Positions 1 to 64,000 of a DNA stretch of 64,000 nucleotides are shown here, one piece after another. The position numbers and the translations under genes were made by a program. The notes beneath the pieces were generated by a model. The model was not told the origin of the DNA. It did not search any database and saw only the letters and a program-made list of their open reading frames with translations. Position 1 is the stretch's first letter. Every line of letters starts with the position of its first letter. Source of the stretch: Candidatus Tityobacter terrigena (lineage in GTDB: Bacteria > Vulcanimicrobiota > Vulcanimicrobiia > Vulcanimicrobiales > Vulcanimicrobiaceae); the NCBI GenBank assembly GCA_003156715.1, contig PMHO01000053.1, positions 1 to 64,000 of the forward strand. Reading direction: 5' to 3'.

Positions 1-64
1 CCAGGATCGCGGCGCCCAGCGATGTCCGCAGGGCGAGGCCGCGAGAGATTTTTGGTTGACGCAT
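1..64 (-). CDS. Secreted AOC-like protein, 5' end only (cut by window edge)
   Basis: Only the first 21 codons are inside the window. The peptide begins MRQPKISRGLALRTSLGAAI, almost identical to the start of the complete gene ending at 2687 (MRQPEISRGLVLRTSLCAAI). The start codon is ATG at 62-64, with GGAG seven bases upstream. About 150 bp of upstream DNA also match the region upstream of the 2687-3286 gene, so the two genes and their control regions are duplicates. The product is presumably exported, since the sequence begins like a signal peptide. Its function is unknown. Confidence 0.75.
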   Translation of the reverse strand, partial: MRQPKISRGLALRTSLGAAIL

Positions 65-186
65 GACAATACTCCAGGGGCACAGGGCCCAGATTTTGTG
101 CGGGCTTCGGCGAGACATCTCTGCAGCGATCGTGGTCGCTGCGGTGGCTCGCTCGAGCTTCCGATCCGATTATCAAGCGTTGCCGT

Positions 187-201
187 CCGGAAATCGTCCG
201 G
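187..201. promoter_or_regulatory. Conserved inverted repeat upstream of partial gene
   Basis: CCGGA-N5-TCCGG lies about 125 bp upstream of the start at 64. It is preserved base for base in the upstream region of the paralogue (3408-3422). Conservation between otherwise diverging copies suggests an operator or transcript element. It could simply be recent common ancestry. Confidence 0.3.
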
Positions 202-296
202 CTCAGCTGCTCCGATTGGACAACGTCACCTTCGCGTTCGCCGGGAGAGCCAGTGCCTCGAGCCCCGACAGCGTCGCTGGAAAAACCCGGCGACAC

Positions 297-1688
297 CTAA
301 TCAGGACCCCGCGGGTCAATTGCTCGGTGCCGCAAAGGATCAAGTACTCGGTGCCGTTCCAGCAGGATCGCTTCGACGCTTCGGTCGACGTCATTCTCAG
401 TCGTCACCCAGCTAGAGACGCTGATGCGCATGGCGGCGCGGCCGCGCCACATGGTGCCACCGCACCAGCACGTGCCCTCGTTCTGAACGCGTGCAATGAT
501 GCGGTTCGTCGTTTCATCATCGCCGAACGCGACCACTACCTGGTTCAGCACGACGTCGTTGAGGACCTCAACGCCGGCAGCCGAGAGCCGTTCGGCAAAT
601 CTCGCTGCGAGCCGGCAATCATGTTCGATCAGGTCGGCGAGGCCGAAGCGGCCGAGGGAACGTAGCGCCGCCCAAATTTCGACGGCACGAGCGCGCCGCG
701 ATGCTTCGGGCGTATGGAACCATGGTTCGCGCTGCGGAGTGATCGCAATGTATGGCGCGCTCACGCTCATGGCCGCCTCCAGGTCTGCTGCGCTGCGAAC
801 GAAAGCGAGCCCGGAATCATAGGGCACGTTCAACCATTTGTGACAGTCTACGGACCACGAATCGGCCCGATCGAAACCGGCAACGAGATGAGCACGCTGG
901 GGCGCTGCGGCCGCCCATAAGCCGAAGGCGCCGTCGACGTGGACCCATGCGCCGGCTTGGGTTGCACGTGCGCACACGTCGGCGGCAGGATCAAACGCTC
1001 CGCTGTTGACGTTCCCCGCCTGAATGCATACGATCGTGCGATCGTCGAGATCCGGAAGCGCGGCGGCTCGCATGCGCCCTTGCCGGTCGGTCGGAACTCG
1101 CAGAACGCGCGTCCGGCCAAAACCGACGAGAGAAAGTGCTTTCAGCAGAGAGACATGTACCTCGTCGCCGACCACGACCCTGAGCGGCGGCGCTCCGAAC
1201 AGGCCATCTTCCTCAACGTTCCACCCTGCCCGCGCCAGGAGCGCGTGGCGTGCGGCGGCGAGCCCGGTGAAGTTCGCCATCGTCGCGCCGGTGACGAAGC
1301 CGACGGCGCACGTTGACGGCAATCCGAAAAGCTGGCGCAGCCATTCCGCGGCGACGTCTTCCAAATGCGCAGCGACGGGCGACATTGCGCGCACGGCGAC
1401 ATTTTGGTCCCATGCGCCGGCGAGCCAATTACACGCGAGCGCGACCGGAAGCGTACCGCCCGTTACGAAGCCGAAATAGCGGCCACCGGTCGACGCCACC
1501 GTCGCCGGCGACCCGACTTCGTCGAGCAGACGCAAGACCGTCGCTGGTTCCTCGGAGTGCTCCGGAAGAGTGCCTCCCAGCGCATGCAGCGCCGCGATCT
1601 CTTGATCACGCGGAGCAACCCGCCGCTGACCGATTTCCTCAGCGTAGCGCGCGGAGCGCGACGCCGCATCCATGAGCAACTTTCGCAC
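297..1688 (-). CDS. Pyridoxal-phosphate-dependent decarboxylase (group II)
   Basis: 463-residue fold-type I PLP enzyme of the aromatic-L-amino-acid/glutamate decarboxylase family. It would remove the alpha-carboxyl of an amino acid in the cytoplasm; the substrate cannot be told from sequence. Visible motifs are DEVHVS with the cofactor-stacking His (about residue 178), HVDGAFG with the PLP-binding Asp (about 252), and DCHKWLNVPYD with the Schiff-base Lys (about 284). I chose the GTG start at 1688 because GAGGTG lies four bases upstream and the protein then begins MRKLLMDAASRSARY, as relatives do. The frame stays open upstream to a TTG at 1754 without support. It lies between a methyltransferase and the partial secreted-protein gene, all on the minus strand. 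Confidence 0.9.
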   Translation of the reverse strand: MRKLLMDAASRSARYAEEIGQRRVAPRDQEIAALHALGGTLPEHSEEPATVLRLLDEVGSPATVASTGGRYFGFVTGGTLPVALACNWLAGAWDQNVAVRAMSPVAAHLEDVAAEWLRQLFGLPSTCAVGFVTGATMANFTGLAAARHALLARAGWNVEEDGLFGAPPLRVVVGDEVHVSLLKALSLVGFGRTRVLRVPTDRQGRMRAAALPDLDDRTIVCIQAGNVNSGAFDPAADVCARATQAGAWVHVDGAFGLWAAAAPQRAHLVAGFDRADSWSVDCHKWLNVPYDSGLAFVRSAADLEAAMSVSAPYIAITPQREPWFHTPEASRRARAVEIWAALRSLGRFGLADLIEHDCRLAARFAERLSAAGVEVLNDVVLNQVVVAFGDDETTNRIIARVQNEGTCWCGGTMWRGRAAMRISVSSWVTTENDVDRSVEAILLERHRVLDPLRHRAIDPRGPD

Positions 1689-1776
1689 GTCACACCTCGT
1701 AGCGCCTTCAGCTTCGAAGCGTCGAACGTCCTGCCGCCGGCATTTGCATGGCAACTAACCTTTCAGTGGGTACGCA

Positions 1777-2622
1777 TCAGTGCCGGGTGATGATGATCTC
1801 TAGGTATTCGCTGGGCGCGACCATCGAGCCGTCGCCGGAGCGATTGAACTCTGCGGCGAGGCTCTGAAGATCCTTCTCGAGCGCCGATTGCTCGGGCGAT
1901 GGGAGCGTGGCGAACGCTTTGAGCACCGGTCCGTAATAGGTCTTGAAGACCTCGATGAAATGCGCGGCCGAGCGGTAACGGAAGACGAAGTGCCGTTGCG
2001 CCGACGCGACTGAAGACGCGTGCGGCTCGAACAACTCGGTCAATCGCGCGCGCGTTCCCCAGAGTGCCGGGGACTTGGCACCGGCAGGCGGCGGTACGTG
2101 CTTCCCGATCGTCTTGAACAGCCGACCGACGAAGCTTTCCGGCGTCCAATTGGCAAGCCCGATCCTTCCGCCGCGCTTGCAGACGCGCACGAGCTCGGAG
2201 GCGGCGCGCTCCTGATTGGGAGCAAACATCACGCCGAACGTCGAGACGACGACGTCGAAGCTCTCGTCCGGAAACGGCAGCGCTTCGGCATCGGCTTCCC
2301 GGAAATCGACGCGCAGGCCCTCGGCCTCGGCACGTTCGCGCCCGCGTTCGAGCAACGCCGGCACGTAATCGGTGGAAACCACGCTGCACCAGCGCCGCGC
2401 GGCCGCAAGCGAGACGTTCCCGTTGCCGGCCGCCACATCAAGGACGGCAGATCCCGGGCGGAGGTCGAGGGCCTCGCACAGCTCCTCGCCTACGATTTGC
2501 AACGTCGTGCCGACGATGGCATAGTCGCCGGACGACCACGCGCCGCGCTGGCGCGTTTTGAGGGCCTCGAGGTCGAGCGTAACCGGTGGGGACTCTTGAG
2601 TCATCGTGGTAGCTGAATTCAT
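1777..2622 (-). CDS. Class I SAM-dependent methyltransferase (UbiE-like)
   Basis: 281-residue soluble methyltransferase. Motif I is VLDVAAGNGN (about residues 60-69), the adenosine-binding acidic segment is VVSTD, and DAEALPFPDESFDVV (about 111-125) is the usual post-motif of the Methyltransf_11/UbiE group. The acceptor is unknown; small hydrophobic molecules are common in this family. The start at ATG 2622 is favoured because GGAG sits seven bases upstream; an in-frame ATG at 2628 is too close to it. About 90 bp separate it from the decarboxylase downstream, so co-transcription is possible. Confidence 0.88.
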   Translation of the reverse strand: MNSATTMTQESPPVTLDLEALKTRQRGAWSSGDYAIVGTTLQIVGEELCEALDLRPGSAVLDVAAGNGNVSLAAARRWCSVVSTDYVPALLERGRERAEAEGLRVDFREADAEALPFPDESFDVVVSTFGVMFAPNQERAASELVRVCKRGGRIGLANWTPESFVGRLFKTIGKHVPPPAGAKSPALWGTRARLTELFEPHASSVASAQRHFVFRYRSAAHFIEVFKTYYGPVLKAFATLPSPEQSALEKDLQSLAAEFNRSGDGSMVAPSEYLEIIITRH

Positions 2623-2686
2623 GGGCATTCTCCGTCGGAAGGCGGGTGAATACAATTAGTGGTGCCGCAAACAGTGCTCCCTGGGA

Positions 2687-3286
2687 CTATTGTGCGACGC
2701 AATGCCTTGGGGGTGGGGGGCAGTGCATGCCTGATAGCGCAAGAAATGCCTCACCGTCCGCTAGTTCGTCGATGCTGAAGATACCGCCGCCGGCCGTGTA
2801 GCCGGCATATCGCCCCGTTCCACCTACGATGTCAAAGAGACCGTTCGTGGTTGAGGCGCCAGAGGGCTGCACGCAGTTGTAATCAACGAGGTTGTACACC
2901 ATCGTACTCCCGTCTGACGTCACGATCTGAGCCCGGCGGTACTCGGCGTGACAGGCGGCGCCACCAAAACCATATTGTGAGACGCTGGGGATCTTGGCGA
3001 ACGTCTTGCCGGGAACTGGCGAGCTCAATGGCTGCCAAACCGCGTCTCCGAACGGCTCGCCCTCTACGTAGAACGTTGCCGAAGAGCTGGCACGTACGCC
3101 AATGATGTTGATGATCCCAACGTTCTTAAGCGGATTGGTAGATTGTGCTTGAAAGGGGGCGATCGAATGGACGACGGCGGTGGCGGGGCGGGCGAGAGCG
3201 AACGCGGTCGCGCCGGTTCCGGCTAGGATCGCGGCGCACAGCGACGTCCGCAGCACGAGGCCGCGCGAGATTTCCGGTTGACGCAT
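2687..3286 (-). CDS. Secreted protein with allene-oxide-cyclase-like barrel signature
   Basis: 199-residue protein with an N-terminal signal peptide (hydrophobic residues about 12-32, likely cut after ATA near 37). The C-terminal half carries GGTGRYAGYTAGGG (155-168), the pattern seen in allene oxide cyclase-like and related barrel proteins. Three Cys (112, 138 and one near the C-terminus) could form disulfides outside the cytoplasm. The start at ATG 3286 is backed by GGAG seven bases upstream and by the identical start in the copy at 1-64. The frame is open further upstream to 3580, but that stretch is the duplicated non-coding leader. Function unknown. Confidence 0.75.
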   Translation of the reverse strand: MRQPEISRGLVLRTSLCAAILAGTGATAFALARPATAVVHSIAPFQAQSTNPLKNVGIINIIGVRASSSATFYVEGEPFGDAVWQPLSSPVPGKTFAKIPSVSQYGFGGAACHAEYRRAQIVTSDGSTMVYNLVDYNCVQPSGASTTNGLFDIVGGTGRYAGYTAGGGIFSIDELADGEAFLALSGMHCPPPPRHCVAQ

Positions 3287-3407
3287 GACACTACTCCATC
3301 GGGCACGGGGCCCAGATCGTGTGGCTTCGTCGAGACATCCAAGCAGCGATCGGGGTCGCTGCGGCGGCTCGCTCGGAGGTTCCGATCCGATTATCAGGCG
3401 TCGGCGT

Positions 3408-3422
3408 CCGGAAATCGTCCGG
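3408..3422. promoter_or_regulatory. Conserved inverted repeat upstream of AOC-like gene
   Basis: CCGGA-AATCG-TCCGG, the same element as at 187-201, lies about 120 bp upstream of the start at 3286. It overlaps the 3' side of the untranslated region between this gene and the convergent-side neighbour. The regulatory role is inferred only from its conservation in both copies. Confidence 0.3.
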
Positions 3423-3533
3423 CTCGCCGGCGTCAGCTGATGGGCAGGTCCGACGGCCGCGCCCCATCGACGAGCCGACGCCGCGGGCTGGAGGGCGCGT
3501 CGTTGCCTGCGCGTCGCGGCGCCAGCTTGAATC

Positions 3534-4790
3534 CTACGTGTTACGTGGAATGTCGGCGCACGCGATCGGAACGCTAGCACCGGGCCTCGACCCGACGACG
3601 ATGGCGAAGTGGCCGTTCATAAGGTACGACAGCCGAACGTTTCGCACCAAACCCGATCCGGTACCGTCGATCACATCACCGAGGTGATACTCACCATACG
3701 GGTACGGCTGCGTGCACTGGCCTTGACGAATCTCCGCCACGGCGCGCGAAGCGCTTTCGGAGAGGTTGATCGTAACCGCAACGTCGTGGCCGGTCTGCGT
3801 GAGGGTCGCCACGCCTGATGCGCCGGCAGTCCTCGCTCGTGCTCGCATCCGGACGACGATCGTTCCGCCGGCCTCGCTCGTGCGCGAGGCAAAGGACGTG
3901 GCGCGCGCCACGATCGGGCGACTGCTCGGGGCCTGCGCCAGATACCTTGCAATAAAGGCGGCAATCGTGTTCACGACGCTCGCCTTTTGTCGCGGAGTGC
4001 CATCGCCGTAGAGGGCATCGAAGGCATGCTCGGCTCCCGGGTAGGTTACGAGGGTCACGTTCATGCCGACGCGCTTCGCGTTTTCGGCGAGTGCGATGCA
4101 CGACGCGACCGGGACGTGCGAATCGAAGGTCCCCATCGCGATCAGCAGCGGGATTGACGTACGGTAGACCGCGGTATCCCGGCGCACCGGCGACGTTCCG
4201 CCTTTCCACGCGCCGTAGGGGTCCTGACAGTATCCGTAGTCCGCGACAGCCATCTTGAAGGGCAGCGGCCGCACGCGATCGGCTCGCTCGACGATCGCCT
4301 CGAGAACGGCGGTGCCTCCGCCGGAACGCCCGATCACTCCGACCTCGTCTTTACGCACGAACGATTGGCGGGCAAGAAACGAGCCGGCATCCCAGGCATC
4401 CTGGCCGCGTGCTTGCGGCCCCAATTTCCAATGCTCGGCGAACGCCAGATGACGCGCCGTAAAACTGTCGACGATCAGCGCCACGTAGCCGGCCGACTGC
4501 AAGCGGAGGGCCCACGGTATTTCCCAGTTTTGGAAGCCTTCGGCGCCCGACGTTCCGGACATGATCGCGATTGCCGGCGCGGGAGCACTCGATTCCGGCC
4601 GGTACAGCACGCCGGTTAGCTCGACCCCCGGCGTGCTCGAGGGGAACGTGACGCGAATCGAAGATGAAGGCGCTGCATCTGCGGCCGGCACCGGGAAGCC
4701 TGACGTCAAGAGGCCCGACGCGAGCGCCGCCACGACGAGGGCTCGCGCCACGAGGCGAGCGCTTGAAACCAAATGCTTTTGCACGATCAC
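3534..4790 (-). CDS. Exported dienelactone-hydrolase-like enzyme with C-terminal SOD/CHRD-like domain
   Basis: 418 residues. A signal peptide covers about 1-39. Residues 45-285 form an alpha/beta hydrolase of the dienelactone hydrolase group, with nucleophile motif GRSGGG (Ser156), acid Asp223 (GTFDSHVP) and His255 (GAEHAF), so the triad looks complete. Residues about 326-416 form a separate beta-rich domain (ATLTQTGHDVAVTINLSES, then QGQC and PIACADIP). It matches in layout the small secreted protein at 52934-53350, though the His pair of that protein is absent here. The ATG at 4788-4790 overlaps the stop of the upstream dehydrogenase gene, giving translational coupling. The substrate is unknown; an ester or lactone in the periplasm is likely. 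Confidence 0.85.
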   Translation of the reverse strand: MIVQKHLVSSARLVARALVVAALASGLLTSGFPVPAADAAPSSSIRVTFPSSTPGVELTGVLYRPESSAPAPAIAIMSGTSGAEGFQNWEIPWALRLQSAGYVALIVDSFTARHLAFAEHWKLGPQARGQDAWDAGSFLARQSFVRKDEVGVIGRSGGGTAVLEAIVERADRVRPLPFKMAVADYGYCQDPYGAWKGGTSPVRRDTAVYRTSIPLLIAMGTFDSHVPVASCIALAENAKRVGMNVTLVTYPGAEHAFDALYGDGTPRQKASVVNTIAAFIARYLAQAPSSRPIVARATSFASRTSEAGGTIVVRMRARARTAGASGVATLTQTGHDVAVTINLSESASRAVAEIRQGQCTQPYPYGEYHLGDVIDGTGSGLVRNVRLSYLMNGHFAIVVGSRPGASVPIACADIPRNT

Positions 4791-5719
4791 GCAGCGCCCG
4801 CGACCGTGCGCGACGAAGCCTCTTCAAGCGCGAGCGTCAGGGCGATGTAGTCGCGTTCACCTAACCCACTTGCGGCCGCATTCTCAAATTCAGGCAGAAT
4901 GCCGTTGAGCACGGGCACCGAAATGCCAACGCGCTCGGCCGCTCCAAGCGCCAATCGAAGATCTTTCAACAGGGCGTTCAGCGCGAAGCGCGGCTCGCTG
5001 TCGCGATCGAGTAGCTGTTGTGCCTTCCCGGTCGCGACGCGTTCGAAGGCACGCAGGAGCATCTCCATAACGATCCGCCGGTCGACTTCCGCGCGTTCGC
5101 ACATCGCGCTCAGCTCGCCAAGCGCCGCCGCAACGACGCCGAGGACCGAATTGTTCGCCAGTTTCAAATAGGCACTCGCGACGGGGGAGCCCGTGTACGT
5201 CACGGTATTTCCGAGTGAATCGAGCACATCACGTGCCACCTCGAATACCGCGCGCTCGCCGCCCGGGAGGATCGTCAATGACCCTTGCCGCGCCGCATCA
5301 ACGCTGCCCACAACGGGCGCCGCCAGAAAAGGGATGCCGTGTTCGGACGCCGCCTGCGCGAGCGCTTCATACATTTGCGGCGAGAGCGTTGACATCTCGA
5401 TGACGACTTGCGATTTGCGGGCGGCCGGGATCACTCGCGCCAGACTCACCTCACGCGCGACGTCGTCGCCCCATAGCATCACGATGACTGTGTCGACGCC
5501 GGCCACAAGCGCTTCCGGCGACTCGCAGGCTACGGCCCCAAGAGCCACGAGTTCTTCGGCGGGCCGCGGCGACCGGTTCCACACCGAGACACGATAACCG
5601 CGCGCGAGGAGGTTGCGCGCCATCGCGCTGCCCATTTTCCCCAAACCAACGACCCCGACGCGTTTCGTACCATGCGCGATGGACGAATCGTCCTGTCCCT
5701 GATCTCCGTGACTTTCCAC
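4787..5719 (-). CDS. NAD(P)-dependent beta-hydroxyacid dehydrogenase (3-hydroxyisobutyrate dehydrogenase family)
   Basis: 310-residue cytoplasmic oxidoreductase. The Rossmann motif VGVVGLGKMG is at 21-30 and the catalytic-Lys segment YLKLANN is at 185-190 (Lys186). The substrate-binding segment in this family is normally DAPVSGG; here it is AAPVVGSVDAA, which moves the protein toward the glyoxylate/succinic-semialdehyde-reductase-like or imine-reductase-like branches. The start is GTG at 5719. Its stop overlaps the start of the exported hydrolase by four bases, so both are on one transcript. It is divergent from the cupin gene at 6046. Confidence 0.88.
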   Translation of the reverse strand: MESHGDQGQDDSSIAHGTKRVGVVGLGKMGSAMARNLLARGYRVSVWNRSPRPAEELVALGAVACESPEALVAGVDTVIVMLWGDDVAREVSLARVIPAARKSQVVIEMSTLSPQMYEALAQAASEHGIPFLAAPVVGSVDAARQGSLTILPGGERAVFEVARDVLDSLGNTVTYTGSPVASAYLKLANNSVLGVVAAALGELSAMCERAEVDRRIVMEMLLRAFERVATGKAQQLLDRDSEPRFALNALLKDLRLALGAAERVGISVPVLNGILPEFENAAASGLGERDYIALTLALEEASSRTVAGAA

Positions 5720-6045
5720 GTTCTTTGCCTTCCGCTACGTAAATGGGCGTATTTGCGTATTTGCCGGTTCGTGCGCTCGATGCAGGACCCCGGACCGGTC
5801 CAAGCATGACACGGACACTCATTGACGTCAAATAGATATTTCGGCGATACTGATAAATCCTTACTTATATCTTTCGGCCGGAACGGCTACGGCTGGACGG
5901 CGCCGCGCGCCCGGCGGTGGGGGGGACAAGGCGGGTATAGGAGCGCTATTCCTTGCCGGCGCCCAGTTCGCGATCGGTGCGGCAGCCATCGGGTGGCTGC
6001 GTCCCTCTCGTCTTCCAAGCTCGTAGGTCAAGAAGAGGATAAGAA
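5720..6045. other. Divergent intergenic region
   Basis: No gene is supported here. It separates the dehydrogenase/hydrolase operon from the cupin gene. It contains a local AT-rich patch (5822-5872) in an otherwise GC-rich sequence, so it probably holds promoters for both directions. Confidence 0.5.
5822..5831. promoter_or_regulatory. Palindrome TTGACGTCAA and possible promoter
   Basis: A perfect 10-bp palindrome starts the AT-rich patch between divergent genes. On the plus strand its first six bases (TTGACG) could be a -35 box, with GATACT 18 bases further (5846-5851) as -10 toward the cupin gene. It could equally be an operator. No experimental support. Confidence 0.3.
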
Positions 6046-6441
6046 ATGAACATCAAACGCGTTGGTTCGGAGCCGTCCGTTAAGGGCTCGGCGGACTATT
6101 TCACCGGTACGGTGCGCATCGATCCACTGTTCGATAGAGATGATCCCGCCCGGGCGACCGGCGCGCACGTGACGTTCGAACCCGGCGCTCGGACTGCATG
6201 GCACACGCACCCGCTCGGTCAGACGCTCATCGTAACATCCGGCTCCGGGCGCATCCAGCGTTGGGGCGGCCCAATCGAAGAACTTCGGCCCGGGGACGTC
6301 GCGGTGATTGACCCTGGCGAGAAGCACTGGCACGGCGCGACCCCGTCGACGGCGATGACGCATATCGCAATCCAAGAAAAACTTCACGGCAAGAACGTCG
6401 ACTGGCTCGAGAAGGTTAGCGACGAACAATACAACGGCTAG
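6046..6441 (+). CDS. Small cupin, manganese hydroxynitrile-lyase-like
   Basis: 131-residue single-domain cupin. The metal-ligand set is His53, His55, Gln59 (HTHPLGQ) and His94 (KHWHG), and His106 (MTHIAI) is also present. These are the positions I recall for the characterised Mn-dependent (R)-selective hydroxynitrile lyase of Granulicella tundricola, a protein of the same length. Many family members are annotated as (R)-mandelonitrile lyase or carboxymuconolactone-type cupins, so cleavage of a cyanohydrin is plausible but not proven. GAGG lies about nine bases upstream of the ATG. Divergent from the dehydrogenase/hydrolase pair. Confidence 0.87.
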
Positions 6442-6736
6442 GCAGCGACGACAAACCTCGACAGTATGCCTACCTCAGCTCGCCAAACGGCAGGCACGAT
6501 CGGGCGGGCAACTCCGCGCTCCGTGGCGACAAAACCGGCTGCGAAGAGTTACGCACGACCCGCGAGAGCGAGCGAGGCGAGGTCCGCGAGTGCGCTCACC
6601 TCGGCGCGTCCGAGATCCGAATACGCGTGTACCGTGTTGTGAACCGCGAGGGGTCGTGCAACGAATCCGCCTTGCGACCGAACGCACGGCCCCGAGCGAC
6701 TCCCGATCGCGTCCGCGCGCCGCGTACCAACCCTAC

Positions 6737-6889
6737 ATGTTGAACGCGCGCGCATCGCTCCGACAAGCAATTGATTCCTTGAGTAAGGCGAACGCGGATA
6801 AGGGCGGCCACCGGATCAACGCCATCAATCTCTGCCAGCAGGCCATCAGAGAGATCGATCTGGGCATGCGATACGCGAACAACCACTAG
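6737..6889 (+). CDS. Small KGGHR-motif protein, probably truncated
   Basis: 50 residues. The helical segment ADKGGHRINAINLCQQAI matches a family of small, usually exported bacterial proteins in which a ~25-residue signal peptide precedes a sequence like QPHM..AL..L..A...L..A..DKGGHR..A..L...AI.EV..GI. Here QPYM is encoded at the putative start, but the frame upstream (from 6590) is basic and not a signal peptide. The export signal has probably been lost or frameshifted, or the annotated ATG is an internal one. No clear ribosome-binding site. Function of the family unknown. Confidence 0.45.
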   Translation: MLNARASLRQAIDSLSKANADKGGHRINAINLCQQAIREIDLGMRYANNH

Positions 6890-6903
6890 ACGGCTGAGCT
6901 GCT

Positions 6904-7293
6904 CTACGTCGGCTGGACGGCCGGCGCAGGTTCATTGCTTCCCGTCATCGTGCCGTGCCTATGGTGGTGCGAAGCGCCGGCCGGATGGAACCCCTGAGCC
7001 TGCGCGTTAGCGAGGCACATGAATTGGCCGTTCCTCGTGCGCCCATAATACGGATCCCCAAACTCGTGATAGGCTTTGCTCTTAAGGTTGACCCACACCG
7101 GTTTCCCGCCGCAGCGCAGCCCCTTTGGGACCGCTGCGACAGTCAAGGGAAGGGCGGCTGTTTCGCGCTGCGCCTCCGTCGTGGCGGTTGCGCCCATTTG
7201 CGATGTCGACTGAGAACTCGACGATTTTCCGCCACAGCCCGATATAGCGAGCAACGCTAGGGCCGCGGTGGCCAACATACTGGACAGACGCAT
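6904..7293 (-). CDS. Small lipoprotein with secreted YHxxxxxYYGxTxxGxxM motif
   Basis: 129 residues. It has a lipoprotein signal (MRLSSMLATAALALLAISGC, lipobox LAISGC) followed by a Ser/Thr-rich linker. The central part VWVNLKSKAYHEFGDPYYG with TRNGQFMCLANAQAQG belongs to a short domain common in exported bacterial proteins (VWVNT.S..YH..G...YG.TK.G.YM.E..A...G). The tail is His-rich (SHHHRHG), possibly metal binding. GGAG lies ten bases upstream of the ATG. Function unknown. Confidence 0.75.
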   Translation of the reverse strand: MRLSSMLATAALALLAISGCGGKSSSSQSTSQMGATATTEAQRETAALPLTVAAVPKGLRCGGKPVWVNLKSKAYHEFGDPYYGRTRNGQFMCLANAQAQGFHPAGASHHHRHGTMTGSNEPAPAVQPT

Positions 7294-7485
7294 CTTCTGT
7301 TTACTCCAATCGGTGTGGCGAGCGATGTCCGGGTTGAGGTTTCCGGCTCGTCGTCGTGGCCCTCTTTCTCGAGCGCAAGACTAGCACCGCCCGAGCGACA
7401 GGCAACGCTAGAAGTAGGCCGTCGCGGCCTCGAAGCATGCGATGGAGTAGCGACGCCGGCGGCGAACGCCAAGCGGATGAGTACC

Positions 7486-8490
7486 ATGCACGCGATGCTC
7501 GTCCGAACGCCAGGCACCAAACTCGAATGGGCGGAGTTGCCGCTGCCCGAACCGGGTCGCGGGGAAGTTCGCGTCCGCGTTCGAGCGTGCGGCATCTGCC
7601 ACAGCGACTCCCTGACCGTAGAAAACCACTGGCCGGGGATATCGTTCCCGCGCGCGCCCGGCCACGAGATCGCCGGCGAGATCGATGCCTTAGGCGCCGA
7701 TGTCACAAACTGGAACTTGGGCGCACGCGTTGGGATCGGTTGGTCGGGTGGCTACGATGGGACCTGCCGCCAATGTCTGCGCGGTGACTTCGTTAGCTGC
7801 GTTAACGTTCGCATTCCCGGTATTGCATATGACGGCGGTTACGCCCAGTACGTCGTTGCGCAGAGCACGGTGCTCGCGCCCATACCGGACGCCCTGAGCT
7901 TTGAAGAAGCCGCGCCGCTAATGTGCGCCGGAATTACGACCTTCAACGCGCTTCGCCACGCCGGTGCGATGCCGGGCGATCTGGTAGCGATTCTCGGCAT
8001 CGGTGGCCTTGGGCACCTCGGCATTCAGTTTGCCGCTAAAATGGGCTTCCAAGCCGTCGCGATCGCGCGCGGCCGCGACAAGGGGCCCCTGGCGCGGACG
8101 CTCGGCGCGCACGACTACATTGATAGTTCGAGTGAGGACGTGACCGAGCGACTGCTGCGTCTCGGCGGAGCGCGCGTCGTCCTGGCGACCGTGACGAGCT
8201 CGGCGGCGATGGCGCCCGCGCTGCGCGGCCTGGGCGCGGACGGTGTATTCCTGATCGTCGGCGCCGCCATGGAACCGTTGCCGATCACGCCGGCCGCGCT
8301 CATAGCAGGCCGCAAGTCGATCAAAGGTTGGCCCTCCGGCAACGCCATCGACAGCGCCGAAACGTTGCGCTTCAGCGAGATGACCGGCGTGCGTCCAATG
8401 GTCGAGACGATGCCGCTGGAGCGCGCTAACGAGGCTTACGAGCGAATGATGAGCGGGGCCACCCGTTTCCGAATGGTCTTAACGAGTTAG
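7486..8490 (+). CDS. Zinc-dependent alcohol dehydrogenase (MDR family)
   Basis: 334 residues. Catalytic zinc ligands are seen in CGICHSD (Cys38) and GHE (about 61-62). The cofactor site GIGGLGHLGIQFA fits NAD(P) binding. The structural-zinc loop reads GGYDGTCRQCLRGDFVSC: three of the usual four Cys remain and the first is replaced by Asp, so structural zinc binding may be altered. The start is taken at ATG 7486 because family proteins begin close to this point; the frame is open upstream to 7315 without homology. It would oxidise a primary alcohol or reduce an aldehyde in the cytoplasm. Confidence 0.85.
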   Translation: MHAMLVRTPGTKLEWAELPLPEPGRGEVRVRVRACGICHSDSLTVENHWPGISFPRAPGHEIAGEIDALGADVTNWNLGARVGIGWSGGYDGTCRQCLRGDFVSCVNVRIPGIAYDGGYAQYVVAQSTVLAPIPDALSFEEAAPLMCAGITTFNALRHAGAMPGDLVAILGIGGLGHLGIQFAAKMGFQAVAIARGRDKGPLARTLGAHDYIDSSSEDVTERLLRLGGARVVLATVTSSAAMAPALRGLGADGVFLIVGAAMEPLPITPAALIAGRKSIKGWPSGNAIDSAETLRFSEMTGVRPMVETMPLERANEAYERMMSGATRFRMVLTS

Positions 8491-8498
8491 CGTTCGCC

Positions 8499-9869
8499 TC
8501 ACGCATCCTGCGACCAGAAGATCTCGTTCAGCGGAATCGACGAGATTCGGCCCGTGTTGCTCCCGATGATGAGAGAGCCTCCTACAATAACCGGTGAGCC
8601 GACATTGAACGGCGTACCGGTCTTACGGACGCCGATTACCCGGCCCGTAGTGGCATTGAGAGCCCACAGGTAGCCTTGCAGGTCACCGAAGTATACGATG
8701 CCGTTGCGTGCCACAATCCCGCCCTTTACCGCTCCGTGAACCTCGCGGCTCCAAAGTACTTTACCGGTCTTCGTATCGATCGCGTGCAGGTACGGTGCGA
8801 CCGCGCTGCCGACGTACAGGCGTTCGCGATACAACAGCGGGATCGCCGATTCGTTTCTCGACGGAACGGTGCCGGACTCGAGCGCCACGTCCCACTGCGC
8901 CTTTCCCGTATGCGCGTCGAGCGCGTAGACGTGCTCCCGGGCAGTCACGCCCGGGTCGACCGGCGGCCCGTGCTGCACCGGTGAGAGGTAGTCACAAAAC
9001 ACAGCTTGTCCGTCGGTGGCGGGAGGGCAGTCACCAAGACCCGAGTTTGCCGCCGAAAGCTCCCAGGCCCAGGCAAGTCCGCCGGTCCCCCGGTGGATAG
9101 CAATGACTCGGTTGGGGAAGATGCCCGTCGTCACAACGAGGTCGTCGCCGACTGGGACCGCTCCGACCATCGAGGCGACCGCGCGCACGTTCTGGCGGTA
9201 GAGCAGACGGCCCGTGCGCGGATCGAGCGCTACGACGACACCGTCGCCGTCATGGTGGATCAAGAGACCATCAACGATCGCGGCCGTGGGCTGACCCGTG
9301 CCGCTCAACGGGAAGTACCAGCGCTTGTGCCCGGTCCCAGCGTCGAGCGCCACGATTCCGCTCGATCCGCTGCCCACGCGAACCTTCGCTCGCGACTTAA
9401 TGGTTGTCGAGTCGGCGTTGCCCACGCCAACGATCACCACGCCGCCGTAAACAAGCGGGTTTGACTTCAAGCCGTTCAGCGCGCGGTACGTCCAAAGAAC
9501 GGCTCCGGACGCCGCCTTGATCGCATAAAGCGAACCGCCGTTGGTTCCCAGATAGACGACGCCGCCGACAATCGCGGGGCTCGCTGAAATCTGACCGTGG
9601 GTCTCAAAGTGCCAAGCAGCTGAGGTCGGCGCGTCGATGACCGGGTTGTGCTCGCCGTTGAGCCTGAATTGCGTCCAGCTCTGGGGCATCGGCGCGGGAT
9701 GCTCCACCAGCGCGACGACCTCGGTTCCTTGGGACCCGGCCGTCACGCCACCAAGCGCAAGGGCCCCAGCGAGGGCGGCGGCGGACCACTGGGGCAGGCG
9801 ACGCTCCAACACAGTAGCGCAATTATTCCCATTTCGCGGCGAACGTAGCCCGAATAGGGGGATGCTCAC
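8499..9869 (-). CDS. Exported PQQ-type beta-propeller protein
   Basis: 456 residues with an N-terminal membrane segment or signal (about 27-47). Repeated blades carry the PQQ-repeat pattern (GSLYAIKAASGAVLWTY, GIVALDAGTGHKRWYF, GVVVALDPRTGRLLYR, HVYALDAHTGKAQW, YLHAIDTKTGKVLWS, YLWALNATTGRVIG). It is shorter than PQQ alcohol dehydrogenases and lacks a cytochrome domain. It is more likely a BamB-like or PQQ-binding-like structural propeller than a complete dehydrogenase. It is convergent with the alcohol dehydrogenase, eight bases from its stop. Confidence 0.83.
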   Translation of the reverse strand: MSIPLFGLRSPRNGNNCATVLERRLPQWSAAALAGALALGGVTAGSQGTEVVALVEHPAPMPQSWTQFRLNGEHNPVIDAPTSAAWHFETHGQISASPAIVGGVVYLGTNGGSLYAIKAASGAVLWTYRALNGLKSNPLVYGGVVIVGVGNADSTTIKSRAKVRVGSGSSGIVALDAGTGHKRWYFPLSGTGQPTAAIVDGLLIHHDGDGVVVALDPRTGRLLYRQNVRAVASMVGAVPVGDDLVVTTGIFPNRVIAIHRGTGGLAWAWELSAANSGLGDCPPATDGQAVFCDYLSPVQHGPPVDPGVTAREHVYALDAHTGKAQWDVALESGTVPSRNESAIPLLYRERLYVGSAVAPYLHAIDTKTGKVLWSREVHGAVKGGIVARNGIVYFGDLQGYLWALNATTGRVIGVRKTGTPFNVGSPVIVGGSLIIGSNTGRISSIPLNEIFWSQDA

Positions 9870-9950
9870 CGTTTTCTCACTCCGCCGGCTCTGACCGAGC
9901 TCTCAGGGTCTGCCGGCACTTGCTGGGGCCGTTGTCATCGGTTTCTGATG

Positions 9951-10250
9951 CGCGCCTATCGCGGTCCGGCAGTACTAGACATCCTCGGCAGGCGAGTTTG
10001 TCTGGTTGCTGAATTGGTTCTTGGTCAAACGCCTTGTTGTGGCGTTTGCTTGCCGTGCGTCTCGTGCATGAGAGCGCCGGGCGTTTTCACGCAGAATGGA
10101 GCATAGAGTGCAAAGTGCAACCGCAGCCACTTTCGCGTTAGGCATATCGTAGCAAGGATTCGTTCTGCGTCACTTTAACTCAGGACTTCTCGGTTCGGAG
10201 ACGCCACCGGCCTAATGGCGGCGTCAAAACGAAAGGACGATCGCCATTGT
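9951..10250. repeat. Degenerate direct repeat of 10260-10450 and 10955-11050
   Basis: The left part of this segment parallels the leader of the LecA-like gene (GGCAGGCGAGTTTG, GCAG-AATGGAGCATA). The right part parallels its 3' end and downstream DNA (GGATTCGTTCTGCGTCACTT, ACGAAAGGACGATCGC). A 9-bp-stem hairpin with one mismatch (GACGCCACC / GGCGGCGTC, 10200-10226) follows the remnant and has a weaker counterpart after the intact gene. It is not followed by a T-run. Confidence 0.7.
10108..10178 (+). pseudogene. Collapsed duplicate of LecA-like lipoprotein gene
   Basis: This remnant keeps the ribosome-binding site (GGAG six bases before GTG 10108) and about 12 leading codons (ATAATF region, versus TVATF in the intact copy). 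After a few bases it joins the last seven codons RIRSASL and a stop. The intact gene at 10419-10979 has the same beginning and the same end, with about 500 bp between them. Flanks on both sides (9951-10107 and 10179-10250) also match the flanks of the intact copy. The unit was therefore duplicated in tandem and then lost its interior. Confidence 0.75.
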
Positions 10251-10418
10251 CACGCCTGATGAGCGCCTACCGCAGTTAGCAATGCAGGCTTATGGCGGCA
10301 GGCGAGTTTGGCTGCTTACTGAACTGGTCTTGGGGCGCACGCCTTTGTTTGACGTTCGCTTGCATTGCCTTTCGCAAACGAGCGCATTGGGCGCTTTCAT
10401 GCAGGAATGGAGCATACA

Positions 10419-10979
10419 GTGAAAACCTTAACCGTAGCCACGTTCATGTCAGCCATTTTGGCCGCTGCAGCGCTCGCCGGCTGTAGCAGCGGGTCACAGT
10501 CGACGTTCAGGCCAAGCACAGAGTCGGCAGCGATTTCGCCGGACAGCTCGGCGCAGTTAGACCCGTTCGAGAAACTCAAAGTATACGTCCCTGCAACGAG
10601 CCCTTATACCGATACAGGGATCGCGGTGACGGCCAATCAGCATATCCGGATACGTGCCCTTGGCTACGCCTCGCACGGTGGATGTGGACCGTCATGCGGG
10701 CACAAGAGCTTGCGCGGCCCGAACGGCTTATCCTTCGATAGTCCAAGATGTTCCCAAGCACAGCAGCGTTCGACTTTCATCGCCCCCGGACTGGCGTGTT
10801 TTGCGCTTATCGCCGTTATCGGCTCGCCCTCAACCGGCACACCGTTCTTCGTTGGAAAATTACTCGAATATGAGGTACCGGCAAGCGTGTCGGGCGAACT
10901 CTATCTTGGCTATAACGACAGCGATTTCTCTAACAATTCCGGCGGCTTCCACGCGAGGATTCGTTCTGCGTCACTTTAG
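10419..10979 (+). CDS. Lipoprotein with LecA (PA-IL)-like lectin fold
   Basis: 186 residues. The lipoprotein signal MKTLTVATFMSAILAAAALAGC ends in lipobox LAGC. The mature part resembles the PA-IL/LecA galactophilic lectin pattern: TDTGIAVTANQHIRIRALG, a GPNG turn, then a C-terminal block LYLGYNDSDFSNNSGGF with the Asp/Asn cluster that holds calcium and sugar in LecA. Four Cys in CGPSC and nearby suggest disulfides. I chose GTG 10419 because GGAG lies six bases upstream and this arrangement is preserved in the remnant copy; ATG 10407 overlaps that site. It probably binds carbohydrate at the cell surface (inference). Confidence 0.75.
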   Translation: MKTLTVATFMSAILAAAALAGCSSGSQSTFRPSTESAAISPDSSAQLDPFEKLKVYVPATSPYTDTGIAVTANQHIRIRALGYASHGGCGPSCGHKSLRGPNGLSFDSPRCSQAQQRSTFIAPGLACFALIAVIGSPSTGTPFFVGKLLEYEVPASVSGELYLGYNDSDFSNNSGGFHARIRSASL

Positions 10980-11203
10980 CTCGGGTCTTTGAGTTCGGAA
11001 GACGCCGCCGGACTGGTAGGTGCGTCACGACGAAAGGACGATCGCGCCGGCAATCTTGTTACGTCACGAACGTTTTCGTCTTGCCTGTCAGCAGCGGGAA
11101 ATCGATGACATCCTCGAGTTCTTGGTAAGTCTTCGAGGAGATTGTCTCGCAGTCTAAGAACGACGCGAAGTCTTGCACCGGCGCTACCAGTAGAAAGAGT
11201 GGA

Positions 11204-12223
11204 ATGACATTTCATAGTTTTCGTAAAGCGCTTCTCATGACGTCGTGCGCGATCGCGGTCGCCCTCGTCTTCGCAGTGCCGCTCGCCCTGCGCGCGGACG
11301 CTGCGCCGGCCGCAGGGGCAACGACATTTACTTTCAATAACGTCGACGGTGGACAGGTTTTCGTACGGCGCTGGATTCCGGGCGGAACGCCGAAGGCAGT
11401 CGTTCTTGTCGTGCACGGGCTGGCCGAACATAGCGGGCGTTACGCTCGCTTCGCCCTCGCACTGAACGCGGCCGGCTATGCGGTGTACGCGGCGGACAAT
11501 CGCGGTCACGGTCGTACGGCGCTGCCCGGCAAGCTCGGCGACGGCGGCCCGGACGCGTGGAACGGAACGGAGCGGGACCTCTATCAGCTAAGCGGCATCA
11601 TCGCGAAAGAAGAGCCCGGTACGCCGTTGTTTCTCTTTGGGCACAGCCTCGGTTCGGCGTTTGCGCAGCGCTACATCGAGTTGCACGGCGCCGAACTAAA
11701 GGGGACGATCCTTTCCGGCACGTTCGGCGCCATTCCGAACCTGCCGGACGTCATCGCGCAGATCGACAAAGCTTCGGCCGGCGACGCCGCCTTACAGAAA
11801 ACGATCGCCCCGACGCTGTTTGCCGGGTACAACAAGCCGTTCGGGAATCGCACGGCTTTCGAGTGGCTCAGCCGCGACCCGGCCGAGGTCGACAAGTACG
11901 TGCACGACCCGCTGTGCGGGTTTGCGGTCACAAATCAGTACGTCGACCTCTTCTTCCACGGCTTTGCGGACGCGTGGGATCCGGCGAATGAAGCGAAGAT
12001 CCCGGTGACGCTGCCGATCTACATACTTGGGGGCGATGCGGACCCGGTTGGAGGCAACACGCTATCGGTCAAGGCGCTCGCCGACCGCTATGACGTGCAC
12101 GGGGTCAAGGACTTGCACATGACCTTCTATCCAAACGGCCGCCACGAGATGCTCAATGAGACCAACCGCGACGTGGTGACCGCGGACATCATCACCTGGC
12201 TAAACGAGCACCTCGCCACGTAA
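11204..12223 (+). CDS. Exported alpha/beta hydrolase (monoacylglycerol-lipase-like)
   Basis: 339 residues with a signal peptide or anchor (about 8-34). The fold is the Hydrolase_4/monoglyceride lipase type: HGLAEHSGRY oxyanion loop, nucleophile GHSLGS (Ser148), acid Asp278 (GGDADP) and His314 (GRHEML). DNRGHGRT is also typical. Expected to hydrolyse monoglycerides or similar esters outside the cytoplasm. It stands alone, transcribed in the same direction as the lectin-like gene and 224 bp after it. Confidence 0.87.
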   Translation: MTFHSFRKALLMTSCAIAVALVFAVPLALRADAAPAAGATTFTFNNVDGGQVFVRRWIPGGTPKAVVLVVHGLAEHSGRYARFALALNAAGYAVYAADNRGHGRTALPGKLGDGGPDAWNGTERDLYQLSGIIAKEEPGTPLFLFGHSLGSAFAQRYIELHGAELKGTILSGTFGAIPNLPDVIAQIDKASAGDAALQKTIAPTLFAGYNKPFGNRTAFEWLSRDPAEVDKYVHDPLCGFAVTNQYVDLFFHGFADAWDPANEAKIPVTLPIYILGGDADPVGGNTLSVKALADRYDVHGVKDLHMTFYPNGRHEMLNETNRDVVTADIITWLNEHLAT

Positions 12224-12263
12224 CGTCACGCGATTTTCGCCGACGCTGCACGATTCGGAATCT

Positions 12264-12818
12264 ATGACCGGTCCGGACAAGATTATGATTATCCGTCACG
12301 CGGAGAAGGCTGGGCCTGCCTCCACGACGCAAATTGGCGTAGACGAGAATGGTTCGCCAGATAAGCATTCGCTGTCCATTCGCGGGTGGCAGCGCGCCGG
12401 TGCGCTCGTGGCATTCTTCGCCTCGCCTACGAGACCAGGGGTCGCGAAGCCGAAGTCGATCGTTGCCGCCGCTTCAGGAGACGACGTTGGCATCGCGGAT
12501 GAAGAGTCCAAGAGTCGTCGTGCTCAGCAGACCGTTGCGCCATTGCACGTCCGAATCGGCGGTAATTACCGGAACGACATCGCCACAGGTGACGAAGATA
12601 TCTTGGTGGAGAGGCTCAGAGGCTATGACGGCGCCGCCCTGGTGGGGTGGACGCACAAGCGCATTCACAATATCGCTGCCGGCTTCGTTGAGTCGGTCGT
12701 ACCTGAATGGGACGATGACCGGTTCGACCTCGTGTGGATTATAGATCGCTCGCCCAACGGCACCTACCGGCTAAACATACTTAATCAAGACTTGCTCGCG
12801 GGCGATCGGCAAGCCTAA
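12264..12818 (+). CDS. Histidine phosphatase superfamily protein
   Basis: 184 residues beginning with the phosphate-binding motif IIRHAEK (catalytic His12), typical of the phosphoglycerate-mutase-like phosphatases. The middle segment ESKSRRAQQT contains the expected Arg. The second catalytic His may be in VGWTHKRIH. The family is diverse (SixA, phosphosugar and polyphosphate phosphatases), and no substrate is evident. It starts 40 bases after the hydrolase stop, so it may share that transcript. It is convergent with the TetR gene. Confidence 0.75.
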   Translation: MTGPDKIMIIRHAEKAGPASTTQIGVDENGSPDKHSLSIRGWQRAGALVAFFASPTRPGVAKPKSIVAAASGDDVGIADEESKSRRAQQTVAPLHVRIGGNYRNDIATGDEDILVERLRGYDGAALVGWTHKRIHNIAAGFVESVVPEWDDDRFDLVWIIDRSPNGTYRLNILNQDLLAGDRQA

Positions 12819-12835
12819 GCCGGTCGATCGCCGCC

Positions 12836-13456
12836 TCACGATCGGCCGCGACGGGATGCAGCCGTTCGCCATTTCCGAGGCGTGAGCGAGGCTCCGCCGG
12901 ACGTCATCTCGACGAGCAGGCTCCTCACGGCAGTTAGGATATCGCCCGACAGCTTCGGGTCGTCGACAGAACGCGACAGCTCCAGCGCCCCGACACAAGC
13001 GCTGAAAACGAGCATTCCAGCCTGCCTCTTCGCAAGGGCACCATCGGCTGGAGCCAACCTCGAAAAGAACTCGAGAAGGCGTCGCACCTCCCTCGTATAA
13101 ACGGCGCGCACGGGATCGCTCTCGTTCTTGACGTCCCCGGTAAGCGCAGCCACGCTGCATCCGGTTTCGGGATGGTCCCGATGATCTTCTGCCAAGTAGT
13201 CTTTGATAGCTTGCCCGCAACTAGAAACGCTCTCACTCCACTTCACTATGTCTTGAGATGCGGCGATAAACGCCTCGACCACAAGCTGATCGCGCGAAGA
13301 AAAATGCCGGTAAAACCCGCCGACCGTCAGCCCGGCTTCGTTCATCAGGTCGGCTATGCTGATCTGATGAATTCCTAACTCGCGAAACCGCTTCGCCGCG
13401 ATAGCCACTATTCGGGCGTGAGTGTCAGCCTTCTTCGAACGCGTCCGGCGGATCAT
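12836..13456 (-). CDS. TetR/AcrR family transcriptional repressor
   Basis: 206 residues. The N-terminal DNA-binding domain reads THARIVAIAAKRFRELGI, then ISIADLMNEAGLTVGGFYRHFSSRD (helix-turn-helix at about 35-55). The C-terminal ligand-binding domain is of the common TetR_C type, with a conserved Cys near GCSVAAL. The ligand is unknown. It is divergent from the LuxR/AAA gene at 13650, with about 190 bp between them, which would hold both promoters. Confidence 0.88.
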   Translation of the reverse strand: MIRRTRSKKADTHARIVAIAAKRFRELGIHQISIADLMNEAGLTVGGFYRHFSSRDQLVVEAFIAASQDIVKWSESVSSCGQAIKDYLAEDHRDHPETGCSVAALTGDVKNESDPVRAVYTREVRRLLEFFSRLAPADGALAKRQAGMLVFSACVGALELSRSVDDPKLSGDILTAVRSLLVEMTSGGASLTPRKWRTAASRRGRS

Positions 13457-13649
13457 TTCTAGCGGCGGGCTTCATTGTCGCGGCAAGTCCGCCCTTGCAG
13501 GCTACACCGGGAGCGATCCCACCGGTGAAGGTTGACCTTGGGGCAGGATTATGCCTATAATCCGAGAGGCACGACCATAGCCAAGTGGATTCCGCAATGC
13601 ATCGCCTACATTGACGACCTCGCAGCTCGACCTAGAAGGGGCCCGACGG

Positions 13650-16472
13650 GTGCCCCTACCAAATCTCGGGCGGTCCGCCGCCGTTGTTGCTTATGCTTTG
13701 CGTGGGCGCGCCGACGAAGTCGAGAGCGTAGTCGGCCTGCTGCGCAGAACGCAAACCTCGGGACAGAGCGGCGTTGTTCTCTTATCAGGCGAATCCGGGA
13801 TCGGAAAAACCGCTCTACTGAACGCAATAGCCGACCGCGGGCGGAAAATGGGATTTAGCGTCGGGGTCAGCAAAGCGGAAGAGTTCGATCAGATCGCCCC
13901 GATGGCGCCGCTGTTGCTGGCGTTGCGGTCCGGATCCGCGCCGCTTCTATCTCGGGACGACTTCGCCGACCTTGCGCCGCTTTACCAACAACAATTGTGG
14001 CTGGTCGAGCGCCTTACGGCGACGCTCGAGCAGCGCGCGATGAAATCGCCTTTGCTGATTGCTATCGACGACCTGCAGTGGGCCGATCGCCTGACCGTGT
14101 TTGCACTGCGCGTGATGCCGGCTCATCTTGTCGGGTCTCCAATTATTTGGCTACTTGCATCGCGCCCGGAGCCCGCGCATCCCGCAAATGAAATTCTTAC
14201 GGCGGTGTCACCCGACGTTCCGGCACAGATGATCCATCTCGGTCCGCTGACCCCGACCGCGATCCTTGAACTCGCCGTCGACCGGCATGGCGCTGCCCCA
14301 AGCGGGAAGTTGACCGATCTCCTGCGGCGGGCCGACGGCTATCCATTTCTTGCCGTTGAGTTGCTGGACAGCTACGCAAGGGACGAAGGTGGAACGACGG
14401 CGGCCAGCCCGCAGGAAGAGTTTTTTATACCGACGGCCCGTGGCGAAAAACTTCCCGGCCGCATTGTTTCGGTTGTGCGGAGCCGGTTGCAATCGCTGCC
14501 GGCCAAGACGTTACGGCTCGTTGAGGTCGCATCCGTCCTCGGCCGCTCGTGTTCGCTCGTCGATGCTGCAGAACTCCTGAATCTCACACCCTGGACTCGG
14601 ATCGTCCCTTCTATCGAGGCGGCGGTCCGAGCCGGCGTATTAGAGGACCACGGACAACGCGTCGCGTTCCGCCACGACCTCTTCCGCCAGGCGGTCTACG
14701 AAGACTTGCCGCAGTCGATGCGCGTGGCTCTGCATCGCGACGCCGCCGAGCGTTATGTGGCCACCGGACGCGGCCCCTTGGAGGTAGCTCCGCACGTTCT
14801 CATGTGCGCGGAGCATGGCGATCGTCAAGCCGTCGAAGTCTTACGAAGAGCGGCGACTGCGGTCGCTTCCACCATGCCCACGGTCGCCGTGGAGCTGATA
14901 GAGCACGCTTTTTCGCTGCTCGACGCGAACGATTCATTGTGGTTGGAAACGGGTCAGGATGCGATCGGGATGCTGGCGGCGGTTCGACGCGGAAAAGCCG
15001 CAATCGCCATCGCAGATCGACTTCTTTCCTCAACAAACGTCAACGAGATTGCGGCAAACATTCAGGCGCGGGTTGCGCGAATTCTCTGGGATATGGGCCG
15101 CACGGCGGAGATGCGCGAGCGACTTTCGAAGGCGATGACTCTGGACGATCTGTCCGGCCAGGTGCGAGCAGAACTGATCGCCCTGCATGCCCTGGCGCAG
15201 TCCGGTGAGCCCGAAGCGGCGGAGGGTCCTAATGCCGGCGAACGCGCGCTTCGAGATGCACATCTAGTCGGAAACCGCACAGCCGAGGCTGATGCGCTTC
15301 GGGCACTCGGCGAGTCCTCAAAAAACAGCGGACGTCACCAGCTGGCACTCGATTATTTCCGCCGGTTGCGCGTCCTCATCGATCTAACGTCTCCCGTGGA
15401 CGAGCTGATCTCGCTGCAGGTCCTGGATCGATACGACGAGAGCCGGAGGTTGCTCGCGGAGGTGCGCGCCGAAAGCGAGGATCGACGCGATCTTTCGAAA
15501 GCCCCGGGCATCGCATTCGCTCAAATGTGGCACGACTACTGCCTCGGTCTGTTGGACGATGCGGAAGCCGATGCCGGCACCCTCTCTCAATTGTGCGTCG
15601 ACTTCCAAGTGCCGAACTATCAGCTTGAAGCGCGCATCATCCTAAGCCGGATCGCGCAACTGCGTGGTGAACTCCCCGCGGCACGCGCCCATCTCGCAGA
15701 AGCAGAGAACGCAGAAGGCTCAGACGAGAGCCGGCTTCTCATGCTACAACTCATGGCCGCATGGATCGCGGAAAGTAACGACGACCGTGTTGCGGCTCTC
15801 GCATCAGTCCGCGACATCGTCCAACGCGCGCGGCGCGTGCGGCATCGTTGGCTGTGGCAGCCGGCATGGCTCGTCGCGGCGACGCGAATCTCAATGCGCG
15901 GCGGTGACCCGGGGCTCGCCAACGAGGCCGCCTCGTTCGCGCGAATGCTCGCCGAACGCAACCCCGGAGTGGCGACGATTGCCGGTATTGCGTCGCAAGT
16001 GGATGGTCTCGTTCACGATAACGTTCAATCCCTACGTCGAGCGGTAGAATTATTGGGTGGTAGCCAGCGACAGCTCGTGCGCGCGGACGCGGCCGTCGAC
16101 CTAGGTGCCATGGAATTGGCAACGGGCCGACGAGACGCCGGGGCTGCGGCCCTCGATGGTGCTTGGGATACCTACAATCGTCTCGGGGCGCACGGCGAAG
16201 CGCGAAGAGTGCAGCGGCTTCTGGAGCGCGCGGGTGTTCGCCGACGGCGCTGGCGAACGACGACCGCGCGCCCGGTTGAGGGCTGGGCTGCCCTGACGGA
16301 AACCGAGCGGCGCGTCGCAAGATTGATCGCCGACGGGCGCACGAACCGCTCCGCCGCCACGGAACTAATGATCTCTCCGAATACCGTAGCCACGCACCTG
16401 CGTTCGATTTTTGGGAAGCTGAGCGTTACTTCGCGAAGCCAGCTCACACGCGCGGTTATGAATTACGGCTGA
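13650..16472 (+). CDS. Large LuxR-family ATPase regulator (MalT/LAL type)
   Basis: 940 residues. AAA/STAND ATPase: Walker A GESGIGKT at 47-54 and a Walker B-like segment LLIAIDDLQWADR. A long helical TPR-like middle follows, then a C-terminal LuxR helix-turn-helix (LTETERRVARLIADGRTNRSA, then ISPNTVATHLRSIFGKL). It probably switches on genes when ATP and an inducer are bound. I prefer GTG 13650 because AAGGGG lies nine bases upstream; the frame also allows TTG 13611. The target is unknown; the nearby SDR and TetR genes are candidates. Confidence 0.87.
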   Translation: MPLPNLGRSAAVVAYALRGRADEVESVVGLLRRTQTSGQSGVVLLSGESGIGKTALLNAIADRGRKMGFSVGVSKAEEFDQIAPMAPLLLALRSGSAPLLSRDDFADLAPLYQQQLWLVERLTATLEQRAMKSPLLIAIDDLQWADRLTVFALRVMPAHLVGSPIIWLLASRPEPAHPANEILTAVSPDVPAQMIHLGPLTPTAILELAVDRHGAAPSGKLTDLLRRADGYPFLAVELLDSYARDEGGTTAASPQEEFFIPTARGEKLPGRIVSVVRSRLQSLPAKTLRLVEVASVLGRSCSLVDAAELLNLTPWTRIVPSIEAAVRAGVLEDHGQRVAFRHDLFRQAVYEDLPQSMRVALHRDAAERYVATGRGPLEVAPHVLMCAEHGDRQAVEVLRRAATAVASTMPTVAVELIEHAFSLLDANDSLWLETGQDAIGMLAAVRRGKAAIAIADRLLSSTNVNEIAANIQARVARILWDMGRTAEMRERLSKAMTLDDLSGQVRAELIALHALAQSGEPEAAEGPNAGERALRDAHLVGNRTAEADALRALGESSKNSGRHQLALDYFRRLRVLIDLTSPVDELISLQVLDRYDESRRLLAEVRAESEDRRDLSKAPGIAFAQMWHDYCLGLLDDAEADAGTLSQLCVDFQVPNYQLEARIILSRIAQLRGELPAARAHLAEAENAEGSDESRLLMLQLMAAWIAESNDDRVAALASVRDIVQRARRVRHRWLWQPAWLVAATRISMRGGDPGLANEAASFARMLAERNPGVATIAGIASQVDGLVHDNVQSLRRAVELLGGSQRQLVRADAAVDLGAMELATGRRDAGAAALDGAWDTYNRLGAHGEARRVQRLLERAGVRRRRWRTTTARPVEGWAALTETERRVARLIADGRTNRSAATELMISPNTVATHLRSIFGKLSVTSRSQLTRAVMNYG

Positions 16473-16574
16473 GATGACACGGTGGTCGGGCGCAAGCGCT
16501 TTAGTTGCGACCGGCACGCCGCTCCAGCTGGAGCCGTCGGCCCACACGCCATGGACGAGCACGATGTTTGGCAC
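16455..16574 (-). pseudogene. Alpha/beta hydrolase N-terminal remnant
   Basis: A short open frame starts GTG and reads MPNIVLVHGVWADGSSWSGV. This is the invariant N-terminus of a common esterase/haloalkane-hydrolase-like family (NIVLVHGAWADGSSW). The similarity lasts about 40 codons (to VISAVIHN) and then the frame runs antisense into the regulator gene. The rest of the hydrolase, including the nucleophile motif, is missing. It is best read as a decayed fragment in the gap between the regulator and the SDR. Confidence 0.6.
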
Positions 16575-16617
16575 AGCGTCATTCTAATGATTCCTTTTTT
16601 CAGCAGTTGAGTTCTTG

Positions 16618-17361
16618 TCACGCCATTTTTCCGCCATCGACGCCGATGATCTGGCCCGTCACGAACGAAGCTCCCTCGGAGGCGACGAAGACAATTACAT
16701 CTGCGATTTCACTTGGATGACCCGCACGCTTGAGCGGAACGCCCGCTATCAATGCGTCTTTTCGCTCCGTGCTCGCCGTGAATCGCGTCAGCATCCCCGT
16801 ATCGACCGGGCCGGGAGCGATCGCGTTGACGCGCACTCCGAACGGGGCCGCTTCCAACGCGGCGACCTTCGTCAGCCCTTCAACAGCGTGCTTGCTGGCA
16901 GCGTATACGGAGGAGCCGGCAGCTGTCCTCTTGCCGAGGGTTGACGAGAGATTGACAATGCTGCCGCTTCCGCGAGGCAACATGACGCGAAGCTCGTGCT
17001 TCAAACACAAAAGCGTGCCGAGCACATTAGTGTCGAACGTCGCTGCGTAGGTCTCGGCCGTTTGCTCGAGGATAGGCCCGGGATAGCCTTCAGTACCCGC
17101 ACTATTCACGGCCACGTCGAGACGGCCGAAACGCGCAACAGCCTGGTCGATCAGTTTGATGATTTCGCTTTCGTAGCGCACGTCGGAACGCACAAATAGC
17201 GCTTCCAGGCCGAGATCTTGGACGTCGGCAGCGAGCGCGTGACCGTCCTCGTCGTTGCGGCCGGAGACGATAACGCTGGCGCCGTACCGTGCGAATGCGA
17301 GCGCCGTCGCACGCCCGATCCCGGTTAGGGCTCCGGTGATCAGAACGACCCTATTAGCCAT
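16618..17361 (-). CDS. Short-chain dehydrogenase/reductase (SDR)
   Basis: 247-residue classical SDR. The cofactor motif is GALTGIGRA (10-18), NSAG is at 86-89, catalytic Ser is near 140 and YAASK is at 153-157. The C-terminal GQIIGVDGGKMA is typical of FabG-like enzymes. An Arg after the second strand (SGRNDE) suggests NADP preference. The start at ATG 17361 has AGGAG nine bases upstream. It would reduce or oxidise a carbonyl/alcohol substrate that cannot be assigned. It is downstream of, and convergent with, the LuxR/AAA gene. Confidence 0.9.
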   Translation of the reverse strand: MANRVVLITGALTGIGRATALAFARYGASVIVSGRNDEDGHALAADVQDLGLEALFVRSDVRYESEIIKLIDQAVARFGRLDVAVNSAGTEGYPGPILEQTAETYAATFDTNVLGTLLCLKHELRVMLPRGSGSIVNLSSTLGKRTAAGSSVYAASKHAVEGLTKVAALEAAPFGVRVNAIAPGPVDTGMLTRFTASTERKDALIAGVPLKRAGHPSEIADVIVFVASEGASFVTGQIIGVDGGKMA

Positions 17362-17725
17362 TGCGTTCTTCTCCTGGAATCGTGGCGGGCTCTTGGCGGG
17401 CCTCACGGATTTTCGTCGACGTCGAAGGAGGCGCTCCCCAATCTTGAATTGCCCTAAGCTGAGCGTCGCGTCTCTGGAAGTCCGGAGCCGTATCGGGTTC
17501 GGCTACGGTAAGGCCTCCCTAAGACAATAGCCGCCAACATGGGACTTGCGCCTCGTCTAAATAGACGACTCGGCATCTTCACCTCAGGCGTACTGACTTG
17601 CGCCGTTGCCGGCGTTCCAAAGGCGCATCACCCATTCGGGCGATGCAGCGACGCGGCGAATCCGCTAAAGTGCGAAATGTTCTCGTCATCGGCCCGAAAC
17701 TGATGCGCTCGAAAGGAGCTTCGTC
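17362..17725. other. Intergenic region without a supported gene
   Basis: The region is divergent between the SDR and the small secreted protein. Several open frames exist but none has a recognisable family or a good ribosome-binding site. AAAGGAG at the right end is the ribosome-binding site of the next gene. Confidence 0.5.
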
Positions 17726-18133
17726 ATGCTATCCATCCCGCTTCGTTTTCTCTCGCTGGCCTCAGTTGCCGCGTTCGCTATCGCGTCCCCGGCTCTGGCG
17801 GTGGAGACGGGTTCGTCGCCCGTCAAGGTAACGTCTTGCGTCGTCGCCAGCGCATCGTTAAACAATCCCCTCGTCGAAGGCCTGAGCCGAACCAACGGCG
17901 TCACCGTAGTCATCGTCAATACTGGCGCCAAGACGGCAAGCGCTGTAACCATCATCGGCACCTACCATGGAAGGACCGTTACAGACGTCGCGAACGTAGC
18001 CTTGGCGCCCGGTAAGTCCTTGCAGCTCACGCGAAGCTACACGCCATCCATATATCAAGGCCCGGATGCTTCGTGCAGGGTAACACACGTCGTCTTTGAC
18101 GACGGAACGTCGTGGAGCACCCCCGGACAGTAG
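17726..18133 (+). CDS. Small secreted protein of unknown function
   Basis: 135 residues. It has a clear signal peptide (about 1-25, ending SPALA) and a beta-rich mature part with one Cys near each end (VTSCVV and ASCRVTH), likely a disulfide. The layout (VVIVNTGAKTASAVTIIGTYHG, then LAPGKS) resembles an immunoglobulin-like or CARDB-like single domain. AAAGGAG lies seven bases before the ATG. No enzyme motif is seen. Confidence 0.7.
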   Translation: MLSIPLRFLSLASVAAFAIASPALAVETGSSPVKVTSCVVASASLNNPLVEGLSRTNGVTVVIVNTGAKTASAVTIIGTYHGRTVTDVANVALAPGKSLQLTRSYTPSIYQGPDASCRVTHVVFDDGTSWSTPGQ

Positions 18134-18176
18134 ACGCGTGGGAGGCGGCGCGAATAAGCCGGATCACGAGGAACCG

Positions 18177-19028
18177 ATGGACACGATGTCAGCCGAACAG
18201 ACCAAGGCGCTGGTTCTCGAGGCCTTTGACTCGCTCTTCAACAAGCGCGATTATGTGAAAGCAGCGGAGTTCTGGTCTGAGAATTATATCCAACACAGCG
18301 CCCACATAGCGCCCGGGCGAGAGGGTCTGTTCAACCTCGTCCGCAGCTTGCCGGGTACCCTGCGCTATGAGAACGCGCTCATCATGGTGGCGGGCGATTG
18401 GGTGATGATGCACGGGCGACTTAGTGGGAATGGCCGCTCGCGCGCATGCATCGCGGCTGATATTTTGCGGATGGAGGATGGGCGCCTAGCGGAGCATTGG
18501 GACGTTCTGCAGGACGAGGCAACGGCTGCGGAATCGCAGACCGGTCTGCCGATGTTCGGCACGTCATTTGCGAAGCCGGATCAGCAGACCGCAACCGTGG
18601 GTCCGGCTTCGTCACTGACGGTTGAAGAAGCGCGTCGGATCACGGCGCCGCTCTACGAGCGCTCAACGAACCCGCCAAGAAATATGTGGTCGACCTTGTT
18701 GGCGCAAGCAGCCAACGATGACTACAAATCATATTCGACGAACGAGCAGTTCCTCACGGGCGAACAATTAGCCGAAGTGTTTCGGGGCATGGGTGCGGTT
18801 ATCCCAGACCTCCATTGGACGGTCATGGATATGCTGACGATCGGCGATCACATCGTGGTGCGCGGGAAAGCGACAGGAACACCGACGGCCGAGTTCTGGG
18901 GCCAGAAACCGAGCGGCAAGAGCTTCAATACCATGGCCATTGATTTGTTCACGGTAAGAAACGGTAAGCTAGCATCCGCCTATCGTATCGAAAACTGGGT
19001 GGAAGCACTGCAGCAACTCAGCGAGTAG
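18177..19028 (+). CDS. Tandem SnoaL-like (NTF2-fold) protein
   Basis: 283 residues containing two SnoaL/polyketide-cyclase-like domains, about 10-125 and 150-280. The first has FWSENYIQHSAHIAPGREGL and ILRMEDGRLAEHWDV. The second has WTVMDMLTIGDHIVVRGKATGT and LFTVRNGKLASAYRIENW. Single-domain relatives are usual, so this is a duplication or fusion. The start at ATG 18177 has AGGA upstream; the frame is open back to 18096. Such proteins act as small-molecule cyclases, isomerases or hydrolases, or simply bind ligands. The substrate is unknown. Confidence 0.82.
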   Translation: MDTMSAEQTKALVLEAFDSLFNKRDYVKAAEFWSENYIQHSAHIAPGREGLFNLVRSLPGTLRYENALIMVAGDWVMMHGRLSGNGRSRACIAADILRMEDGRLAEHWDVLQDEATAAESQTGLPMFGTSFAKPDQQTATVGPASSLTVEEARRITAPLYERSTNPPRNMWSTLLAQAANDDYKSYSTNEQFLTGEQLAEVFRGMGAVIPDLHWTVMDMLTIGDHIVVRGKATGTPTAEFWGQKPSGKSFNTMAIDLFTVRNGKLASAYRIENWVEALQQLSE

Positions 19029-19086
19029 ACCACCAGTCGTTGCGCCGTAACCTACGCAACCTCCGGCGCCGAGCTCCTCTCAGTGG

Positions 19087-21228
19087 TCAGACTAACGCGT
19101 CGCTGAAAGGTAGCGTTCGCACGCGCTTCCCCGTCAATGCGAAGAGCGCATTTCCGACCGCGGGCGCTATCGGCGGCGTGCAAATTTCGCCGATCCCGGT
19201 CGGCGTTTCGTTGCTCGGCACGACGTGCACCTCAATCGCGGGAGCGTCGGCCAGTCGTAGGACCGTATAGTCGTAAAAATTGCTCTGTTCGACGCGACCC
19301 TTTGACAGTGTGATCTTCCCCGTTAGTGCTGCAGACAGGCCGAAGTTGGTTGCGCCCTGGGCCTGCTGAACGACGATGTCGGGATTGATGACGGTGCCAC
19401 AGTCAACGGCGCTGACGACGCGGTGGACCTTCGGCAGCTTCTTTTCGATCGATACGTCGACGACCATCGCACCAAAGCTACCCGCCCACGCCGTAACCGC
19501 CAGGCCTTGTGCCACGCCGGCTTGGTTTTGGCCCCAGCCGGCCTTCTCGGCGGCAAGGCGAAGAACGGCCGCCGCACGCGGGCTCTTTTCCATGTGCGCC
19601 AAGCGGAACGCGAGGGGATCGGCGCGCGCCGCGTGCGCGAGTTCGTCCATGAACGACTCGGTAACGAATCCGTTCCAGTTCGCGTCCGGAGCACGCCACG
19701 AACCCACGGGAATCCCGTGCTCGTGATCGATATATGTGGCGCGAAAGTTGGGAATGGCGTACGGTGCGTCGATCACCTCGAGCACGTCGAGCACGTCCAC
19801 GCCGTTCTTCATTCCTGCGGGAAACCAACGACGCAGCCACGACGGGGAAACCACCTGATGGGTAAGGGCGACGATCGCACCCCCTGCGACGACGCCGCGC
19901 ACCGTGTTCACGCTCATCGGACGATAGAAATCGTGCTGCGTATCGTCCTCGCGGCTCCACATCACTTTTACCGGACCGCCGATCGCTTTCGATACTTCAA
20001 CCGCCTCTTGAACGTAATCGGCTTCCAATCGACGGCCGAACCCTCCGCCGAGGAAGGTCGTATGAATCGTGCACTGCTCGGGCGGCAATCCGCTCGCTTT
20101 CGAGGCTAGGGCGCGTGCCCGAAGCTGAACCTGCGTCGGCGCCCAAACGGTGCAACGACCGTCGCGCACGTCGGCGGTCGCGTTCATCGGCTCCATCGTC
20201 GCGTGTGCCAGAAAGGGACCGCGATACATCGCATCGATCACTGTCCCGGAAACGGCTTCCGGATTGCCGCGCGATGCCGCGAGCCGTTCCCCGATGCGGC
20301 CGCGCGCCAAATGCTCCGCCTCGGCAAACAGCGAGTCCGTGCTAACGGTAGCGTTCTGCCCTTCGTTCCAAACGATCTCGAGCGCATCTCTTCCCTGGAA
20401 CGCCGCCCATGTATTCTTCGCGACGACCGCGACGCCGTTAGAGACTTCGACAGTCTGGAGAACGCCGGAGATCTTTTTCGCGTTCCTCGCGTCGTAGTGT
20501 TTTACGCGGCCGCCGAAAACCGGCGACCGGGCTATGGCGGCGTAGACCATTCCCGGCACGCGGACGTCGATGCCGTACTGGCACGTTCCGTTGACTTTCG
20601 GCGGGACGTCGGTGCGTTGGCGGGGTTTACCGATCAGGCTGAACTGCGCCGTGGTCTTTAGCGGCACGCTCTGAGGCACTGGGACGCCTGCTGCGGCTTC
20701 GGCCACGCTCCCGTAACTCGCTTGCCGCTGGGATGTTGCGTGGTAGATGACGCTTTGCCGCGTCGTGCATGACGTGGCGTCGACCTTCCACTGCTGAGCT
20801 GCCGCGGCGACGAGCATGGCACGCGCCGTAGCACCTGCTTTGCGCAAGGTCGACCACGAATGGCTTACGCTCGTGCTACCGCCCGTCACCATGTCTCCAC
20901 CGAACCCGGGGTCCCCGTAGACCGGCTCGGCCGGCGCGAATTCGGTCCGGACATGCTCGATTGCCGCGTCGAGTTCCTCCGCAACGATCGTAGCGAGACC
21001 CATCACGACACCTTGGCCCATCTCAGACTTCGAAAGGACGACTGTGACCGTTCCGTCGGGCGCGATCCGGACCCAAGCGTTCGGAACGAACTCCTTAACG
21101 TTCCGGGCGGTATCGGCATCCTTCGCGCAGCCGGGTAGCTCGAACGCTAGGATTAGCCCCGCACCAAAGCCCGCACTCGCACGCATAAAGCCGGCCCGAT
21201 CGATCACGGAGGCGTCTCCCCCCGTCAC
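19087..21228 (-). CDS. Molybdenum hydroxylase large subunit (isoquinoline 1-oxidoreductase beta-like)
   Basis: 713-residue molybdopterin-binding subunit of the xanthine dehydrogenase/aldehyde oxidase family, IorB branch. Evidence: [24 protein letters not shown], the [15 protein letters not shown] Moco-binding block, and the C-terminal [19 protein letters not shown] with the catalytic Glu. GTG 21228 overlaps the small-subunit stop (GTGA), so the two are coupled; the longer frame to 21819 is antisense to that subunit. Relatives normally have a Tat signal (RRxFL). Here the N-terminus reads [10 protein letters not shown] followed by a hydrophobic stretch and a Cys (LPGC), so the twin Arg is absent. 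It hydroxylates an N-heterocycle or aldehyde. Confidence 0.9.
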
Positions 21229-21677
21229 GCCTGGCGCGCGGCGCGATGGATCGCGCTGCGAATTCGATCGTAGGTGCCGCAGCGGCAGATATTCGTCATC
21301 GCATTGGATATCTCGGCGTCGCTTGGTTCTCCCGCCACCCGCTTCAGTAGTGCGGCCGCGGCCATGATCTGTCCCGATTGGCAGTAGCCGCATTGCGGCA
21401 CCTGCTCGGCGACCCAAGCACGCTGGATGGGATGCGAGTTGTCGTTCGAAAGGCTTTCGATCGTATGGATCTGCTTCCCCGAGGCCGCCGAAACCGGCAT
21501 GACGCACGACCGCGTCGCCTTGCCGTCGACGTGGACCGTGCAACAGCCACATTGGGCGACGCCGCACCCAAACTTGGTGCCGGTCATGCCAAGCTCGTCG
21601 CGGATGACCCAAAGCAGCGGCATGTCCGGGGGAACCTCGAGATCGTGGCGCGTGCCATTGACGGTGATCGAAATCAT
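21225..21677 (-). CDS. Molybdenum hydroxylase 2x[2Fe-2S] small subunit (IorA-like)
   Basis: 150 residues. The N-terminal plant-type ferredoxin cluster ligands are in CGVAQCGCC plus SCVMPV. The C-terminal helical [2Fe-2S] domain is CGYCQSGQ with NICRCGTY. Length and order match the small iron-sulfur subunit that shuttles electrons from the molybdenum centre of its partner (19087-21228). Subunits with this architecture lack a FAD subunit and often pass electrons to a cytochrome c. No separate cytochrome gene is nearby. Confidence 0.93.
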
Positions 21678-21817
21678 AGAGCCTTAGCTGGCAGTGTAGC
21701 CGCTCGCAGAGGCCCGTGCCTCGTCCAAATGGGTGATTCGGCATGCCACCGTCGCGTGGTGCAATTCCCAAGGGACGCCTAGTTAAGGATACGCCGCAAG
21801 AGCCGGGGGATAGCCAC

Positions 21818-22240
21818 ATGCCGATGATCGACGTCTACGCCGCCGCGGGAACCTTTGACGACAAACGCTCATTGACGAAGGACCTGACGGCCGCGCTCAT
21901 GCGCTGGGAAAAAGTTCCCAGCATTGCTCTATTCCTGGAGAACACGGCTGCGTTCGTCCACGAACTGCCGCCCGATGCGCTCGCAAACGCAGGGGGTGAC
22001 AACAACTACGTTCGGGTCCAGGTACTGACGCCGGTCGGCGTGCTCGACCGGGATAAGAAACTCGGCGTGGTGCGAGAGATGACCGACATCATCGCTGGCC
22101 AAGCCCGGGATCCGAGTCTCGCGGATCGCACGTGGGTCCTCATTACGGAAGCTCCCGACGGCGGCTGGGGCATCGATGGGCATGCATACACTGGCGTGGA
22201 ACTCGGCGAAGCGGCCAGGCGCGAACTTGCCGGATCGTAG
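21818..22240 (+). CDS. Tautomerase family protein (4-oxalocrotonate tautomerase-like)
   Basis: 140 residues. It begins MPMIDVYAAAGTF, so after Met removal Pro is N-terminal, the catalytic base of the tautomerase superfamily; this decides the start at ATG 21818. The length fits a fused two-unit or cis-CaaD/MSAD-like member rather than the 62-residue single unit. The second half (DRTWVLITEAPDGGWGIDGHAYTG) is typical of the MIF/tautomerase_2 group (WVLI.E...WG..G). It catalyses keto-enol conversion or a related proton transfer on an unknown acid. Divergent from the molybdenum hydroxylase. Confidence 0.83.
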   Translation: MPMIDVYAAAGTFDDKRSLTKDLTAALMRWEKVPSIALFLENTAAFVHELPPDALANAGGDNNYVRVQVLTPVGVLDRDKKLGVVREMTDIIAGQARDPSLADRTWVLITEAPDGGWGIDGHAYTGVELGEAARRELAGS

Positions 22241-22322
22241 TGCGTCGCCGCTTTGCTGAAGCGGATCGAGTAGCCCTCAAGTCGAACCCTGTGAACTGCG
22301 ATTTCCGGCCGCCGCCGATCGG

Positions 22323-22730
22323 TTGATTCTGCACCTCGAAGAGCTCGATACGCGCTATAAGACGGGCATTCCGAAGAGAGACGCGAGCGGTGATGGAACC
22401 GCGCCGGGTATGCGCGTCCCGGACGTCCTCTCTGCTACCGAGGCAAGACTGTCGACTGGCCGCCAACAGAACGCAACTCCCGACATCCAAAGCATCGGCA
22501 GCGGACTGTATCGCGTCGCCTATGGCGGCGTCGCTTCGCCGTACACCTACGGACTCGCGGCCGACCCGCTGTACGTTACGGCGCTCACGCAGGGCCCGGT
22601 CGATCGGGCTAGCGCGGGGCAGGGCTACAGAGCGCAAATGATCTACGATTCGCCGACGCGTTTCTTCCAAGCGATCCTCGCTCGCAGCCGACGTTACCGT
22701 ATAGCTTTAAGTACATCCGCTCCCAGTTAG
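22323..22730 (+). CDS. Unrecognised open frame, possibly a gene remnant
   Basis: 135 codons from a TTG without a good ribosome-binding site. The first third (LEELDTRYKTGIPKRDASGD, then PGMRVPDVL) is reminiscent of the segment joining the FAD domain to the C-terminal domain in aromatic FAD monooxygenases. The rest (ADPLYVTALTQGPVDRA) does not continue that pattern. It may be a fused remnant of two genes, or a real small protein. No signal peptide or membrane segment. Confidence 0.3.
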   Translation: MILHLEELDTRYKTGIPKRDASGDGTAPGMRVPDVLSATEARLSTGRQQNATPDIQSIGSGLYRVAYGGVASPYTYGLAADPLYVTALTQGPVDRASAGQGYRAQMIYDSPTRFFQAILARSRRYRIALSTSAPS

Positions 22731-23093
22731 GATACGACCTCTAGAAATCTCTTTCGTCGCGCATCCGGGGAAGTGGCAACCAGGCGCTGATACCGCGCGG
22801 ATTCCGCGCCGTATCAGCCAATGGCCGTTGCGATCCTGTTGCTTACTCACCGGGTACGCGGGCCGCCTGACTCGTCGCGCGGGGGCCAAGCGAGCGGAAC
22901 TGAGGAGCAGCGGCTCGAAAAACGATCGGTAAGTGGGACTTCGAGCTCAATAGCGCGCCCGGCAAGGAGCAAGTGTCTATGGCACTTGTCGCTTTTGTGA
23001 GGTGTCGAGCGCGAGTCCGGCCGGTTCGTTAGAGCAATCGCCGACTGGGCGACGTTGGATCATCGGTGTTTTCAAAGATCGAAGGAGCGCGCT
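22731..23093. other. Intergenic region upstream of diguanylate cyclase
   Basis: No gene is supported. It contains the hairpin at 22787-22817 and, at the right end, GAAGGAG before the GTG of the GGDEF gene. Confidence 0.45.
22787..22817. other. Near-perfect 14-bp hairpin
   Basis: CTGATACCGCGCGG and CCGCGCCGTATCAG pair with one mismatch around an ATT loop. There is no T-run on either side, so it is not a classical intrinsic terminator. It lies in the gap between the unrecognised frame and the GGDEF gene. Confidence 0.45.
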
Positions 23094-24002
23094 GTGACCC
23101 GCAGTGTCTACCCTTTTGATGGCGGCGCATTGCTCGACGCCATCCCAAACGCGACCGCGGTTTTGGCTACCGACGGCACGATTCTTGCGGTGAATCGAGC
23201 GTGGCTTACGTTCGCGGCTGCCAACGGTGGAACTCCTGAGCGCACCGGGCCCGGGATGAACTACCTCGACGTTTGCAGGCGAGCGGCAGCGTCCGGTTGT
23301 CTAGATGCAACTGAGGTCGAGGCCGGCCTGCGTACGGTCTTTGCGGGCGGAGCAGTCGAGTACACCATGGAGTACGAGTGTTCGTCGCACGCGGTGGAAC
23401 GCTGGTTTGTGCTTCGCATCACGCAGATCATCGGCGAACCAGCGGGAGCGCTCGTCTCTCACACGAACGTCAGCCGGCGAAAAATCGCGGAACGAAATCT
23501 CGAACGCAGGGCTTCGGAAGATTCATTGACCGAACTCCCCAACCGCTTCCTCTTTGCCGAGCGCGTGACCGCGGCGTTGAAGGCGCCACAGTCTCGAAGA
23601 AAAGCAGCGGCCGACGTCGGACTGCTGTTTATCGACCTGGACGACTTCAAGCCCATAAATGACATCTACGGCCATGCCGCCGGCGATGAGGTGCTTCAGG
23701 CCGTGGCGGCGCGTATGAGAGCGGTGACCCGGCCGCACGATACGATTGCCAGGCTCGGAGGAGACGAATTTGCCGTGCTGTCACCCCGGATTACGGCCAC
23801 GAACTTAGCAGCGTTGGCCCGGCGAATCACGGAGGCACTGAGCGAACCGCACCTCATCCATGGTGTTCTTGTAAGAATCGGCGCCAGCGTAGGCCTTTAC
23901 TTGGCTACCCGCGGCGAGAATGTCATCGATGCCCTCGGTCGGGCGGACCAGGCGATGTACGCGATGAAGCGCTTGCGTGGAATCGGTAGCCCGCCTCTTT
24001 GA
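23094..24002 (+). CDS. PAS-GGDEF diguanylate cyclase
   Basis: 302 residues. A PAS-like sensor is at about 12-130 (LLDAIPNATAVLATDGTILAVN) and a GGDEF domain at about 140-300. The active-site motif RLGGDEF is intact (222-226), as is the inhibitory I-site RPHD ending five residues before it, so the enzyme should make cyclic-di-GMP and be product-inhibited. No membrane segment, so the sensor is cytoplasmic. The start at GTG 23094 has GAAGGAG about seven bases upstream. It is convergent with the MFS gene. No EAL partner or effector is visible nearby. Confidence 0.9.
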   Translation: MTRSVYPFDGGALLDAIPNATAVLATDGTILAVNRAWLTFAAANGGTPERTGPGMNYLDVCRRAAASGCLDATEVEAGLRTVFAGGAVEYTMEYECSSHAVERWFVLRITQIIGEPAGALVSHTNVSRRKIAERNLERRASEDSLTELPNRFLFAERVTAALKAPQSRRKAAADVGLLFIDLDDFKPINDIYGHAAGDEVLQAVAARMRAVTRPHDTIARLGGDEFAVLSPRITATNLAALARRITEALSEPHLIHGVLVRIGASVGLYLATRGENVIDALGRADQAMYAMKRLRGIGSPPL

Positions 24003-24044
24003 TTGCGGCTGACTGGAAAACGCCAGGGCGGTCGACTCCCCAGG

Positions 24045-25448
24045 TCATGCACCTGCGGGAGCGGCTATCGGGCTAAGCGGCGGCCGGCTCCGGCCGCCGC
24101 CGTTGGAGAAAGCGTCGTCTCGGGAGGCTTCCTCGAGATCGAGTCCCTTCGGCTCGGGCAGCAACGCCCACGTCAATCCAAGCCCGACGAGCGACGAAAG
24201 GCCCGCGATCCACATCGGTCCGGGCAACCCGAAGTGCGCCTGCAGCAGCGGGAAACTAAAGGTTCCGACCGCCGCGCCAAGCTTGCCCACCGTAGCCGCG
24301 ATACCGTGGCTCGTTGTCCGTACGCTCGCCGGAAAGATCTCTGCCGGCAAGACGAACGTCGTGGTATTCGGTCCGAACTCCGTGAAAAAGTAATTTATGC
24401 AATACAGAATTGCGAATGGGACAACGATGGCCTTCGCGTCCCCGAGGAATGCGATCCCGATGAAGCTTGCCGCCATCATCGTGAAGCCAAGCACTTGAAT
24501 CGTCTTACGGCCCCACCGGTCCATGCCGAAGATCGATAGGAGATACCCGGGAAACGCTGCAAACGCAAACACCATCAGGGATAGAAACAGGTCGTGCGTC
24601 TGGCTCGCGTGCGGGCTAACGGCGGTAACGAACTCCTGGTTTGAAATGGTGTTCCCGTAGTAGGCGAGGTCGAGGAAGAACCAGCAGGCCGAAGCACCGA
24701 CGAGCCACTTCAGCAGTTCTGGATCTTTGCCGAACGCATCCCGCAGCGCCTGCACAAAGCCTATTTTCCGGACCTTGTCATGCAACTGGTCGGACTGGCC
24801 TTCCGAAAGCTGCTGGAAGCGCGGCGTCTCCTTCAGATGGCGCCGTGCCCAAAAGACCGCAAGCGGGGGGATCGCGCCCGCGGCGAGCAAGATGCGCCAT
24901 ACGAGATCTTGCTTGATGCCGGCCGCGATCAGTGCAATCGCGAGCAGTGGGCCGATGATCAGGCCGATGCCCTGCATCGCGAAGACGCTCGAGATCATGA
25001 GCCCTCGCGTTTTCTTGCCGGCGAATTCGCTCGCGATCGTCGCGCTCACCGGGTAGTCTCCGCCGATGCCTAGGCCCAGGATAAACCGGAAGGCGACAAG
25101 CCACCAAATGTTTGGCGAGAAGGCCGATGCTATAGCTCCGGCGCCGAGCACGAGCACCTCGAACCCGTAGATGTACTTCCGTCCGAAAACGTCGGCGACC
25201 CGACCAAATACAAACGAACCGATCGCCGCCGAAACCAGCGCCGTCGCGCCGACGATTGCTGTTTCGACGGAGCTGATATGCCACTCCGACTTGAGCAGCT
25301 TGAGGACTACGCCGATGATGAACAGATCGTAGGCATCAGTGAAAAAACCCATGCCTGAGATGAACACGATGGCCCACTGGGCCTTGCTGACCTTATCGTG
25401 TTCGATCTCAGAGAATCGGGCCGACGAAAAGCGCGATGCGGATTCCAT
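24045..25448 (-). CDS. MFS transporter, PHS (phosphate:H+ symporter) type
   Basis: 467 residues with about 12 membrane segments. GFFTDAYDLFIIG in the first helix, GRVADVFGRKYIYG in the 2-3 loop and GIGGDYPVSATIASEFAGKKTRG in helix 4 to 5 are the signature of the eukaryote-like inorganic phosphate symporters, with the key Asp in TDAYD. Related bacterial members may carry other organic anions. It ends a minus-strand run of five genes (28187 to 24045), about 120 bp after the tiny membrane gene. A GC-rich palindrome with 11-bp arms (24077-24100) lies inside its last codons. Confidence 0.88.
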   Translation of the reverse strand: MESASRFSSARFSEIEHDKVSKAQWAIVFISGMGFFTDAYDLFIIGVVLKLLKSEWHISSVETAIVGATALVSAAIGSFVFGRVADVFGRKYIYGFEVLVLGAGAIASAFSPNIWWLVAFRFILGLGIGGDYPVSATIASEFAGKKTRGLMISSVFAMQGIGLIIGPLLAIALIAAGIKQDLVWRILLAAGAIPPLAVFWARRHLKETPRFQQLSEGQSDQLHDKVRKIGFVQALRDAFGKDPELLKWLVGASACWFFLDLAYYGNTISNQEFVTAVSPHASQTHDLFLSLMVFAFAAFPGYLLSIFGMDRWGRKTIQVLGFTMMAASFIGIAFLGDAKAIVVPFAILYCINYFFTEFGPNTTTFVLPAEIFPASVRTTSHGIAATVGKLGAAVGTFSFPLLQAHFGLPGPMWIAGLSSLVGLGLTWALLPEPKGLDLEEASRDDAFSNGGGRSRPPLSPIAAPAGA

Positions 25449-25570
25449 GCGTGAATCTCATCCCGCATCCGCTCCGGCGCAAAACATTAACTTTTTATTA
25501 TCGCCCGAGGGGTTGCGCACATTTCGCTAAGAAAACACTCGCACATGACTAACCGGGTGGAAGGGTCCGG

Positions 25571-25696
25571 TCAGCGTCGCAGGCGCGAAATCATCCAGGC
25601 ACGGGCGAGCAGCAGCACTCCAGCCCCAGCCCCGCTCGCCAATGGCACCAGTAGCTCCTCGACCGGCATGCCTGCGATATGAGCGATTAGGATCAT
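25571..25696 (-). CDS. Tiny membrane protein (41 residues)
   Basis: The sequence starts MILIAHIAGMPVEELLVPLA, continues with a single hydrophobic helix (about 15-37) and ends with a basic tail RLRR. It begins 12 bases after the DUF899 gene stop, with GGTGA just upstream of the ATG, so it is very likely co-translated with that gene. Similar short proteins with HIAGMPVEE then a hydrophobic helix occur in other bacteria, as far as I recall. Function unknown. Confidence 0.6.
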   Translation of the reverse strand: MILIAHIAGMPVEELLVPLASGAGAGVLLLARAWMISRLRR

Positions 25697-25708
25697 GTCT
25701 ACGTCACC

Positions 25709-26455
25709 TCACCGGTCGGTTGCGCTTCCTGCCAAAGTCGTCTGCGCGCTCCCGACGACTTCGACCCACTTCGGGTCGGGCGTAGCATCGGCGGCGCCGT
25801 ACTCGTCGTGCCAGTTCCACCACTCGTAAGGCGGGCTCTGGGGGTAACCCTCGGGCGAGTCCTCCCACTCTTCCTGGCGCCCCAGTGGCGTCGCGTCGAG
25901 GTAGCTCCAGGTCGACCCCATCGCCTCATCGCCGCGGCTGTTAATAAAATACGTGCGAAATACGCGGTCGCCGTCGCGGAAGAATACGTTGTGGCCGTGC
26001 CATTCGTCTACGCCGAAGTCGGCATCGAAGCTGTCGGTGATGGTGTACCACGGCATCTCCCAACCCATCCGCGCCTTGACGCGCGTGATGTCGGGCTGCG
26101 GGGCACGCGAGACGTACGCGAGCGTAGTGTCGCGCGCGTTCAGGTGGGCGAGGTTGGCGACCTGATCGGCCCCCAAGGAGCAACCGCGGCAAGCGTGTTC
26201 GGGCCAGCCGAACACGCCGGGCTCGAGGAAAGCGCGGTACACGATTAGCTGCCGGCGGCCTTCGAAGAGGTCGAGCAGGCTCACCTTTCCGTTGGGTCCG
26301 TCGAACTCGTAGGTCGTCTCCACGGCGACCCACGGCATCCGACGGCGCTCGGCGGCCAGTGCATCACGGGTGCGTGTCAGGGCTTTCTCTTTGACGAGCA
26401 GCTGCTCGCGAGCAGCTTCCCATTCTTGCGCCGAAACGATCGGTGGCGTTTTCAT
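25709..26455 (-). CDS. DUF899 thioredoxin-like protein
   Basis: 248 residues of the DUF899 family (thioredoxin-like fold). A CxxC pair lies in HACRGCSLG (Cys89, Cys92) after VYRAFLEPG. Conserved blocks follow: SRAPQPDITRVKARMGWEMPW and NVFFRDGDRVFRTYF. The N-terminus has the usual LL.KEK.LTR.RD.LAAERR.MPW. It is probably a redox-active cytoplasmic protein; the substrate is unknown. It lies between the ECF sigma gene and the tiny membrane gene, likely in the same operon. A second DUF899 gene is at 43177-43890. Confidence 0.87.
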   Translation of the reverse strand: MKTPPIVSAQEWEAAREQLLVKEKALTRTRDALAAERRRMPWVAVETTYEFDGPNGKVSLLDLFEGRRQLIVYRAFLEPGVFGWPEHACRGCSLGADQVANLAHLNARDTTLAYVSRAPQPDITRVKARMGWEMPWYTITDSFDADFGVDEWHGHNVFFRDGDRVFRTYFINSRGDEAMGSTWSYLDATPLGRQEEWEDSPEGYPQSPPYEWWNWHDEYGAADATPDPKWVEVVGSAQTTLAGSATDR

Positions 26456-26523
26456 TGCAGTCTTCCCTCGTAATGAGATCGTGGCGATTTGTGTCTCCCG
26501 CTATGAAGACGATCGAGCGCGAG

Positions 26524-27432
26524 CTAAAGATACGGGCGAAAGCGCGCGTCGCTCGCAATGTACGTCACGTAGCGGAAATCGCGAATCAGCGAAATCCGGC
26601 CGCCCGTCCATTCCAGCAGTGCGAAATACGCCGGCACCGAGCTTGATGAGGGGCGAAACATCGCAATAGCGGGAACGCCGTCGACGAAGCCCGCCTCCGC
26701 GCGGATGTCTTCGCTCTTGAGGATCTCGGCGTAGCGATCGAAGTACCCCGCGTCGGCGACCCGCCGCTGCACGAGCGACACCTGATCGAGTCGCGACTCC
26801 TCGCCGAGCAATGCACGAAGACCGACCCAATTGCGATCGTTGAAGAGATCCACGTATCGCCCGAGGTTCGCTCGTTCCTGCGCACTAGCGGATCGTGCGC
26901 GTTGCGAAATCGCGGAGGGCGCCGCTCTAGCGACGTTGGCGCGCGCCCGGAACAGCGCCGATTTGACCGCGCCGACGGACGTTTCCATCGTCACCGCTAC
27001 CTCTTCCAGCGAGTGCCCGAGGACGTCCTTGAGAATGATGGCGCCCCGTTGCGCAGGCGGCAGTTCGACGAAAACCGTCAGGGCCGCTTCGACGAGTGCC
27101 GGATCGACGCCGACCTCCTCGAGTTCGGCGCGATCGGGGAGGTCGCGAACGACATCCACGTTCTTTCTTTCATAGCGTCGCAGAAAATCCATAGCAGCGT
27201 TGTGCGCGATGCGGAAGAGCCACGGTTTCAAGTTTGGTGGCTCCCTCATCTGACCGAGGGCGTAATAAGCCTTCGCGAGCGTATCTTGGACGACGTCCTC
27301 GCCGTCGAAGACGGACCCGGTCATGCGAGCGCAATAGCGATGAAGCTCGGGGCGCACCTCGTCAACGAGTTGCATGAAGCGGTCCCGCGCTTCGGCCATC
27401 GCCGGCAACAGCGCAAGCGTGTCGTCTTGCAT
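26524..27432 (-). CDS. ECF sigma factor with C-terminal SnoaL-like domain
   Basis: 302 residues. Sigma region 2 is at about 20-90 (YCARMTGSVFDGEDVVQDTLAKA, then PWLFRIAHNAAMDFLRR). Region 4 is at about 125-180 (LPPAQRGAIILKDVLGHSLEE, then TSVGAVKSALFRAR). A C-terminal SnoaL-like extension (about 195-300) replaces an anti-sigma factor, as in the SigJ/ECF41/ECF56 groups, where the tail controls activity. ATG 27432 lies two bases after the SDR stop, so translation is coupled. It may control its own operon (SDR, DUF899, membrane protein). Confidence 0.88.
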   Translation of the reverse strand: MQDDTLALLPAMAEARDRFMQLVDEVRPELHRYCARMTGSVFDGEDVVQDTLAKAYYALGQMREPPNLKPWLFRIAHNAAMDFLRRYERKNVDVVRDLPDRAELEEVGVDPALVEAALTVFVELPPAQRGAIILKDVLGHSLEEVAVTMETSVGAVKSALFRARANVARAAPSAISQRARSASAQERANLGRYVDLFNDRNWVGLRALLGEESRLDQVSLVQRRVADAGYFDRYAEILKSEDIRAEAGFVDGVPAIAMFRPSSSSVPAYFALLEWTGGRISLIRDFRYVTYIASDARFRPYL

Positions 27433-27434
27433 CG

Positions 27435-28187
27435 TCAGCCGAGCGGCTCCACGCCTTGCCCGGTCACCTCGATCGCTGTAACGCCTTGCGCAACGTCTCC
27501 TCGCAAGGCGCCGACGATCGCGGCGCCTACCTTGTCCGCGTCGAGCGGTACTTTGAAACGTTTCATGAACTCCGCTCCCGAAATACCCTGCGACGCGCCG
27601 TAAGCCGCGGCCGCACCGTTCCCGATTTCCGTGCCTTCGATAAGTTGATGAGGTACGACGGCAAGAAAACGGATTCCCAGCTTTTTCTTGTCCGAAAGTT
27701 GCTGGGCATAGTTCGCGAGCAACCACTGCATGCGCTTGGCGCCGGCGTATCCTCCGGACAGCGGCGATCCGTCGATGGCCGCGCCGCTCGACACGACGAC
27801 GACCGTGCTACCCGGTGATAGCGGCATGGTGACCGAACCCTTGAGCAAATGAAACGCCGCTTGCGTGTCGGCGTTCCACGGCTCTGAAAAGGATTCCCAA
27901 GTCTGCTCTTCGAGTGGTGCCATGCGCGGGCGAGCGCCGGCTGCAAGGACGACGAATTCCGGCCGGAACTCGCGCAGCAAGTGCTCCGCGCCCAACGCAT
28001 CGGTCGCATCGGCTTGCAGCGTTTGCACGGGCGTCGCCACTTCGGCGCGCAGAGCGTCGAGCGCTTCGCCGCCTCGTGCGATGGCAATAACGTGAGCTTC
28101 TTCTGCAATCAGAGCCTTCACGGTGGCCCGGCCGACGCCGGAGCTGGCTCCGATAACGACTGCGGTCTTGCCTCGTATCGATGTCAT
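27435..28187 (-). CDS. Short-chain dehydrogenase/reductase (SDR)
   Basis: 250 residues. The cofactor motif is GASSGVGRA near residue 13, with the catalytic block SSGAAIDGSPLSGGYAGAK (Ser, Tyr-x-x-x-Lys). The usual NNAG is LAAGARP, a variant. AGGAGG lies nine bases before the ATG. It heads the minus-strand run with the ECF sigma factor. This gene order (reductase plus sigma with SnoaL tail) is of the kind seen for ECF41-like systems, whose targets are oxidoreductases or carboxymuconolactone-decarboxylase-like proteins. Substrate unknown. Confidence 0.87.
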   Translation of the reverse strand: MTSIRGKTAVVIGASSGVGRATVKALIAEEAHVIAIARGGEALDALRAEVATPVQTLQADATDALGAEHLLREFRPEFVVLAAGARPRMAPLEEQTWESFSEPWNADTQAAFHLLKGSVTMPLSPGSTVVVVSSGAAIDGSPLSGGYAGAKRMQWLLANYAQQLSDKKKLGIRFLAVVPHQLIEGTEIGNGAAAAYGASQGISGAEFMKRFKVPLDADKVGAAIVGALRGDVAQGVTAIEVTGQGVEPLG

Positions 28188-28402
28188 GGCGATCGTCCTC
28201 CTGCGTAGAAGACGTGTGAACGGGGGGCGAAAAGGTACGGCTCAAGGGGCTGGCCTAAGCCAAATATGCTTCGCGACGGGCAGCGTGGCGTTCATACCGT
28301 CCTTATGCAGCACTTTCGGCAGTCTATCTTAGAGCTAGAGGGAGGCAACCGACCCCAAGACTGAAAGCGGTCGAGATGCTAGGCCTCGGCTCGGCCGACG
28401 TC

Positions 28403-30985
28403 TTACAGATAACGCGCGTTTATTGGGCTCAGTGCGAGCTCTATCGCTTGCTCCTCGCTTAGCGCTGCGCCGTCCGCCATGCGGCGGTCGCACTCATTCG
28501 CCGCCAAATGAGTCGCGAGCACCGCGCGGAGTCGTTCGTATCCAACGCCTTCGGTCGGCTGCCGCGCTAGACCCATCGAGCGCAGCCGGGCATCCGTATA
28601 GCCGAGCAGCTTTGCGGCTCGCTCGGCTTCGCCGGATAGTCCCGCGATGACGGCCAGATGTTCGAGCGCGACGACGAGGCCGAACGGGTGCTGCCCGTCG
28701 CGCTGCTCGACCGCCTCGCGTGCGTAGGTTGCGGCTTCATCGAGCCGGCCGGCGGCAATCGAGTACGCCGCGAGATTCGAGTCCGTCGGCGTTGCTTCGT
28801 CCCGGTTCTTGAGATGGCGAACTAAACCGCGCGCTTGTTTGGCGAGTTCGACGGCGCGTTCGAAATCGCCGAGCGCGAACTCAAGCTCCGCCAAGTTGGT
28901 CAATAAGACGTCGCCGAGGGCGAATTCGGACCTTACGAGATTTCTGAAAGAATGGGAGTCAGGCCGGCTATCGCTGCCATCGGCGCCGTCGTCGCCGTCG
29001 CGGATGAAACACAACTCGAGTGCGTGTCGCAGAAGGTCGCGGGCGCCGTCGAGGTCGCCACGCAATCGCCGCGCCGTGCCGAGCGAATTCAGCGTGGCGA
29101 CGACGCGCCTCTCGTCGCCGAGCCGGCGGCAAATCGCGAGCGCCTCTTGCAGAGCCGCCTCACCATCGTCGAGCTCCCCGGCAAAGATCAACGCGTTGCC
29201 GTAGAGACGCAGAGCGCGCGCGAACTCACGCTCGTCCGGCGAAGCGCGATATGCCGCAACCGCTTGCTCCGCACACCGTCTCCGCTCGACGCCCAGCGGC
29301 AAGACTCCGACCAAGGCCAACGTCACCGCGGCTGCCAGCTCGGGCTTCCGTGCCGCGTCGGCGTAGGTGGACGCAGCTTCGAGCCACTTGCGGCCTTCCC
29401 GCGGCTGACGGATCGTCCAGTATCCGCCAAGTGTCGCGGCAATCGCCGCCCCAAGATCGAGATCGTGGCCATGCGCCATGCTCCAGTCGAGCGCAGCGCG
29501 CACGTTGTCCAGCTCTACCTCGACGCTCGCGAGCCATTCGAGGTCGGCCATCGTTTCGAGCGCGCTCTTGCTGCGCTCGGCGAACGAAAGACACCAAGTC
29601 GCATGGCGTCGCGCGACCGCTTCGGCCTCGCCGCTTTCTACCAGACGCTGGCGTGCGTACTCGCGCGTCGACTCGAGCAGCCGGTAGCGCTCGTCGCCGC
29701 CCGAGGGCTCGGCCACCACGAGCGATTTGTCGACCAAGGCGCACAGCAAGGCGAATATCTCCGAGGGCTCGAGCACGTTCCGCTCGGCGCCCGGTGCTGG
29801 GCCGGAGCAGACTTCGTCGGCCGCCTCGGGCGTCCAGCCGTTAACAAAAACCGATAGACGCCGAAACAGCAGCTGCTCCTTCTCTCGAAGAAGGTCGTAG
29901 CTCCAGTCGATCAGCGCCCACATCGTTTGCTGGCGTGGCAGTGCGGTTCGGCTTCCTCCCGTCAGCAGACCGAAACGCTCGTCGAGCTTTTGCGCGAGCG
30001 TTCGCGGTGCGAGCACGCTTACGCGCGCCGCCGCAAGTTCGATTGCGAACGCAATGCCGTCGAGCCGGCGACAAATCTCGCCCACCACCGGTGCGCTCTC
30101 GTCGCTCAGCCGAAAGCGCCTATCCGACGCCGCGGCCCGTTCAGCGAATAGTGTCACCGCGCCATAACGCAGCGCTTCTTCTCGGGCCATCACGGCGCGA
30201 TCCGGCGGGACAGCCAGCGGGGGCAACCGGTACGTTCGTTCGCCCCCGACGCGCAGCGCCTCGCGGCTGGTTGCGACCAACCGAACGTCGGGACAGCTGC
30301 GCAGGATCGCCTCGGCAACGCGTGCCGCCTCGGCGATGACGTGCTCGCAGTTATCGAGCACGACCAGCATTCGGCGGCGCTTGAGATACTGCAACAGCGT
30401 CTCAAGTACGGGACGCTCCGTTTGCTCCGCGACGTGGAGTGCCGACGCGATCGCACTGGCGACCAGCGCCGCATCCGCCAGCGGCGCCAGTTCCACGACC
30501 CACACGCCCTCGAACGCTCCACCGAGCGCGCCCGCCGCAAGTTGCAATGCGGTTCGCGTCTTACCGATGCCGCCTGCGCCGACGATCGTGACCAGGCGGC
30601 TCGTTGTGAGCAGCGCCCCGAGCTCGGCCAGTTCCGCCTCGCGCCCGACGAAATTCGTCAGTTGAAGCGGGAGGTTATTCGGTTCCAGCCGCTCGTCGGA
30701 TGCGGCGTCTCCGGCACCGGCCGAATCGAGCGGACCGAGCCTGGGGCGTTGCGTGCGAGCCGCCGCTGACTCCAAACGTCTTCGCTGCTCGGGTCCTAGC
30801 GCCAGGGCCTCGGCCAGCAGCGCGACGGTATCGCGATAAGGCGAGCGGCGCGCGCCGCGTTCCAGAGCGCCGACCGTGACCACGCTCATCCGAGCGCGTT
30901 CGGCTAAGGCCTCCTGCGACAGACCCGCCTCTATTCGGAACTGCCGGAGGAGCGTGCCGAACGCCGACCGGCCGACATCCTCCAT
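28403..30985 (-). CDS. XRE-type HTH regulator with STAND ATPase and TPR-like repeats
   Basis: 860 residues. The N-terminal helix-turn-helix is at about 8-65 (LLRQFRIEAGLSQEALAERA). The NB-ARC-like ATPase has Walker A GAGGIGKT (136-143) and Walker B MLVVLDNCEH (Asp211), followed by RLVATSREALRVGGE. The C-terminal half is helical repeats. This is the common predicted ATPase/AfsR-like regulator architecture in soil bacteria, but with an XRE domain instead of a SARP domain. GAGG lies just before the ATG. The target is unknown; the S53 peptidase gene lies upstream on the same strand. Confidence 0.87.
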   Translation of the reverse strand: MEDVGRSAFGTLLRQFRIEAGLSQEALAERARMSVVTVGALERGARRSPYRDTVALLAEALALGPEQRRRLESAAARTQRPRLGPLDSAGAGDAASDERLEPNNLPLQLTNFVGREAELAELGALLTTSRLVTIVGAGGIGKTRTALQLAAGALGGAFEGVWVVELAPLADAALVASAIASALHVAEQTERPVLETLLQYLKRRRMLVVLDNCEHVIAEAARVAEAILRSCPDVRLVATSREALRVGGERTYRLPPLAVPPDRAVMAREEALRYGAVTLFAERAAASDRRFRLSDESAPVVGEICRRLDGIAFAIELAAARVSVLAPRTLAQKLDERFGLLTGGSRTALPRQQTMWALIDWSYDLLREKEQLLFRRLSVFVNGWTPEAADEVCSGPAPGAERNVLEPSEIFALLCALVDKSLVVAEPSGGDERYRLLESTREYARQRLVESGEAEAVARRHATWCLSFAERSKSALETMADLEWLASVEVELDNVRAALDWSMAHGHDLDLGAAIAATLGGYWTIRQPREGRKWLEAASTYADAARKPELAAAVTLALVGVLPLGVERRRCAEQAVAAYRASPDEREFARALRLYGNALIFAGELDDGEAALQEALAICRRLGDERRVVATLNSLGTARRLRGDLDGARDLLRHALELCFIRDGDDGADGSDSRPDSHSFRNLVRSEFALGDVLLTNLAELEFALGDFERAVELAKQARGLVRHLKNRDEATPTDSNLAAYSIAAGRLDEAATYAREAVEQRDGQHPFGLVVALEHLAVIAGLSGEAERAAKLLGYTDARLRSMGLARQPTEGVGYERLRAVLATHLAANECDRRMADGAALSEEQAIELALSPINARYL

Positions 30986-31081
30986 CGACTACCTCATTCG
31001 CGAAGCCCGGGCTAAGCTCTACGCGCCACCGCACCTCGTCGCCTGGTGAACTGAGTAGAGGCAGCGCCTCGCTTTGGACCG

Positions 31082-32698
31082 CTAGCGCCCGAGGGCCAGT
31101 GCCCTGATGAGCGCGTCGCCGTTCGGTGAGCCGAATCCCGTAACGAGATCGAATCCGGTTTCCGCCGAATACTTTCCGTTGTAGCCCACGACCTCGTCGT
31201 GAAAGAGCTGGGAATAGTCTGACGCAGAACCGATCCTGTACAATGCGGGGTTCAGGAAACCGATAGGAGGCCGCTCCGTTGCTGCGGCATATTGATTGGC
31301 TAGGGCCATGAACCCGGCCCATAGCGGCGCGGCAAAGCTCGTTCCACCGACGTGCGTGTAACAGCGGCCGTCGAAACAACTGAAGTTGTCCGTATCCGCA
31401 TCGCCGGCAATATCCGGCACGTTTCGCAGCGTCGTCGAGCCGCCGTTCTGCGCGGTGATGAACGGCACTTGGTACTTCGGGATCGGGATTCCATCGGGCG
31501 ACGGGCCGCCGCCACTGAATTTCCAGCCTCTCTCGCTTCGCCAGGGACCGCCCGGACCGTGCGTCGTCAGGTCGGTTCCCCCGACTGCCGTCACGAGTTG
31601 ATCGTCGGCGGGCCAGACGACGCCTTTCTTGAGCCTGAAGCCATCGTCGCCGGTCGCAACGAAGAAACTCTGGCCTTGTGCCGCGAGTTCTTCGAAGATC
31701 GGATCGAGTGCCGTCGGATCCGGTCCCCACCCCCAAGAGCAGCTCAGTTGCTTGCTCGTCCCATCGCTCGCCATCTGATTGATGATCGAGACGTCGTTGT
31801 GGCCGACGTAGACGACGAGTTGCGTGAGACTGGGCGCCATCGAGAGCGCCTCCTCCATATCGAGGACTTGCTCGGAGTCATCGCACTTGCCGGTGCATTT
31901 CAGGTCCGCGCCGTTCACGGACTCGCCGACGATGGGAACGTCGTTCTCCTGACCAACCTGTGCGAAATAGTTTTCCACGTCGGCGATATTGTAGCCGCGA
32001 TATTCGAACAATCCTAGGGATTCGCCGGTACCAGCCAGCGCCGTGCCCCCGTAGTACGCCGCGCGGATGTCGCTTCCAACGAAGTTCCCCTGCGGCCCCG
32101 AGCCCGTGTGGATCTTCTCGATTCCTTCTGCTTGCGAGCCGCGCTCGACGCGAGCGACGGGCTGCACGTAGTCGTCCAGGCCCGAGATGTGCAGCACGGG
32201 TACGCCCAGAGCCAGCGTCGGCTCCCGGTCAGGCGCGTAGAACGAGCGTGGTTCCGTCGGATGGCGATAGAGTCCCATCCTGACGTCGAAGGCTCGTTCA
32301 ACGTCCGCCACCGTTCCCTGTACGTCGAGCACGCGCCGGTTCGCGACGAGGGCATGCGGACGCAGATGGTGAGCGAGGGCAAACCCTAGCAACGACCGAT
32401 AGTCCGACTGGGAGGGCCCGTAGCGCGCCGTGAATTGTGAGACGCTGAGAAAATGGCGGTAGAGCGGACTCGCGGGGTCGTTCATCGCGGCCAGAAGCGA
32501 CTGAAGCTCGGCCTCGTTTCGCGACGGGAGCGAGATGGTCAGTTCCATCATCTGCCGCGCCGGCAGCTCGCCGACGCGCGCTGCCGTTCCGCGCGCCACG
32601 ACGTCGGGCACGTGTTGTGTCAACGTCCGCTGCTGCACGAGGTCATTTGCGGCAAGCGGAACGGCCAGAGCCGCGAGCAACGTAAGCCCGAAAATCAT
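31082..32698 (-). CDS. S53 family peptidase (kumamolisin/sedolisin type)
   Basis: 538 residues. Signal peptide (about 1-17), an activation propeptide (about 25-185, including SPLYRHFLSVSQFTARYGPS) and a catalytic domain. The Ser-Glu-Asp triad is visible: Glu276 and Asp280 (SEQVLDMEEA), oxyanion Asp351 (ATGDDG) and nucleophile Ser454 (GGTSFAAPLWAG; most relatives have SGTS). The C-terminal VTGFGSPNG is typical of the calcium-binding end. Four Cys (268, 272, 441, 446) could form disulfides. It is secreted and expected to work at acidic pH. Confidence 0.92.
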   Translation of the reverse strand: MIFGLTLLAALAVPLAANDLVQQRTLTQHVPDVVARGTAARVGELPARQMMELTISLPSRNEAELQSLLAAMNDPASPLYRHFLSVSQFTARYGPSQSDYRSLLGFALAHHLRPHALVANRRVLDVQGTVADVERAFDVRMGLYRHPTEPRSFYAPDREPTLALGVPVLHISGLDDYVQPVARVERGSQAEGIEKIHTGSGPQGNFVGSDIRAAYYGGTALAGTGESLGLFEYRGYNIADVENYFAQVGQENDVPIVGESVNGADLKCTGKCDDSEQVLDMEEALSMAPSLTQLVVYVGHNDVSIINQMASDGTSKQLSCSWGWGPDPTALDPIFEELAAQGQSFFVATGDDGFRLKKGVVWPADDQLVTAVGGTDLTTHGPGGPWRSERGWKFSGGGPSPDGIPIPKYQVPFITAQNGGSTTLRNVPDIAGDADTDNFSCFDGRCYTHVGGTSFAAPLWAGFMALANQYAAATERPPIGFLNPALYRIGSASDYSQLFHDEVVGYNGKYSAETGFDLVTGFGSPNGDALIRALALGR

Positions 32699-32872
32699 TC
32701 ATTTCTCCAGTGCGCGAAAGCTGCTTCGCCTCCAACGTCGCTTCGCGCACCTACTCTGCGCTCCTCTGGCCGTGGAAAGGCCAATCTTCCATGCTCGCGT
32801 TAGCGCCGCAACGTTACCGTTTGCAGACTGACGCTGTCGAGCTACGCGTCAAACCGCGCGCGGGGGGAAGCT

Positions 32873-33529
32873 CTACGGGGTCACCGAGCGTTGCAGCGAA
32901 GGGGCGGCCGTATTCGAACTGGCACCTTGAACCCCGATGATCGGAACGTCAGGTCCTGCCGACGACGAAAGCACCCCGGTCAGCCGTGGGTCGTCGAACA
33001 CTTCGATTTGCCGCTTGAACGGCACGAAGCCCGAACGGATGTAGAACGACAGAGCGGCCGTGTGATCGAGCGTGCACGTGTGCACCCAGAACCGGCGGAT
33101 CGGCATCGACCAGGCGCGCTCGATGGCGCGATTCATCATCCATCGGCCGGTGCCGGTTCCGATCGCCTTCTCGGTCGTGCCGAAGAACGACAGTTCGCAT
33201 TCATACGGCTGACGGAAGTCGAGCTCCACCAAGCCGATGTCTTCGCCATCAGACCGGACGGAGTATACCTCGACTCGTTCATCGCCAACGATGCGCGCAA
33301 GTTCATCATCCAGCATGACGAGGCGCGAGAACCACAGATAGGGTTCCCCGATCCGGCGGAACAGAGCGCGATACCAGCCAAGGTCCACCGGCTTCGCCCG
33401 GACGAGAACGAGGGGCGAGTCAAACATCTCCGCGCGCAACAGCGGCCTTCCGAACATTTCGAGAGACGTCTGGACGTTTGCGACTTTGCCGGTAGCGAGG
33501 TCGGAGTAGCCGTCAGGCAGCGGCGACAT
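32873..33529 (-). CDS. GNAT family N-acetyltransferase
   Basis: 218 residues. The GNAT core is at about 70-170: VRSDGEDIGLVELDFRQPYECEL, then the acetyl-CoA pyrophosphate loop region GTGTGRWMMNRAI, then ALSFYIRSGFVPFKR. The pattern WYRALFRRIGEPYLWFSRL early in the chain is found in a subgroup of uncharacterised GNATs. It starts 18 bases after the S41 peptidase stop, so the two are probably co-transcribed. The acceptor is unknown. Confidence 0.82.
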   Translation of the reverse strand: MSPLPDGYSDLATGKVANVQTSLEMFGRPLLRAEMFDSPLVLVRAKPVDLGWYRALFRRIGEPYLWFSRLVMLDDELARIVGDERVEVYSVRSDGEDIGLVELDFRQPYECELSFFGTTEKAIGTGTGRWMMNRAIERAWSMPIRRFWVHTCTLDHTAALSFYIRSGFVPFKRQIEVFDDPRLTGVLSSSAGPDVPIIGVQGASSNTAAPSLQRSVTP

Positions 33530-33547
33530 CGGCCAGGCGGCTTTCTT

Positions 33548-34567
33548 TCAGCGCTGTTCGGACAATGACGACTCGAGGGCCTTGGCAGGATCCGCTCGAG
33601 CTTCGTCGATTTCTCGTAATTCACGACCGCTCTTGTCTGTGCGCTTGATCGATTGAAGCGCCAACACGTATGCACTCGACAGCGCGTCGTTCGCGCTTGT
33701 GGCGACGTCGGGTGCGATCCCGGTACCTTCCCAGTTCGTCTTCGTTACCGGACTGTAGGCGCGGCCGTTCGGAATGAAGATCGCAAACTGATCGGGGAGT
33801 GGCTCGAATCCACCCGGATTGGCGCCTCCGCCGGTCGTCTCGCCGACGATCGTGACGCGCTTGAGGTTATGCAGGTCGTACGTGAATTGCTCTGCGCACG
33901 AGAACGTCCAGCGGCTCGTGAGCAAATAGACGGGTTTGTTGAGGTAGAGGGCCCCTGGTACGTTCGGAGCGGTATACTGCTGTTGTTCGCTGGTCGTCCC
34001 GGTCTTCGGATCGCGCACGACGAGTGACGTTATTTGCTGTGGCTCGGCGAAAAAGTATCCCTCCAGCGTTTGCGCCAAGCGCGGATCGCCGCCGCCGTTC
34101 TTTCGTAAATCGATGATGAGGGCGTTCGTGTCGGCGAGGAAGGCCATCGCCGAGTAGACCGCGCGGGCGGCTCCGGCCTCGCCCGAGAACTGCCGGAAAT
34201 CTAAGTAGCCGACATTGCCCGGCAGCCGTTGCACCGTTTTGAAGAAATAGTTCTCGGATGCCTCATAACGCGCTTGCTCGGCGTCGTCCGGGGTCCCCAT
34301 TTCGACCATCGCCGGATCGAAGGGGTACATCAGCCGCACGTGCTTGTCGTGCGTCACCGTAAGAAGGTCCGCGTTGACGTTCGCGGCGAGTGCTTTCGGA
34401 TCGCCGATCGCGCGATACCCCGACTCTCTTTGTTCGAGCAGCGCGACAGCTCGTCTGGCGACGTCGGGAAAAACGTAGGCGTGAAATGCTCGTTCGGCGC
34501 CCGAAATCACTGAATCGACCTGCCCGGGCGTTAGCGTAACGGCGGCGAGGAGAACTGCGTAAACCAT
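33548..34567 (-). CDS. S41 family peptidase-like protein (C-terminal processing peptidase fold)
   Basis: 339 residues with a short signal peptide. The S41 core includes VGYLDFRQF, ALIIDLRKNGGGDPRLAQTL, the nucleophile segment TSRWTFSCAEQFTYDL (Ser in TFSCAE) and VGETTGGGANPGG. No PDZ domain is evident, as in the IRBP-like or tricorn-core-like subgroup. The start is placed at ATG 34567; GTG 34603 would add 12 residues without a better ribosome-binding site. Probably an exported serine peptidase. Divergent from the Lrp/AsnC gene. Confidence 0.85.
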   Translation of the reverse strand: MVYAVLLAAVTLTPGQVDSVISGAERAFHAYVFPDVARRAVALLEQRESGYRAIGDPKALAANVNADLLTVTHDKHVRLMYPFDPAMVEMGTPDDAEQARYEASENYFFKTVQRLPGNVGYLDFRQFSGEAGAARAVYSAMAFLADTNALIIDLRKNGGGDPRLAQTLEGYFFAEPQQITSLVVRDPKTGTTSEQQQYTAPNVPGALYLNKPVYLLTSRWTFSCAEQFTYDLHNLKRVTIVGETTGGGANPGGFEPLPDQFAIFIPNGRAYSPVTKTNWEGTGIAPDVATSANDALSSAYVLALQSIKRTDKSGRELREIDEARADPAKALESSLSEQR

Positions 34568-34651
34568 ACGTCTGAGCTTAGCGCAAAACCAGCCTTCGCG
34601 CACACTGTTTTCAGAAGGTTGGTTTGGAATATTGCAGAAGTTTTCGCAGCG

Positions 34652-35089
34652 ATGGACCGGGTTGACCGCGATATCCTCCGCCTGTTGGAGAAAGACGGGC
34701 GTATCCCATACACCGAGCTCGCCGAGCGCATCGGCTTGAGCCCGAACGCCACGTCCGAGCGCGTCAGGCGCTTGAAAGAGCGCGGGTTCATCCGCGGAAT
34801 CGTCGCGCAGATCGATCCTGCCGCACTTGGGTTGTCTCTGAGCGCGTTAATCGAAGTGAAGATGGAATCGACGACGACCGCCACGCAGTTCGAAGCACGC
34901 GCCGCGGCGACGCCGGGCGTCATCCGCGCGCTCACGACGACCGGAAGGTACGATTGGCTGCTCGAGGTGATCGCACGCGATCAAGCCGATCTCCATCGGA
35001 TCATCGAGGCGTTGCGCGCCGGCGGCCTGACCCGCGACACGAACAGCCGCGTGGTCGTAGCGGACCGCCGGTACGCGCTCGCCCGCTAG
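34652..35089 (+). CDS. Lrp/AsnC family transcriptional regulator
   Basis: 145 residues. The N-terminal helix-turn-helix is MDRVDRDILRLLEKDGRIPY, then LAERIGLSPNATSERVRRLKERG. The C-terminal RAM/ACT-like effector domain follows (LSALIEVKMES, then GRYDWLLEVIARDQADLHRII). The start at ATG 34652 matches the family; the frame is open 11 codons further upstream. It probably senses an amino acid. It is 13 bases upstream of the acetyltransferase gene, so those two form a unit, divergent from the S41 peptidase. Confidence 0.9.
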   Translation: MDRVDRDILRLLEKDGRIPYTELAERIGLSPNATSERVRRLKERGFIRGIVAQIDPAALGLSLSALIEVKMESTTTATQFEARAAATPGVIRALTTTGRYDWLLEVIARDQADLHRIIEALRAGGLTRDTNSRVVVADRRYALAR

Positions 35090-35102
35090 CGCATACGCTC
35101 CG

Positions 35103-35696
35103 ATGGTGGATCCCGAACGAACGAGTCGCCCCGCCGGCTCCGGCGAGGACGTGGCTCGCGTTCGGCCGGCGACGCGCGCCGACATCCCACGCCTGTCGGA
35201 GCTGATCGAACGCTCGGTGCGCGGGCTGCAGCGCCACGATTATACCGAGCCGCAGATCGAAGGTGCGCTTGCGACCATCTTCGGCGTCGACACGACCCTG
35301 ATCGACGACGGGACGTATCTCGTGGTCGAGAGCGAGAGCGCGAGCGAGACCGAGATCGAGATCGTCGCCTGCGGTGGCTGGAGCAGACGCAAGACGCTCT
35401 TCGGCGGTGACCGATGGACGCACCGCGAGTACGACTTGCTCGACCCCGCCGTCGATGCGGCCAAGATCCGCGCATTCTTCGTCCACCCCGACAGGGCGCG
35501 CCGCGGCTTGGGCACCCTCCTTCTGGAAAGGTGCGAGAATGCGGCGCGCGCCGCGGGCTTTCGGCGGTTCGAGCTGGGTGCGACAATGACGGGCGCCCGT
35601 CTCTACGAGCGGCGCGGCTACAAGGAGGTCGACCGGATTGGGGTGCTGCTCGCGAACGGTGAGACCGTTCCCGTCGTGCGCATGGTCAAGGAATAG
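35103..35696 (+). CDS. GNAT family N-acetyltransferase
   Basis: 197 residues. The GNAT core reads RVRPATRADIPRLSELIERSV, then IRAFFVHPDRARRGLGTLLLERCE (acetyl-CoA-binding RxxGxG/A as RRGLGT) and ARLYERRGYKEVDR. The middle (GGWSRRKTLFGGDRW) is typical of a subgroup often encoded beside Lrp/AsnC regulators. The start codon is ATG 35103, 13 bases after the regulator stop. Substrate unknown. Confidence 0.87.
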   Translation: MVDPERTSRPAGSGEDVARVRPATRADIPRLSELIERSVRGLQRHDYTEPQIEGALATIFGVDTTLIDDGTYLVVESESASETEIEIVACGGWSRRKTLFGGDRWTHREYDLLDPAVDAAKIRAFFVHPDRARRGLGTLLLERCENAARAAGFRRFELGATMTGARLYERRGYKEVDRIGVLLANGETVPVVRMVKE

Positions 35697-35792
35697 CGCG
35701 CAGGGCAAGCGGCAAGCTCGGCGGTCGTGTCGATTTTGGCGCGGCTCGTTCGACGTGTCCGTAGAATCCCACCGACGAAGGAGAGACACCAG

Positions 35793-36218
35793 ATGCGATT
35801 CATGGCTATCGTCAAGGCGACCGAGAAGAGCGAGGCGGGGCGCATGCCCGAGACCGAGCGAGTCGCCGAGATGCTCAAGTTTAACGAAGAACTCGCGCGG
35901 GCCGGCGCGCTCCTCGAGGCCGAGGGTCTGCACCCGAGCGCTAAGGGCGCGCGAATCACCTTCTCCGGGCCTAAGCCGACCGTCATCGACGGACCGTTCG
36001 CCGAGACCAAGGAGCTGGTCGGAGGCTTCTGGTTGCTATCGGTCAAGTCCAAAGAAGAGGCGATCGAATGGTTCTTGCGCTGCCCGTTCGAGGAGGGCGA
36101 ACAGGTCGAGATCCGTCAAGTTTACGAGGTGGGGGACTTCAGCCCCGAACTCACGCAGATGTTCGAAGAGCAAGAACGCCTTGCGGTGCGACTGACGGCC
36201 GAGCGGTCGCAGAGTTGA
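35793..36218 (+). CDS. YCII/DGPF domain protein
   Basis: 141 residues. YCII-related family with the diagnostic DGPF motif (TVIDGPFAETKELVGGFWLL). Starts MRFMAIVKATEKSEAG, as in relatives. GGAG is ten bases upstream of ATG 35793. DGPF proteins accompany ECF42-type sigma factors, and here the sigma gene overlaps it by four bases (TTGA). Role unknown; it may be a small enzyme or a target/partner of the sigma factor. Confidence 0.88.
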   Translation: MRFMAIVKATEKSEAGRMPETERVAEMLKFNEELARAGALLEAEGLHPSAKGARITFSGPKPTVIDGPFAETKELVGGFWLLSVKSKEEAIEWFLRCPFEEGEQVEIRQVYEVGDFSPELTQMFEEQERLAVRLTAERSQS

Positions 36219-37480
36219 CGGAAAACCACCTCGACGCGCATCGGACGCTCGACGCCATCTGGCGGATCGAGTCGCCGAAGTTGATCGCCGGGCTCGCGCG
36301 GATGGTGCGCGACGTCGGAGTCGCCGAGGACCTCGCGCAGGATGCTTTCGTCTCCGCGCTCGACCAGTGGCCGGAGACGGGCATCCCGCGCAACCCCGGC
36401 GCGTGGCTTATGGCAATCGCCAAACGGCGCGCGATCGACCGGTTCCGGCGCGAGGACCGGCTCGAGCGCAAGCACGACGAGATCGCCCGCAACGGCGCAC
36501 TGCTCGCCGCCGAAGACGTCGCTCTCGACGCGCTCGACGACGACATCGGCGACGACCTGTTGCGCCTTATCTTCATCGCGTGCCATCCGCTCCTCACCGT
36601 GGAAGCGCGGGTCGCGCTGACCTTGCGCCTGCTCGGCGGGCTGACGACCGCCGAGATCGCGCGGGCGTTTCTCGTGGGCGAACCGGCGATCGCCCAACGG
36701 ATCGTGCGCGCCAAACGAACGCTTCGCGAAGCGCGCGTCCCATTCGAAGTTCCGAGCAGGCAAGAACGCACCGAACGCCTCTCGTCGGTGCTCGAAGTCA
36801 TCTACCTCATCTTCAACGAGGGGTATTCAGCGACGACCGGCGAGGACGTCGTGAGGCCGGCGCTGTGCGAGGATGCAATGCGCCTGGGCCGCGTGGTTGC
36901 CGAACTCGTGCCCACTGAGCCGGAAGTGCACGGCCTCGTCGCGCTCATGGAGCTGCAGGCCTCGCGCCTGAAGGCGCGCATCGGCCCGAGCGGCGAGCCC
37001 ATTCTTCTTCTCGACCAGGATCGCGGCCAGTGGGACCACCTGCTCATCGGTCGCGGCCTGGCCGCGCTCGCGCGCGCCGAGAAATCGTCTAAGAGCCTCG
37101 GGCCGTACGCGCTGCAAGCCGCGATCGCCGCATGCCACGCGCGCGCGCGCACGGCAGCCGAAACCGACTGGACGCGCATCGCCGCACTCTACGACGCACT
37201 TGCGGTACTCCTCCCGACGCCGGTCGTGCACCTCAATAGAGCCGTTGCGATCGGCATGGCGTACGGACCCGCCGCCGGCCTCGAACTTGTCGATGCGCTC
37301 GCGTCGGAGCCGGCGCTAACGGCGTACTACTTGCTGCCGAGCGTTCGCGGCGACCTCCTCGAAAAGCTCGGCCTCCCGAGCGAAGCTCGCGCCGAGTTCG
37401 AGCGCGCAGCATCGCTCGCCCACAACGTCCCCGTCCGCAATCTCCTTCTCGGGCGCGCCGCAGCCTGCGCTCGGGCCTAA
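36215..37480 (+). CDS. ECF42-type RNA polymerase sigma factor with long C-terminal extension
   Basis: 421 residues. Regions 2 and 4 are at about 10-185 (GLARMVRDVGVAEDLAQDAF, ALDQWPETGIPRNPGAWLMA, then AEIARAFLVGEPAIAQRIVRA). A ~200-residue TPR-like extension follows (DUF6596-type: VIYLIFNEGYSATTGEDVVRP), which replaces an anti-sigma factor. The likely start is TTG 36215, overlapping the YCII stop as TTGA; the frame upstream to 36068 is antisense-like reading of the YCII gene. The pair is a standard ECF42 locus. Confidence 0.9.
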   Translation: MTENHLDAHRTLDAIWRIESPKLIAGLARMVRDVGVAEDLAQDAFVSALDQWPETGIPRNPGAWLMAIAKRRAIDRFRREDRLERKHDEIARNGALLAAEDVALDALDDDIGDDLLRLIFIACHPLLTVEARVALTLRLLGGLTTAEIARAFLVGEPAIAQRIVRAKRTLREARVPFEVPSRQERTERLSSVLEVIYLIFNEGYSATTGEDVVRPALCEDAMRLGRVVAELVPTEPEVHGLVALMELQASRLKARIGPSGEPILLLDQDRGQWDHLLIGRGLAALARAEKSSKSLGPYALQAAIAACHARARTAAETDWTRIAALYDALAVLLPTPVVHLNRAVAIGMAYGPAAGLELVDALASEPALTAYYLLPSVRGDLLEKLGLPSEARAEFERAASLAHNVPVRNLLLGRAAACARA

Positions 37481-37508
37481 ACGTAACCAGACGGCCTCGG
37501 TGGGAGGG

Positions 37509-38567
37509 TTACTCGAATGCTTGAGGGTGCTGACCATCCGCGAGGCCCTGGGCGAAGGCCGCGTTGAGCTTCGACTGGTCGCTGAAATCGAGTACCGAAA
37601 CCGGCAGAGCTTTGCCCGGCCGGACGTAACGGAGAGCGACTTGCCGTTTGCCCGCTAGGCGCTCCTGGACCGCCCTCGGCGCTGCCGCATGATTGTCGAG
37701 CGCGACATTGGTTAGTGAGGCAAGATTGAAGTCGTCCTCGAGAATTTTCTGCTGCATCACGTCGTAACAGGCAAAAGCGATATCGATAAGGTTTCGTGGC
37801 GGCGGTGACGGCGCATCGTTCGACAGCGGGTCGAGAAAAACGACCGTGATATCGTCGGCTCCTGCCGCTACCGCCAACGATATCGGAGTATTGTTCGCCA
37901 CGCCTCCATCGACGAAGAATTTGGGAGGCGGAGCACCCAGGTTCATCTGGATCGGCGTAAAAACGGCGGGGATTGCCGCCGATGCTTCAAGGACCTCCAC
38001 ATAGTTGAGCTGGGAAAGCGCCTGCGTCTCGAGCTTTGCTGCAGTTCGAAACGTAACCACATTCGACGCCGTCCGCCCGACGAAAGCATAGAAGGCGGTT
38101 GCAGTTCGCTTGGTGATGTCGGTTGCGCTTACGATCAGCGTGCTGCGAAGATTGTTATAGTTTGCGAACTGCTTGAGGAGCGCTTCGATCGGTGCTTCGT
38201 TGAATGCTCCTAGAAGCGAGAACAGGGCGGTCTTCGAGCCGATTTTCATCCAGAGCAGCACGAGGCCCGGAGTGTGGCTGACCTTTGCCACCGTTGGGAG
38301 ACTCTGCCAGTCGGAGAACGCCTGCAGGAACTCTTCAACGTGTTTGACCGTCGGCTGCGGCTGGATCACATTACGGCCCGCAATCGTGCTCCACATCGTC
38401 TTGAGCGCGGCGATGTCGTGCTGTGCGGTTAGCGATGCATTGATCGCACCGATCGATGTTCCGACGACGATGTCGAACGGCTGAATTTGCCATAACGAGG
38501 TGATGACACCCGCTTCGTAGGCGCCCTTGGCTCCGCCGCCGCTCAGGACGAGGGCCCGGACGCTCAC
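37509..38567 (-). CDS. Patatin-like phospholipase
   Basis: 352 residues. Oxyanion loop GGGAKG (10-15), nucleophile GTSIG (Ser38) and catalytic Asp220 in VDGG make an apparently complete Ser-Asp dyad. No signal peptide, so it acts in the cytoplasm or at the inner face of the membrane, cleaving acyl chains from lipids. GTG 38567 overlaps the stop of the upstream membrane protein (GTGA), which strongly implies a joint function. No cyclic-nucleotide synthase is adjacent, so a CBASS-type role is not supported. Confidence 0.88.
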   Translation of the reverse strand: MSVRALVLSGGGAKGAYEAGVITSLWQIQPFDIVVGTSIGAINASLTAQHDIAALKTMWSTIAGRNVIQPQPTVKHVEEFLQAFSDWQSLPTVAKVSHTPGLVLLWMKIGSKTALFSLLGAFNEAPIEALLKQFANYNNLRSTLIVSATDITKRTATAFYAFVGRTASNVVTFRTAAKLETQALSQLNYVEVLEASAAIPAVFTPIQMNLGAPPPKFFVDGGVANNTPISLAVAAGADDITVVFLDPLSNDAPSPPPRNLIDIAFACYDVMQQKILEDDFNLASLTNVALDNHAAAPRAVQERLAGKRQVALRYVRPGKALPVSVLDFSDQSKLNAAFAQGLADGQHPQAFE

Positions 38568-39817
38568 GAGCCGTTACCAGCCGGCGGCTTCGCGCCCGCC
38601 GAGCGCACGTTAACGATCGTGCCGAGAAGATCGAACCAGAAAGGGGCACCCAAGAGTATCGCGATGGTGGTCATTCCCAATCCAAAGAGTTTGAGCCACA
38701 GGTCGCTCTCGAAGATTTTTTCGTGGAATTCAGCTTGAGGGTTGGGGTCAAGGTACCTGACAAAATCACGCCATCGTTGGCCGTTCCAGCCGATCGGCAG
38801 TTCGGCCAGCGTCGCATCGCCGATCCGGCAGACCGGCGGCTTGACCGTGTTGTCGACCACGAATCCGCTGTCGCACGTGCAAGCGCTCGGCGACGCACAG
38901 GGTACGGTCATCGAGGGCATCGTGCTCATCGTGGGTGCGGTGCCGGCGGGCGCAGAACTACCGGTTGTCGACGGAGTGGGCTGGTACCGCTGGTAGTAGG
39001 CTTGCGTTGCAGACGCGAGCGCGCCGGCGAGGGCGGTGTTGCGCTGCAGTTCCTTCACGATCTGGACCGTGTCGACGTTGAAAGCGATGGCGATGATCAG
39101 CCCGATGTAGGCGAGCATGATCTGGGCGCTGCGCTTGTACCAGCCGCTGACGCGGTCCATATGGCTGTCATACCACGAGCCTATGGCCTCCGTGAACTGG
39201 TTGTAATCACCCCTTGCATCGCGCCAGATCGGCATGAGCGAATCGTAGAGCGGACGGTACGGACCCGCCGGATCGGCAAGCGTATTCAGACCGGCTACGA
39301 CAGCCGTTTCTGCCGCGCCGAACGTGGCGAGCGAGGTGCCGCCGGGCGCCTTCCCCTGAAGCAGATCGATGATTACCGCAGCAAAGTGATCCGAACTCAC
39401 GTAGGGCGGATTCTTCGATCCGGCCCCTTGTGCGGCGTTCCCCGCAGTAACAGATGGCTGGGGTATAGACGAGGTCTGCTTGGGAAGCACTTGCGTGACG
39501 TACTTGAGACCGAGCACCGTTCGAAGCCATGCCCAAAAGTCGTGCCCGGGGGTTTCTCCAAGAGATGCGATCAGGGGATGGCCAAAAAAGTCCGCCGTCG
39601 CCGCGTCCCCGATCATCGCACGAATTCCAGCGATGAGGGTCTTCGACCGCAGTTGCAGATAGGTTGCAATCTGCTCGTTCACCCAAGAAGCCGCGAGCGC
39701 AAAGGCGATGTACACGCCGATGAGCCCAATGACCGTCGTCAGAAGAGCCGTCACACTAACTCCTCCGCCCACCAAGATAATGCCGACGGCATCGGTGAGC
39801 CCTCTTGACCATGGCAT
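38564..39817 (-). CDS. Membrane protein coupled to patatin
   Basis: 417 residues. Hydrophobic segments are near 20-45, 235-250 and 375-400. The N-terminal soluble part contains FGHPLIASLGETPGHDFWAW, and a long helical region precedes the second membrane segment (MDRVSGWYKRSAQIMLAYIG, IAFNVDTVQIVKEL). Between segments 2 and 3 is a Pro/Thr-rich linker and a Cys cluster (CASPSACTCDSGF, then PPVCRIG), a small disulfide-type module. I recognise it only as a conserved bacterial hypothetical membrane protein. It is translationally coupled to the patatin. Confidence 0.7.
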   Translation of the reverse strand: MPWSRGLTDAVGIILVGGGVSVTALLTTVIGLIGVYIAFALAASWVNEQIATYLQLRSKTLIAGIRAMIGDAATADFFGHPLIASLGETPGHDFWAWLRTVLGLKYVTQVLPKQTSSIPQPSVTAGNAAQGAGSKNPPYVSSDHFAAVIIDLLQGKAPGGTSLATFGAAETAVVAGLNTLADPAGPYRPLYDSLMPIWRDARGDYNQFTEAIGSWYDSHMDRVSGWYKRSAQIMLAYIGLIIAIAFNVDTVQIVKELQRNTALAGALASATQAYYQRYQPTPSTTGSSAPAGTAPTMSTMPSMTVPCASPSACTCDSGFVVDNTVKPPVCRIGDATLAELPIGWNGQRWRDFVRYLDPNPQAEFHEKIFESDLWLKLFGLGMTTIAILLGAPFWFDLLGTIVNVRSAGAKPPAGNGS

Positions 39818-40029
39818 TGACGCATCCGAGCTAAATTATTCACGCAACCTACGTACGACAACGGGCCTTTTGGGGAATCGCCACCCCAAGAATGGCGTTA
39901 GCCCGCCCTTCCACTTTCATTATAAACCCCGTAGGGGGGCGGGTCCAGCTATCCATCCTTGTTTCATGAGCAGCAGTCGCTCGCCAGAGGATCACGTACC
40001 CGTCTAGGCTTTCTCCGGTTGCCGAGGAT

Positions 40030-40866
40030 TTGCCTGATGCCGGAGTAACCAAGGTCGTGGTGGATGTTTGGAAGGCCGGCACCTTTACCGGAGAAACGCA
40101 GTCGCTCGAGATTGCCGGTGCTTTGCTCACCGACGTCCGGCACCTACGGGCCAATAGGGTGCCGCAGCACGCCCACGAGGCGCCGTACTTCAGCCTCCTG
40201 CTCGAAGGGTCGTATTCTGAGAGTGCGGCCGACTTTGCGATTCGCTACGAGCCCTACACCGTGGTTTTCCACGATCGGCTAACGCCGCATCAAGATGCGA
40301 TCGACGCCGCGGGCTGTCGCATGTTCTTCGTCGAGCTTCTGCCCGCGTGGTACGAGGTGATCGACGAGTTGCGCCCGTTGCCGGCGCACTTGTTCGAACT
40401 CCACGGCGGCACGCCGCTATGGCTGCTGATGCGCCTGCATCGCGAATACCTTGCGGGCGATTCCTCCAACGCGGTAACGGTCGAATCGCTCATCTACGAT
40501 CTTTGCAGCTACCTGACGACGGTCCCAAGCAGCGTCGCCGACGAACCGCCGTGGATTTCGCGCCTCGACGCGGTGCTGCAAGCCCGGTTCGAGAGCCGAC
40601 TGCCGCTGCGCGAGTTGGCGCGCGAGCTTGGCATCCACCCAGCCCATATGTGCCGAGGCTATCGCCGGTTTCGCCACCGGACGATCGGCGATCACGTGAC
40701 CGGGCTGCGCGTTCAACTTGTGAGCCGCCTCTTGGCGAAGGGTGACGTGCCGCTTGGAGAGATCGCCGATGCCGCCGGATTCTCCGATCAAAGCCACATG
40801 ACGCGCGCGTTCAGTCGAGTCGTCGGCGTCGCGCCGGGCGCATACCGGCGCGGCAATCTAGGCTAG
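40030..40866 (+). CDS. AraC family transcriptional regulator
   Basis: 278 residues. An N-terminal cupin-like sensor (VPQHAHEAPYFSLLLEGSYSE) is followed by the two-helix-turn-helix AraC domain at about 180-275 (LPLRELARELGIHPAHMCRGY, then LGEIADAAGFSDQSHMTRAF, then GVAPGAYRR). The start is uncertain: TTG 40030 has GAGGA immediately before it, and GTG 40057 or 40060 are alternatives. The last nine bases overlap the end of the convergent DJ-1/PfpI gene. Confidence 0.88.
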   Translation: MPDAGVTKVVVDVWKAGTFTGETQSLEIAGALLTDVRHLRANRVPQHAHEAPYFSLLLEGSYSESAADFAIRYEPYTVVFHDRLTPHQDAIDAAGCRMFFVELLPAWYEVIDELRPLPAHLFELHGGTPLWLLMRLHREYLAGDSSNAVTVESLIYDLCSYLTTVPSSVADEPPWISRLDAVLQARFESRLPLRELARELGIHPAHMCRGYRRFRHRTIGDHVTGLRVQLVSRLLAKGDVPLGEIADAAGFSDQSHMTRAFSRVVGVAPGAYRRGNLG

Positions 40867-41586
40867 GCCGACGTCGTTGAGACCCTTGGGCCGAGGCGTG
40901 CAGCGGTACTCCATCGAGTACGCGGAGTTTTTCGCGGCGCCAAGGCCATAGTAGCGTTCGATGACCCGCAGTGCAAGATCCATGCCGCAGGACTCGCCAC
41001 CGGAGGATGCCATCATGCCGCTCTCGACGAACCTTGGCCCGCGGATCAAGTCGACCTTCGGATATAGCTTCGCAAACAGGTCGTAGCCATCGTGATGCGT
41101 CGTCGCCCTGTGGCCGTTGAAGAGTCCGGCTTTGGCGACGAGAAATGCGCCGGTGCATACCGACATCGTTACGTCGGTGCCGGCGCTCGCCTTGCGGATC
41201 CACGCGATCGTCTCCGGGAGCTGTCGCTGCATCGGCACGACCAGCACGTGTGGTTGCGGCGCGTTCTCAAACGTGTACTGCGGAACGATCGAGAAGCCGC
41301 CCTGATCGAGCGGCGTTTTCGTGGCGGCGACCGAGTACGTGTTAAACAGCGGCGGCTTGCCCATTTCCATGCTTGGACCAAGCCACGCGCCGGCGAACGC
41401 CGTCAACGGACCGAAGAAGTCGATCGCGACGAGATCCGGCCCGACCGCAAACGCCACTTGAACGGGTCCGTGTCCCGGCGGCTGCAGTGGAATTGCGGAT
41501 TCCGATGTCGCGAACGTGGCACTGGATGAGGCGCTGAGGCTGCCGAGAAGGCCGGCCGCGCCTAAGAGAAGCTGTTTGCGATGCAT
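40858..41586 (-). CDS. Exported DJ-1/PfpI family protein
   Basis: 242 residues with an N-terminal signal-like hydrophobic segment (about 5-25). The DJ-1/PfpI domain has the nucleophile elbow SVCTGAFLVAKAGLFNG (Cys144) followed by HRATTHHDGYD. This arrangement is typical of the amidase-like domains that sit in front of AraC domains (GATase1-AraC), but here it is a separate exported protein next to an AraC gene. It could be an isonitrile-hydratase-like or glyoxalase-like enzyme. Activity unknown. Confidence 0.82.
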   Translation of the reverse strand: MHRKQLLLGAAGLLGSLSASSSATFATSESAIPLQPPGHGPVQVAFAVGPDLVAIDFFGPLTAFAGAWLGPSMEMGKPPLFNTYSVAATKTPLDQGGFSIVPQYTFENAPQPHVLVVPMQRQLPETIAWIRKASAGTDVTMSVCTGAFLVAKAGLFNGHRATTHHDGYDLFAKLYPKVDLIRGPRFVESGMMASSGGESCGMDLALRVIERYYGLGAAKNSAYSMEYRCTPRPKGLNDVGLA

Positions 41587-42009
41587 CCGACAAGTTTAGC
41601 ACCGCCGTCCCACGCCGTCTTGAACCGGCGTTGCATTTGGCTCAAATCGTACGTCACGGTTAGACGAGCGGCGGCCTTAGCAAGACCGCGCAGCGCGCAA
41701 CCCAAAGGCCACGCATACCGAAGCTACCGAGACTCCTCGATTGCGTCGACACGGTCGGGGCAAAATGCACATGATCCTGGATCTCGACGACGGCCGAAAA
41801 TGTGACATTGCAGACACCATGTATGAGGATGTCACGTTGAGAAAGAGTCCTAACCGATACCGCGGCTGTTCTCCTTCTGTCACACCAACTGCCGTAGGAT
41901 ACGCGTGGGGCTGATCGAGGTTTGCGGCAAGACAAGCGCCAAGTGAGCATGATTCCACAAAGATACGCCGCAGTCTGCTGGGCGGGAAACGAGACGAGGG
42001 CAGCATCTC
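41587..42009. other. Intergenic region without a supported gene
   Basis: Divergent gap between the DJ-1/PfpI gene and the PHB-depolymerase-like gene. Short open frames are present but none has family resemblance. GTGACAT and ATGTCAC (about 41800-41840) form a loosely spaced inverted repeat that might be a binding site. Confidence 0.4.
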
Positions 42010-43152
42010 ATGGCGAACGTAGTCCGGACGCTTGCGGTTTTTCTCATATACGTGTTCCTCTGCGGCTGCGGCGCCAGCGTCTCGGGCGCGCCCCCGGTCT
42101 CGGCACTATCTTCATCCCACGTAGCATCCGCAACTGGGGCGCAGATGATCGCTGACGGTCGATCCTCCGTCACGCACCTCGGCCACTACAACATCGATCC
42201 CTCGAAGACCTTCGTAGCGGGCATCTCTTCCGGCGGTTTCGCGGCCGTTCAGATGCATGTCGCGCACTCCGCGACGTTCAAGGGTGCTGCGGTCTATGCC
42301 GGCGGCGTCTACTGGTGCGCCGGAGCCGGCGGCGCGGTCCAGGCACTAGCCGACTGCGGCGGCGAGACGCTTCCGACGGGTGAAGCCTCGTACCATAGCA
42401 CGCTCGTACCGTCTGAAGAATACCTCAACGTGCAATCGTCTCTGGGCACGATCGACCCCTCTTCGAACCTGAAGGGTCAACCGGTCTATCTTTGGTCTGG
42501 GACCAACGACACCGTCGTCAATCCGCTGGAGATGGCCGATCTCGACAGCGAGTATACGAAGTACGGGGCGAACATCCAGTTCGACAACGCGTTTCCGGCA
42601 GAGCATGGGTGGGAGTCGCCCGACGGGCAACTCGCCTGCGGCACTCTGGGAAGTCCGTATATGATCGCGTGCTCGCAAAACAACGCCGTCTACGATTCGG
42701 TCCATACCTGGCTCTCGATGTTCTTGGGGAAGCTGCGTCCGCGCAATGACGGCACGCTCTCCGGCAAGCTCTTAACATTCGACCAGACGCAGTTCGGCGC
42801 GTCGCCGAACGTCTCGATGAGCCCGACCGGCTCCGTGTTTGTGCCAAGGGATTGCGCGCAAGGCGCGCTGTGCACATTCGTCCTCGCGCTGCATGGGTGT
42901 CTGCAAGAAGCCTCGCTGATCGGCGACTTATGGGTAACGGAGGCGGGCATCAACGAGTGGGCCGACAAGAACCGCATCGTCGTGGTATATCCCGACACCA
43001 TCGCGTCGTCCGCGCCCGGGCCGACGAACCCCCAAGCCTGCTTCGACTGGTGGGGCTACTCGAACCAGTACGACCCGAACTACGCAATCAAGAGCGGCCT
43101 GCAAATGACGGTGCTCTACGCCATGGTTCAGCGCGCGACAGGAGCGCAGTAA
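42010..43152 (+). CDS. PHB depolymerase / esterase-like lipoprotein
   Basis: 380 residues. The lipoprotein signal ends FLCGCG. The catalytic core is that of extracellular poly(3-hydroxybutyrate) depolymerases (PhaZ/LpqC type): KTFVAGISSGGFAAVQMHVA with nucleophile Ser73 in GISSG, acid Asp in SGTNDTVVNP, and a candidate His in EHGWESPDG. The later segment CTFVLALHGCLQE, with GYSNQYDPNYA, is also typical. It is probably an outer-membrane or periplasmic esterase; whether the substrate is PHB cannot be told. Confidence 0.85.
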   Translation: MANVVRTLAVFLIYVFLCGCGASVSGAPPVSALSSSHVASATGAQMIADGRSSVTHLGHYNIDPSKTFVAGISSGGFAAVQMHVAHSATFKGAAVYAGGVYWCAGAGGAVQALADCGGETLPTGEASYHSTLVPSEEYLNVQSSLGTIDPSSNLKGQPVYLWSGTNDTVVNPLEMADLDSEYTKYGANIQFDNAFPAEHGWESPDGQLACGTLGSPYMIACSQNNAVYDSVHTWLSMFLGKLRPRNDGTLSGKLLTFDQTQFGASPNVSMSPTGSVFVPRDCAQGALCTFVLALHGCLQEASLIGDLWVTEAGINEWADKNRIVVVYPDTIASSAPGPTNPQACFDWWGYSNQYDPNYAIKSGLQMTVLYAMVQRATGAQ

Positions 43153-43176
43153 GCGCGATCACCGCGGCCCCCTCGA

Positions 43177-43890
43177 CTATGTGGCTTTGGTAAGCGCACC
43201 GTTGGAGCGTTGATAGGAAAGGTCCGGGAACCAATCGCCTCGTCCTTGTGGCGTCAGGTCCAACATATTATATACCGGAGTGAGCCGGTCGACTCCACGC
43301 TGATTGATGTTCTCAGCCAACCACGGGTGGCCCGTGTAGAAATGCCGCAGCGTTCCGCTCGAATCGCGAGTAAATACGGAAATGGTCGAATCTTGGTTGC
43401 CCTCGGCATCCTCGCTGGCCATGTCATATTTGAACGTGCTATCTGCGCAACTCAAGAGGCGCAGATTTTTCCAGCCGCGGGACCGGGCGTGAGCCCGCAG
43501 AGCCGGTAAATCGGCCGCGGCCGCGATCGCGAAGTCGACATTCTGAGCCAGGTGATGTGCCACGCCGTTGTAACCGTCGATCCACATCGTGCACATCGGG
43601 CATGGGCTCGTTTGCTTCTTCCCGAACATCAATTGATACACGACCAGCGCGCGACCGGACCCACTGAATAGCTCACTCAAACGCACGGTCTTGACTGGTT
43701 CGTCCCCCGCGTCGAGATCCGCTGGGCCTTCCGTGAACTCATAGTCCTCGACGATGGCGCCCTCAGGAAGGCGGCGGCGCAACTCGGCGACGCGCTCAAA
43801 CTGGCGCATCGACTCGATTTCGGCGAGCCTGAGTTCTCCGCGGCAAGCAAGATACGCCGCGGATTCGTTTGTAAGATTCGTTTGTCGCAT
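43177..43890 (-). CDS. DUF899 thioredoxin-like protein (second copy)
   Basis: 237 residues. DUF899 family with redox motif SPCPMCTMWIDGYNG (Cys97, Cys100). A long acidic stretch after it (ADSTFKYDMASEDAEGNQDS) and HPWLAENINQRGVDRLTPVYN at the end are family features. It differs from the copy at 25709-26455 in the Cys spacing context (CPMC versus CRGC), so these belong to different subfamilies. AGAGGTG lies just before the ATG. The gene stands alone. Confidence 0.86.
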   Translation of the reverse strand: MRQTNLTNESAAYLACRGELRLAEIESMRQFERVAELRRRLPEGAIVEDYEFTEGPADLDAGDEPVKTVRLSELFSGSGRALVVYQLMFGKKQTSPCPMCTMWIDGYNGVAHHLAQNVDFAIAAAADLPALRAHARSRGWKNLRLLSCADSTFKYDMASEDAEGNQDSTISVFTRDSSGTLRHFYTGHPWLAENINQRGVDRLTPVYNMLDLTPQGRGDWFPDLSYQRSNGALTKAT

Positions 43891-43995
43891 GACACCTCTC
43901 GGATCGACAGTTCTGAACGGAATCGCGTCGATGATGTACCCTAAATGGAGAAAAATGCCACCACCGGCGTGGTCTCGCAGTGAGTCCCAATCGAG

Positions 43996-44958
43996 CTACC
44001 GGGGACTTGGCCGCACGCTTCCTAACGTGCCCTCGAGCACGATCTGGATGAGGTTTGGATACACCAGGGTGCGGCCTTGCGGGAACGTCGTTGGGTCGAT
44101 GATATCGTGGCGTGGACTGCCGAGCCCCCTCAAGACGACTTCGCGGCAATCAGCGCTCCGAGCGCGCCATAGTTTCAGGAGCGCCCGTCCGACGCCGTTA
44201 TTGACGGCGCTCTCGTTCTCGTTCGTCACAAGAACGCAGCGCCGTCCCAGTGGTGCCATCTCTTCCGCTCGAACGAAAATAGCGTCTCCCAAGAAAACGC
44301 CGACCGCCAAAGCGTGCGTGGGAAACCCCGGATACGCGTATGCCGGCAAGCACTTCTCTCGCAGACGCCAATCCCACCACCAATAGATGTCCGGCAACGT
44401 GTAGAGCAGGCGCATGGCGGCCATTCCAAGCCGCCTCGGAACCCCGATCGGCATCAACAATGGCGCGATCGGCACGACGAGATCGATCGGTTGGGTCTGT
44501 TGGAGCCAAAGCGCCAGCGTGCCACCTAGCGAAAAACCCATAGCGCAGACACGCTGTCCCAGCCCGCGCGTCACCCGAAGTGCTTCTTCCGCGGAATGCT
44601 GTAGCTCGGCGACCGTCAATCCGGCCAGGGTTCTCGTCAGCCGGTCCTTCAGGCCATGCCGCGGGAGCCGCGGCACATATACGTTGCAACCGCTTGCATA
44701 AAGACCCTTTGCGAGTTCGTCGCACTGCTGCGGGCAACTCGTAAACCCGTGAAAGAGCACGACGGCATCCGGCACCTGGCCGCCATGTTCGTAAAGCCTC
44801 GGCAGCGCGGCGGCTTCTAAGGATGGGTCTCTCGCGTCGAGCGCGACCGAATCTCGGATGGCGGACCGCGCTACCTCAAACGACAGCCGCGGTGACATAG
44901 CTATCGCGGAGGCGAAATCACTGCGAAGTCCCGAGCGAACCAATCCGTCACCTACCAT
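43996..44958 (-). CDS. Alpha/beta hydrolase (carboxylesterase-like)
   Basis: 320 residues. HGFTSCPQQ oxyanion loop, nucleophile FSLGG in VCAMGFSLGGTLALWL, acid and His candidates in LVTNENESAVNN and GSPRHDIIDP. A long helical lid insert (LLYTLPDIYWWWDWRLREKC) is very aromatic. No signal peptide is evident at the chosen ATG (44958), which is preferred over the longer frame to 45129 because that part is Arg-rich and antisense to a neighbouring leader. Substrate unknown. Confidence 0.78.
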   Translation of the reverse strand: MVGDGLVRSGLRSDFASAIAMSPRLSFEVARSAIRDSVALDARDPSLEAAALPRLYEHGGQVPDAVVLFHGFTSCPQQCDELAKGLYASGCNVYVPRLPRHGLKDRLTRTLAGLTVAELQHSAEEALRVTRGLGQRVCAMGFSLGGTLALWLQQTQPIDLVVPIAPLLMPIGVPRRLGMAAMRLLYTLPDIYWWWDWRLREKCLPAYAYPGFPTHALAVGVFLGDAIFVRAEEMAPLGRRCVLVTNENESAVNNGVGRALLKLWRARSADCREVVLRGLGSPRHDIIDPTTFPQGRTLVYPNLIQIVLEGTLGSVRPSPR

Positions 44959-45153
44959 ACCCGACGTGGACAAATCAAAGAATGGAGCGTTACTTGAGGC
45001 TTTGCGGTGAACCCCCTGTCCGGGTCTTCCAGCCGCAAGAGCGATATCAGGATGCCCGTTCGGGGCAGTACATTTGCACGCTCGTTGAGAACGACGGCAA
45101 CGGCCAAAGCCCGGCCGGATCTCCGCCAATCAAGTCACAACGAGGTTCCGCAA

Positions 45154-45873
45154 ATGAAGGCTCCGTTTAGCATTTACGATTTCTTTGCATATCTCGCTCC
45201 CGGGTTTCTCCTCCTAGTGAGCATCGACTTCATTTTCTTCGGGCTCAAGTACAGCGCCGGCTTTCAGGAACATGTGGTGGTGGCGGCGATCGCGCTTATG
45301 ACCGCCGCGTATGTGACCGGCCACGTCATCGACACCGCTTCTTACATGGCTTTCGAGTTCTTCAACAAAGAACTTTCGCCAAGGGCGACTATTTTCAACC
45401 GGTCCCAGCTTCCCTGGTTGATAAACATTGCTTACCATCCCCAATTCTCCGAGAGCTTCTGGGCGCTTATCAAGAGCCGCACGCACGCAGAGGGAGCTGC
45501 GGACGATGCCTCATCCTCGTTTGATTGCGCGTTCAGCGCCGTCTTCGCGGATGAAAAAGCGGCCAAAGCGTTGAGCACGTACGAGACGCTCTACGGCTTC
45601 GCGCGGAATGTTGCTTTTACGAGTTTCGTCATCGCCGTAATGGCGCTTTTCGCGCCACCCGGGGTGCCGAGATGGCAACTATTCTCGATCGCCTGTTTCG
45701 TTGGGCTGGTCCTGACCTTGCGCTACCTGCGATTCTACCACGACCATACTCGGAACTTATATTTGCTTTATTGGCGACTGGTTGCCCCTAGACATAGCGA
45801 ACAGCGAGGCGCCAACGATCAAGCGGCCGACGAAGGTGCCCTCGAAGAGGCAGAGGGCGCGACGGCAACGTAA
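45154..45873 (+). CDS. Integral membrane protein of unknown function
   Basis: 239 residues. Probable membrane helices are near 10-30, 38-58, 150-168 and 175-192, with an acidic C-terminal tail (DEGALEEAEGA). Begins MKAPFSIYDFFAYLAPGFLL, a start found in a group of short uncharacterised membrane proteins. GAGG lies about nine bases before the ATG. It is divergent from the hydrolase and ten bases before the MmcQ/YjbR gene. Confidence 0.65.
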   Translation: MKAPFSIYDFFAYLAPGFLLLVSIDFIFFGLKYSAGFQEHVVVAAIALMTAAYVTGHVIDTASYMAFEFFNKELSPRATIFNRSQLPWLINIAYHPQFSESFWALIKSRTHAEGAADDASSSFDCAFSAVFADEKAAKALSTYETLYGFARNVAFTSFVIAVMALFAPPGVPRWQLFSIACFVGLVLTLRYLRFYHDHTRNLYLLYWRLVAPRHSEQRGANDQAADEGALEEAEGATAT

Positions 45874-45882
45874 ACGGCGCTC

Positions 45883-46299
45883 ATGGCTTCTTGGCGTGAC
45901 GTGCGCCGTCTTGCGCTGGCGCTGCCCGGAACGAGCGAGCAAAGCAGGTCGAGCGGCACCTTCGCCTGGATCGTGAACGACAAATTCTTCGCATGGGAGC
46001 GGCCGCTGAGACCTTCAGACATCGCCGCACTCGGAAAGAACGCCCCCACCGGGCCGATCTTGGGCGTCCGTACGGCCGATCTCGAAATGAAAGACGTCCT
46101 TCTTGCGAGCGATCCAGAAGTGTTCTTCACGACGCCGCACTTCAACGGTTATCCGGCAGTTCTGATACGACTTGGAAAGATATCTACGAAAACACTCAAG
46201 TACGTGATTCTTGAAGCGTGGCTCGCGAGGGCCCCCAAACGGGTCGTCGCAGCGTTTCAATCAAACGAAGGAGGCTCTCGCCGGCGCCAACTCCCGTAG
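45883..46299 (+). CDS. MmcQ/YjbR family protein
   Basis: 138 residues. MmcQ/YjbR-like DUF419 fold: WRDVRRLALALPGTSEQSR, then FAWIVNDKFFAWERPL, then PEVFFTTPHFNGYPAVLIRL and AWLARAPKR. The family has a CyaY-like or double-wing DNA-binding-like fold and no established role. It starts ten bases after the membrane protein stop and is probably co-transcribed. Convergent with the DUF3494 gene. Confidence 0.85.
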   Translation: MASWRDVRRLALALPGTSEQSRSSGTFAWIVNDKFFAWERPLRPSDIAALGKNAPTGPILGVRTADLEMKDVLLASDPEVFFTTPHFNGYPAVLIRLGKISTKTLKYVILEAWLARAPKRVVAAFQSNEGGSRRRQLP

Positions 46300-46332
46300 G
46301 ACCAAGCGCCTCGAGAGCCTGCGGATGCGTCC

Positions 46333-47643
46333 TTACTTTCCGCCGGGATTTGTAATGAGGGAGCCGCTCGCGACTGGAATGCTGACGGCGCCGGTTCCCA
46401 ATGAGCTGCCGCCTGCCAACGCCCGGCCGGTGAAGGCTGTGGCATTCAGCGTGACCGAGGAATAGGCGAAGATATCTCCATAGAAGGTCTCGCCGCCGAG
46501 CGTTGCTGAGCTGCCGATCTGCCAATAGATATTGCAAGCGCTGGCCCCGTTTTCCAGGATCACGTTGCCGCTGGCTCCGCCGTTGAACGTGGTCGTGAAC
46601 GAGGAGCCTACTTGGAAGATAAACACGCTGCGTGGATTATGCTTGCCGTCGAGGGTCAGATTTCCAGCAATGATCCCCAGCGTTGACGTCGATTTGTAAA
46701 CTCCGGGAGGCAGGGTGCCGGTCGGATAACCAGGGACCTTAGCTTGGGAGAGGTCGCCGGCGACGAGATGCGTCGCCGCTCGGCCGGCGGCGGTATTGTA
46801 GGCGGTGGTCAACGCGCCTTGCGCTGCCATTGGGACGGCAGTGTTGGTGTTATAGCCGGCTGCGTAAATGGCGTTCGGGCCATCCTCGTCCGTACCGGGC
46901 GGATAGAACCCGGTCACGGCAGTTCCCGGCCACACGCCCATGAGGTCGTCATGGACATGGTGCGTCACGGCGCCTGAAGCATAGGTGACCATGGTATCTC
47001 CGACGTTCGTGATCGTTGAGCCGGCCAAGATGGCAAATGGCGCGAGCGCAGGTCCGAGTACGATCGCATCGCGACCCTGATCGCACGAGCGAGGCGTCGG
47101 CGTAGGCGTCGGTTTTGGTGTGGGCGTGGGTTTTGGGGTTGGAGTTGGCGTTGGCTTTGGAGTCGGAGTGGGCGTTGGTTTGGGGGTTGGCGTGGGCGTT
47201 GGCTTTGGGGTCGGAGTGGGCGTTGGTTTGGGGGTTGGCGTGGGCGTTGGCTTCGGGGTTGGAGTGGGCGTCGGTTTTGGCGTGGGAGTAGGCGTCGGTT
47301 TTGGGGTCGGCGTAGGCGTCGGCTTCGGTGATGGAGTGGGCGTCGGCTTTGGGGTCGGAGTCGGCGTCGGCGACGGAGTGGGCGTCGGCGATGGCGACGG
47401 CGTGGGCGACGGCGTGGGCGTCGGTGTTGGTGTCGGCGTTGGAGACGGTGATGGCGTTGGCGTCGGCTTAGGAGTCGGCGTCGGCGAGGCCGTTGGCGTG
47501 GGTGAAGGCGTCGGCGTGGGCGTGGCGGAGTGGATGGGGGGCACGGTGCAATTTCCGCAACCGCCGCCGCCGCATGCTACCAGGAACGCTACGAGCACTG
47601 TCGCGCCGAGCAGCGCATGAACGAGGGAACGGGTCCTGAGCAT
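46333..47643 (-). CDS. DUF3494 (ice-binding-like) lipoprotein with long Thr-Pro stalk
   Basis: 436 residues. A lipoprotein signal (cut before a Cys in [12 protein letters not shown]) leads into a Thr-Pro-rich stalk of about 145 residues built on TPTPTPKP-type repeats (about 40-185). The C-terminal DUF3494 beta-solenoid (about 195-432) has [37 protein letters not shown], the [13 protein letters not shown] strand and [13 protein letters not shown]. The family includes bacterial ice-binding proteins and many surface adhesins. AAGGA lies six bases before ATG. It is directly downstream of the stalk-barrel gene. Confidence 0.9.
47098..47530 (-). repeat. In-frame Thr-Pro coding repeat
   Basis: About 430 bp of short-period repeats (GGCGTNGGCGTNGG on the plus strand) encode the Thr-Pro stalk of the DUF3494 protein. 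The array is divisible by three and is likely to vary in length between strains by slippage or recombination. Confidence 0.85.
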
Positions 47644-47663
47644 GGCTGTGTCCTTCCGATCGC

Positions 47664-48974
47664 CTAAAGCTTCGCGCCGAGGCCAATATACGGACCGGCA
47701 TGCGTCTGGCCGATCGGTGCGTTCTGTTTTGCGACGTAGCTATCGCCGCTGTAACCACCATAGAGATAGATGGGCACGCGTCCGAAGACGAGGGAAACGC
47801 CAACGTCGTACTTGAGGATCTGGTATTGCTGGTCGTAAACCTTGCCGACATTCGAGCTGGCTGGACTCGTGACCGTGTAGTTTCCGCTCGCGTTCGGGTA
47901 GTAAAACACCGATCCGGAAAGACTAAGCCCCGAGCGCAGTTCGGGCAATTTTTCGATTCCAACGCCGGCACCGTTGAGCTGCGGGTATCCGTAATTGTTG
48001 TCAGTTTCGAGATACCCGACGCCGACGTACAGTTGTGGTGCAGCGATCCGGTATTCCAAGCGCTCGTCAATGCTGGTCTGGCTCGCCAAGAAAACGGGCG
48101 TCATCGCGTAGCCGCCGTCTATCGTCGCGAAACGAGTATATTGGTTCTTCAGGGCGTCCGTAAAATTATCGGTCGTGACGTAGGTATCTAGGCGGTAATC
48201 GAACTTAACGGCGAAACGCGAATCCTTGAACGCGTACCCGGCGCTGACCAAATACGAGTGACAGTATTGCCCGTCTGAGAATTCATTGTAGTTTCTGGGC
48301 GCCGAGATTGCGGCTTCGATGAAAGCGCCGTACGGCATTTGCACAGATATGGGAGTGGGGGTGGGGGCGGGGGGCGCGCTGACCGGCGGCGCTACGGGCG
48401 CTTCGGTGGGCGGAGGCGCTGGAGCCGCGGTGGGCGGCACCGGCACAGGCGGAATATAACGTACAACGACGAGCCGTTTGTCTGAAACCCAGAGAACGTA
48501 TGCGCCCAGTGCTTCCGAAATCACGCGAATGGGCACCAATACGACGCCATCATAAAGCACCGGCGGTACATCCAAGAGCCGCGCCTCACCGTCGATCGTG
48601 ACCACGTTCGACCCCAACTGCACGGAGACGCTCGTGCCTTGCTTTGTCGCGACAAAGGTTCTTCCGTCGGCGGAAGCGCTGACGGTCGCACCCATTTGCT
48701 CGAACATGCTCCGCAGAGGTACGTAGATCTGGCCATTCTTTATGAACGCCGCGAGGACGCGCCGTCGCCGCAGAATGTCCGGCTTCGAATACACCGTGTG
48801 GTCGTTGTATAGAATCGGAATCTCGCCCGAGGGAGGCGCTCCGAAATCCGCGTGGCCGCTCGGTGTGGCATTGGAGGCTGGACCCGTCTGCACCGGGGTC
48901 TGCGCGTCAGCGCTGCCTCCGAACGCGCAGATGAGAATGGCGAGAACGGGCGCCGCTGCAAGGAGCGATTTCAT
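47664..48974 (-). CDS. Stalk-domain protein with C-terminal outer-membrane beta-barrel
   Basis: 436 residues. Signal peptide ([20 protein letters not shown], ending SADA), then a copper-amine-oxidase-N-terminal-like stalk domain at about 60-170 ([20 protein letters not shown], then [20 protein letters not shown]). A Pro-rich linker (about 180-220) precedes a C-terminal half of alternating aromatic and polar strands ending [10 protein letters not shown], the layout of an outer-membrane barrel. ATG 48974 is supported by AGGAAGAG upstream; ATG 48995 is the alternative. It is 20 bases upstream of the DUF3494 gene, so the two are one surface-protein operon. Confidence 0.78.
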
Positions 48975-50018
48975 GAGGCTTCTCTTCCTGGACATGGGGG
49001 CTTCGGGTGGGATCTCGTATTGCAGCAGTCCATGCCCGTGTAGAGCAGGGCTTTCAGCGCAGTCTTCGGCCGCTTGGATCTCAAAGCGGCTCAACCAGTG
49101 ACTTTAGCTTGACAAGCGCAACTCTCGTCAGCAACGAGAGGTCATTCGCGCTGGAACCGAGCGCTCGTAATGCGCCGCCGGCCGACGCGATGCGCGTTAC
49201 GAGCGAAACGTGTTGGCGACGGGGAGGCACCAGGAGACCGCCGCCGCGGTCAACGTGACAGTCGGCGTGGCCGAATCGCCGGGAGAAGGCGCACCAGGCC
49301 GGTGACAGACTCATTTCGAGGGCGAGAAAATGCAACGAACCTCCGGGTGCGTTTGCGGGCTCCCACTCCGCCGGCTCGGATCCTGCGAGCAGTTCACGAG
49401 CGGCGTTCATGCCAGCACGAGCGAAAAGGTTGGATTACCGAGCATGCGATGCCGGGAAAGCCGCTTCGATGCTTGACGGCAAGGGACGATCCAGCAAGGA
49501 GCCGCGCGCGCGCTGCAGGTCGCGGGATCGTACAGCACCTGCGACATGCGGGTGCACAGCCGTTTCGTAGAACCTCGTGGCATGGTGACCTCTGGCGCGA
49601 TAATAGGCTCTGACGGGACTTAGGTCTGTATGAAATGACACCGAAAGACCCTTGTGTGTGCAGCCACGCGCCCCGCTGGCGCTGGGATCCAATTCAAAGC
49701 CGGCGCCTACGAGCGCCCTCGACTCGTCCCTTTTCCCCGCAACCTACCGCTCACCGCGAGTCCGTTCGAAAATCCAAAATCGTAGAGACCCCGGCGTACG
49801 CAAACCTCGGCGTCTTGGAGTGAGATCGAATAGCGTTCCGCGATCTCCGATATCGCGAGACCGGCAACGAAGTCTGCAAAGCAGTCAAAATTCAGCCTAT
49901 TCCTAGCGCCGTCTACCCGAAGCCTCACGTTCTGATGGCGGACATGCCACGTATCATATTTTCTTGCTCACGTCTCAGCATACCCTAGATGGGCTAGGCC
50001 GGCCGCGGGCTCTGGAGA
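48975..50018. other. Long region with at most one small gene
   Basis: About 1 kb between the surface-protein operon and the LuxR gene. I see no family match except the small helix-turn-helix-like frame at 49707-49928. A minus-strand frame at 49081-49410 (109 codons from ATG) lacks a ribosome-binding site and any recognisable domain. Confidence 0.4.
49707..49928 (-). CDS. Possible small helix-turn-helix protein
   Basis: 73 codons from GTG. The middle FVAGLAISEIAERYSISLQD resembles the helix-turn-helix of DUF433 or sigma-region-4-like proteins (I.EIAERY.IS). The rest, especially the Gly/Arg-rich end, is unstructured and may be read-through. No ribosome-binding site. It might be a real small regulator or a chance frame. 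Confidence 0.3.
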   Translation of the reverse strand: MRLRVDGARNRLNFDCFADFVAGLAISEIAERYSISLQDAEVCVRRGLYDFGFSNGLAVSGRLRGKGTSRGRS

Positions 50019-51470
50019 CTAAGGAAGGTACCCGAAGCGTCGCGCATAGGCGATCGCAGCCAACCGGCTATGCACGTTAAACTTCGCGATGATCGACTTC
50101 GCATGGACGCGCACCGTGAAAACGCTCCGATGCAGCTCCAACGCTATTTCCGTTGCCGAGAAACCATGGGCTAAGAGTCGAAGAACCCGGTTCTCGGCTG
50201 GAGTCAAAGGCGAGGCCGAACTCTCCGCCGAGCGAATGAGTTCCTTTGCGGCCGCGACCGCGCGAGCGAACCCGCGCACTTGACGAGCAGCCTTCGTCCA
50301 TGACGCTCCGTCGAGAACCTCCAGGAAGCCTGACGCCGCAGGGTCGTCGCGCATGGCCTTAGCTTCGAACGCGCGACGTCCTCGAATGCCGTCTCCGACG
50401 AGCACGCAAGCTGAACCCGCTATCGCGCGGGCCAGACGCGCGTATTTCAATTCGTGTGCGGACATCGAGCGCGTCGCGACAAGACTGCTCGTCGCAATCG
50501 CGCTACGCGAGTGGCGACGAGCAGCGACGACGTCGCCTAGGGATGCATCCGCAAGAGCCCGCAATGCGTAACAAAGAGCTGTCTCGTGTTTTGTCCGGGA
50601 ATGGACCTCTTGCAGGACGATGACGTTTGCGCGAAACGCCGCGAAGTCACGATCCCAAGCGTGGGGAAGCGCATCAGCGAGCCCATTTGCGAATCGTTCG
50701 CAGTATTGCTGGGGCAACGCTCGTTTGCGGAGGACCGAGCGCAGGGTGACGAGCGCCTGATCGTCCGCAAGCTCCGCGGCGAGTTCGTACTGCGCGACCA
50801 AGCCCGAGATCTCGATTGACGTATTGCCGCAAGCCCGTGCCGACTCGATTTGGAGTTGAGCGAATTCGTAAGCGGCCTCCGTGTCGCCGGTGACTGCGTG
50901 ATGGATGGCGTAAAGAACCGAGTACGCGATCGCCGCCCCCCGGTGGGCCCCGATTCGTCGCAGCATTTGCGCCGCGCCCAGTTCCCACTCGATCGCTTCC
51001 TGGTAAGCTCCGGCGTAATACGCCGAGAGCCCGCACCGCTGGTACGAAAAGGCCGTAAGAAGGTCGTCGTCGCATCGAGCGGTGGCATCGGCGATGCCTT
51101 GGCGCTCCTCGCGAGCGCGAGCGCTATCGCCGCGAGCGGCGGCGACGACCGAGCGCAAGGCCCGCCGGCTGAGAGCGTATCGGGGCGAGTGCGGTGCGCG
51201 CTCGAGCAAACGGTCGACATCGTCGTAACGCGCAAGAGAAACCCAAAGCGGCCCAATTAACTCGTCAAGGACATCCAGGTCGGCTTGATCTGCGCGCCTG
51301 CGAGCTTCGCCTAGCGCAGCGACGGCTCGGCTGACGTTGGCCTCAGTTTGGCACAACACGCTACGCACGATGTAGTGTGCAACCGATCCTCGCGCTAGAC
51401 GCCGAAGATGGTGCCGAAGAGTCGCCGGGTCTCCCGTGGAGGCTATCCATAATGCCCGGTGCGGTGACAT
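50019..51470 (-). CDS. LuxR-type HTH regulator with helical repeat N-terminus
   Basis: 483 residues. The N-terminal ~400 residues are Ala-rich TPR-like helices without an ATPase domain. The C-terminal LuxR/FixJ helix-turn-helix is LTPAENRVLRLLAHGFSATE, then HRSVFTVRVHAKSIIAKFNVHSR. ATG 51470 is preferred over TTG 51479; both lack a strong ribosome-binding site. It resembles the C-terminal portion of MalT-type regulators such as the one at 13650-16472 without the NTPase. Signal and targets unknown. Confidence 0.8.
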   Translation of the reverse strand: MSPHRALWIASTGDPATLRHHLRRLARGSVAHYIVRSVLCQTEANVSRAVAALGEARRRADQADLDVLDELIGPLWVSLARYDDVDRLLERAPHSPRYALSRRALRSVVAAARGDSARAREERQGIADATARCDDDLLTAFSYQRCGLSAYYAGAYQEAIEWELGAAQMLRRIGAHRGAAIAYSVLYAIHHAVTGDTEAAYEFAQLQIESARACGNTSIEISGLVAQYELAAELADDQALVTLRSVLRKRALPQQYCERFANGLADALPHAWDRDFAAFRANVIVLQEVHSRTKHETALCYALRALADASLGDVVAARRHSRSAIATSSLVATRSMSAHELKYARLARAIAGSACVLVGDGIRGRRAFEAKAMRDDPAASGFLEVLDGASWTKAARQVRGFARAVAAAKELIRSAESSASPLTPAENRVLRLLAHGFSATEIALELHRSVFTVRVHAKSIIAKFNVHSRLAAIAYARRFGYLP

Positions 51471-52155
51471 TACAGCCAAATACGGAACCCCACATTGTCA
51501 CGAGGCCTAAAATCGAGTTAGGCACTCCGGGGACGTTCGCCTGCCGCTATCCCCGCTCGATGACCGCCCCTGACCGGCTTTAGCTGCGCTGCACTCCAGC
51601 CTTCAATTCGCGGAACATCTTATGGTCGGCGAAAGCGGACGGAAGCGCGGGTTCATAGCGCTGAAGGCCGTTCTCGGGATACTTGAAGTAAGCAGCGCTT
51701 TCTAGAGCGCGAGGCAGCGCGCGGCGACATGTGCCGGGAGCCGTTCGCGACGCCGCTGCAAATGTTGCACGACGCGCCGGTTGCGCTGCGATACACTCTT
51801 GCGGAGGCCCTACCTAAAACTAGTGATGCCTGACCATCCAGGTTTGCCTATCGTCGAGCAATCTTACTTGCTCGCTCGGAGGCAATTATGCTTGGGGTGC
51901 TGCTCTACCACATTCTTGCTGCAATCGTGACCAACATCGGGCACGCGCACGGACTTCTTCCCTTGGACGTTTGTCCGAACACCGTTCCACCTCTTTGTAC
52001 CTGAGCGTTTCGTCTTTACATTCAAGCATGCGGAGGCGCCAGACCGACTTTCCCCCGGCAACCTGAAATTGAGTCCCGATCGACGTCTATGACTGTCTGC
52101 GAGGAGTCTGAAAGCTTGGCGCTGCGTCACGGAGAATAAGATCTACGCGGAGCGA
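51471..52155. other. Intergenic region with a possible gene relic
   Basis: Mostly without coding support. On the minus strand a frame ending at TAA 51582 reads ESAAYFKYPENGLQRYEPAL, then SAFADHKMFRELK over about 45 codons. This looks protein-like in composition, but no upstream start or family could be identified. It may be the last part of a decayed gene. Confidence 0.3.
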
Positions 52156-52869
52156 TTGCGGACCCCGCTCTTCAAGCGGAACGCCATCTTGAATGGACTC
52201 GATGCGGCGGCATCGTCGCGAATACTTCACGAAGGCAAGCTGATAAAGCTCGCGACGCGCCAGCGAATTTACGAGCCCGAAAAGCCGATCGAAGACGTAT
52301 ATTTCCCGCTCAACTGCGTTCTATCGGTCGTTAGCCTCATGAACGATGGCAGCCAAATTGAAATTGGCACCATCGGCCGCGAAGGGATGTCCGCCTTTCC
52401 ACTTCTGATGGGGGCCTCGGCCACTGCCAACAACGCGTATTGCCAAGTCCCCGGTAACGCCGTAAGAATTGAAGCAAACGTTTTTCGTGAACTAGAAGCA
52501 ACAAACGGCGGATTTCGTCAACTGCTCGACCGGTATCTCCAAGGATACGTCAACATGCTGGGGCAGCTCGCTGCCTGTAATCGACTGCATAGTATTTACG
52601 AACGCTGCGCTCGATGGCTGTTGATGTCGCACGATCGCGTTGACTACGATGAGATTCCTCTCACCCACGAGTACCTTGCGATGATGCTGGGCACGGGACG
52701 CTCCGGCGTAACGATAGCCGCTGCCACACTGCAGCAGGCCGGCTTCATTCGGTACGCGCATGGAAAGATAACTATCCTCGACCGGCACGGTCTAGAAGGT
52801 GTCGCATGCGAATGTTATGAAGTCGCCCGCGAGCAATTCCGCGGGCTCCTGCGGCATGTCGAGCGGTGA
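52156..52869 (+). CDS. Crp/Fnr family transcriptional regulator
   Basis: 237 residues. The cyclic-nucleotide-binding-like sensor is at about 10-130 (IYEPEKPIEDVYFPLNCVLS, then GTIGREGMSAFPLLMG). A helix-turn-helix lies near 170-195 (LTHEYLAMMLGTGRSGVTIAAA). The residues that contact cAMP in Crp are not conserved (REGM segment), so another signal is likely. The TTG start at 52156 has GGAG three bases upstream; no ATG or GTG fits better. Confidence 0.85.
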   Translation: MRTPLFKRNAILNGLDAAASSRILHEGKLIKLATRQRIYEPEKPIEDVYFPLNCVLSVVSLMNDGSQIEIGTIGREGMSAFPLLMGASATANNAYCQVPGNAVRIEANVFRELEATNGGFRQLLDRYLQGYVNMLGQLAACNRLHSIYERCARWLLMSHDRVDYDEIPLTHEYLAMMLGTGRSGVTIAAATLQQAGFIRYAHGKITILDRHGLEGVACECYEVAREQFRGLLRHVER

Positions 52870-52933
52870 GAATGTCCATGCCATTTTTCGACGGCAAGCA
52901 AGCGAGTGATGCGATCCTGGGTACAATGGCTTT

Positions 52934-53350
52934 ATGAAACCAACAGTCACGTGCTCATTACTGGCCGCATTCCTACTCTTGGCCGCACTTCCGTCAGTGG
53001 CTGCCGACAATTCCGGCGGCAAAGTCTTTGCACTTCACGCTCAGAATGGGTCCGGCCAACATGGCACGGTTGCCTTGAAGCCTCGCGGGTCGAAGACGGT
53101 TGTCGAAATTCATTTGCTAGGCGCCCCAGGCAGTTCGGAACCGGCTCACATTCATAGCGGATCGTGTAGCAAACTGAATCCGGCTCCGAAATATCCCCTC
53201 ACGCCGGTTGTGGACGGCATCTCGGAAACGACCGTGAACCAACCGCTGGCGGCACTAACGGCAGGCGGTTTGGCGGTCAACGTTCATAAGTCCGCCGCCG
53301 ACCTGAAAACCTATGTAGCCTGCGGCGACCTGGCGAACTCCAATATGTAG
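52934..53350 (+). CDS. Small secreted SOD/CHRD-like protein
   Basis: 138 residues with a signal peptide (about 1-23). The mature domain reads GTVALKPRGSKTVVEIHLLG, then PAHIHSGSC, then a disulfide partner in YVACGDL. This has the beta-sandwich layout of Cu/Zn superoxide dismutase-like and CHRD domains, with His pair HIH at a possible metal site. The C-terminal domain of the hydrolase at 3534-4790 has the same order of elements. Function unknown. It is preceded by the Crp/Fnr gene, 65 bp away. Confidence 0.72.
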   Translation: MKPTVTCSLLAAFLLLAALPSVAADNSGGKVFALHAQNGSGQHGTVALKPRGSKTVVEIHLLGAPGSSEPAHIHSGSCSKLNPAPKYPLTPVVDGISETTVNQPLAALTAGGLAVNVHKSAADLKTYVACGDLANSNM

Positions 53351-53478
53351 CTCGTAGTAGAACCGAGGGTTCGGGCCGGCAGACCGCGCCGACATCGGCC
53401 AATCCATCTTGGCGTGTCAGCAGGCCCGCAGAAAGCTTTCGCCAAAGCCGCCGACTGCCATGCTGCACGGCTTTCGCT

Positions 53479-54159
53479 ATGCCTTCATGCGGGTATTCTA
53501 ACATTCCGCGCAGATTTTACGCGTCGCTGGCAGCACCGGCCCTTTCAGCGACGCTCCTGCTCGTTTCGGTCTGCATTGCAGCCATAACGGCGCACCTTGG
53601 CATCGACTTCTTTGGCGACTACGTGCTGGCGCATGACGACTACGACGGGATCGCACATTCTTCGCGGCTCGGTATCTGCGTGGGCGCCGTCGTGTTTGCG
53701 CTCGGGGCGATCGCAGGCGTGCTTTGGTCTGCATTCGACGAGGCACGCCAAGCGCGGGCAGTCCACCGGCCGCTGATCGGCTCTCCGTTCGCTTTCGGCT
53801 GTGCCGTCGTTGCCCTTGGGATCGGGGCGACGATGGGAATGGAATGGTTCGACGCCTGGCTCGACGGAACGAGCGTCGACGGAATCTCGGGAGCGCTCGG
53901 GGGCTCCGTTCTGCTGGGTCTCGGCACGACGGTGCCGATCGCCATCGCGGTCGCCTATTGCGCCGTACGAATCGCTCGTTTCATCGAGCGTACTCGGTCG
54001 CTGCTTGCCCGGGCCATCGTCGCCCTCGCCACGCTCGTGCGGCGCGACGCTCAATCCAGTTGCCTGCGCGCGTCCAATAACGAACGCGCGCCGTTCTTTT
54101 GCCTTCTCGCGGTCGCTCATGCCCGCGCACACAAGCGAGGTCCACCGCTAGCCGCCTAA
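53479..54159 (+). CDS. Membrane protein of unknown function
   Basis: 226 residues. Four hydrophobic helices are near 15-40, 68-86, 105-122 and 140-163, separated by polar loops with acidic residues (FFGDYVLAHDDYDGIAHSSR). The C-terminal 60 residues are basic and Ala-rich. The stop codon TAA sits exactly in the loop of a terminator hairpin (54145-54171). No family recognised; no clear ribosome-binding site. Confidence 0.55.
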   Translation: MPSCGYSNIPRRFYASLAAPALSATLLLVSVCIAAITAHLGIDFFGDYVLAHDDYDGIAHSSRLGICVGAVVFALGAIAGVLWSAFDEARQARAVHRPLIGSPFAFGCAVVALGIGATMGMEWFDAWLDGTSVDGISGALGGSVLLGLGTTVPIAIAVAYCAVRIARFIERTRSLLARAIVALATLVRRDAQSSCLRASNNERAPFFCLLAVAHARAHKRGPPLAA

Positions 54160-54183
54160 GGCGGCAAGCGGACTCTTTTCCTT
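54145..54183 (+). terminator. Intrinsic terminator overlapping stop codon
   Basis: CCGCT-A-GCCGCC, loop TAA, GGCGGC-A-AGCGG forms an 11-pair stem with one internal A/A mismatch (54145-54171). It is followed by a T-rich tail ACTCTTTTCCTTC. The loop is the stop codon of the preceding membrane-protein gene. It separates that gene from the TonB receptor operon. Confidence 0.65.
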
Positions 54184-54193
54184 CACTTGTATG

Positions 54194-54209
54194 CGGGCGG
54201 TTTACCGCC
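54194..54209 (+). promoter_or_regulatory. Perfect hairpin just upstream of TonB receptor ribosome-binding site
   Basis: GGGCGG-TTTA-CCGCCC lies immediately before GAGGAG and the ATG at 54227. A perfect six-pair GC stem at this place may act on translation or mRNA stability of the receptor gene. No riboswitch class is recognised. Confidence 0.4.
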
Positions 54210-54226
54210 CGAGGAGTATTGCTTTC

Positions 54227-56974
54227 ATGCTGTTTCGTTTTGCGCGGGCGGCGCTGTCGCTCGCGCTGATCTGTGCTGCGTCGCTGGGTTACGCCGGCGT
54301 AGCTACCGGACAACCAATGCCGCCCGCGGCGCCGCCGGCGAGTTCCGGCGTCGGGCAAGGGGCGATCAGTGGGGTCGTCGTGGATGCATCGTCGGGCCTT
54401 CCGCTTTCGGGTGCGCGCGTTTCCGTCGTCGGAACTGCGCACGCGGCGACGTCCGACTCGCACGGGGCATTTCGATTTCCGCTGCTTTCTGCCGGCTCGT
54501 ACCAGCTCCGGATCGAGCGTTCCGGCTACCAGCCGACGATTTCCGACTACGTTTCGGTCGTAGCGGGCCAAGATGCGAGCACGACCTTATCGCTCCAGAG
54601 TGCCCCGACCCAGTCAACCCTGCACATCATCGGCCACACCAGCACCAACGCAGCGCAGTCGCTGCAACAATCGAGCGTCATCTACCGCTCGCTTTCCGCA
54701 GAGACGCTCGCCGAGGAGGGCGTCGACCGCGTGGCCGACGCCCTTCGCGAGCTTCCCGGAGTCAACAACGGAATCACCGGCGATACGGCGGCGCTCGCCG
54801 ACGACGTCAACCTGAGCCTTCGCGGCATCGGGACGCTCGAAACGACGGCCGAACTCGACGGCCACCCGATCGCTTACGGATTTCCCGGCGGCTACAACTA
54901 CCAGCTCTCGCCGGTCATGCCGCTGCGGAATATCACCGTCACGTACGGCTCCGGCGGCAGCGATCTACTGGGGGTCAACGCGATCGGCGGCGTCGTCGAC
55001 TTTCAGACGCTCGACCCGACGCCCGAAGACCATTTCACGTTCTCGCAAGGTTGGGGGACGTTCGATCGGCTTACGACTGACCTAAAGTATACCGGAACGA
55101 CCGATCGTCTTGGGTATGCCATCGATCTCGGCACGGCCGGTCTCGATGGGCCAATTAAGAACTCTATCTTCCCGCAACCCGGTGCGGCCTTCGATCCGTC
55201 GGCCCCGCCGGGATCGTACGCATATCAGCTCTATCCGGACGATTCGGGCGCCGTTGCCCGCGACGCCGTCTTCAAACTACGCTATCAGTTGAGCCCCGTG
55301 ACCCGCGTGACGTTCACCAGCACGAACGAATCGTATTGGGAGAACAAGACCGGCAACGGTGACGGTGACTATCTTCCCTACCCGGCAGCGCTTGCGTTCG
55401 GCAAGCAACTCTTAATGAGCAAGACCGCCAGCGACCCGTGCCCGGCCGGCGAATTCCAGCCCCTGAACCAGTTCGGCGTCCCTTATGGCACCGGCCCCAA
55501 CGGCCTGCCGGACGGCGGCGTGCCGTGCGAGACGCCTCAGCAGTGGGCCGGATATAATACCGGTTGGGATGGAGCCGGCACCGCCTGGCAGTCGTTTAAC
55601 TTCAACGATCAGCACCTGGAGCTTGACTCGTCGCAGGGCAGGCAGAACTTTCGTCTCGACGTCTTTACGAACCGCTATTTCAATACCGTCGACCGGACGT
55701 TTGAGTTGCCCTTTGAGAGCGTTCCGGGAGACCAGGCGTCGTGGCGGAACTACGAGACGAGCGAAATGGGCATCGTCGCGAGCGACGACTTCAATACCGG
55801 CCCAAACAATGAGTTCGGTTACGGCTTTTCTTATCTAAATACGTCGTACGATTTTGAGAGGAATGCCGAGCTTCGCGGTGCGCCCTACATCACGGAAGGC
55901 GCCGCATTCTTGCGCGACGTCTTTCACACCGTGAATTCGCCGTTGGCCGTCTATACCAACCTGAACTTCCGCGAATCATCGGCCACCAACACCGACTACG
56001 TCGACCCGCGCGTTTCCGTCGTTTATAACGCCACGCCGAATGACGTCGTGCGGCTTTCCGAAGGCGGCACGACGACCCAACCGGCCGGAAACCAGCTCGG
56101 CGTCCTCTACACCGAATCGCAGCTCGGGGGAGCGGGCGGCGGCGCACCGATCGACTGCCACGGCCTCAACTCGATCGGCAGCGCACCATCGTCGATCCTA
56201 AAACCGGAAGACGGGGTCGATACGGAGCTGGCCTATGGTCACCGCTTCTTCGGCGACTCCCAAGTGCAGCTCGAGTTGTACAATGTGAACGTGTACGACA
56301 AGCTGTACACCTCGCTTATACCGCTCTCGCAGTCCGGTACCGGTTTTATCCCATCTTCGTTCTTGCAACAAGAAATCACGCAGGTCTCGTCGCTGTGCGG
56401 GGTCAACAGCGCCGCCGCAGAGGCCCTTCTCGGATTATCGGGCACCGTAAACGTCGGACAACTTCAGGCCCGCGGCTTTACCCTCAGCGGTCGCCAGCGT
56501 CTCGACCGGCGTACCTTCATCGACTACGACTGGGACCTCGATTCGACGGTGCTCAAGTCGGCGCCGGCACCGCTGCTGCAAGCGAACCTCACGCTCATTC
56601 TCAACGGCCAGATTCCGCGGGTTCCGCTGCATACGCTCGATGCGTCGCTCGACCACCTGTTCGGCGGCGGCGTCGATGCACGTTACACGATCCATACCGT
56701 ATCGGTCAACAACACAAAGAGCCTGCCTGCGTACAACTACAGCGACCTCACCGCGAGTACGCCGCTTGCTCACGGAAAATTCAGCGCGACCATCCAGAAC
56801 CTGTTCAATCAGAACGCGTTCATCGAAGGCCTCCGCTACGAAGGCGTCCCGTTACCGCTCAACCAGTACGCCACGGCCGCCGACTACGCTCCCTATACTG
56901 GTGCCAACGCAACGGAGCTCTTCGGACTACCATACCGGAGCATCTTCTTCAACTACAGCATCCAAACAAGATAG
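54227..56974 (+). CDS. TonB-dependent receptor with carboxypeptidase-regulatory-like N-domain
   Basis: 915 residues. Signal peptide (about 1-30), then a CarboxypepD_reg-like beta-sandwich at about 40-120 (GAISGVVVDASSGLPLSGAR, GAFRFPLLSAGSYQLRI). The plug is at about 140-255 (GVDRVADALRELPGVNNGIT, VTYGSGGSDLLGVNAIGGVVDF). A long outer-membrane barrel ends in aromatic strands (IFFNYSIQTR). GAGGAG is ten bases before ATG 54227. No TonB box can be named with certainty. The substrate is unknown (siderophore, peptide or glycan). YceI follows ten bases later. Confidence 0.92.
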   Translation: MLFRFARAALSLALICAASLGYAGVATGQPMPPAAPPASSGVGQGAISGVVVDASSGLPLSGARVSVVGTAHAATSDSHGAFRFPLLSAGSYQLRIERSGYQPTISDYVSVVAGQDASTTLSLQSAPTQSTLHIIGHTSTNAAQSLQQSSVIYRSLSAETLAEEGVDRVADALRELPGVNNGITGDTAALADDVNLSLRGIGTLETTAELDGHPIAYGFPGGYNYQLSPVMPLRNITVTYGSGGSDLLGVNAIGGVVDFQTLDPTPEDHFTFSQGWGTFDRLTTDLKYTGTTDRLGYAIDLGTAGLDGPIKNSIFPQPGAAFDPSAPPGSYAYQLYPDDSGAVARDAVFKLRYQLSPVTRVTFTSTNESYWENKTGNGDGDYLPYPAALAFGKQLLMSKTASDPCPAGEFQPLNQFGVPYGTGPNGLPDGGVPCETPQQWAGYNTGWDGAGTAWQSFNFNDQHLELDSSQGRQNFRLDVFTNRYFNTVDRTFELPFESVPGDQASWRNYETSEMGIVASDDFNTGPNNEFGYGFSYLNTSYDFERNAELRGAPYITEGAAFLRDVFHTVNSPLAVYTNLNFRESSATNTDYVDPRVSVVYNATPNDVVRLSEGGTTTQPAGNQLGVLYTESQLGGAGGGAPIDCHGLNSIGSAPSSILKPEDGVDTELAYGHRFFGDSQVQLELYNVNVYDKLYTSLIPLSQSGTGFIPSSFLQQEITQVSSLCGVNSAAAEALLGLSGTVNVGQLQARGFTLSGRQRLDRRTFIDYDWDLDSTVLKSAPAPLLQANLTLILNGQIPRVPLHTLDASLDHLFGGGVDARYTIHTVSVNNTKSLPAYNYSDLTASTPLAHGKFSATIQNLFNQNAFIEGLRYEGVPLPLNQYATAADYAPYTGANATELFGLPYRSIFFNYSIQTR

Positions 56975-56984
56975 GTTATCACTC

Positions 56985-57611
56985 ATGAAGCGACTCTCTT
57001 TTCTCGTCGCCGCCGGGCTGGCGCTAGGTGCGCCGGCCCTCGCGGCCTCCGCGCCCACTTGGACTGCCGACCTCGTCCATTCGCGCGCTGAATTCACCGT
57101 CTCGCATCTCGTCGTTTCCAAGGTTTGGGGCCACATCCCCATCGCGGAGATGAGCCTGGGCGCGCGACCGGGCTCGGCCATACCCACGCAAATCGAGGCC
57201 GTGCTCAACGTCGCGCACGAGGACACCGACAACCATGACCGCGACGCCGATCTGCGCTCAGCCACGTATTTCGATATCGCGCATTATCCGACAATGAGCT
57301 TCCGCTCGACCGAAATCGCGCCGAAAGACCCAGACGACTTCACCGTGTCGGGCGACCTAACGATCAAGAACGTCACCAAACCGGTAACCTTTCTAGTGCA
57401 CATTGAGGGTCGCATTCCCGACGAAACGGGAGGGACGCGCGTCGGATACAGCGCGCAATTGCACATCGACCGGCGCCAGTGGGGCATCGTCGACAACAGG
57501 CTCAGCGCGGCCGGGGTGCTTCTCGTCGGCTACGACGTAACCATCGGCTTGACGGCCGAAGCGGTCTCGAACGACCCGGCGCTACGCGTTGGATCGACCA
57601 ACCCGCGCTGA
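56985..57611 (+). CDS. YceI family periplasmic protein
   Basis: 208 residues. Signal peptide (about 1-21, ending ALAAS), then the YceI lipocalin-like barrel: HSRAEFTVSHLVVSKVWGHI, then HDRDADLRSATYFDIAHYPT, then SGDLTIKNVTKPVTFLVHI and DRRQWGIVDNR. The family binds polyisoprenoid or other amphiphilic molecules in the periplasm. ATG 56985 starts ten bases after the TonB receptor stop, so they form an operon and may handle the same lipid-like or chelating compound (inference). Confidence 0.93.
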   Translation: MKRLSFLVAAGLALGAPALAASAPTWTADLVHSRAEFTVSHLVVSKVWGHIPIAEMSLGARPGSAIPTQIEAVLNVAHEDTDNHDRDADLRSATYFDIAHYPTMSFRSTEIAPKDPDDFTVSGDLTIKNVTKPVTFLVHIEGRIPDETGGTRVGYSAQLHIDRRQWGIVDNRLSAAGVLLVGYDVTIGLTAEAVSNDPALRVGSTNPR

Positions 57612-57655
57612 CCGCTGTAGGCTGACGAAACTGAGTAGGCAGACACGCGAGCCGA

Positions 57656-57697
57656 GATGTTGGGGATTGCGCAGTCCGTCGCGCAATCCCCAACATC
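57656..57697. terminator. Perfect 17-bp hairpin between convergent genes
   Basis: GATGTTGGGGATTGCGC, loop AGTCCGTC, then the exact reverse complement. It lies between the YceI stop (57611) and the stop of the small minus-strand gene (57703). Its position suits a bidirectional transcription barrier, but neither side has a T-run. Such a perfect stem could also be a miniature inverted-repeat remnant. Confidence 0.5.
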
Positions 57698-57702
57698 GAC
57701 CT

Positions 57703-57888
57703 TCAGAAAAGTTCGTGCTGCAGTTTTTCTAGTTCGGGCCGAATGACCGCGATGCGCTCGGCAAACGCTTGCTGGGCGTCCTCCTGACCAACCCCGCTCG
57801 AGGCCGTCATCCCTACCTTTACTGCATATGCTTCCCGAAGTAATTCGATGTGCCGGGATAGTGCAGCATCTGCCTCCTCGCGCGTCAC
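57703..57888 (-). CDS. Small charged helical protein
   Basis: 61 residues beginning MTREEADAALSRHIELLREA, rich in Glu, Ala and Arg and predicted helical throughout. GTG start with AAGGAG 11 bases upstream. No family recognised. Ends six bases from the perfect hairpin. It could be a small regulator or scaffold, or a chance frame; the ribosome-binding site favours a real gene. Confidence 0.5.
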   Translation of the reverse strand: MTREEADAALSRHIELLREAYAVKVGMTASSGVGQEDAQQAFAERIAVIRPELEKLQHELF

Positions 57889-58011
57889 GTTACGTTGTGC
57901 TCCTTACTCATGTCAGCCGCTTTCTCCACGACTTTGCAGGTTCGCGCAAGGGATTCCCGCTAGCATCGAGGGCGAGCATACGGGGCGACGGAGGCGGTAG
58001 CAAGGCCGTAG

Positions 58012-58653
58012 CTAGATGCGGAAGAGGGCAACGAACCGGTCGAGCAACGCTCGGCGGCCGCGGATGCGTACCACGCCGTTTTTCAATGCTTCCTTCGGGC
58101 TCATCTCGTGCGACAGCAAGGCGCGGATGGCAGGCCCTGATTCGATTACGAGGTCGGGCGCCGGCAGGGTTCCTCTCCCGATCGTTGCCTCTCCGTTGCG
58201 CACCTGCGCGTTAACGACGATCTCGCCGACGTGCACTTCAAAGGCGACATCGTCGTGCGCGCCGGCATCGGGGCGAAAAATCGTTTTCAGCGCCATCGCC
58301 ATGGAATCATCGGTGACGATCTCATCGGGTCCCGGAGGACCAAGATGCTTGGCACCCCAGCGTCCGAGCGCAATCACGGCGTCTTCGAGATCGCGGCCGT
58401 CTTCGGTGAGTTCGTAAACGACGCCACCGAGCGGCCGCGCCTGTGCCCGCCGGCAGACGATGCCGTTCGCTTCGAGTTCCTTGAGGCGGCCGGTCAAAAT
58501 GTTACTCGGCATCTTCGGCAGGCCGCGCTGGAGATCGCTAAAGCGTTTCGGCCCGACGAGAAGGTCGCGCACGATGAGGAAAGCCCATCGCTCGCCGACG
58601 AGCTCGAGGGCCCGCGCAAAGCCGCAATATTGGCCGTAGGAGCGGGAAACCAT
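58012..58653 (-). CDS. HxlR family regulator with SCP2-like C-terminal domain
   Basis: 213 residues. The winged helix-turn-helix of the HxlR type is at about 1-105 (YCGFARALELVGERWAFLIV, RFSDLQRGLPKMPSNILTGR, GGVVYELTEDGRDLE). The C-terminal ~90 residues resemble an SCP2/sterol-binding-like fold (VGEIVVNAQVRNGEATIGRG, PDLVIESGP). It is divergent from the secreted DUF4440-like gene broken by the IS element. An inverted repeat at 58692-58708 lies between them. It probably controls itself and/or that gene. Confidence 0.88.
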   Translation of the reverse strand: MVSRSYGQYCGFARALELVGERWAFLIVRDLLVGPKRFSDLQRGLPKMPSNILTGRLKELEANGIVCRRAQARPLGGVVYELTEDGRDLEDAVIALGRWGAKHLGPPGPDEIVTDDSMAMALKTIFRPDAGAHDDVAFEVHVGEIVVNAQVRNGEATIGRGTLPAPDLVIESGPAIRALLSHEMSPKEALKNGVVRIRGRRALLDRFVALFRI

Positions 58654-58691
58654 GGCACCATTATAGCACGGACATTGCTTTTTCGCCTAGT

Positions 58692-58708
58692 ACTTGTTTT
58701 TTGCAAGT
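58692..58708. promoter_or_regulatory. Candidate HxlR operator
   Basis: ACTTG-TTTTTTG-CAAGT is an inverted repeat with 7-bp spacing in the 147-bp gap between the HxlR gene and the divergent broken gene. The location and AT-rich spacer fit a dimeric winged-helix binding site. No experimental evidence. Confidence 0.4.
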
Positions 58709-58861
58709 TAAAGTGATAGTATCCCTCACAAGCGATCGCAGAAAGACCGCAGGGCCGTACCGGGAAGACGCAAGCCATCAGCCGGCTAGGAGGTACCCAC
58801 GTGGCACGCAAGGCTTGGACGGTGCGCGGCTTTTCAGCCTTAGCATTAACGCTCGTTACGC

Positions 58862-58870
58862 TAGCTACCC
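58862..58870. repeat. Target-site duplication, left copy
   Basis: TAGCTACCC directly precedes the left inverted repeat of the IS element. The same nine bases follow the right inverted repeat at 60237-60245. Confidence 0.85.
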
Positions 58871-60236
58871 GAGGTCGTGCCGATTTCCGGGGAAACGTGA
58901 GATAGACGTTAGCCGGGTTTCGTAGATTATCTCATGCAGCTTTCTTCCTTGCAATACGCCGCGGCGACATTTCTTGATGGACTTTCGCGAGAAGTTGATA
59001 GCCACTCAGTTTGCGCCAATGTTCGGTGCGTCGCACGAGTAACGCGTAAACCAAGTACGTCGCCGACGTGCCTGAGCGAAGACGCTTGCAAACATCGGTG
59101 CGCGATCGTACCGGGTCGAAGTTCGACTCGATGATGTTGGTCGTGCGCAAATGCTTCCAGTGCGGCTTGGGAAAGGCGTAGTACGCCAGCATTCGTTCTT
59201 GGTCGTCGCGTAGGCAGGTTGCAGCCTTGCTGTAATCGCGCTCAAGCGACCGAGCCAATGAGTCGATCAGCGATTTGGCGTGCGCGCGGCTCTCCGCATG
59301 CATGATCTCGCGTAGCGGCCCGAGGTTCTGCGCGCGCATGCGCTCGGGCAGCTTGTCGAGAACGTTGCGCATTTTGTGCAACCAGCAGCGCTGCTGCTTC
59401 GCTCGCGGGTACGTTTTGGAAAACGCACTCCAGATGCCCTGAGCGCCATCGGCGACCAACATAGCGGGGTCTTTAAGCCCGCGTTTCCTGAGGCTTTCGA
59501 AGACGGCCGTCCAGCTTTCTTCGCTCTCGGCAAATGCGTCCTCGATCGCGAGCAAAGCCTTGTCTCCATTGCGATCGACGCCGATTACCACGAGCATCAC
59601 TCGCCGCTCGTCGCTCGGGCCAGCGCCCAGATAGACGCCGTCGGCCCACAAGTAGACGAACTCGTTTGCGATGAAGCGCTGGCACCACTTTTCGTAGTCG
59701 TCGTGGAATTGCTTGTTGACGCGAGAGATCGTTGACGGCGAGAGCGGGGTCTGCTCGCCGAGTAAGGCGCGTAGCGATGGCTCGAAATCGCGCGTCGATA
59801 GACCTTGAATCCACAACTCGTGCAAAGTCGCATCGACGTCTTCGAAACGGCGCCGATACGGCGGCAAGATCTCCGATTCAAAGCGGGCCCGGCCCCCGCG
59901 CACTCGCGGCCGCCGGATCGCGACCGGTGTGCTGCCGTAGGTGACCGTACGCTCAGCTTCGTAGCCGTCGCGATAGCCCGTTTGTCCACCAGCGCGTTCG
60001 CCGCGCAGGCGGCCCAAGAACTCATCGACTTCGGCGATCAGAACGGCTTGGACCAGCTCGCCGACCTTCGCTCGGCACAGTTCCTCGAGGGTGGACAGAA
60101 AATCTTCGCGCGACGACTTGGCAAGCGCCGGCGTTTGCGGGTACACTCTTTTCAAGGCGTAGTCTCCGTGGGTTGTAAGCTAACCTCGGGCTACGCCGCT
60201 CTCTTTTCCGTCACCCCCGGAGATCGGCCCGACCTC
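58871..60236 (-). mobile_element. IS256-family insertion sequence (1366 bp)
   Basis: Imperfect terminal inverted repeats of 22 bp (58871-58892 GAGGTCGTGCCGATTTCCGG..., and the complement of 60215-60236) match at 20 positions. A perfect 9-bp duplication flanks them (58862-58870 and 60237-60245). One intact transposase gene (58932-60155) fills the element. An intact open frame and an identical target duplication point to a recent insertion. Confidence 0.92.
58932..60155 (-). CDS. IS256-family transposase (Mutator-like DDE)
   Basis: 407 residues. DDE catalytic residues sit in YLWADGVYLG (first Asp), AMLVADGAQGIW (second Asp) and TTNIIESNFDPVR (Glu). The RCWLHKMRNVL segment between them contains the conserved C..H of the family. 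The N-terminus has FLGRLRGERAGGQTGYRDGY, typical of IS256 members. TTG start at 60155 with GGAG eight bases upstream. The frame is uninterrupted, so it should be active. Confidence 0.95.
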   Translation of the reverse strand: MKRVYPQTPALAKSSREDFLSTLEELCRAKVGELVQAVLIAEVDEFLGRLRGERAGGQTGYRDGYEAERTVTYGSTPVAIRRPRVRGGRARFESEILPPYRRRFEDVDATLHELWIQGLSTRDFEPSLRALLGEQTPLSPSTISRVNKQFHDDYEKWCQRFIANEFVYLWADGVYLGAGPSDERRVMLVVIGVDRNGDKALLAIEDAFAESEESWTAVFESLRKRGLKDPAMLVADGAQGIWSAFSKTYPRAKQQRCWLHKMRNVLDKLPERMRAQNLGPLREIMHAESRAHAKSLIDSLARSLERDYSKAATCLRDDQERMLAYYAFPKPHWKHLRTTNIIESNFDPVRSRTDVCKRLRSGTSATYLVYALLVRRTEHWRKLSGYQLLAKVHQEMSPRRIARKKAA

Positions 60237-60245
60237 TAGCTACCC
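60237..60245. repeat. Target-site duplication, right copy
   Basis: TAGCTACCC follows the right terminal repeat and is identical to 58862-58870. Confidence 0.85.
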
Positions 60246-60887
60246 AGACGCAGGTGCGAGCGCAGCTACGATCGCCGAAATCAAGCGTGGCGATTACCGG
60301 CGACGGCGATGGCGCAACGTCGGGTCCGACGGCTAAAGGGGCCCTGAGCGCGGACGAGGCAATCAATCAAGCGTTATTAGTCAACGACACCGACGCATTA
60401 GAAACGCTGCTCGCTGACGATTGGGTCGTCGTCAGCGGCTTTGGCGGCATTGCCGAAAAAAGCGGCTTCATCGACTTTATTCGCAAAGGGGGTCCGCGGA
60501 AAACGATGACCCTTTCGGAAGCGCGCGTTCGGCTTTACGGAGACACCGCTCTCGTAACGACGCACCTGCGCGCTTCAGGGCCTTTCGTTGCGGAAGTTAA
60601 CGGAAAGCTCGTTCGTAAGTGCTTCGATGTCAAAGAGCGCCAAACCGACGTCCTCGTTTGGAAGAATCGAGCTTGGAAGTCCGTTCTGCTGCACGAGACC
60701 GTGATCCCGCCGGGACCCAAGCTCGGCTGCACATAACGCCCGGACCCGCTCGTAAATGCGAGCGAGGGCGGATGCCCGTACGTGGGCCGGGTGTGCCGAA
60801 ATGTTTCCGAAACCGGCTCGCGAAAACGGCCGCGACGGTGGCCGGCTCGGTCGCCCCACCGGGCTTATCCAATCTTGGAGAGATTCG

Positions 60888-61166
60888 TTGAACAGAATTA
60901 GCATCGCCACTTTTGCCTTGATCGCATTCGCCCTCTTAGGCGCCTGGCTGCATCAAGTCCGACCCGCGACGGCTGCGGCATATCCAACGTATGAGTTCAG
61001 GTTGGTGACCGCGGGTATATCCCCAAACGAGTTGATTCAGACCTTAAACACCAACGGCACTCAGGGGTACCGGGCGGTGGGCCTCGTCTGCTTAAGCGCT
61101 AACGTCAATCAATATGGCGGCACTCCGTGCGTAGCAGAAATCCTGATGGAACGCCAACGCCACTAA
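60888..61166 (+). CDS. Small exported protein of unknown function
   Basis: 92 residues from TTG 60888, with GGAG seven bases upstream. N-terminal signal (about 1-29, ending ATAAA), then a compact domain YEFRLVTAGISPNELIQTLN, then NGTQGYRAVGLVC. It ends CVAEILMERQ. The layout (strand, helix with LN..G..GY, strand) resembles DUF4177-like small proteins. Two Cys may pair. It is downstream of the broken DUF4440-like gene on the same strand. Confidence 0.68.
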   Translation: MNRISIATFALIAFALLGAWLHQVRPATAAAYPTYEFRLVTAGISPNELIQTLNTNGTQGYRAVGLVCLSANVNQYGGTPCVAEILMERQRH

Positions 61167-61255
61167 AGGCACCCCGCATGTCAACCATTCAGTCGTGTCC
61201 GTGCACCGTTCAGATGGCTGCTTCACGGCTCGCCGCGTCATGATTTGCTGACGGA

Positions 61256-62371
61256 GTGAGCGCCCTTTTTTCGCCTTTCGAGCTGCGAAGCATCACCCTC
61301 CCCAATCGAATCGTGGTCGCGCCGATGTGCCAATACTCGGCGAACGACGGCGAGGCCAACGCTTGGCACTTGATTCATCTGGGAACGCTGTCCCTTTCGG
61401 GCGCCGGGATGCTCTGCATCGAGGGGACCGCGGTCGAACCCGAAGGACGCATCACGCCGAGTGACCTCGGTCTTTGGAACGACGCCACTGAAGCCGCGCT
61501 CGTGCCCGTGCTCGCGGCCGTCCGCACGTACTCGAAGATTCCCGTGACGCTGCAACTCGCGCACGCGGGGCGCAAAGGTTCGAGCCGCGTGCCATGGGAA
61601 GGCGGCGAGCAAATTCCGGTCGCGGACGGCGGCTGGCTGACATCCGCCCCATCGGCCGTCGAGTACAAGGCCGGCGAGACGAAACCGCTCGAGCTTGATG
61701 CGCGCGGATTGTCACGCGTACGCGCCGCCTTCTCGGCGGCCGCAGAACGCGCGGCACGGCTCGGCCTAGATGGCATCGAACTTCACGGGGCGCATGGATA
61801 CCTCATCCACGAATTCCTGTCCCCAATCGCAAACCGACGAACTGATGGGTACGGCGGATCGCTAGAGAATCGTCTGCGCTTTCCACTCGAGATCTTCGAT
61901 GCCGTTCGGGCCGCATTTCCGGCGGACAGACCCGTCGGCGTCAAGGTGTCTGCGACGGATTGGGTCGAGGGGGGCTGGGATCTTCAACAAACCATTGCAT
62001 TTGCGAAAGAACTCAAGCATCGCGGCGCGGATTGGATCACCGCATCTTCGGCAGGCGTGTCTCCGCTGCAGAAAATCGCGCTCGGGTCCGGTTATCAGGT
62101 ACCATTCGCAGAGGCCGTGAAACGGACGGCCGGCGTCAACGCCATCGCGATCGGCCTCATCACGGGCGCGCAGCAAGCCGAAGAGATCGTCGCAAGCGGC
62201 AAGTCCGACCTCGTCGCCCTTGCGCGCGGCATGCTCTACGATCCGCGTTGGCCGTGGCACGCCGCAGCCGAGCTCCACGCGACGGTTGAAGCGCCGCCTC
62301 CGTACTGGCGCGCTCAGCCGGCAAATCTGCGGGGTCTCTTCGGAGAGCGCGCCGTCTCCGGACTACGTTAA
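61256..62371 (+). CDS. NADH:flavin oxidoreductase, Old Yellow Enzyme family (YqjM-like)
   Basis: 371-residue TIM-barrel flavoenzyme. LPNRIVVAPMCQYSANDG (Cys of the thermophilic-like/YqjM class), LQLAHAGRKGS, GIELHGAHGYLIHEFLSPIA with RRTDGYGGSLENR, and the C-terminal phosphate site VALARGMLYDPRWPWHAA are all present. It binds FMN and reduces activated C=C bonds with NAD(P)H in the cytoplasm. GTG start at 61256. No clear operon partner; the lipoprotein propeller gene follows 186 bp later. Confidence 0.93.
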   Translation: MSALFSPFELRSITLPNRIVVAPMCQYSANDGEANAWHLIHLGTLSLSGAGMLCIEGTAVEPEGRITPSDLGLWNDATEAALVPVLAAVRTYSKIPVTLQLAHAGRKGSSRVPWEGGEQIPVADGGWLTSAPSAVEYKAGETKPLELDARGLSRVRAAFSAAAERAARLGLDGIELHGAHGYLIHEFLSPIANRRTDGYGGSLENRLRFPLEIFDAVRAAFPADRPVGVKVSATDWVEGGWDLQQTIAFAKELKHRGADWITASSAGVSPLQKIALGSGYQVPFAEAVKRTAGVNAIAIGLITGAQQAEEIVASGKSDLVALARGMLYDPRWPWHAAAELHATVEAPPPYWRAQPANLRGLFGERAVSGLR

Positions 62372-62557
62372 CACCGGCGCGCAGACTTCGGCCCCGACGC
62401 CGATCGCGGGCCGCCCAGCGAGGTGGTGTTTCTACCCATAGACGAGGCGATGGGCCGAGCGTATCCTGTTTACGGTCCATATCGCTGCGTGGGTCGCCGG
62501 CGGAGCTCGCTCTACCGCTCCCGGGGGCTGCGTCTTTTCTTGATAAGGAGCACTATC

Positions 62558-63709
62558 GTGCGCGCTTTCCAAGGCGTTCTTGACCCCAACCGTCGCAACC
62601 GCCCCTCTCGCGGACGCGCTTTCGGCGGATTTGAAGCTATCCGAGCCTACGATCTTCTCCTATGTTGCGTAATACTCGCAGGTTGCTCTAGGGGTGCGGC
62701 CGGTAGCGTACCGGTGGCTGCCGATGCGAACGGCGGGTCGTCAATGGACGCGGCGTACCGTTCGCAAGCATCGTTCGGACAGAAAGTGCCGGCGGGGGCG
62801 GCGTGGTTGAAGCCCGACTCCGCCGCGTTCAAGGAGTTGGCGGTTTCCAACTACGGGGCGGGCAGCGGCGCCGGCAATATCGAGCTTTTCAACAAGAAGT
62901 ACGGGCTGACCGAGACGATCGTCAGCGGACTCAATGGAACCGACGGCGTCTGGATCGACGCTAAGCAAAACCTCTACGCCGCCAACCTCCCCGGGACCGT
63001 GACGGAGTACTCGCCCGGTGAGCCGAGCTCGGGTGGCCCATCATTCACGTACTCGATCCCCGGCGACGTAAACGGTCTCACGGAGGGTCCGGTGACCGTT
63101 ACGACCGACAAGCAAGACAACGTCTATGTCGGTTATGCGCAGGACGACGTTGCATACGTCGTCGAGTTTCCGCAAGGATCCAGTACGCCGCTCGCCCAAT
63201 GCCCCTCACCCAATGGAGGCTCCGTAGCAGGCGTGACGGTCGACAAGAAGGGCGACGTCTTCATCGCCCCCGACGCGGGTCCGAGCGGGCCAAGCTACAT
63301 CTACGAATACACTCCGCCCCTGAGCAATTGCAATTACGGTCAACGCCCCGTCCCCGTTTACTACCCCGGCGGCCTCGAGTTAGACCTGAAAGGCAACCTC
63401 GTCGTTGAAGAGCAGGTGAAGGGCGACATCCTGATCATTCCGTACCCGTACAGCAACGTCCAAACGACGCTCTTCGGCTTCGGCGGCGATCCGTACCAGT
63501 TAGCGCTAAGTGCAGATAACAGCCTCCTGTTTGTTGCCGAGGGCGATACCGGAGTCGTTAACGTCGCGCAATATCCGAGCGGTACGATCGAGGCAACGCT
63601 GCCCTGCAGCTCCTCCGCAGCCCCTCCGTGCAGTCCCAACGGCGGCTCCGGTATCTCGGCCGCGTCTGGCGTCGCGGTGTACCCCCCTCCCAAGCCTGCC
63701 TCAAGGTAG
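62558..63709 (+). CDS. Lipoprotein beta-propeller (NHL/SMP-30-like)
   Basis: 383 residues. Lipoprotein signal with lipobox in LLLCCVILAGC (about 40); the n-region before it is unusually long (about 35 residues). Propeller blades repeat GVWIDAKQNLYAANLPGTVTE, VTVTTDKQDNVYVGYAQDD, VTVDKKGDVFIAPDAG, ELDLKGNLVVEEQ and QLALSADNSLLFVAEGDTG. AAGGAG lies about eight bases before GTG 62558; the frame is open back to 62423. Such lipoprotein propellers often occur in large paralogous sets in Eremiobacterota-like genomes (from memory). Ligand unknown. Confidence 0.8.
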   Translation: MRAFQGVLDPNRRNRPSRGRAFGGFEAIRAYDLLLCCVILAGCSRGAAGSVPVAADANGGSSMDAAYRSQASFGQKVPAGAAWLKPDSAAFKELAVSNYGAGSGAGNIELFNKKYGLTETIVSGLNGTDGVWIDAKQNLYAANLPGTVTEYSPGEPSSGGPSFTYSIPGDVNGLTEGPVTVTTDKQDNVYVGYAQDDVAYVVEFPQGSSTPLAQCPSPNGGSVAGVTVDKKGDVFIAPDAGPSGPSYIYEYTPPLSNCNYGQRPVPVYYPGGLELDLKGNLVVEEQVKGDILIIPYPYSNVQTTLFGFGGDPYQLALSADNSLLFVAEGDTGVVNVAQYPSGTIEATLPCSSSAAPPCSPNGGSGISAASGVAVYPPPKPASR

Positions 63710-63733
63710 CTTGAACCAAGGTTCGGGGCTACG

Positions 63734-64000
63734 TCAATTTTCCGTGCGCTGAGGCGAGCCACAGGTCAACTCGTAGTACGAGATTATGCGTGCGCTATGC
63801 GCAATGGTTTCATCCCGAACGATATGAAAGCCGAGTTTCTCAAGGATGTGCTCTGAAACGCGATGACCTTTCTCCACCGTCGCCACGATTCGTGGCAGGG
63901 CCCGATCTTCAAACCCGAACGTTACGAGCGCCGAGGCCGCCTCCGTCGCAAAGCCGCGCCCCCAAAACGGTCGCGCAATGTAATACGCCAGATGCGGGGC
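63734..64000 (-). CDS. GNAT (RimJ/RimL-type) acetyltransferase, 3' part
   Basis: The C-terminal 88 codons of a gene that runs off the right edge. YYIARPFWGRGFATEAASAL is the acetyl-CoA-binding signature of ribosomal-protein-Ser/Ala-type GNATs (I.RP.WGRG.ATEA), followed by FGFEDRALPRIVATVEKGH, then EKLGF. It ends at TGA 63734. It is convergent with the propeller gene, 24 bases from its stop. Confidence 0.85.
   Translation of the reverse strand, partial: APHLAYYIARPFWGRGFATEAASALVTFGFEDRALPRIVATVEKGHRVSEHILEKLGFHIVRDETIAHSARIISYYELTCGSPQRTEN

Follow-up and report, generated by a model that had tools for sequence, protein, structure and literature searches.

What this locus raises as a question is whether the 1366-bp element lying between a signal-peptide start and a DUF4440 domain interrupts what was once a single gene, and what such an interruption would have changed. 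In the 64-kb window (the whole stretch of DNA that was analysed), we are close to certain that a single IS256-family element inserted into a gene encoding an exported DUF4440/NTF2-like protein, at its codon 24, and made a 9-bp target duplication, and we found no evidence that contradicts this explanation. The coordinates are collected in Table 1. The span given by the first-pass annotation, 58801-60736, describes the disrupted gene and not the element itself, which occupies 58871-60236.

Table 1. Features of the interrupted locus, in window coordinates.
Feature	Position	Strand	Basis
Divergent HxlR-type regulator, 213 aa	58012..58653	-	PF01638 E=2e-22
AGGAGG ribosome-binding site of the host gene	58788..58793	+	Sequence
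Host gene, 5' part: signal-peptide N-region and hydrophobic core	58801..58870	+	Joined frame
Target duplication, copy 1, TAGCTACCC	58862..58870		Sequence
IS256-family insertion sequence, 1366 bp	58871..60236	-	Ends and duplication; ends common to related elements; single genomic copy
Terminal inverted repeat, transposase 3' side	58871..58892	+	20/22 identical to opposite end
Promoter-like motif TTGCAA-17-GATAAT, TG before -10, outward towards HxlR	58926..58954	-	Scan; same place in related elements
Transposase, 407 aa, TTG start, intact	58932..60155	-	PF00872 239.4 bits; NF033543 299.6 bits; 6xg8 E=7.8e-35
Terminal inverted repeat, transposase 5' side	60215..60236	-	20/22 identical to opposite end
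Target duplication, copy 2, TAGCTACCC	60237..60245		Sequence
Host gene, 3' part: DUF4440 (NTF2-like) domain	60246..60736	+	PF14534 E=2.9e-12; relatives

The termini of the element, GAGGTCGTGCCGATTTCCGGGG and GAGGTCGGGCCGATCTCCGGGG, form imperfect inverted repeats of 22 bp, within the roughly 20-30 bp expected of the IS256 family; they are identical at 20 of the 22 positions and diverge beyond. Both tips abut the perfect 9-bp repeat TAGCTACCC, which is absent from the rest of the window on either strand, and for which the chance of a match at two independently defined tips is about 1/260,000 (4 to the power 9). The boundaries of the element are not a product of chance, because the same ends, and the same start (base 1) and stop (base 1366) of DNA similarity, recur in relatives. 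Among 99 genomes searched from the window's bacterial family, 20 showed DNA similarity to the element (E <= 0.001), several of these matches begin at element base 1 or end at base 1366, and ends of the GAGGTCGnnCCGAnnTCCGGG type are recurrent among the related elements, which rules out a chance repeat as the source of the ends. The exact 9-bp duplication agrees with the 8-9 bp expected of the family and is found in two relatives as well: TCTAGCTGA at the L022 insertion and CCTGGAAGG around the L036/L044 pair of genome G008. No duplication was found at other related insertions such as L017 and L021. Copy-out/paste-in movement is established for the IS256 family, and the element would have reached this site by that route.

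The family assignment made by the first-pass annotation is upheld by the transposase, which scores at twice the cut-off of the curated, equivalog-level IS256 model NF033543 (299.6 versus 150 bits) and also matches Pfam Transposase_mut (PF00872). The enzyme aligns over 360 residues with a solved relative, 6xg8, which we take to be the ISCth4 transposase, and retains the DDE triad (D172, D236, E343) and a C/DxxH motif (C257/H260). ISCth4 is an element of 1,503 bp with mostly 8-bp duplications, and its transposase is an IS256-family enzyme with DDE residues D175, D241 and E348 and a C/DxxH motif (PMC7780238). Like ISCth4 and the staphylococcal IS256, the element of the window has a single Mutator-type DDE transposase with a C/DxxH motif in the insertion domain, a short duplication of the target and inverted ends that match imperfectly; unlike them, its ends start with GAGGTCG. 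Its subterminal motif also differs: it resembles GCGGCGTAGCC, in a degenerate form at the left end, where TGTAAA is reported for members of the IS256 family (PMC7780238); the GCGGCGTAGCC motif is present in related left ends and in the right end of the window's element, at 60180-60200.

When the element and one copy of the repeat are removed, 58801-58870 and 60246-60736 join in one open frame of 186 codons, with a GTG start located 7 nt downstream of the AGGAGG. The joined protein has a basic N-region followed by a hydrophobic core, with a plausible cleavage site after ...QTQVRA, beyond the insertion point, and the DUF4440 (PF14534) match of the host gene scores 47.4 bits against a cut-off of 25.2. 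The exact target duplication, the uninterrupted joined frame, the exported NTF2/DUF4440-like host protein and the divergent HxlR regulator (PF01638, 79.3 bits versus a cut-off of 20.8) had all been put forward by the first-pass annotation, and each is borne out here. The joined protein has the signal-like N-terminus and NTF2-like domain of exported DUF4440 (PF14534) proteins; unlike theirs, the gene of the window is interrupted by an element. The present-day upstream piece is a 34-codon frame with its stop inside the element. The insertion leaves the cleavage site and the domain cut off from the ribosome-binding site and from most of the signal peptide, so the exported protein would no longer be made. 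The earlier proposal that the present strain lacks this protein should hold for the exported form, while an unexported fragment may still be produced.

Elsewhere in the same family, seven genomes carry an uninterrupted homologue of the host gene, six of these homologues being clear and one (G113) distant, and none of these relatives carries the element at the same place without an intact gene. The best homologues belong to sister genera and are 57-68% identical over the domain, with L046 and L047 at 67-68%. L046 aligns with the joined protein from residue 1 to residue 186, hence across the insertion point as had been predicted, though identity at residue 24 is low; hydrophobic, signal-like N-termini, read by eye, stand at the matching place in L046, L047, L003, L004 and L048. 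Since residues about 24-46, the linker around the insertion point, are variable and not conserved in the relatives, the join rests on the frame, the duplication and the type and architecture of the N-terminus. The dN/dS ratios of the gene remainder, about 0.5 against L046, 0.23 against L047 and 0.13 against L003 (the last with saturated dS), indicate that selection acted on the host gene in the lineage.

It might be argued that the insertion dates far back and has become fixed, with the domain now used as a cytosolic protein whose expression starts within the element. The downstream frame is indeed undamaged, and at 60118-60147 there is a promoter-like match, TTGGCA-18-TACACT, oriented towards it. 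However, most of this match lies within the transposase coding sequence and no ribosome-binding site is visible before the GTG at 60254; the perfect duplication and the intact element favour youth, albeit as an indication and not a proof, and we consider an old, fixed insertion very improbable. A recent date, as first proposed, is suggested by the perfect duplication, the intact transposase and the undamaged remainder of the gene, in the sense that the insertion is not old enough to have decayed. Weaker still, to the point of being barely tenable, is the idea that no gene was split and that the element lies between a chance frame (58801-58870) and a separate gene starting at the GTG at 60254, because, although that GTG opens a frame of 160 aa with the whole domain and the join lies in a linker that lacks conservation, (i) the upstream start has its AGGAGG 7 nt before it and a typical signal peptide behind it, (ii) no comparable ribosome-binding site is visible upstream of 60254, (iii) at least five homologues begin, at the matching place, with a signal-like N-terminus and (iv) the frame is kept once the element and one repeat are removed.

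A single insertion into the host gene being thus by far the best explanation, the origin of the element can be considered. The related elements L017 (G106), L018 (G026), L019 (G093) and L022 (G081), all from the same bacterial family, have the same type of ends, related transposase-coding DNA and, in most, the same position of the outward motif described below; however, their DNA is only 65-71% identical to that of the window's element and they are therefore not its immediate source. No close source was found in the 99 genomes of the family (best long DNA match, 71%), no close relative of the transposase in the genome contigs searched (best protein, 65%), no close relative on plasmids (all under 60%; best among the matches listed, 43%) and no relative of the element in viral contigs. 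DNA and protein searches of its own assembly, a draft of 3.9 Mb in 66 contigs that is 93% complete, revealed no second copy and no resident donor. As the element is present in a single copy and has no close relative elsewhere, it probably arrived from outside, or its donor copy is missing from the draft. Collapse of many copies during assembly is unlikely, the element being whole inside a 336-kb contig. Among the relatives, L017, from the window's family, and L011 have element ends and flanks in common. L022 (891-2421) has a second left end at 1060 within the element, and the two ends are separated by a stretch of N; a tandem insertion or a gap left by scaffolding may account for this.

A scan placed the outward, promoter-like motif of the element at the 3' end of the transposase gene. 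In nine of 11 related left ends, several of which are near-copies of one element so that the independent cases are fewer, the -10 of the best outward match ends at a distance of 52-55 bp from the tip, is preceded by TG and reads GATAAT, TATAAA, TATAAG or GATACT. The exceptions are L015 and L039, the latter keeping TGAGATAAT at the same place with a higher score elsewhere. The TG falls within the stop codon and the -35 in coding sequence, leaving the -10 hexamer as the only part without coding constraint; its conservation could have another cause, e.g. transposase binding. In the IS256 family the promoter is split across two ends, whereas here the motif is complete inside one end. Hybrid promoters are known to form at the ends of IS256-family elements (PMC7780238, citing Maki and Murakami 1997). 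Because the position of the motif is kept and such hybrid promoters are known, it is reasonable that, after insertion, the motif may also transcribe the adjoining HxlR gene. A bolder and rather doubtful proposal is that a complete outward promoter in this subgroup would, while the element is a circle, direct expression of the transposase across the junction and, once the element is inserted, that of the adjacent gene, such that here the HxlR gene would be under the control of the element and its divergent partner silenced.

The pairing of the two host genes is found again in L003 (G029), where an HxlR gene 33% identical to the window's regulator is divergent from the DUF4440 homologue; no divergent HxlR neighbour was found beside the other six homologues within the DNA examined, i.e., one case in seven. 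Short dyads occur in the interval that separates the HxlR gene from its divergent partner, both in the window (ACTTG-TTTTTTG-CAAGT, 58690-58710) and in L003 (GCAACTAGTTGC, upstream of 1429), and are possible candidate binding sites for the regulator. The window further has a YceI-like gene (56640-57611) and an old-yellow-enzyme-type flavin oxidoreductase (61256-62371) which, with the HxlR gene, hint at a stress-related neighbourhood.

Taken together, the insertion is real, well preserved and ordinary, and no general question depends on it. Automatic annotation would report two fragments here and not one gene. The locus, from an uncultured lineage, is a clean case of a gene lost through insertion, and the outward promoter-like motif common to the relatives of the element provides a small testable lead: if the element does control the regulator, the HxlR/DUF4440 pair would have been rewired in one step.
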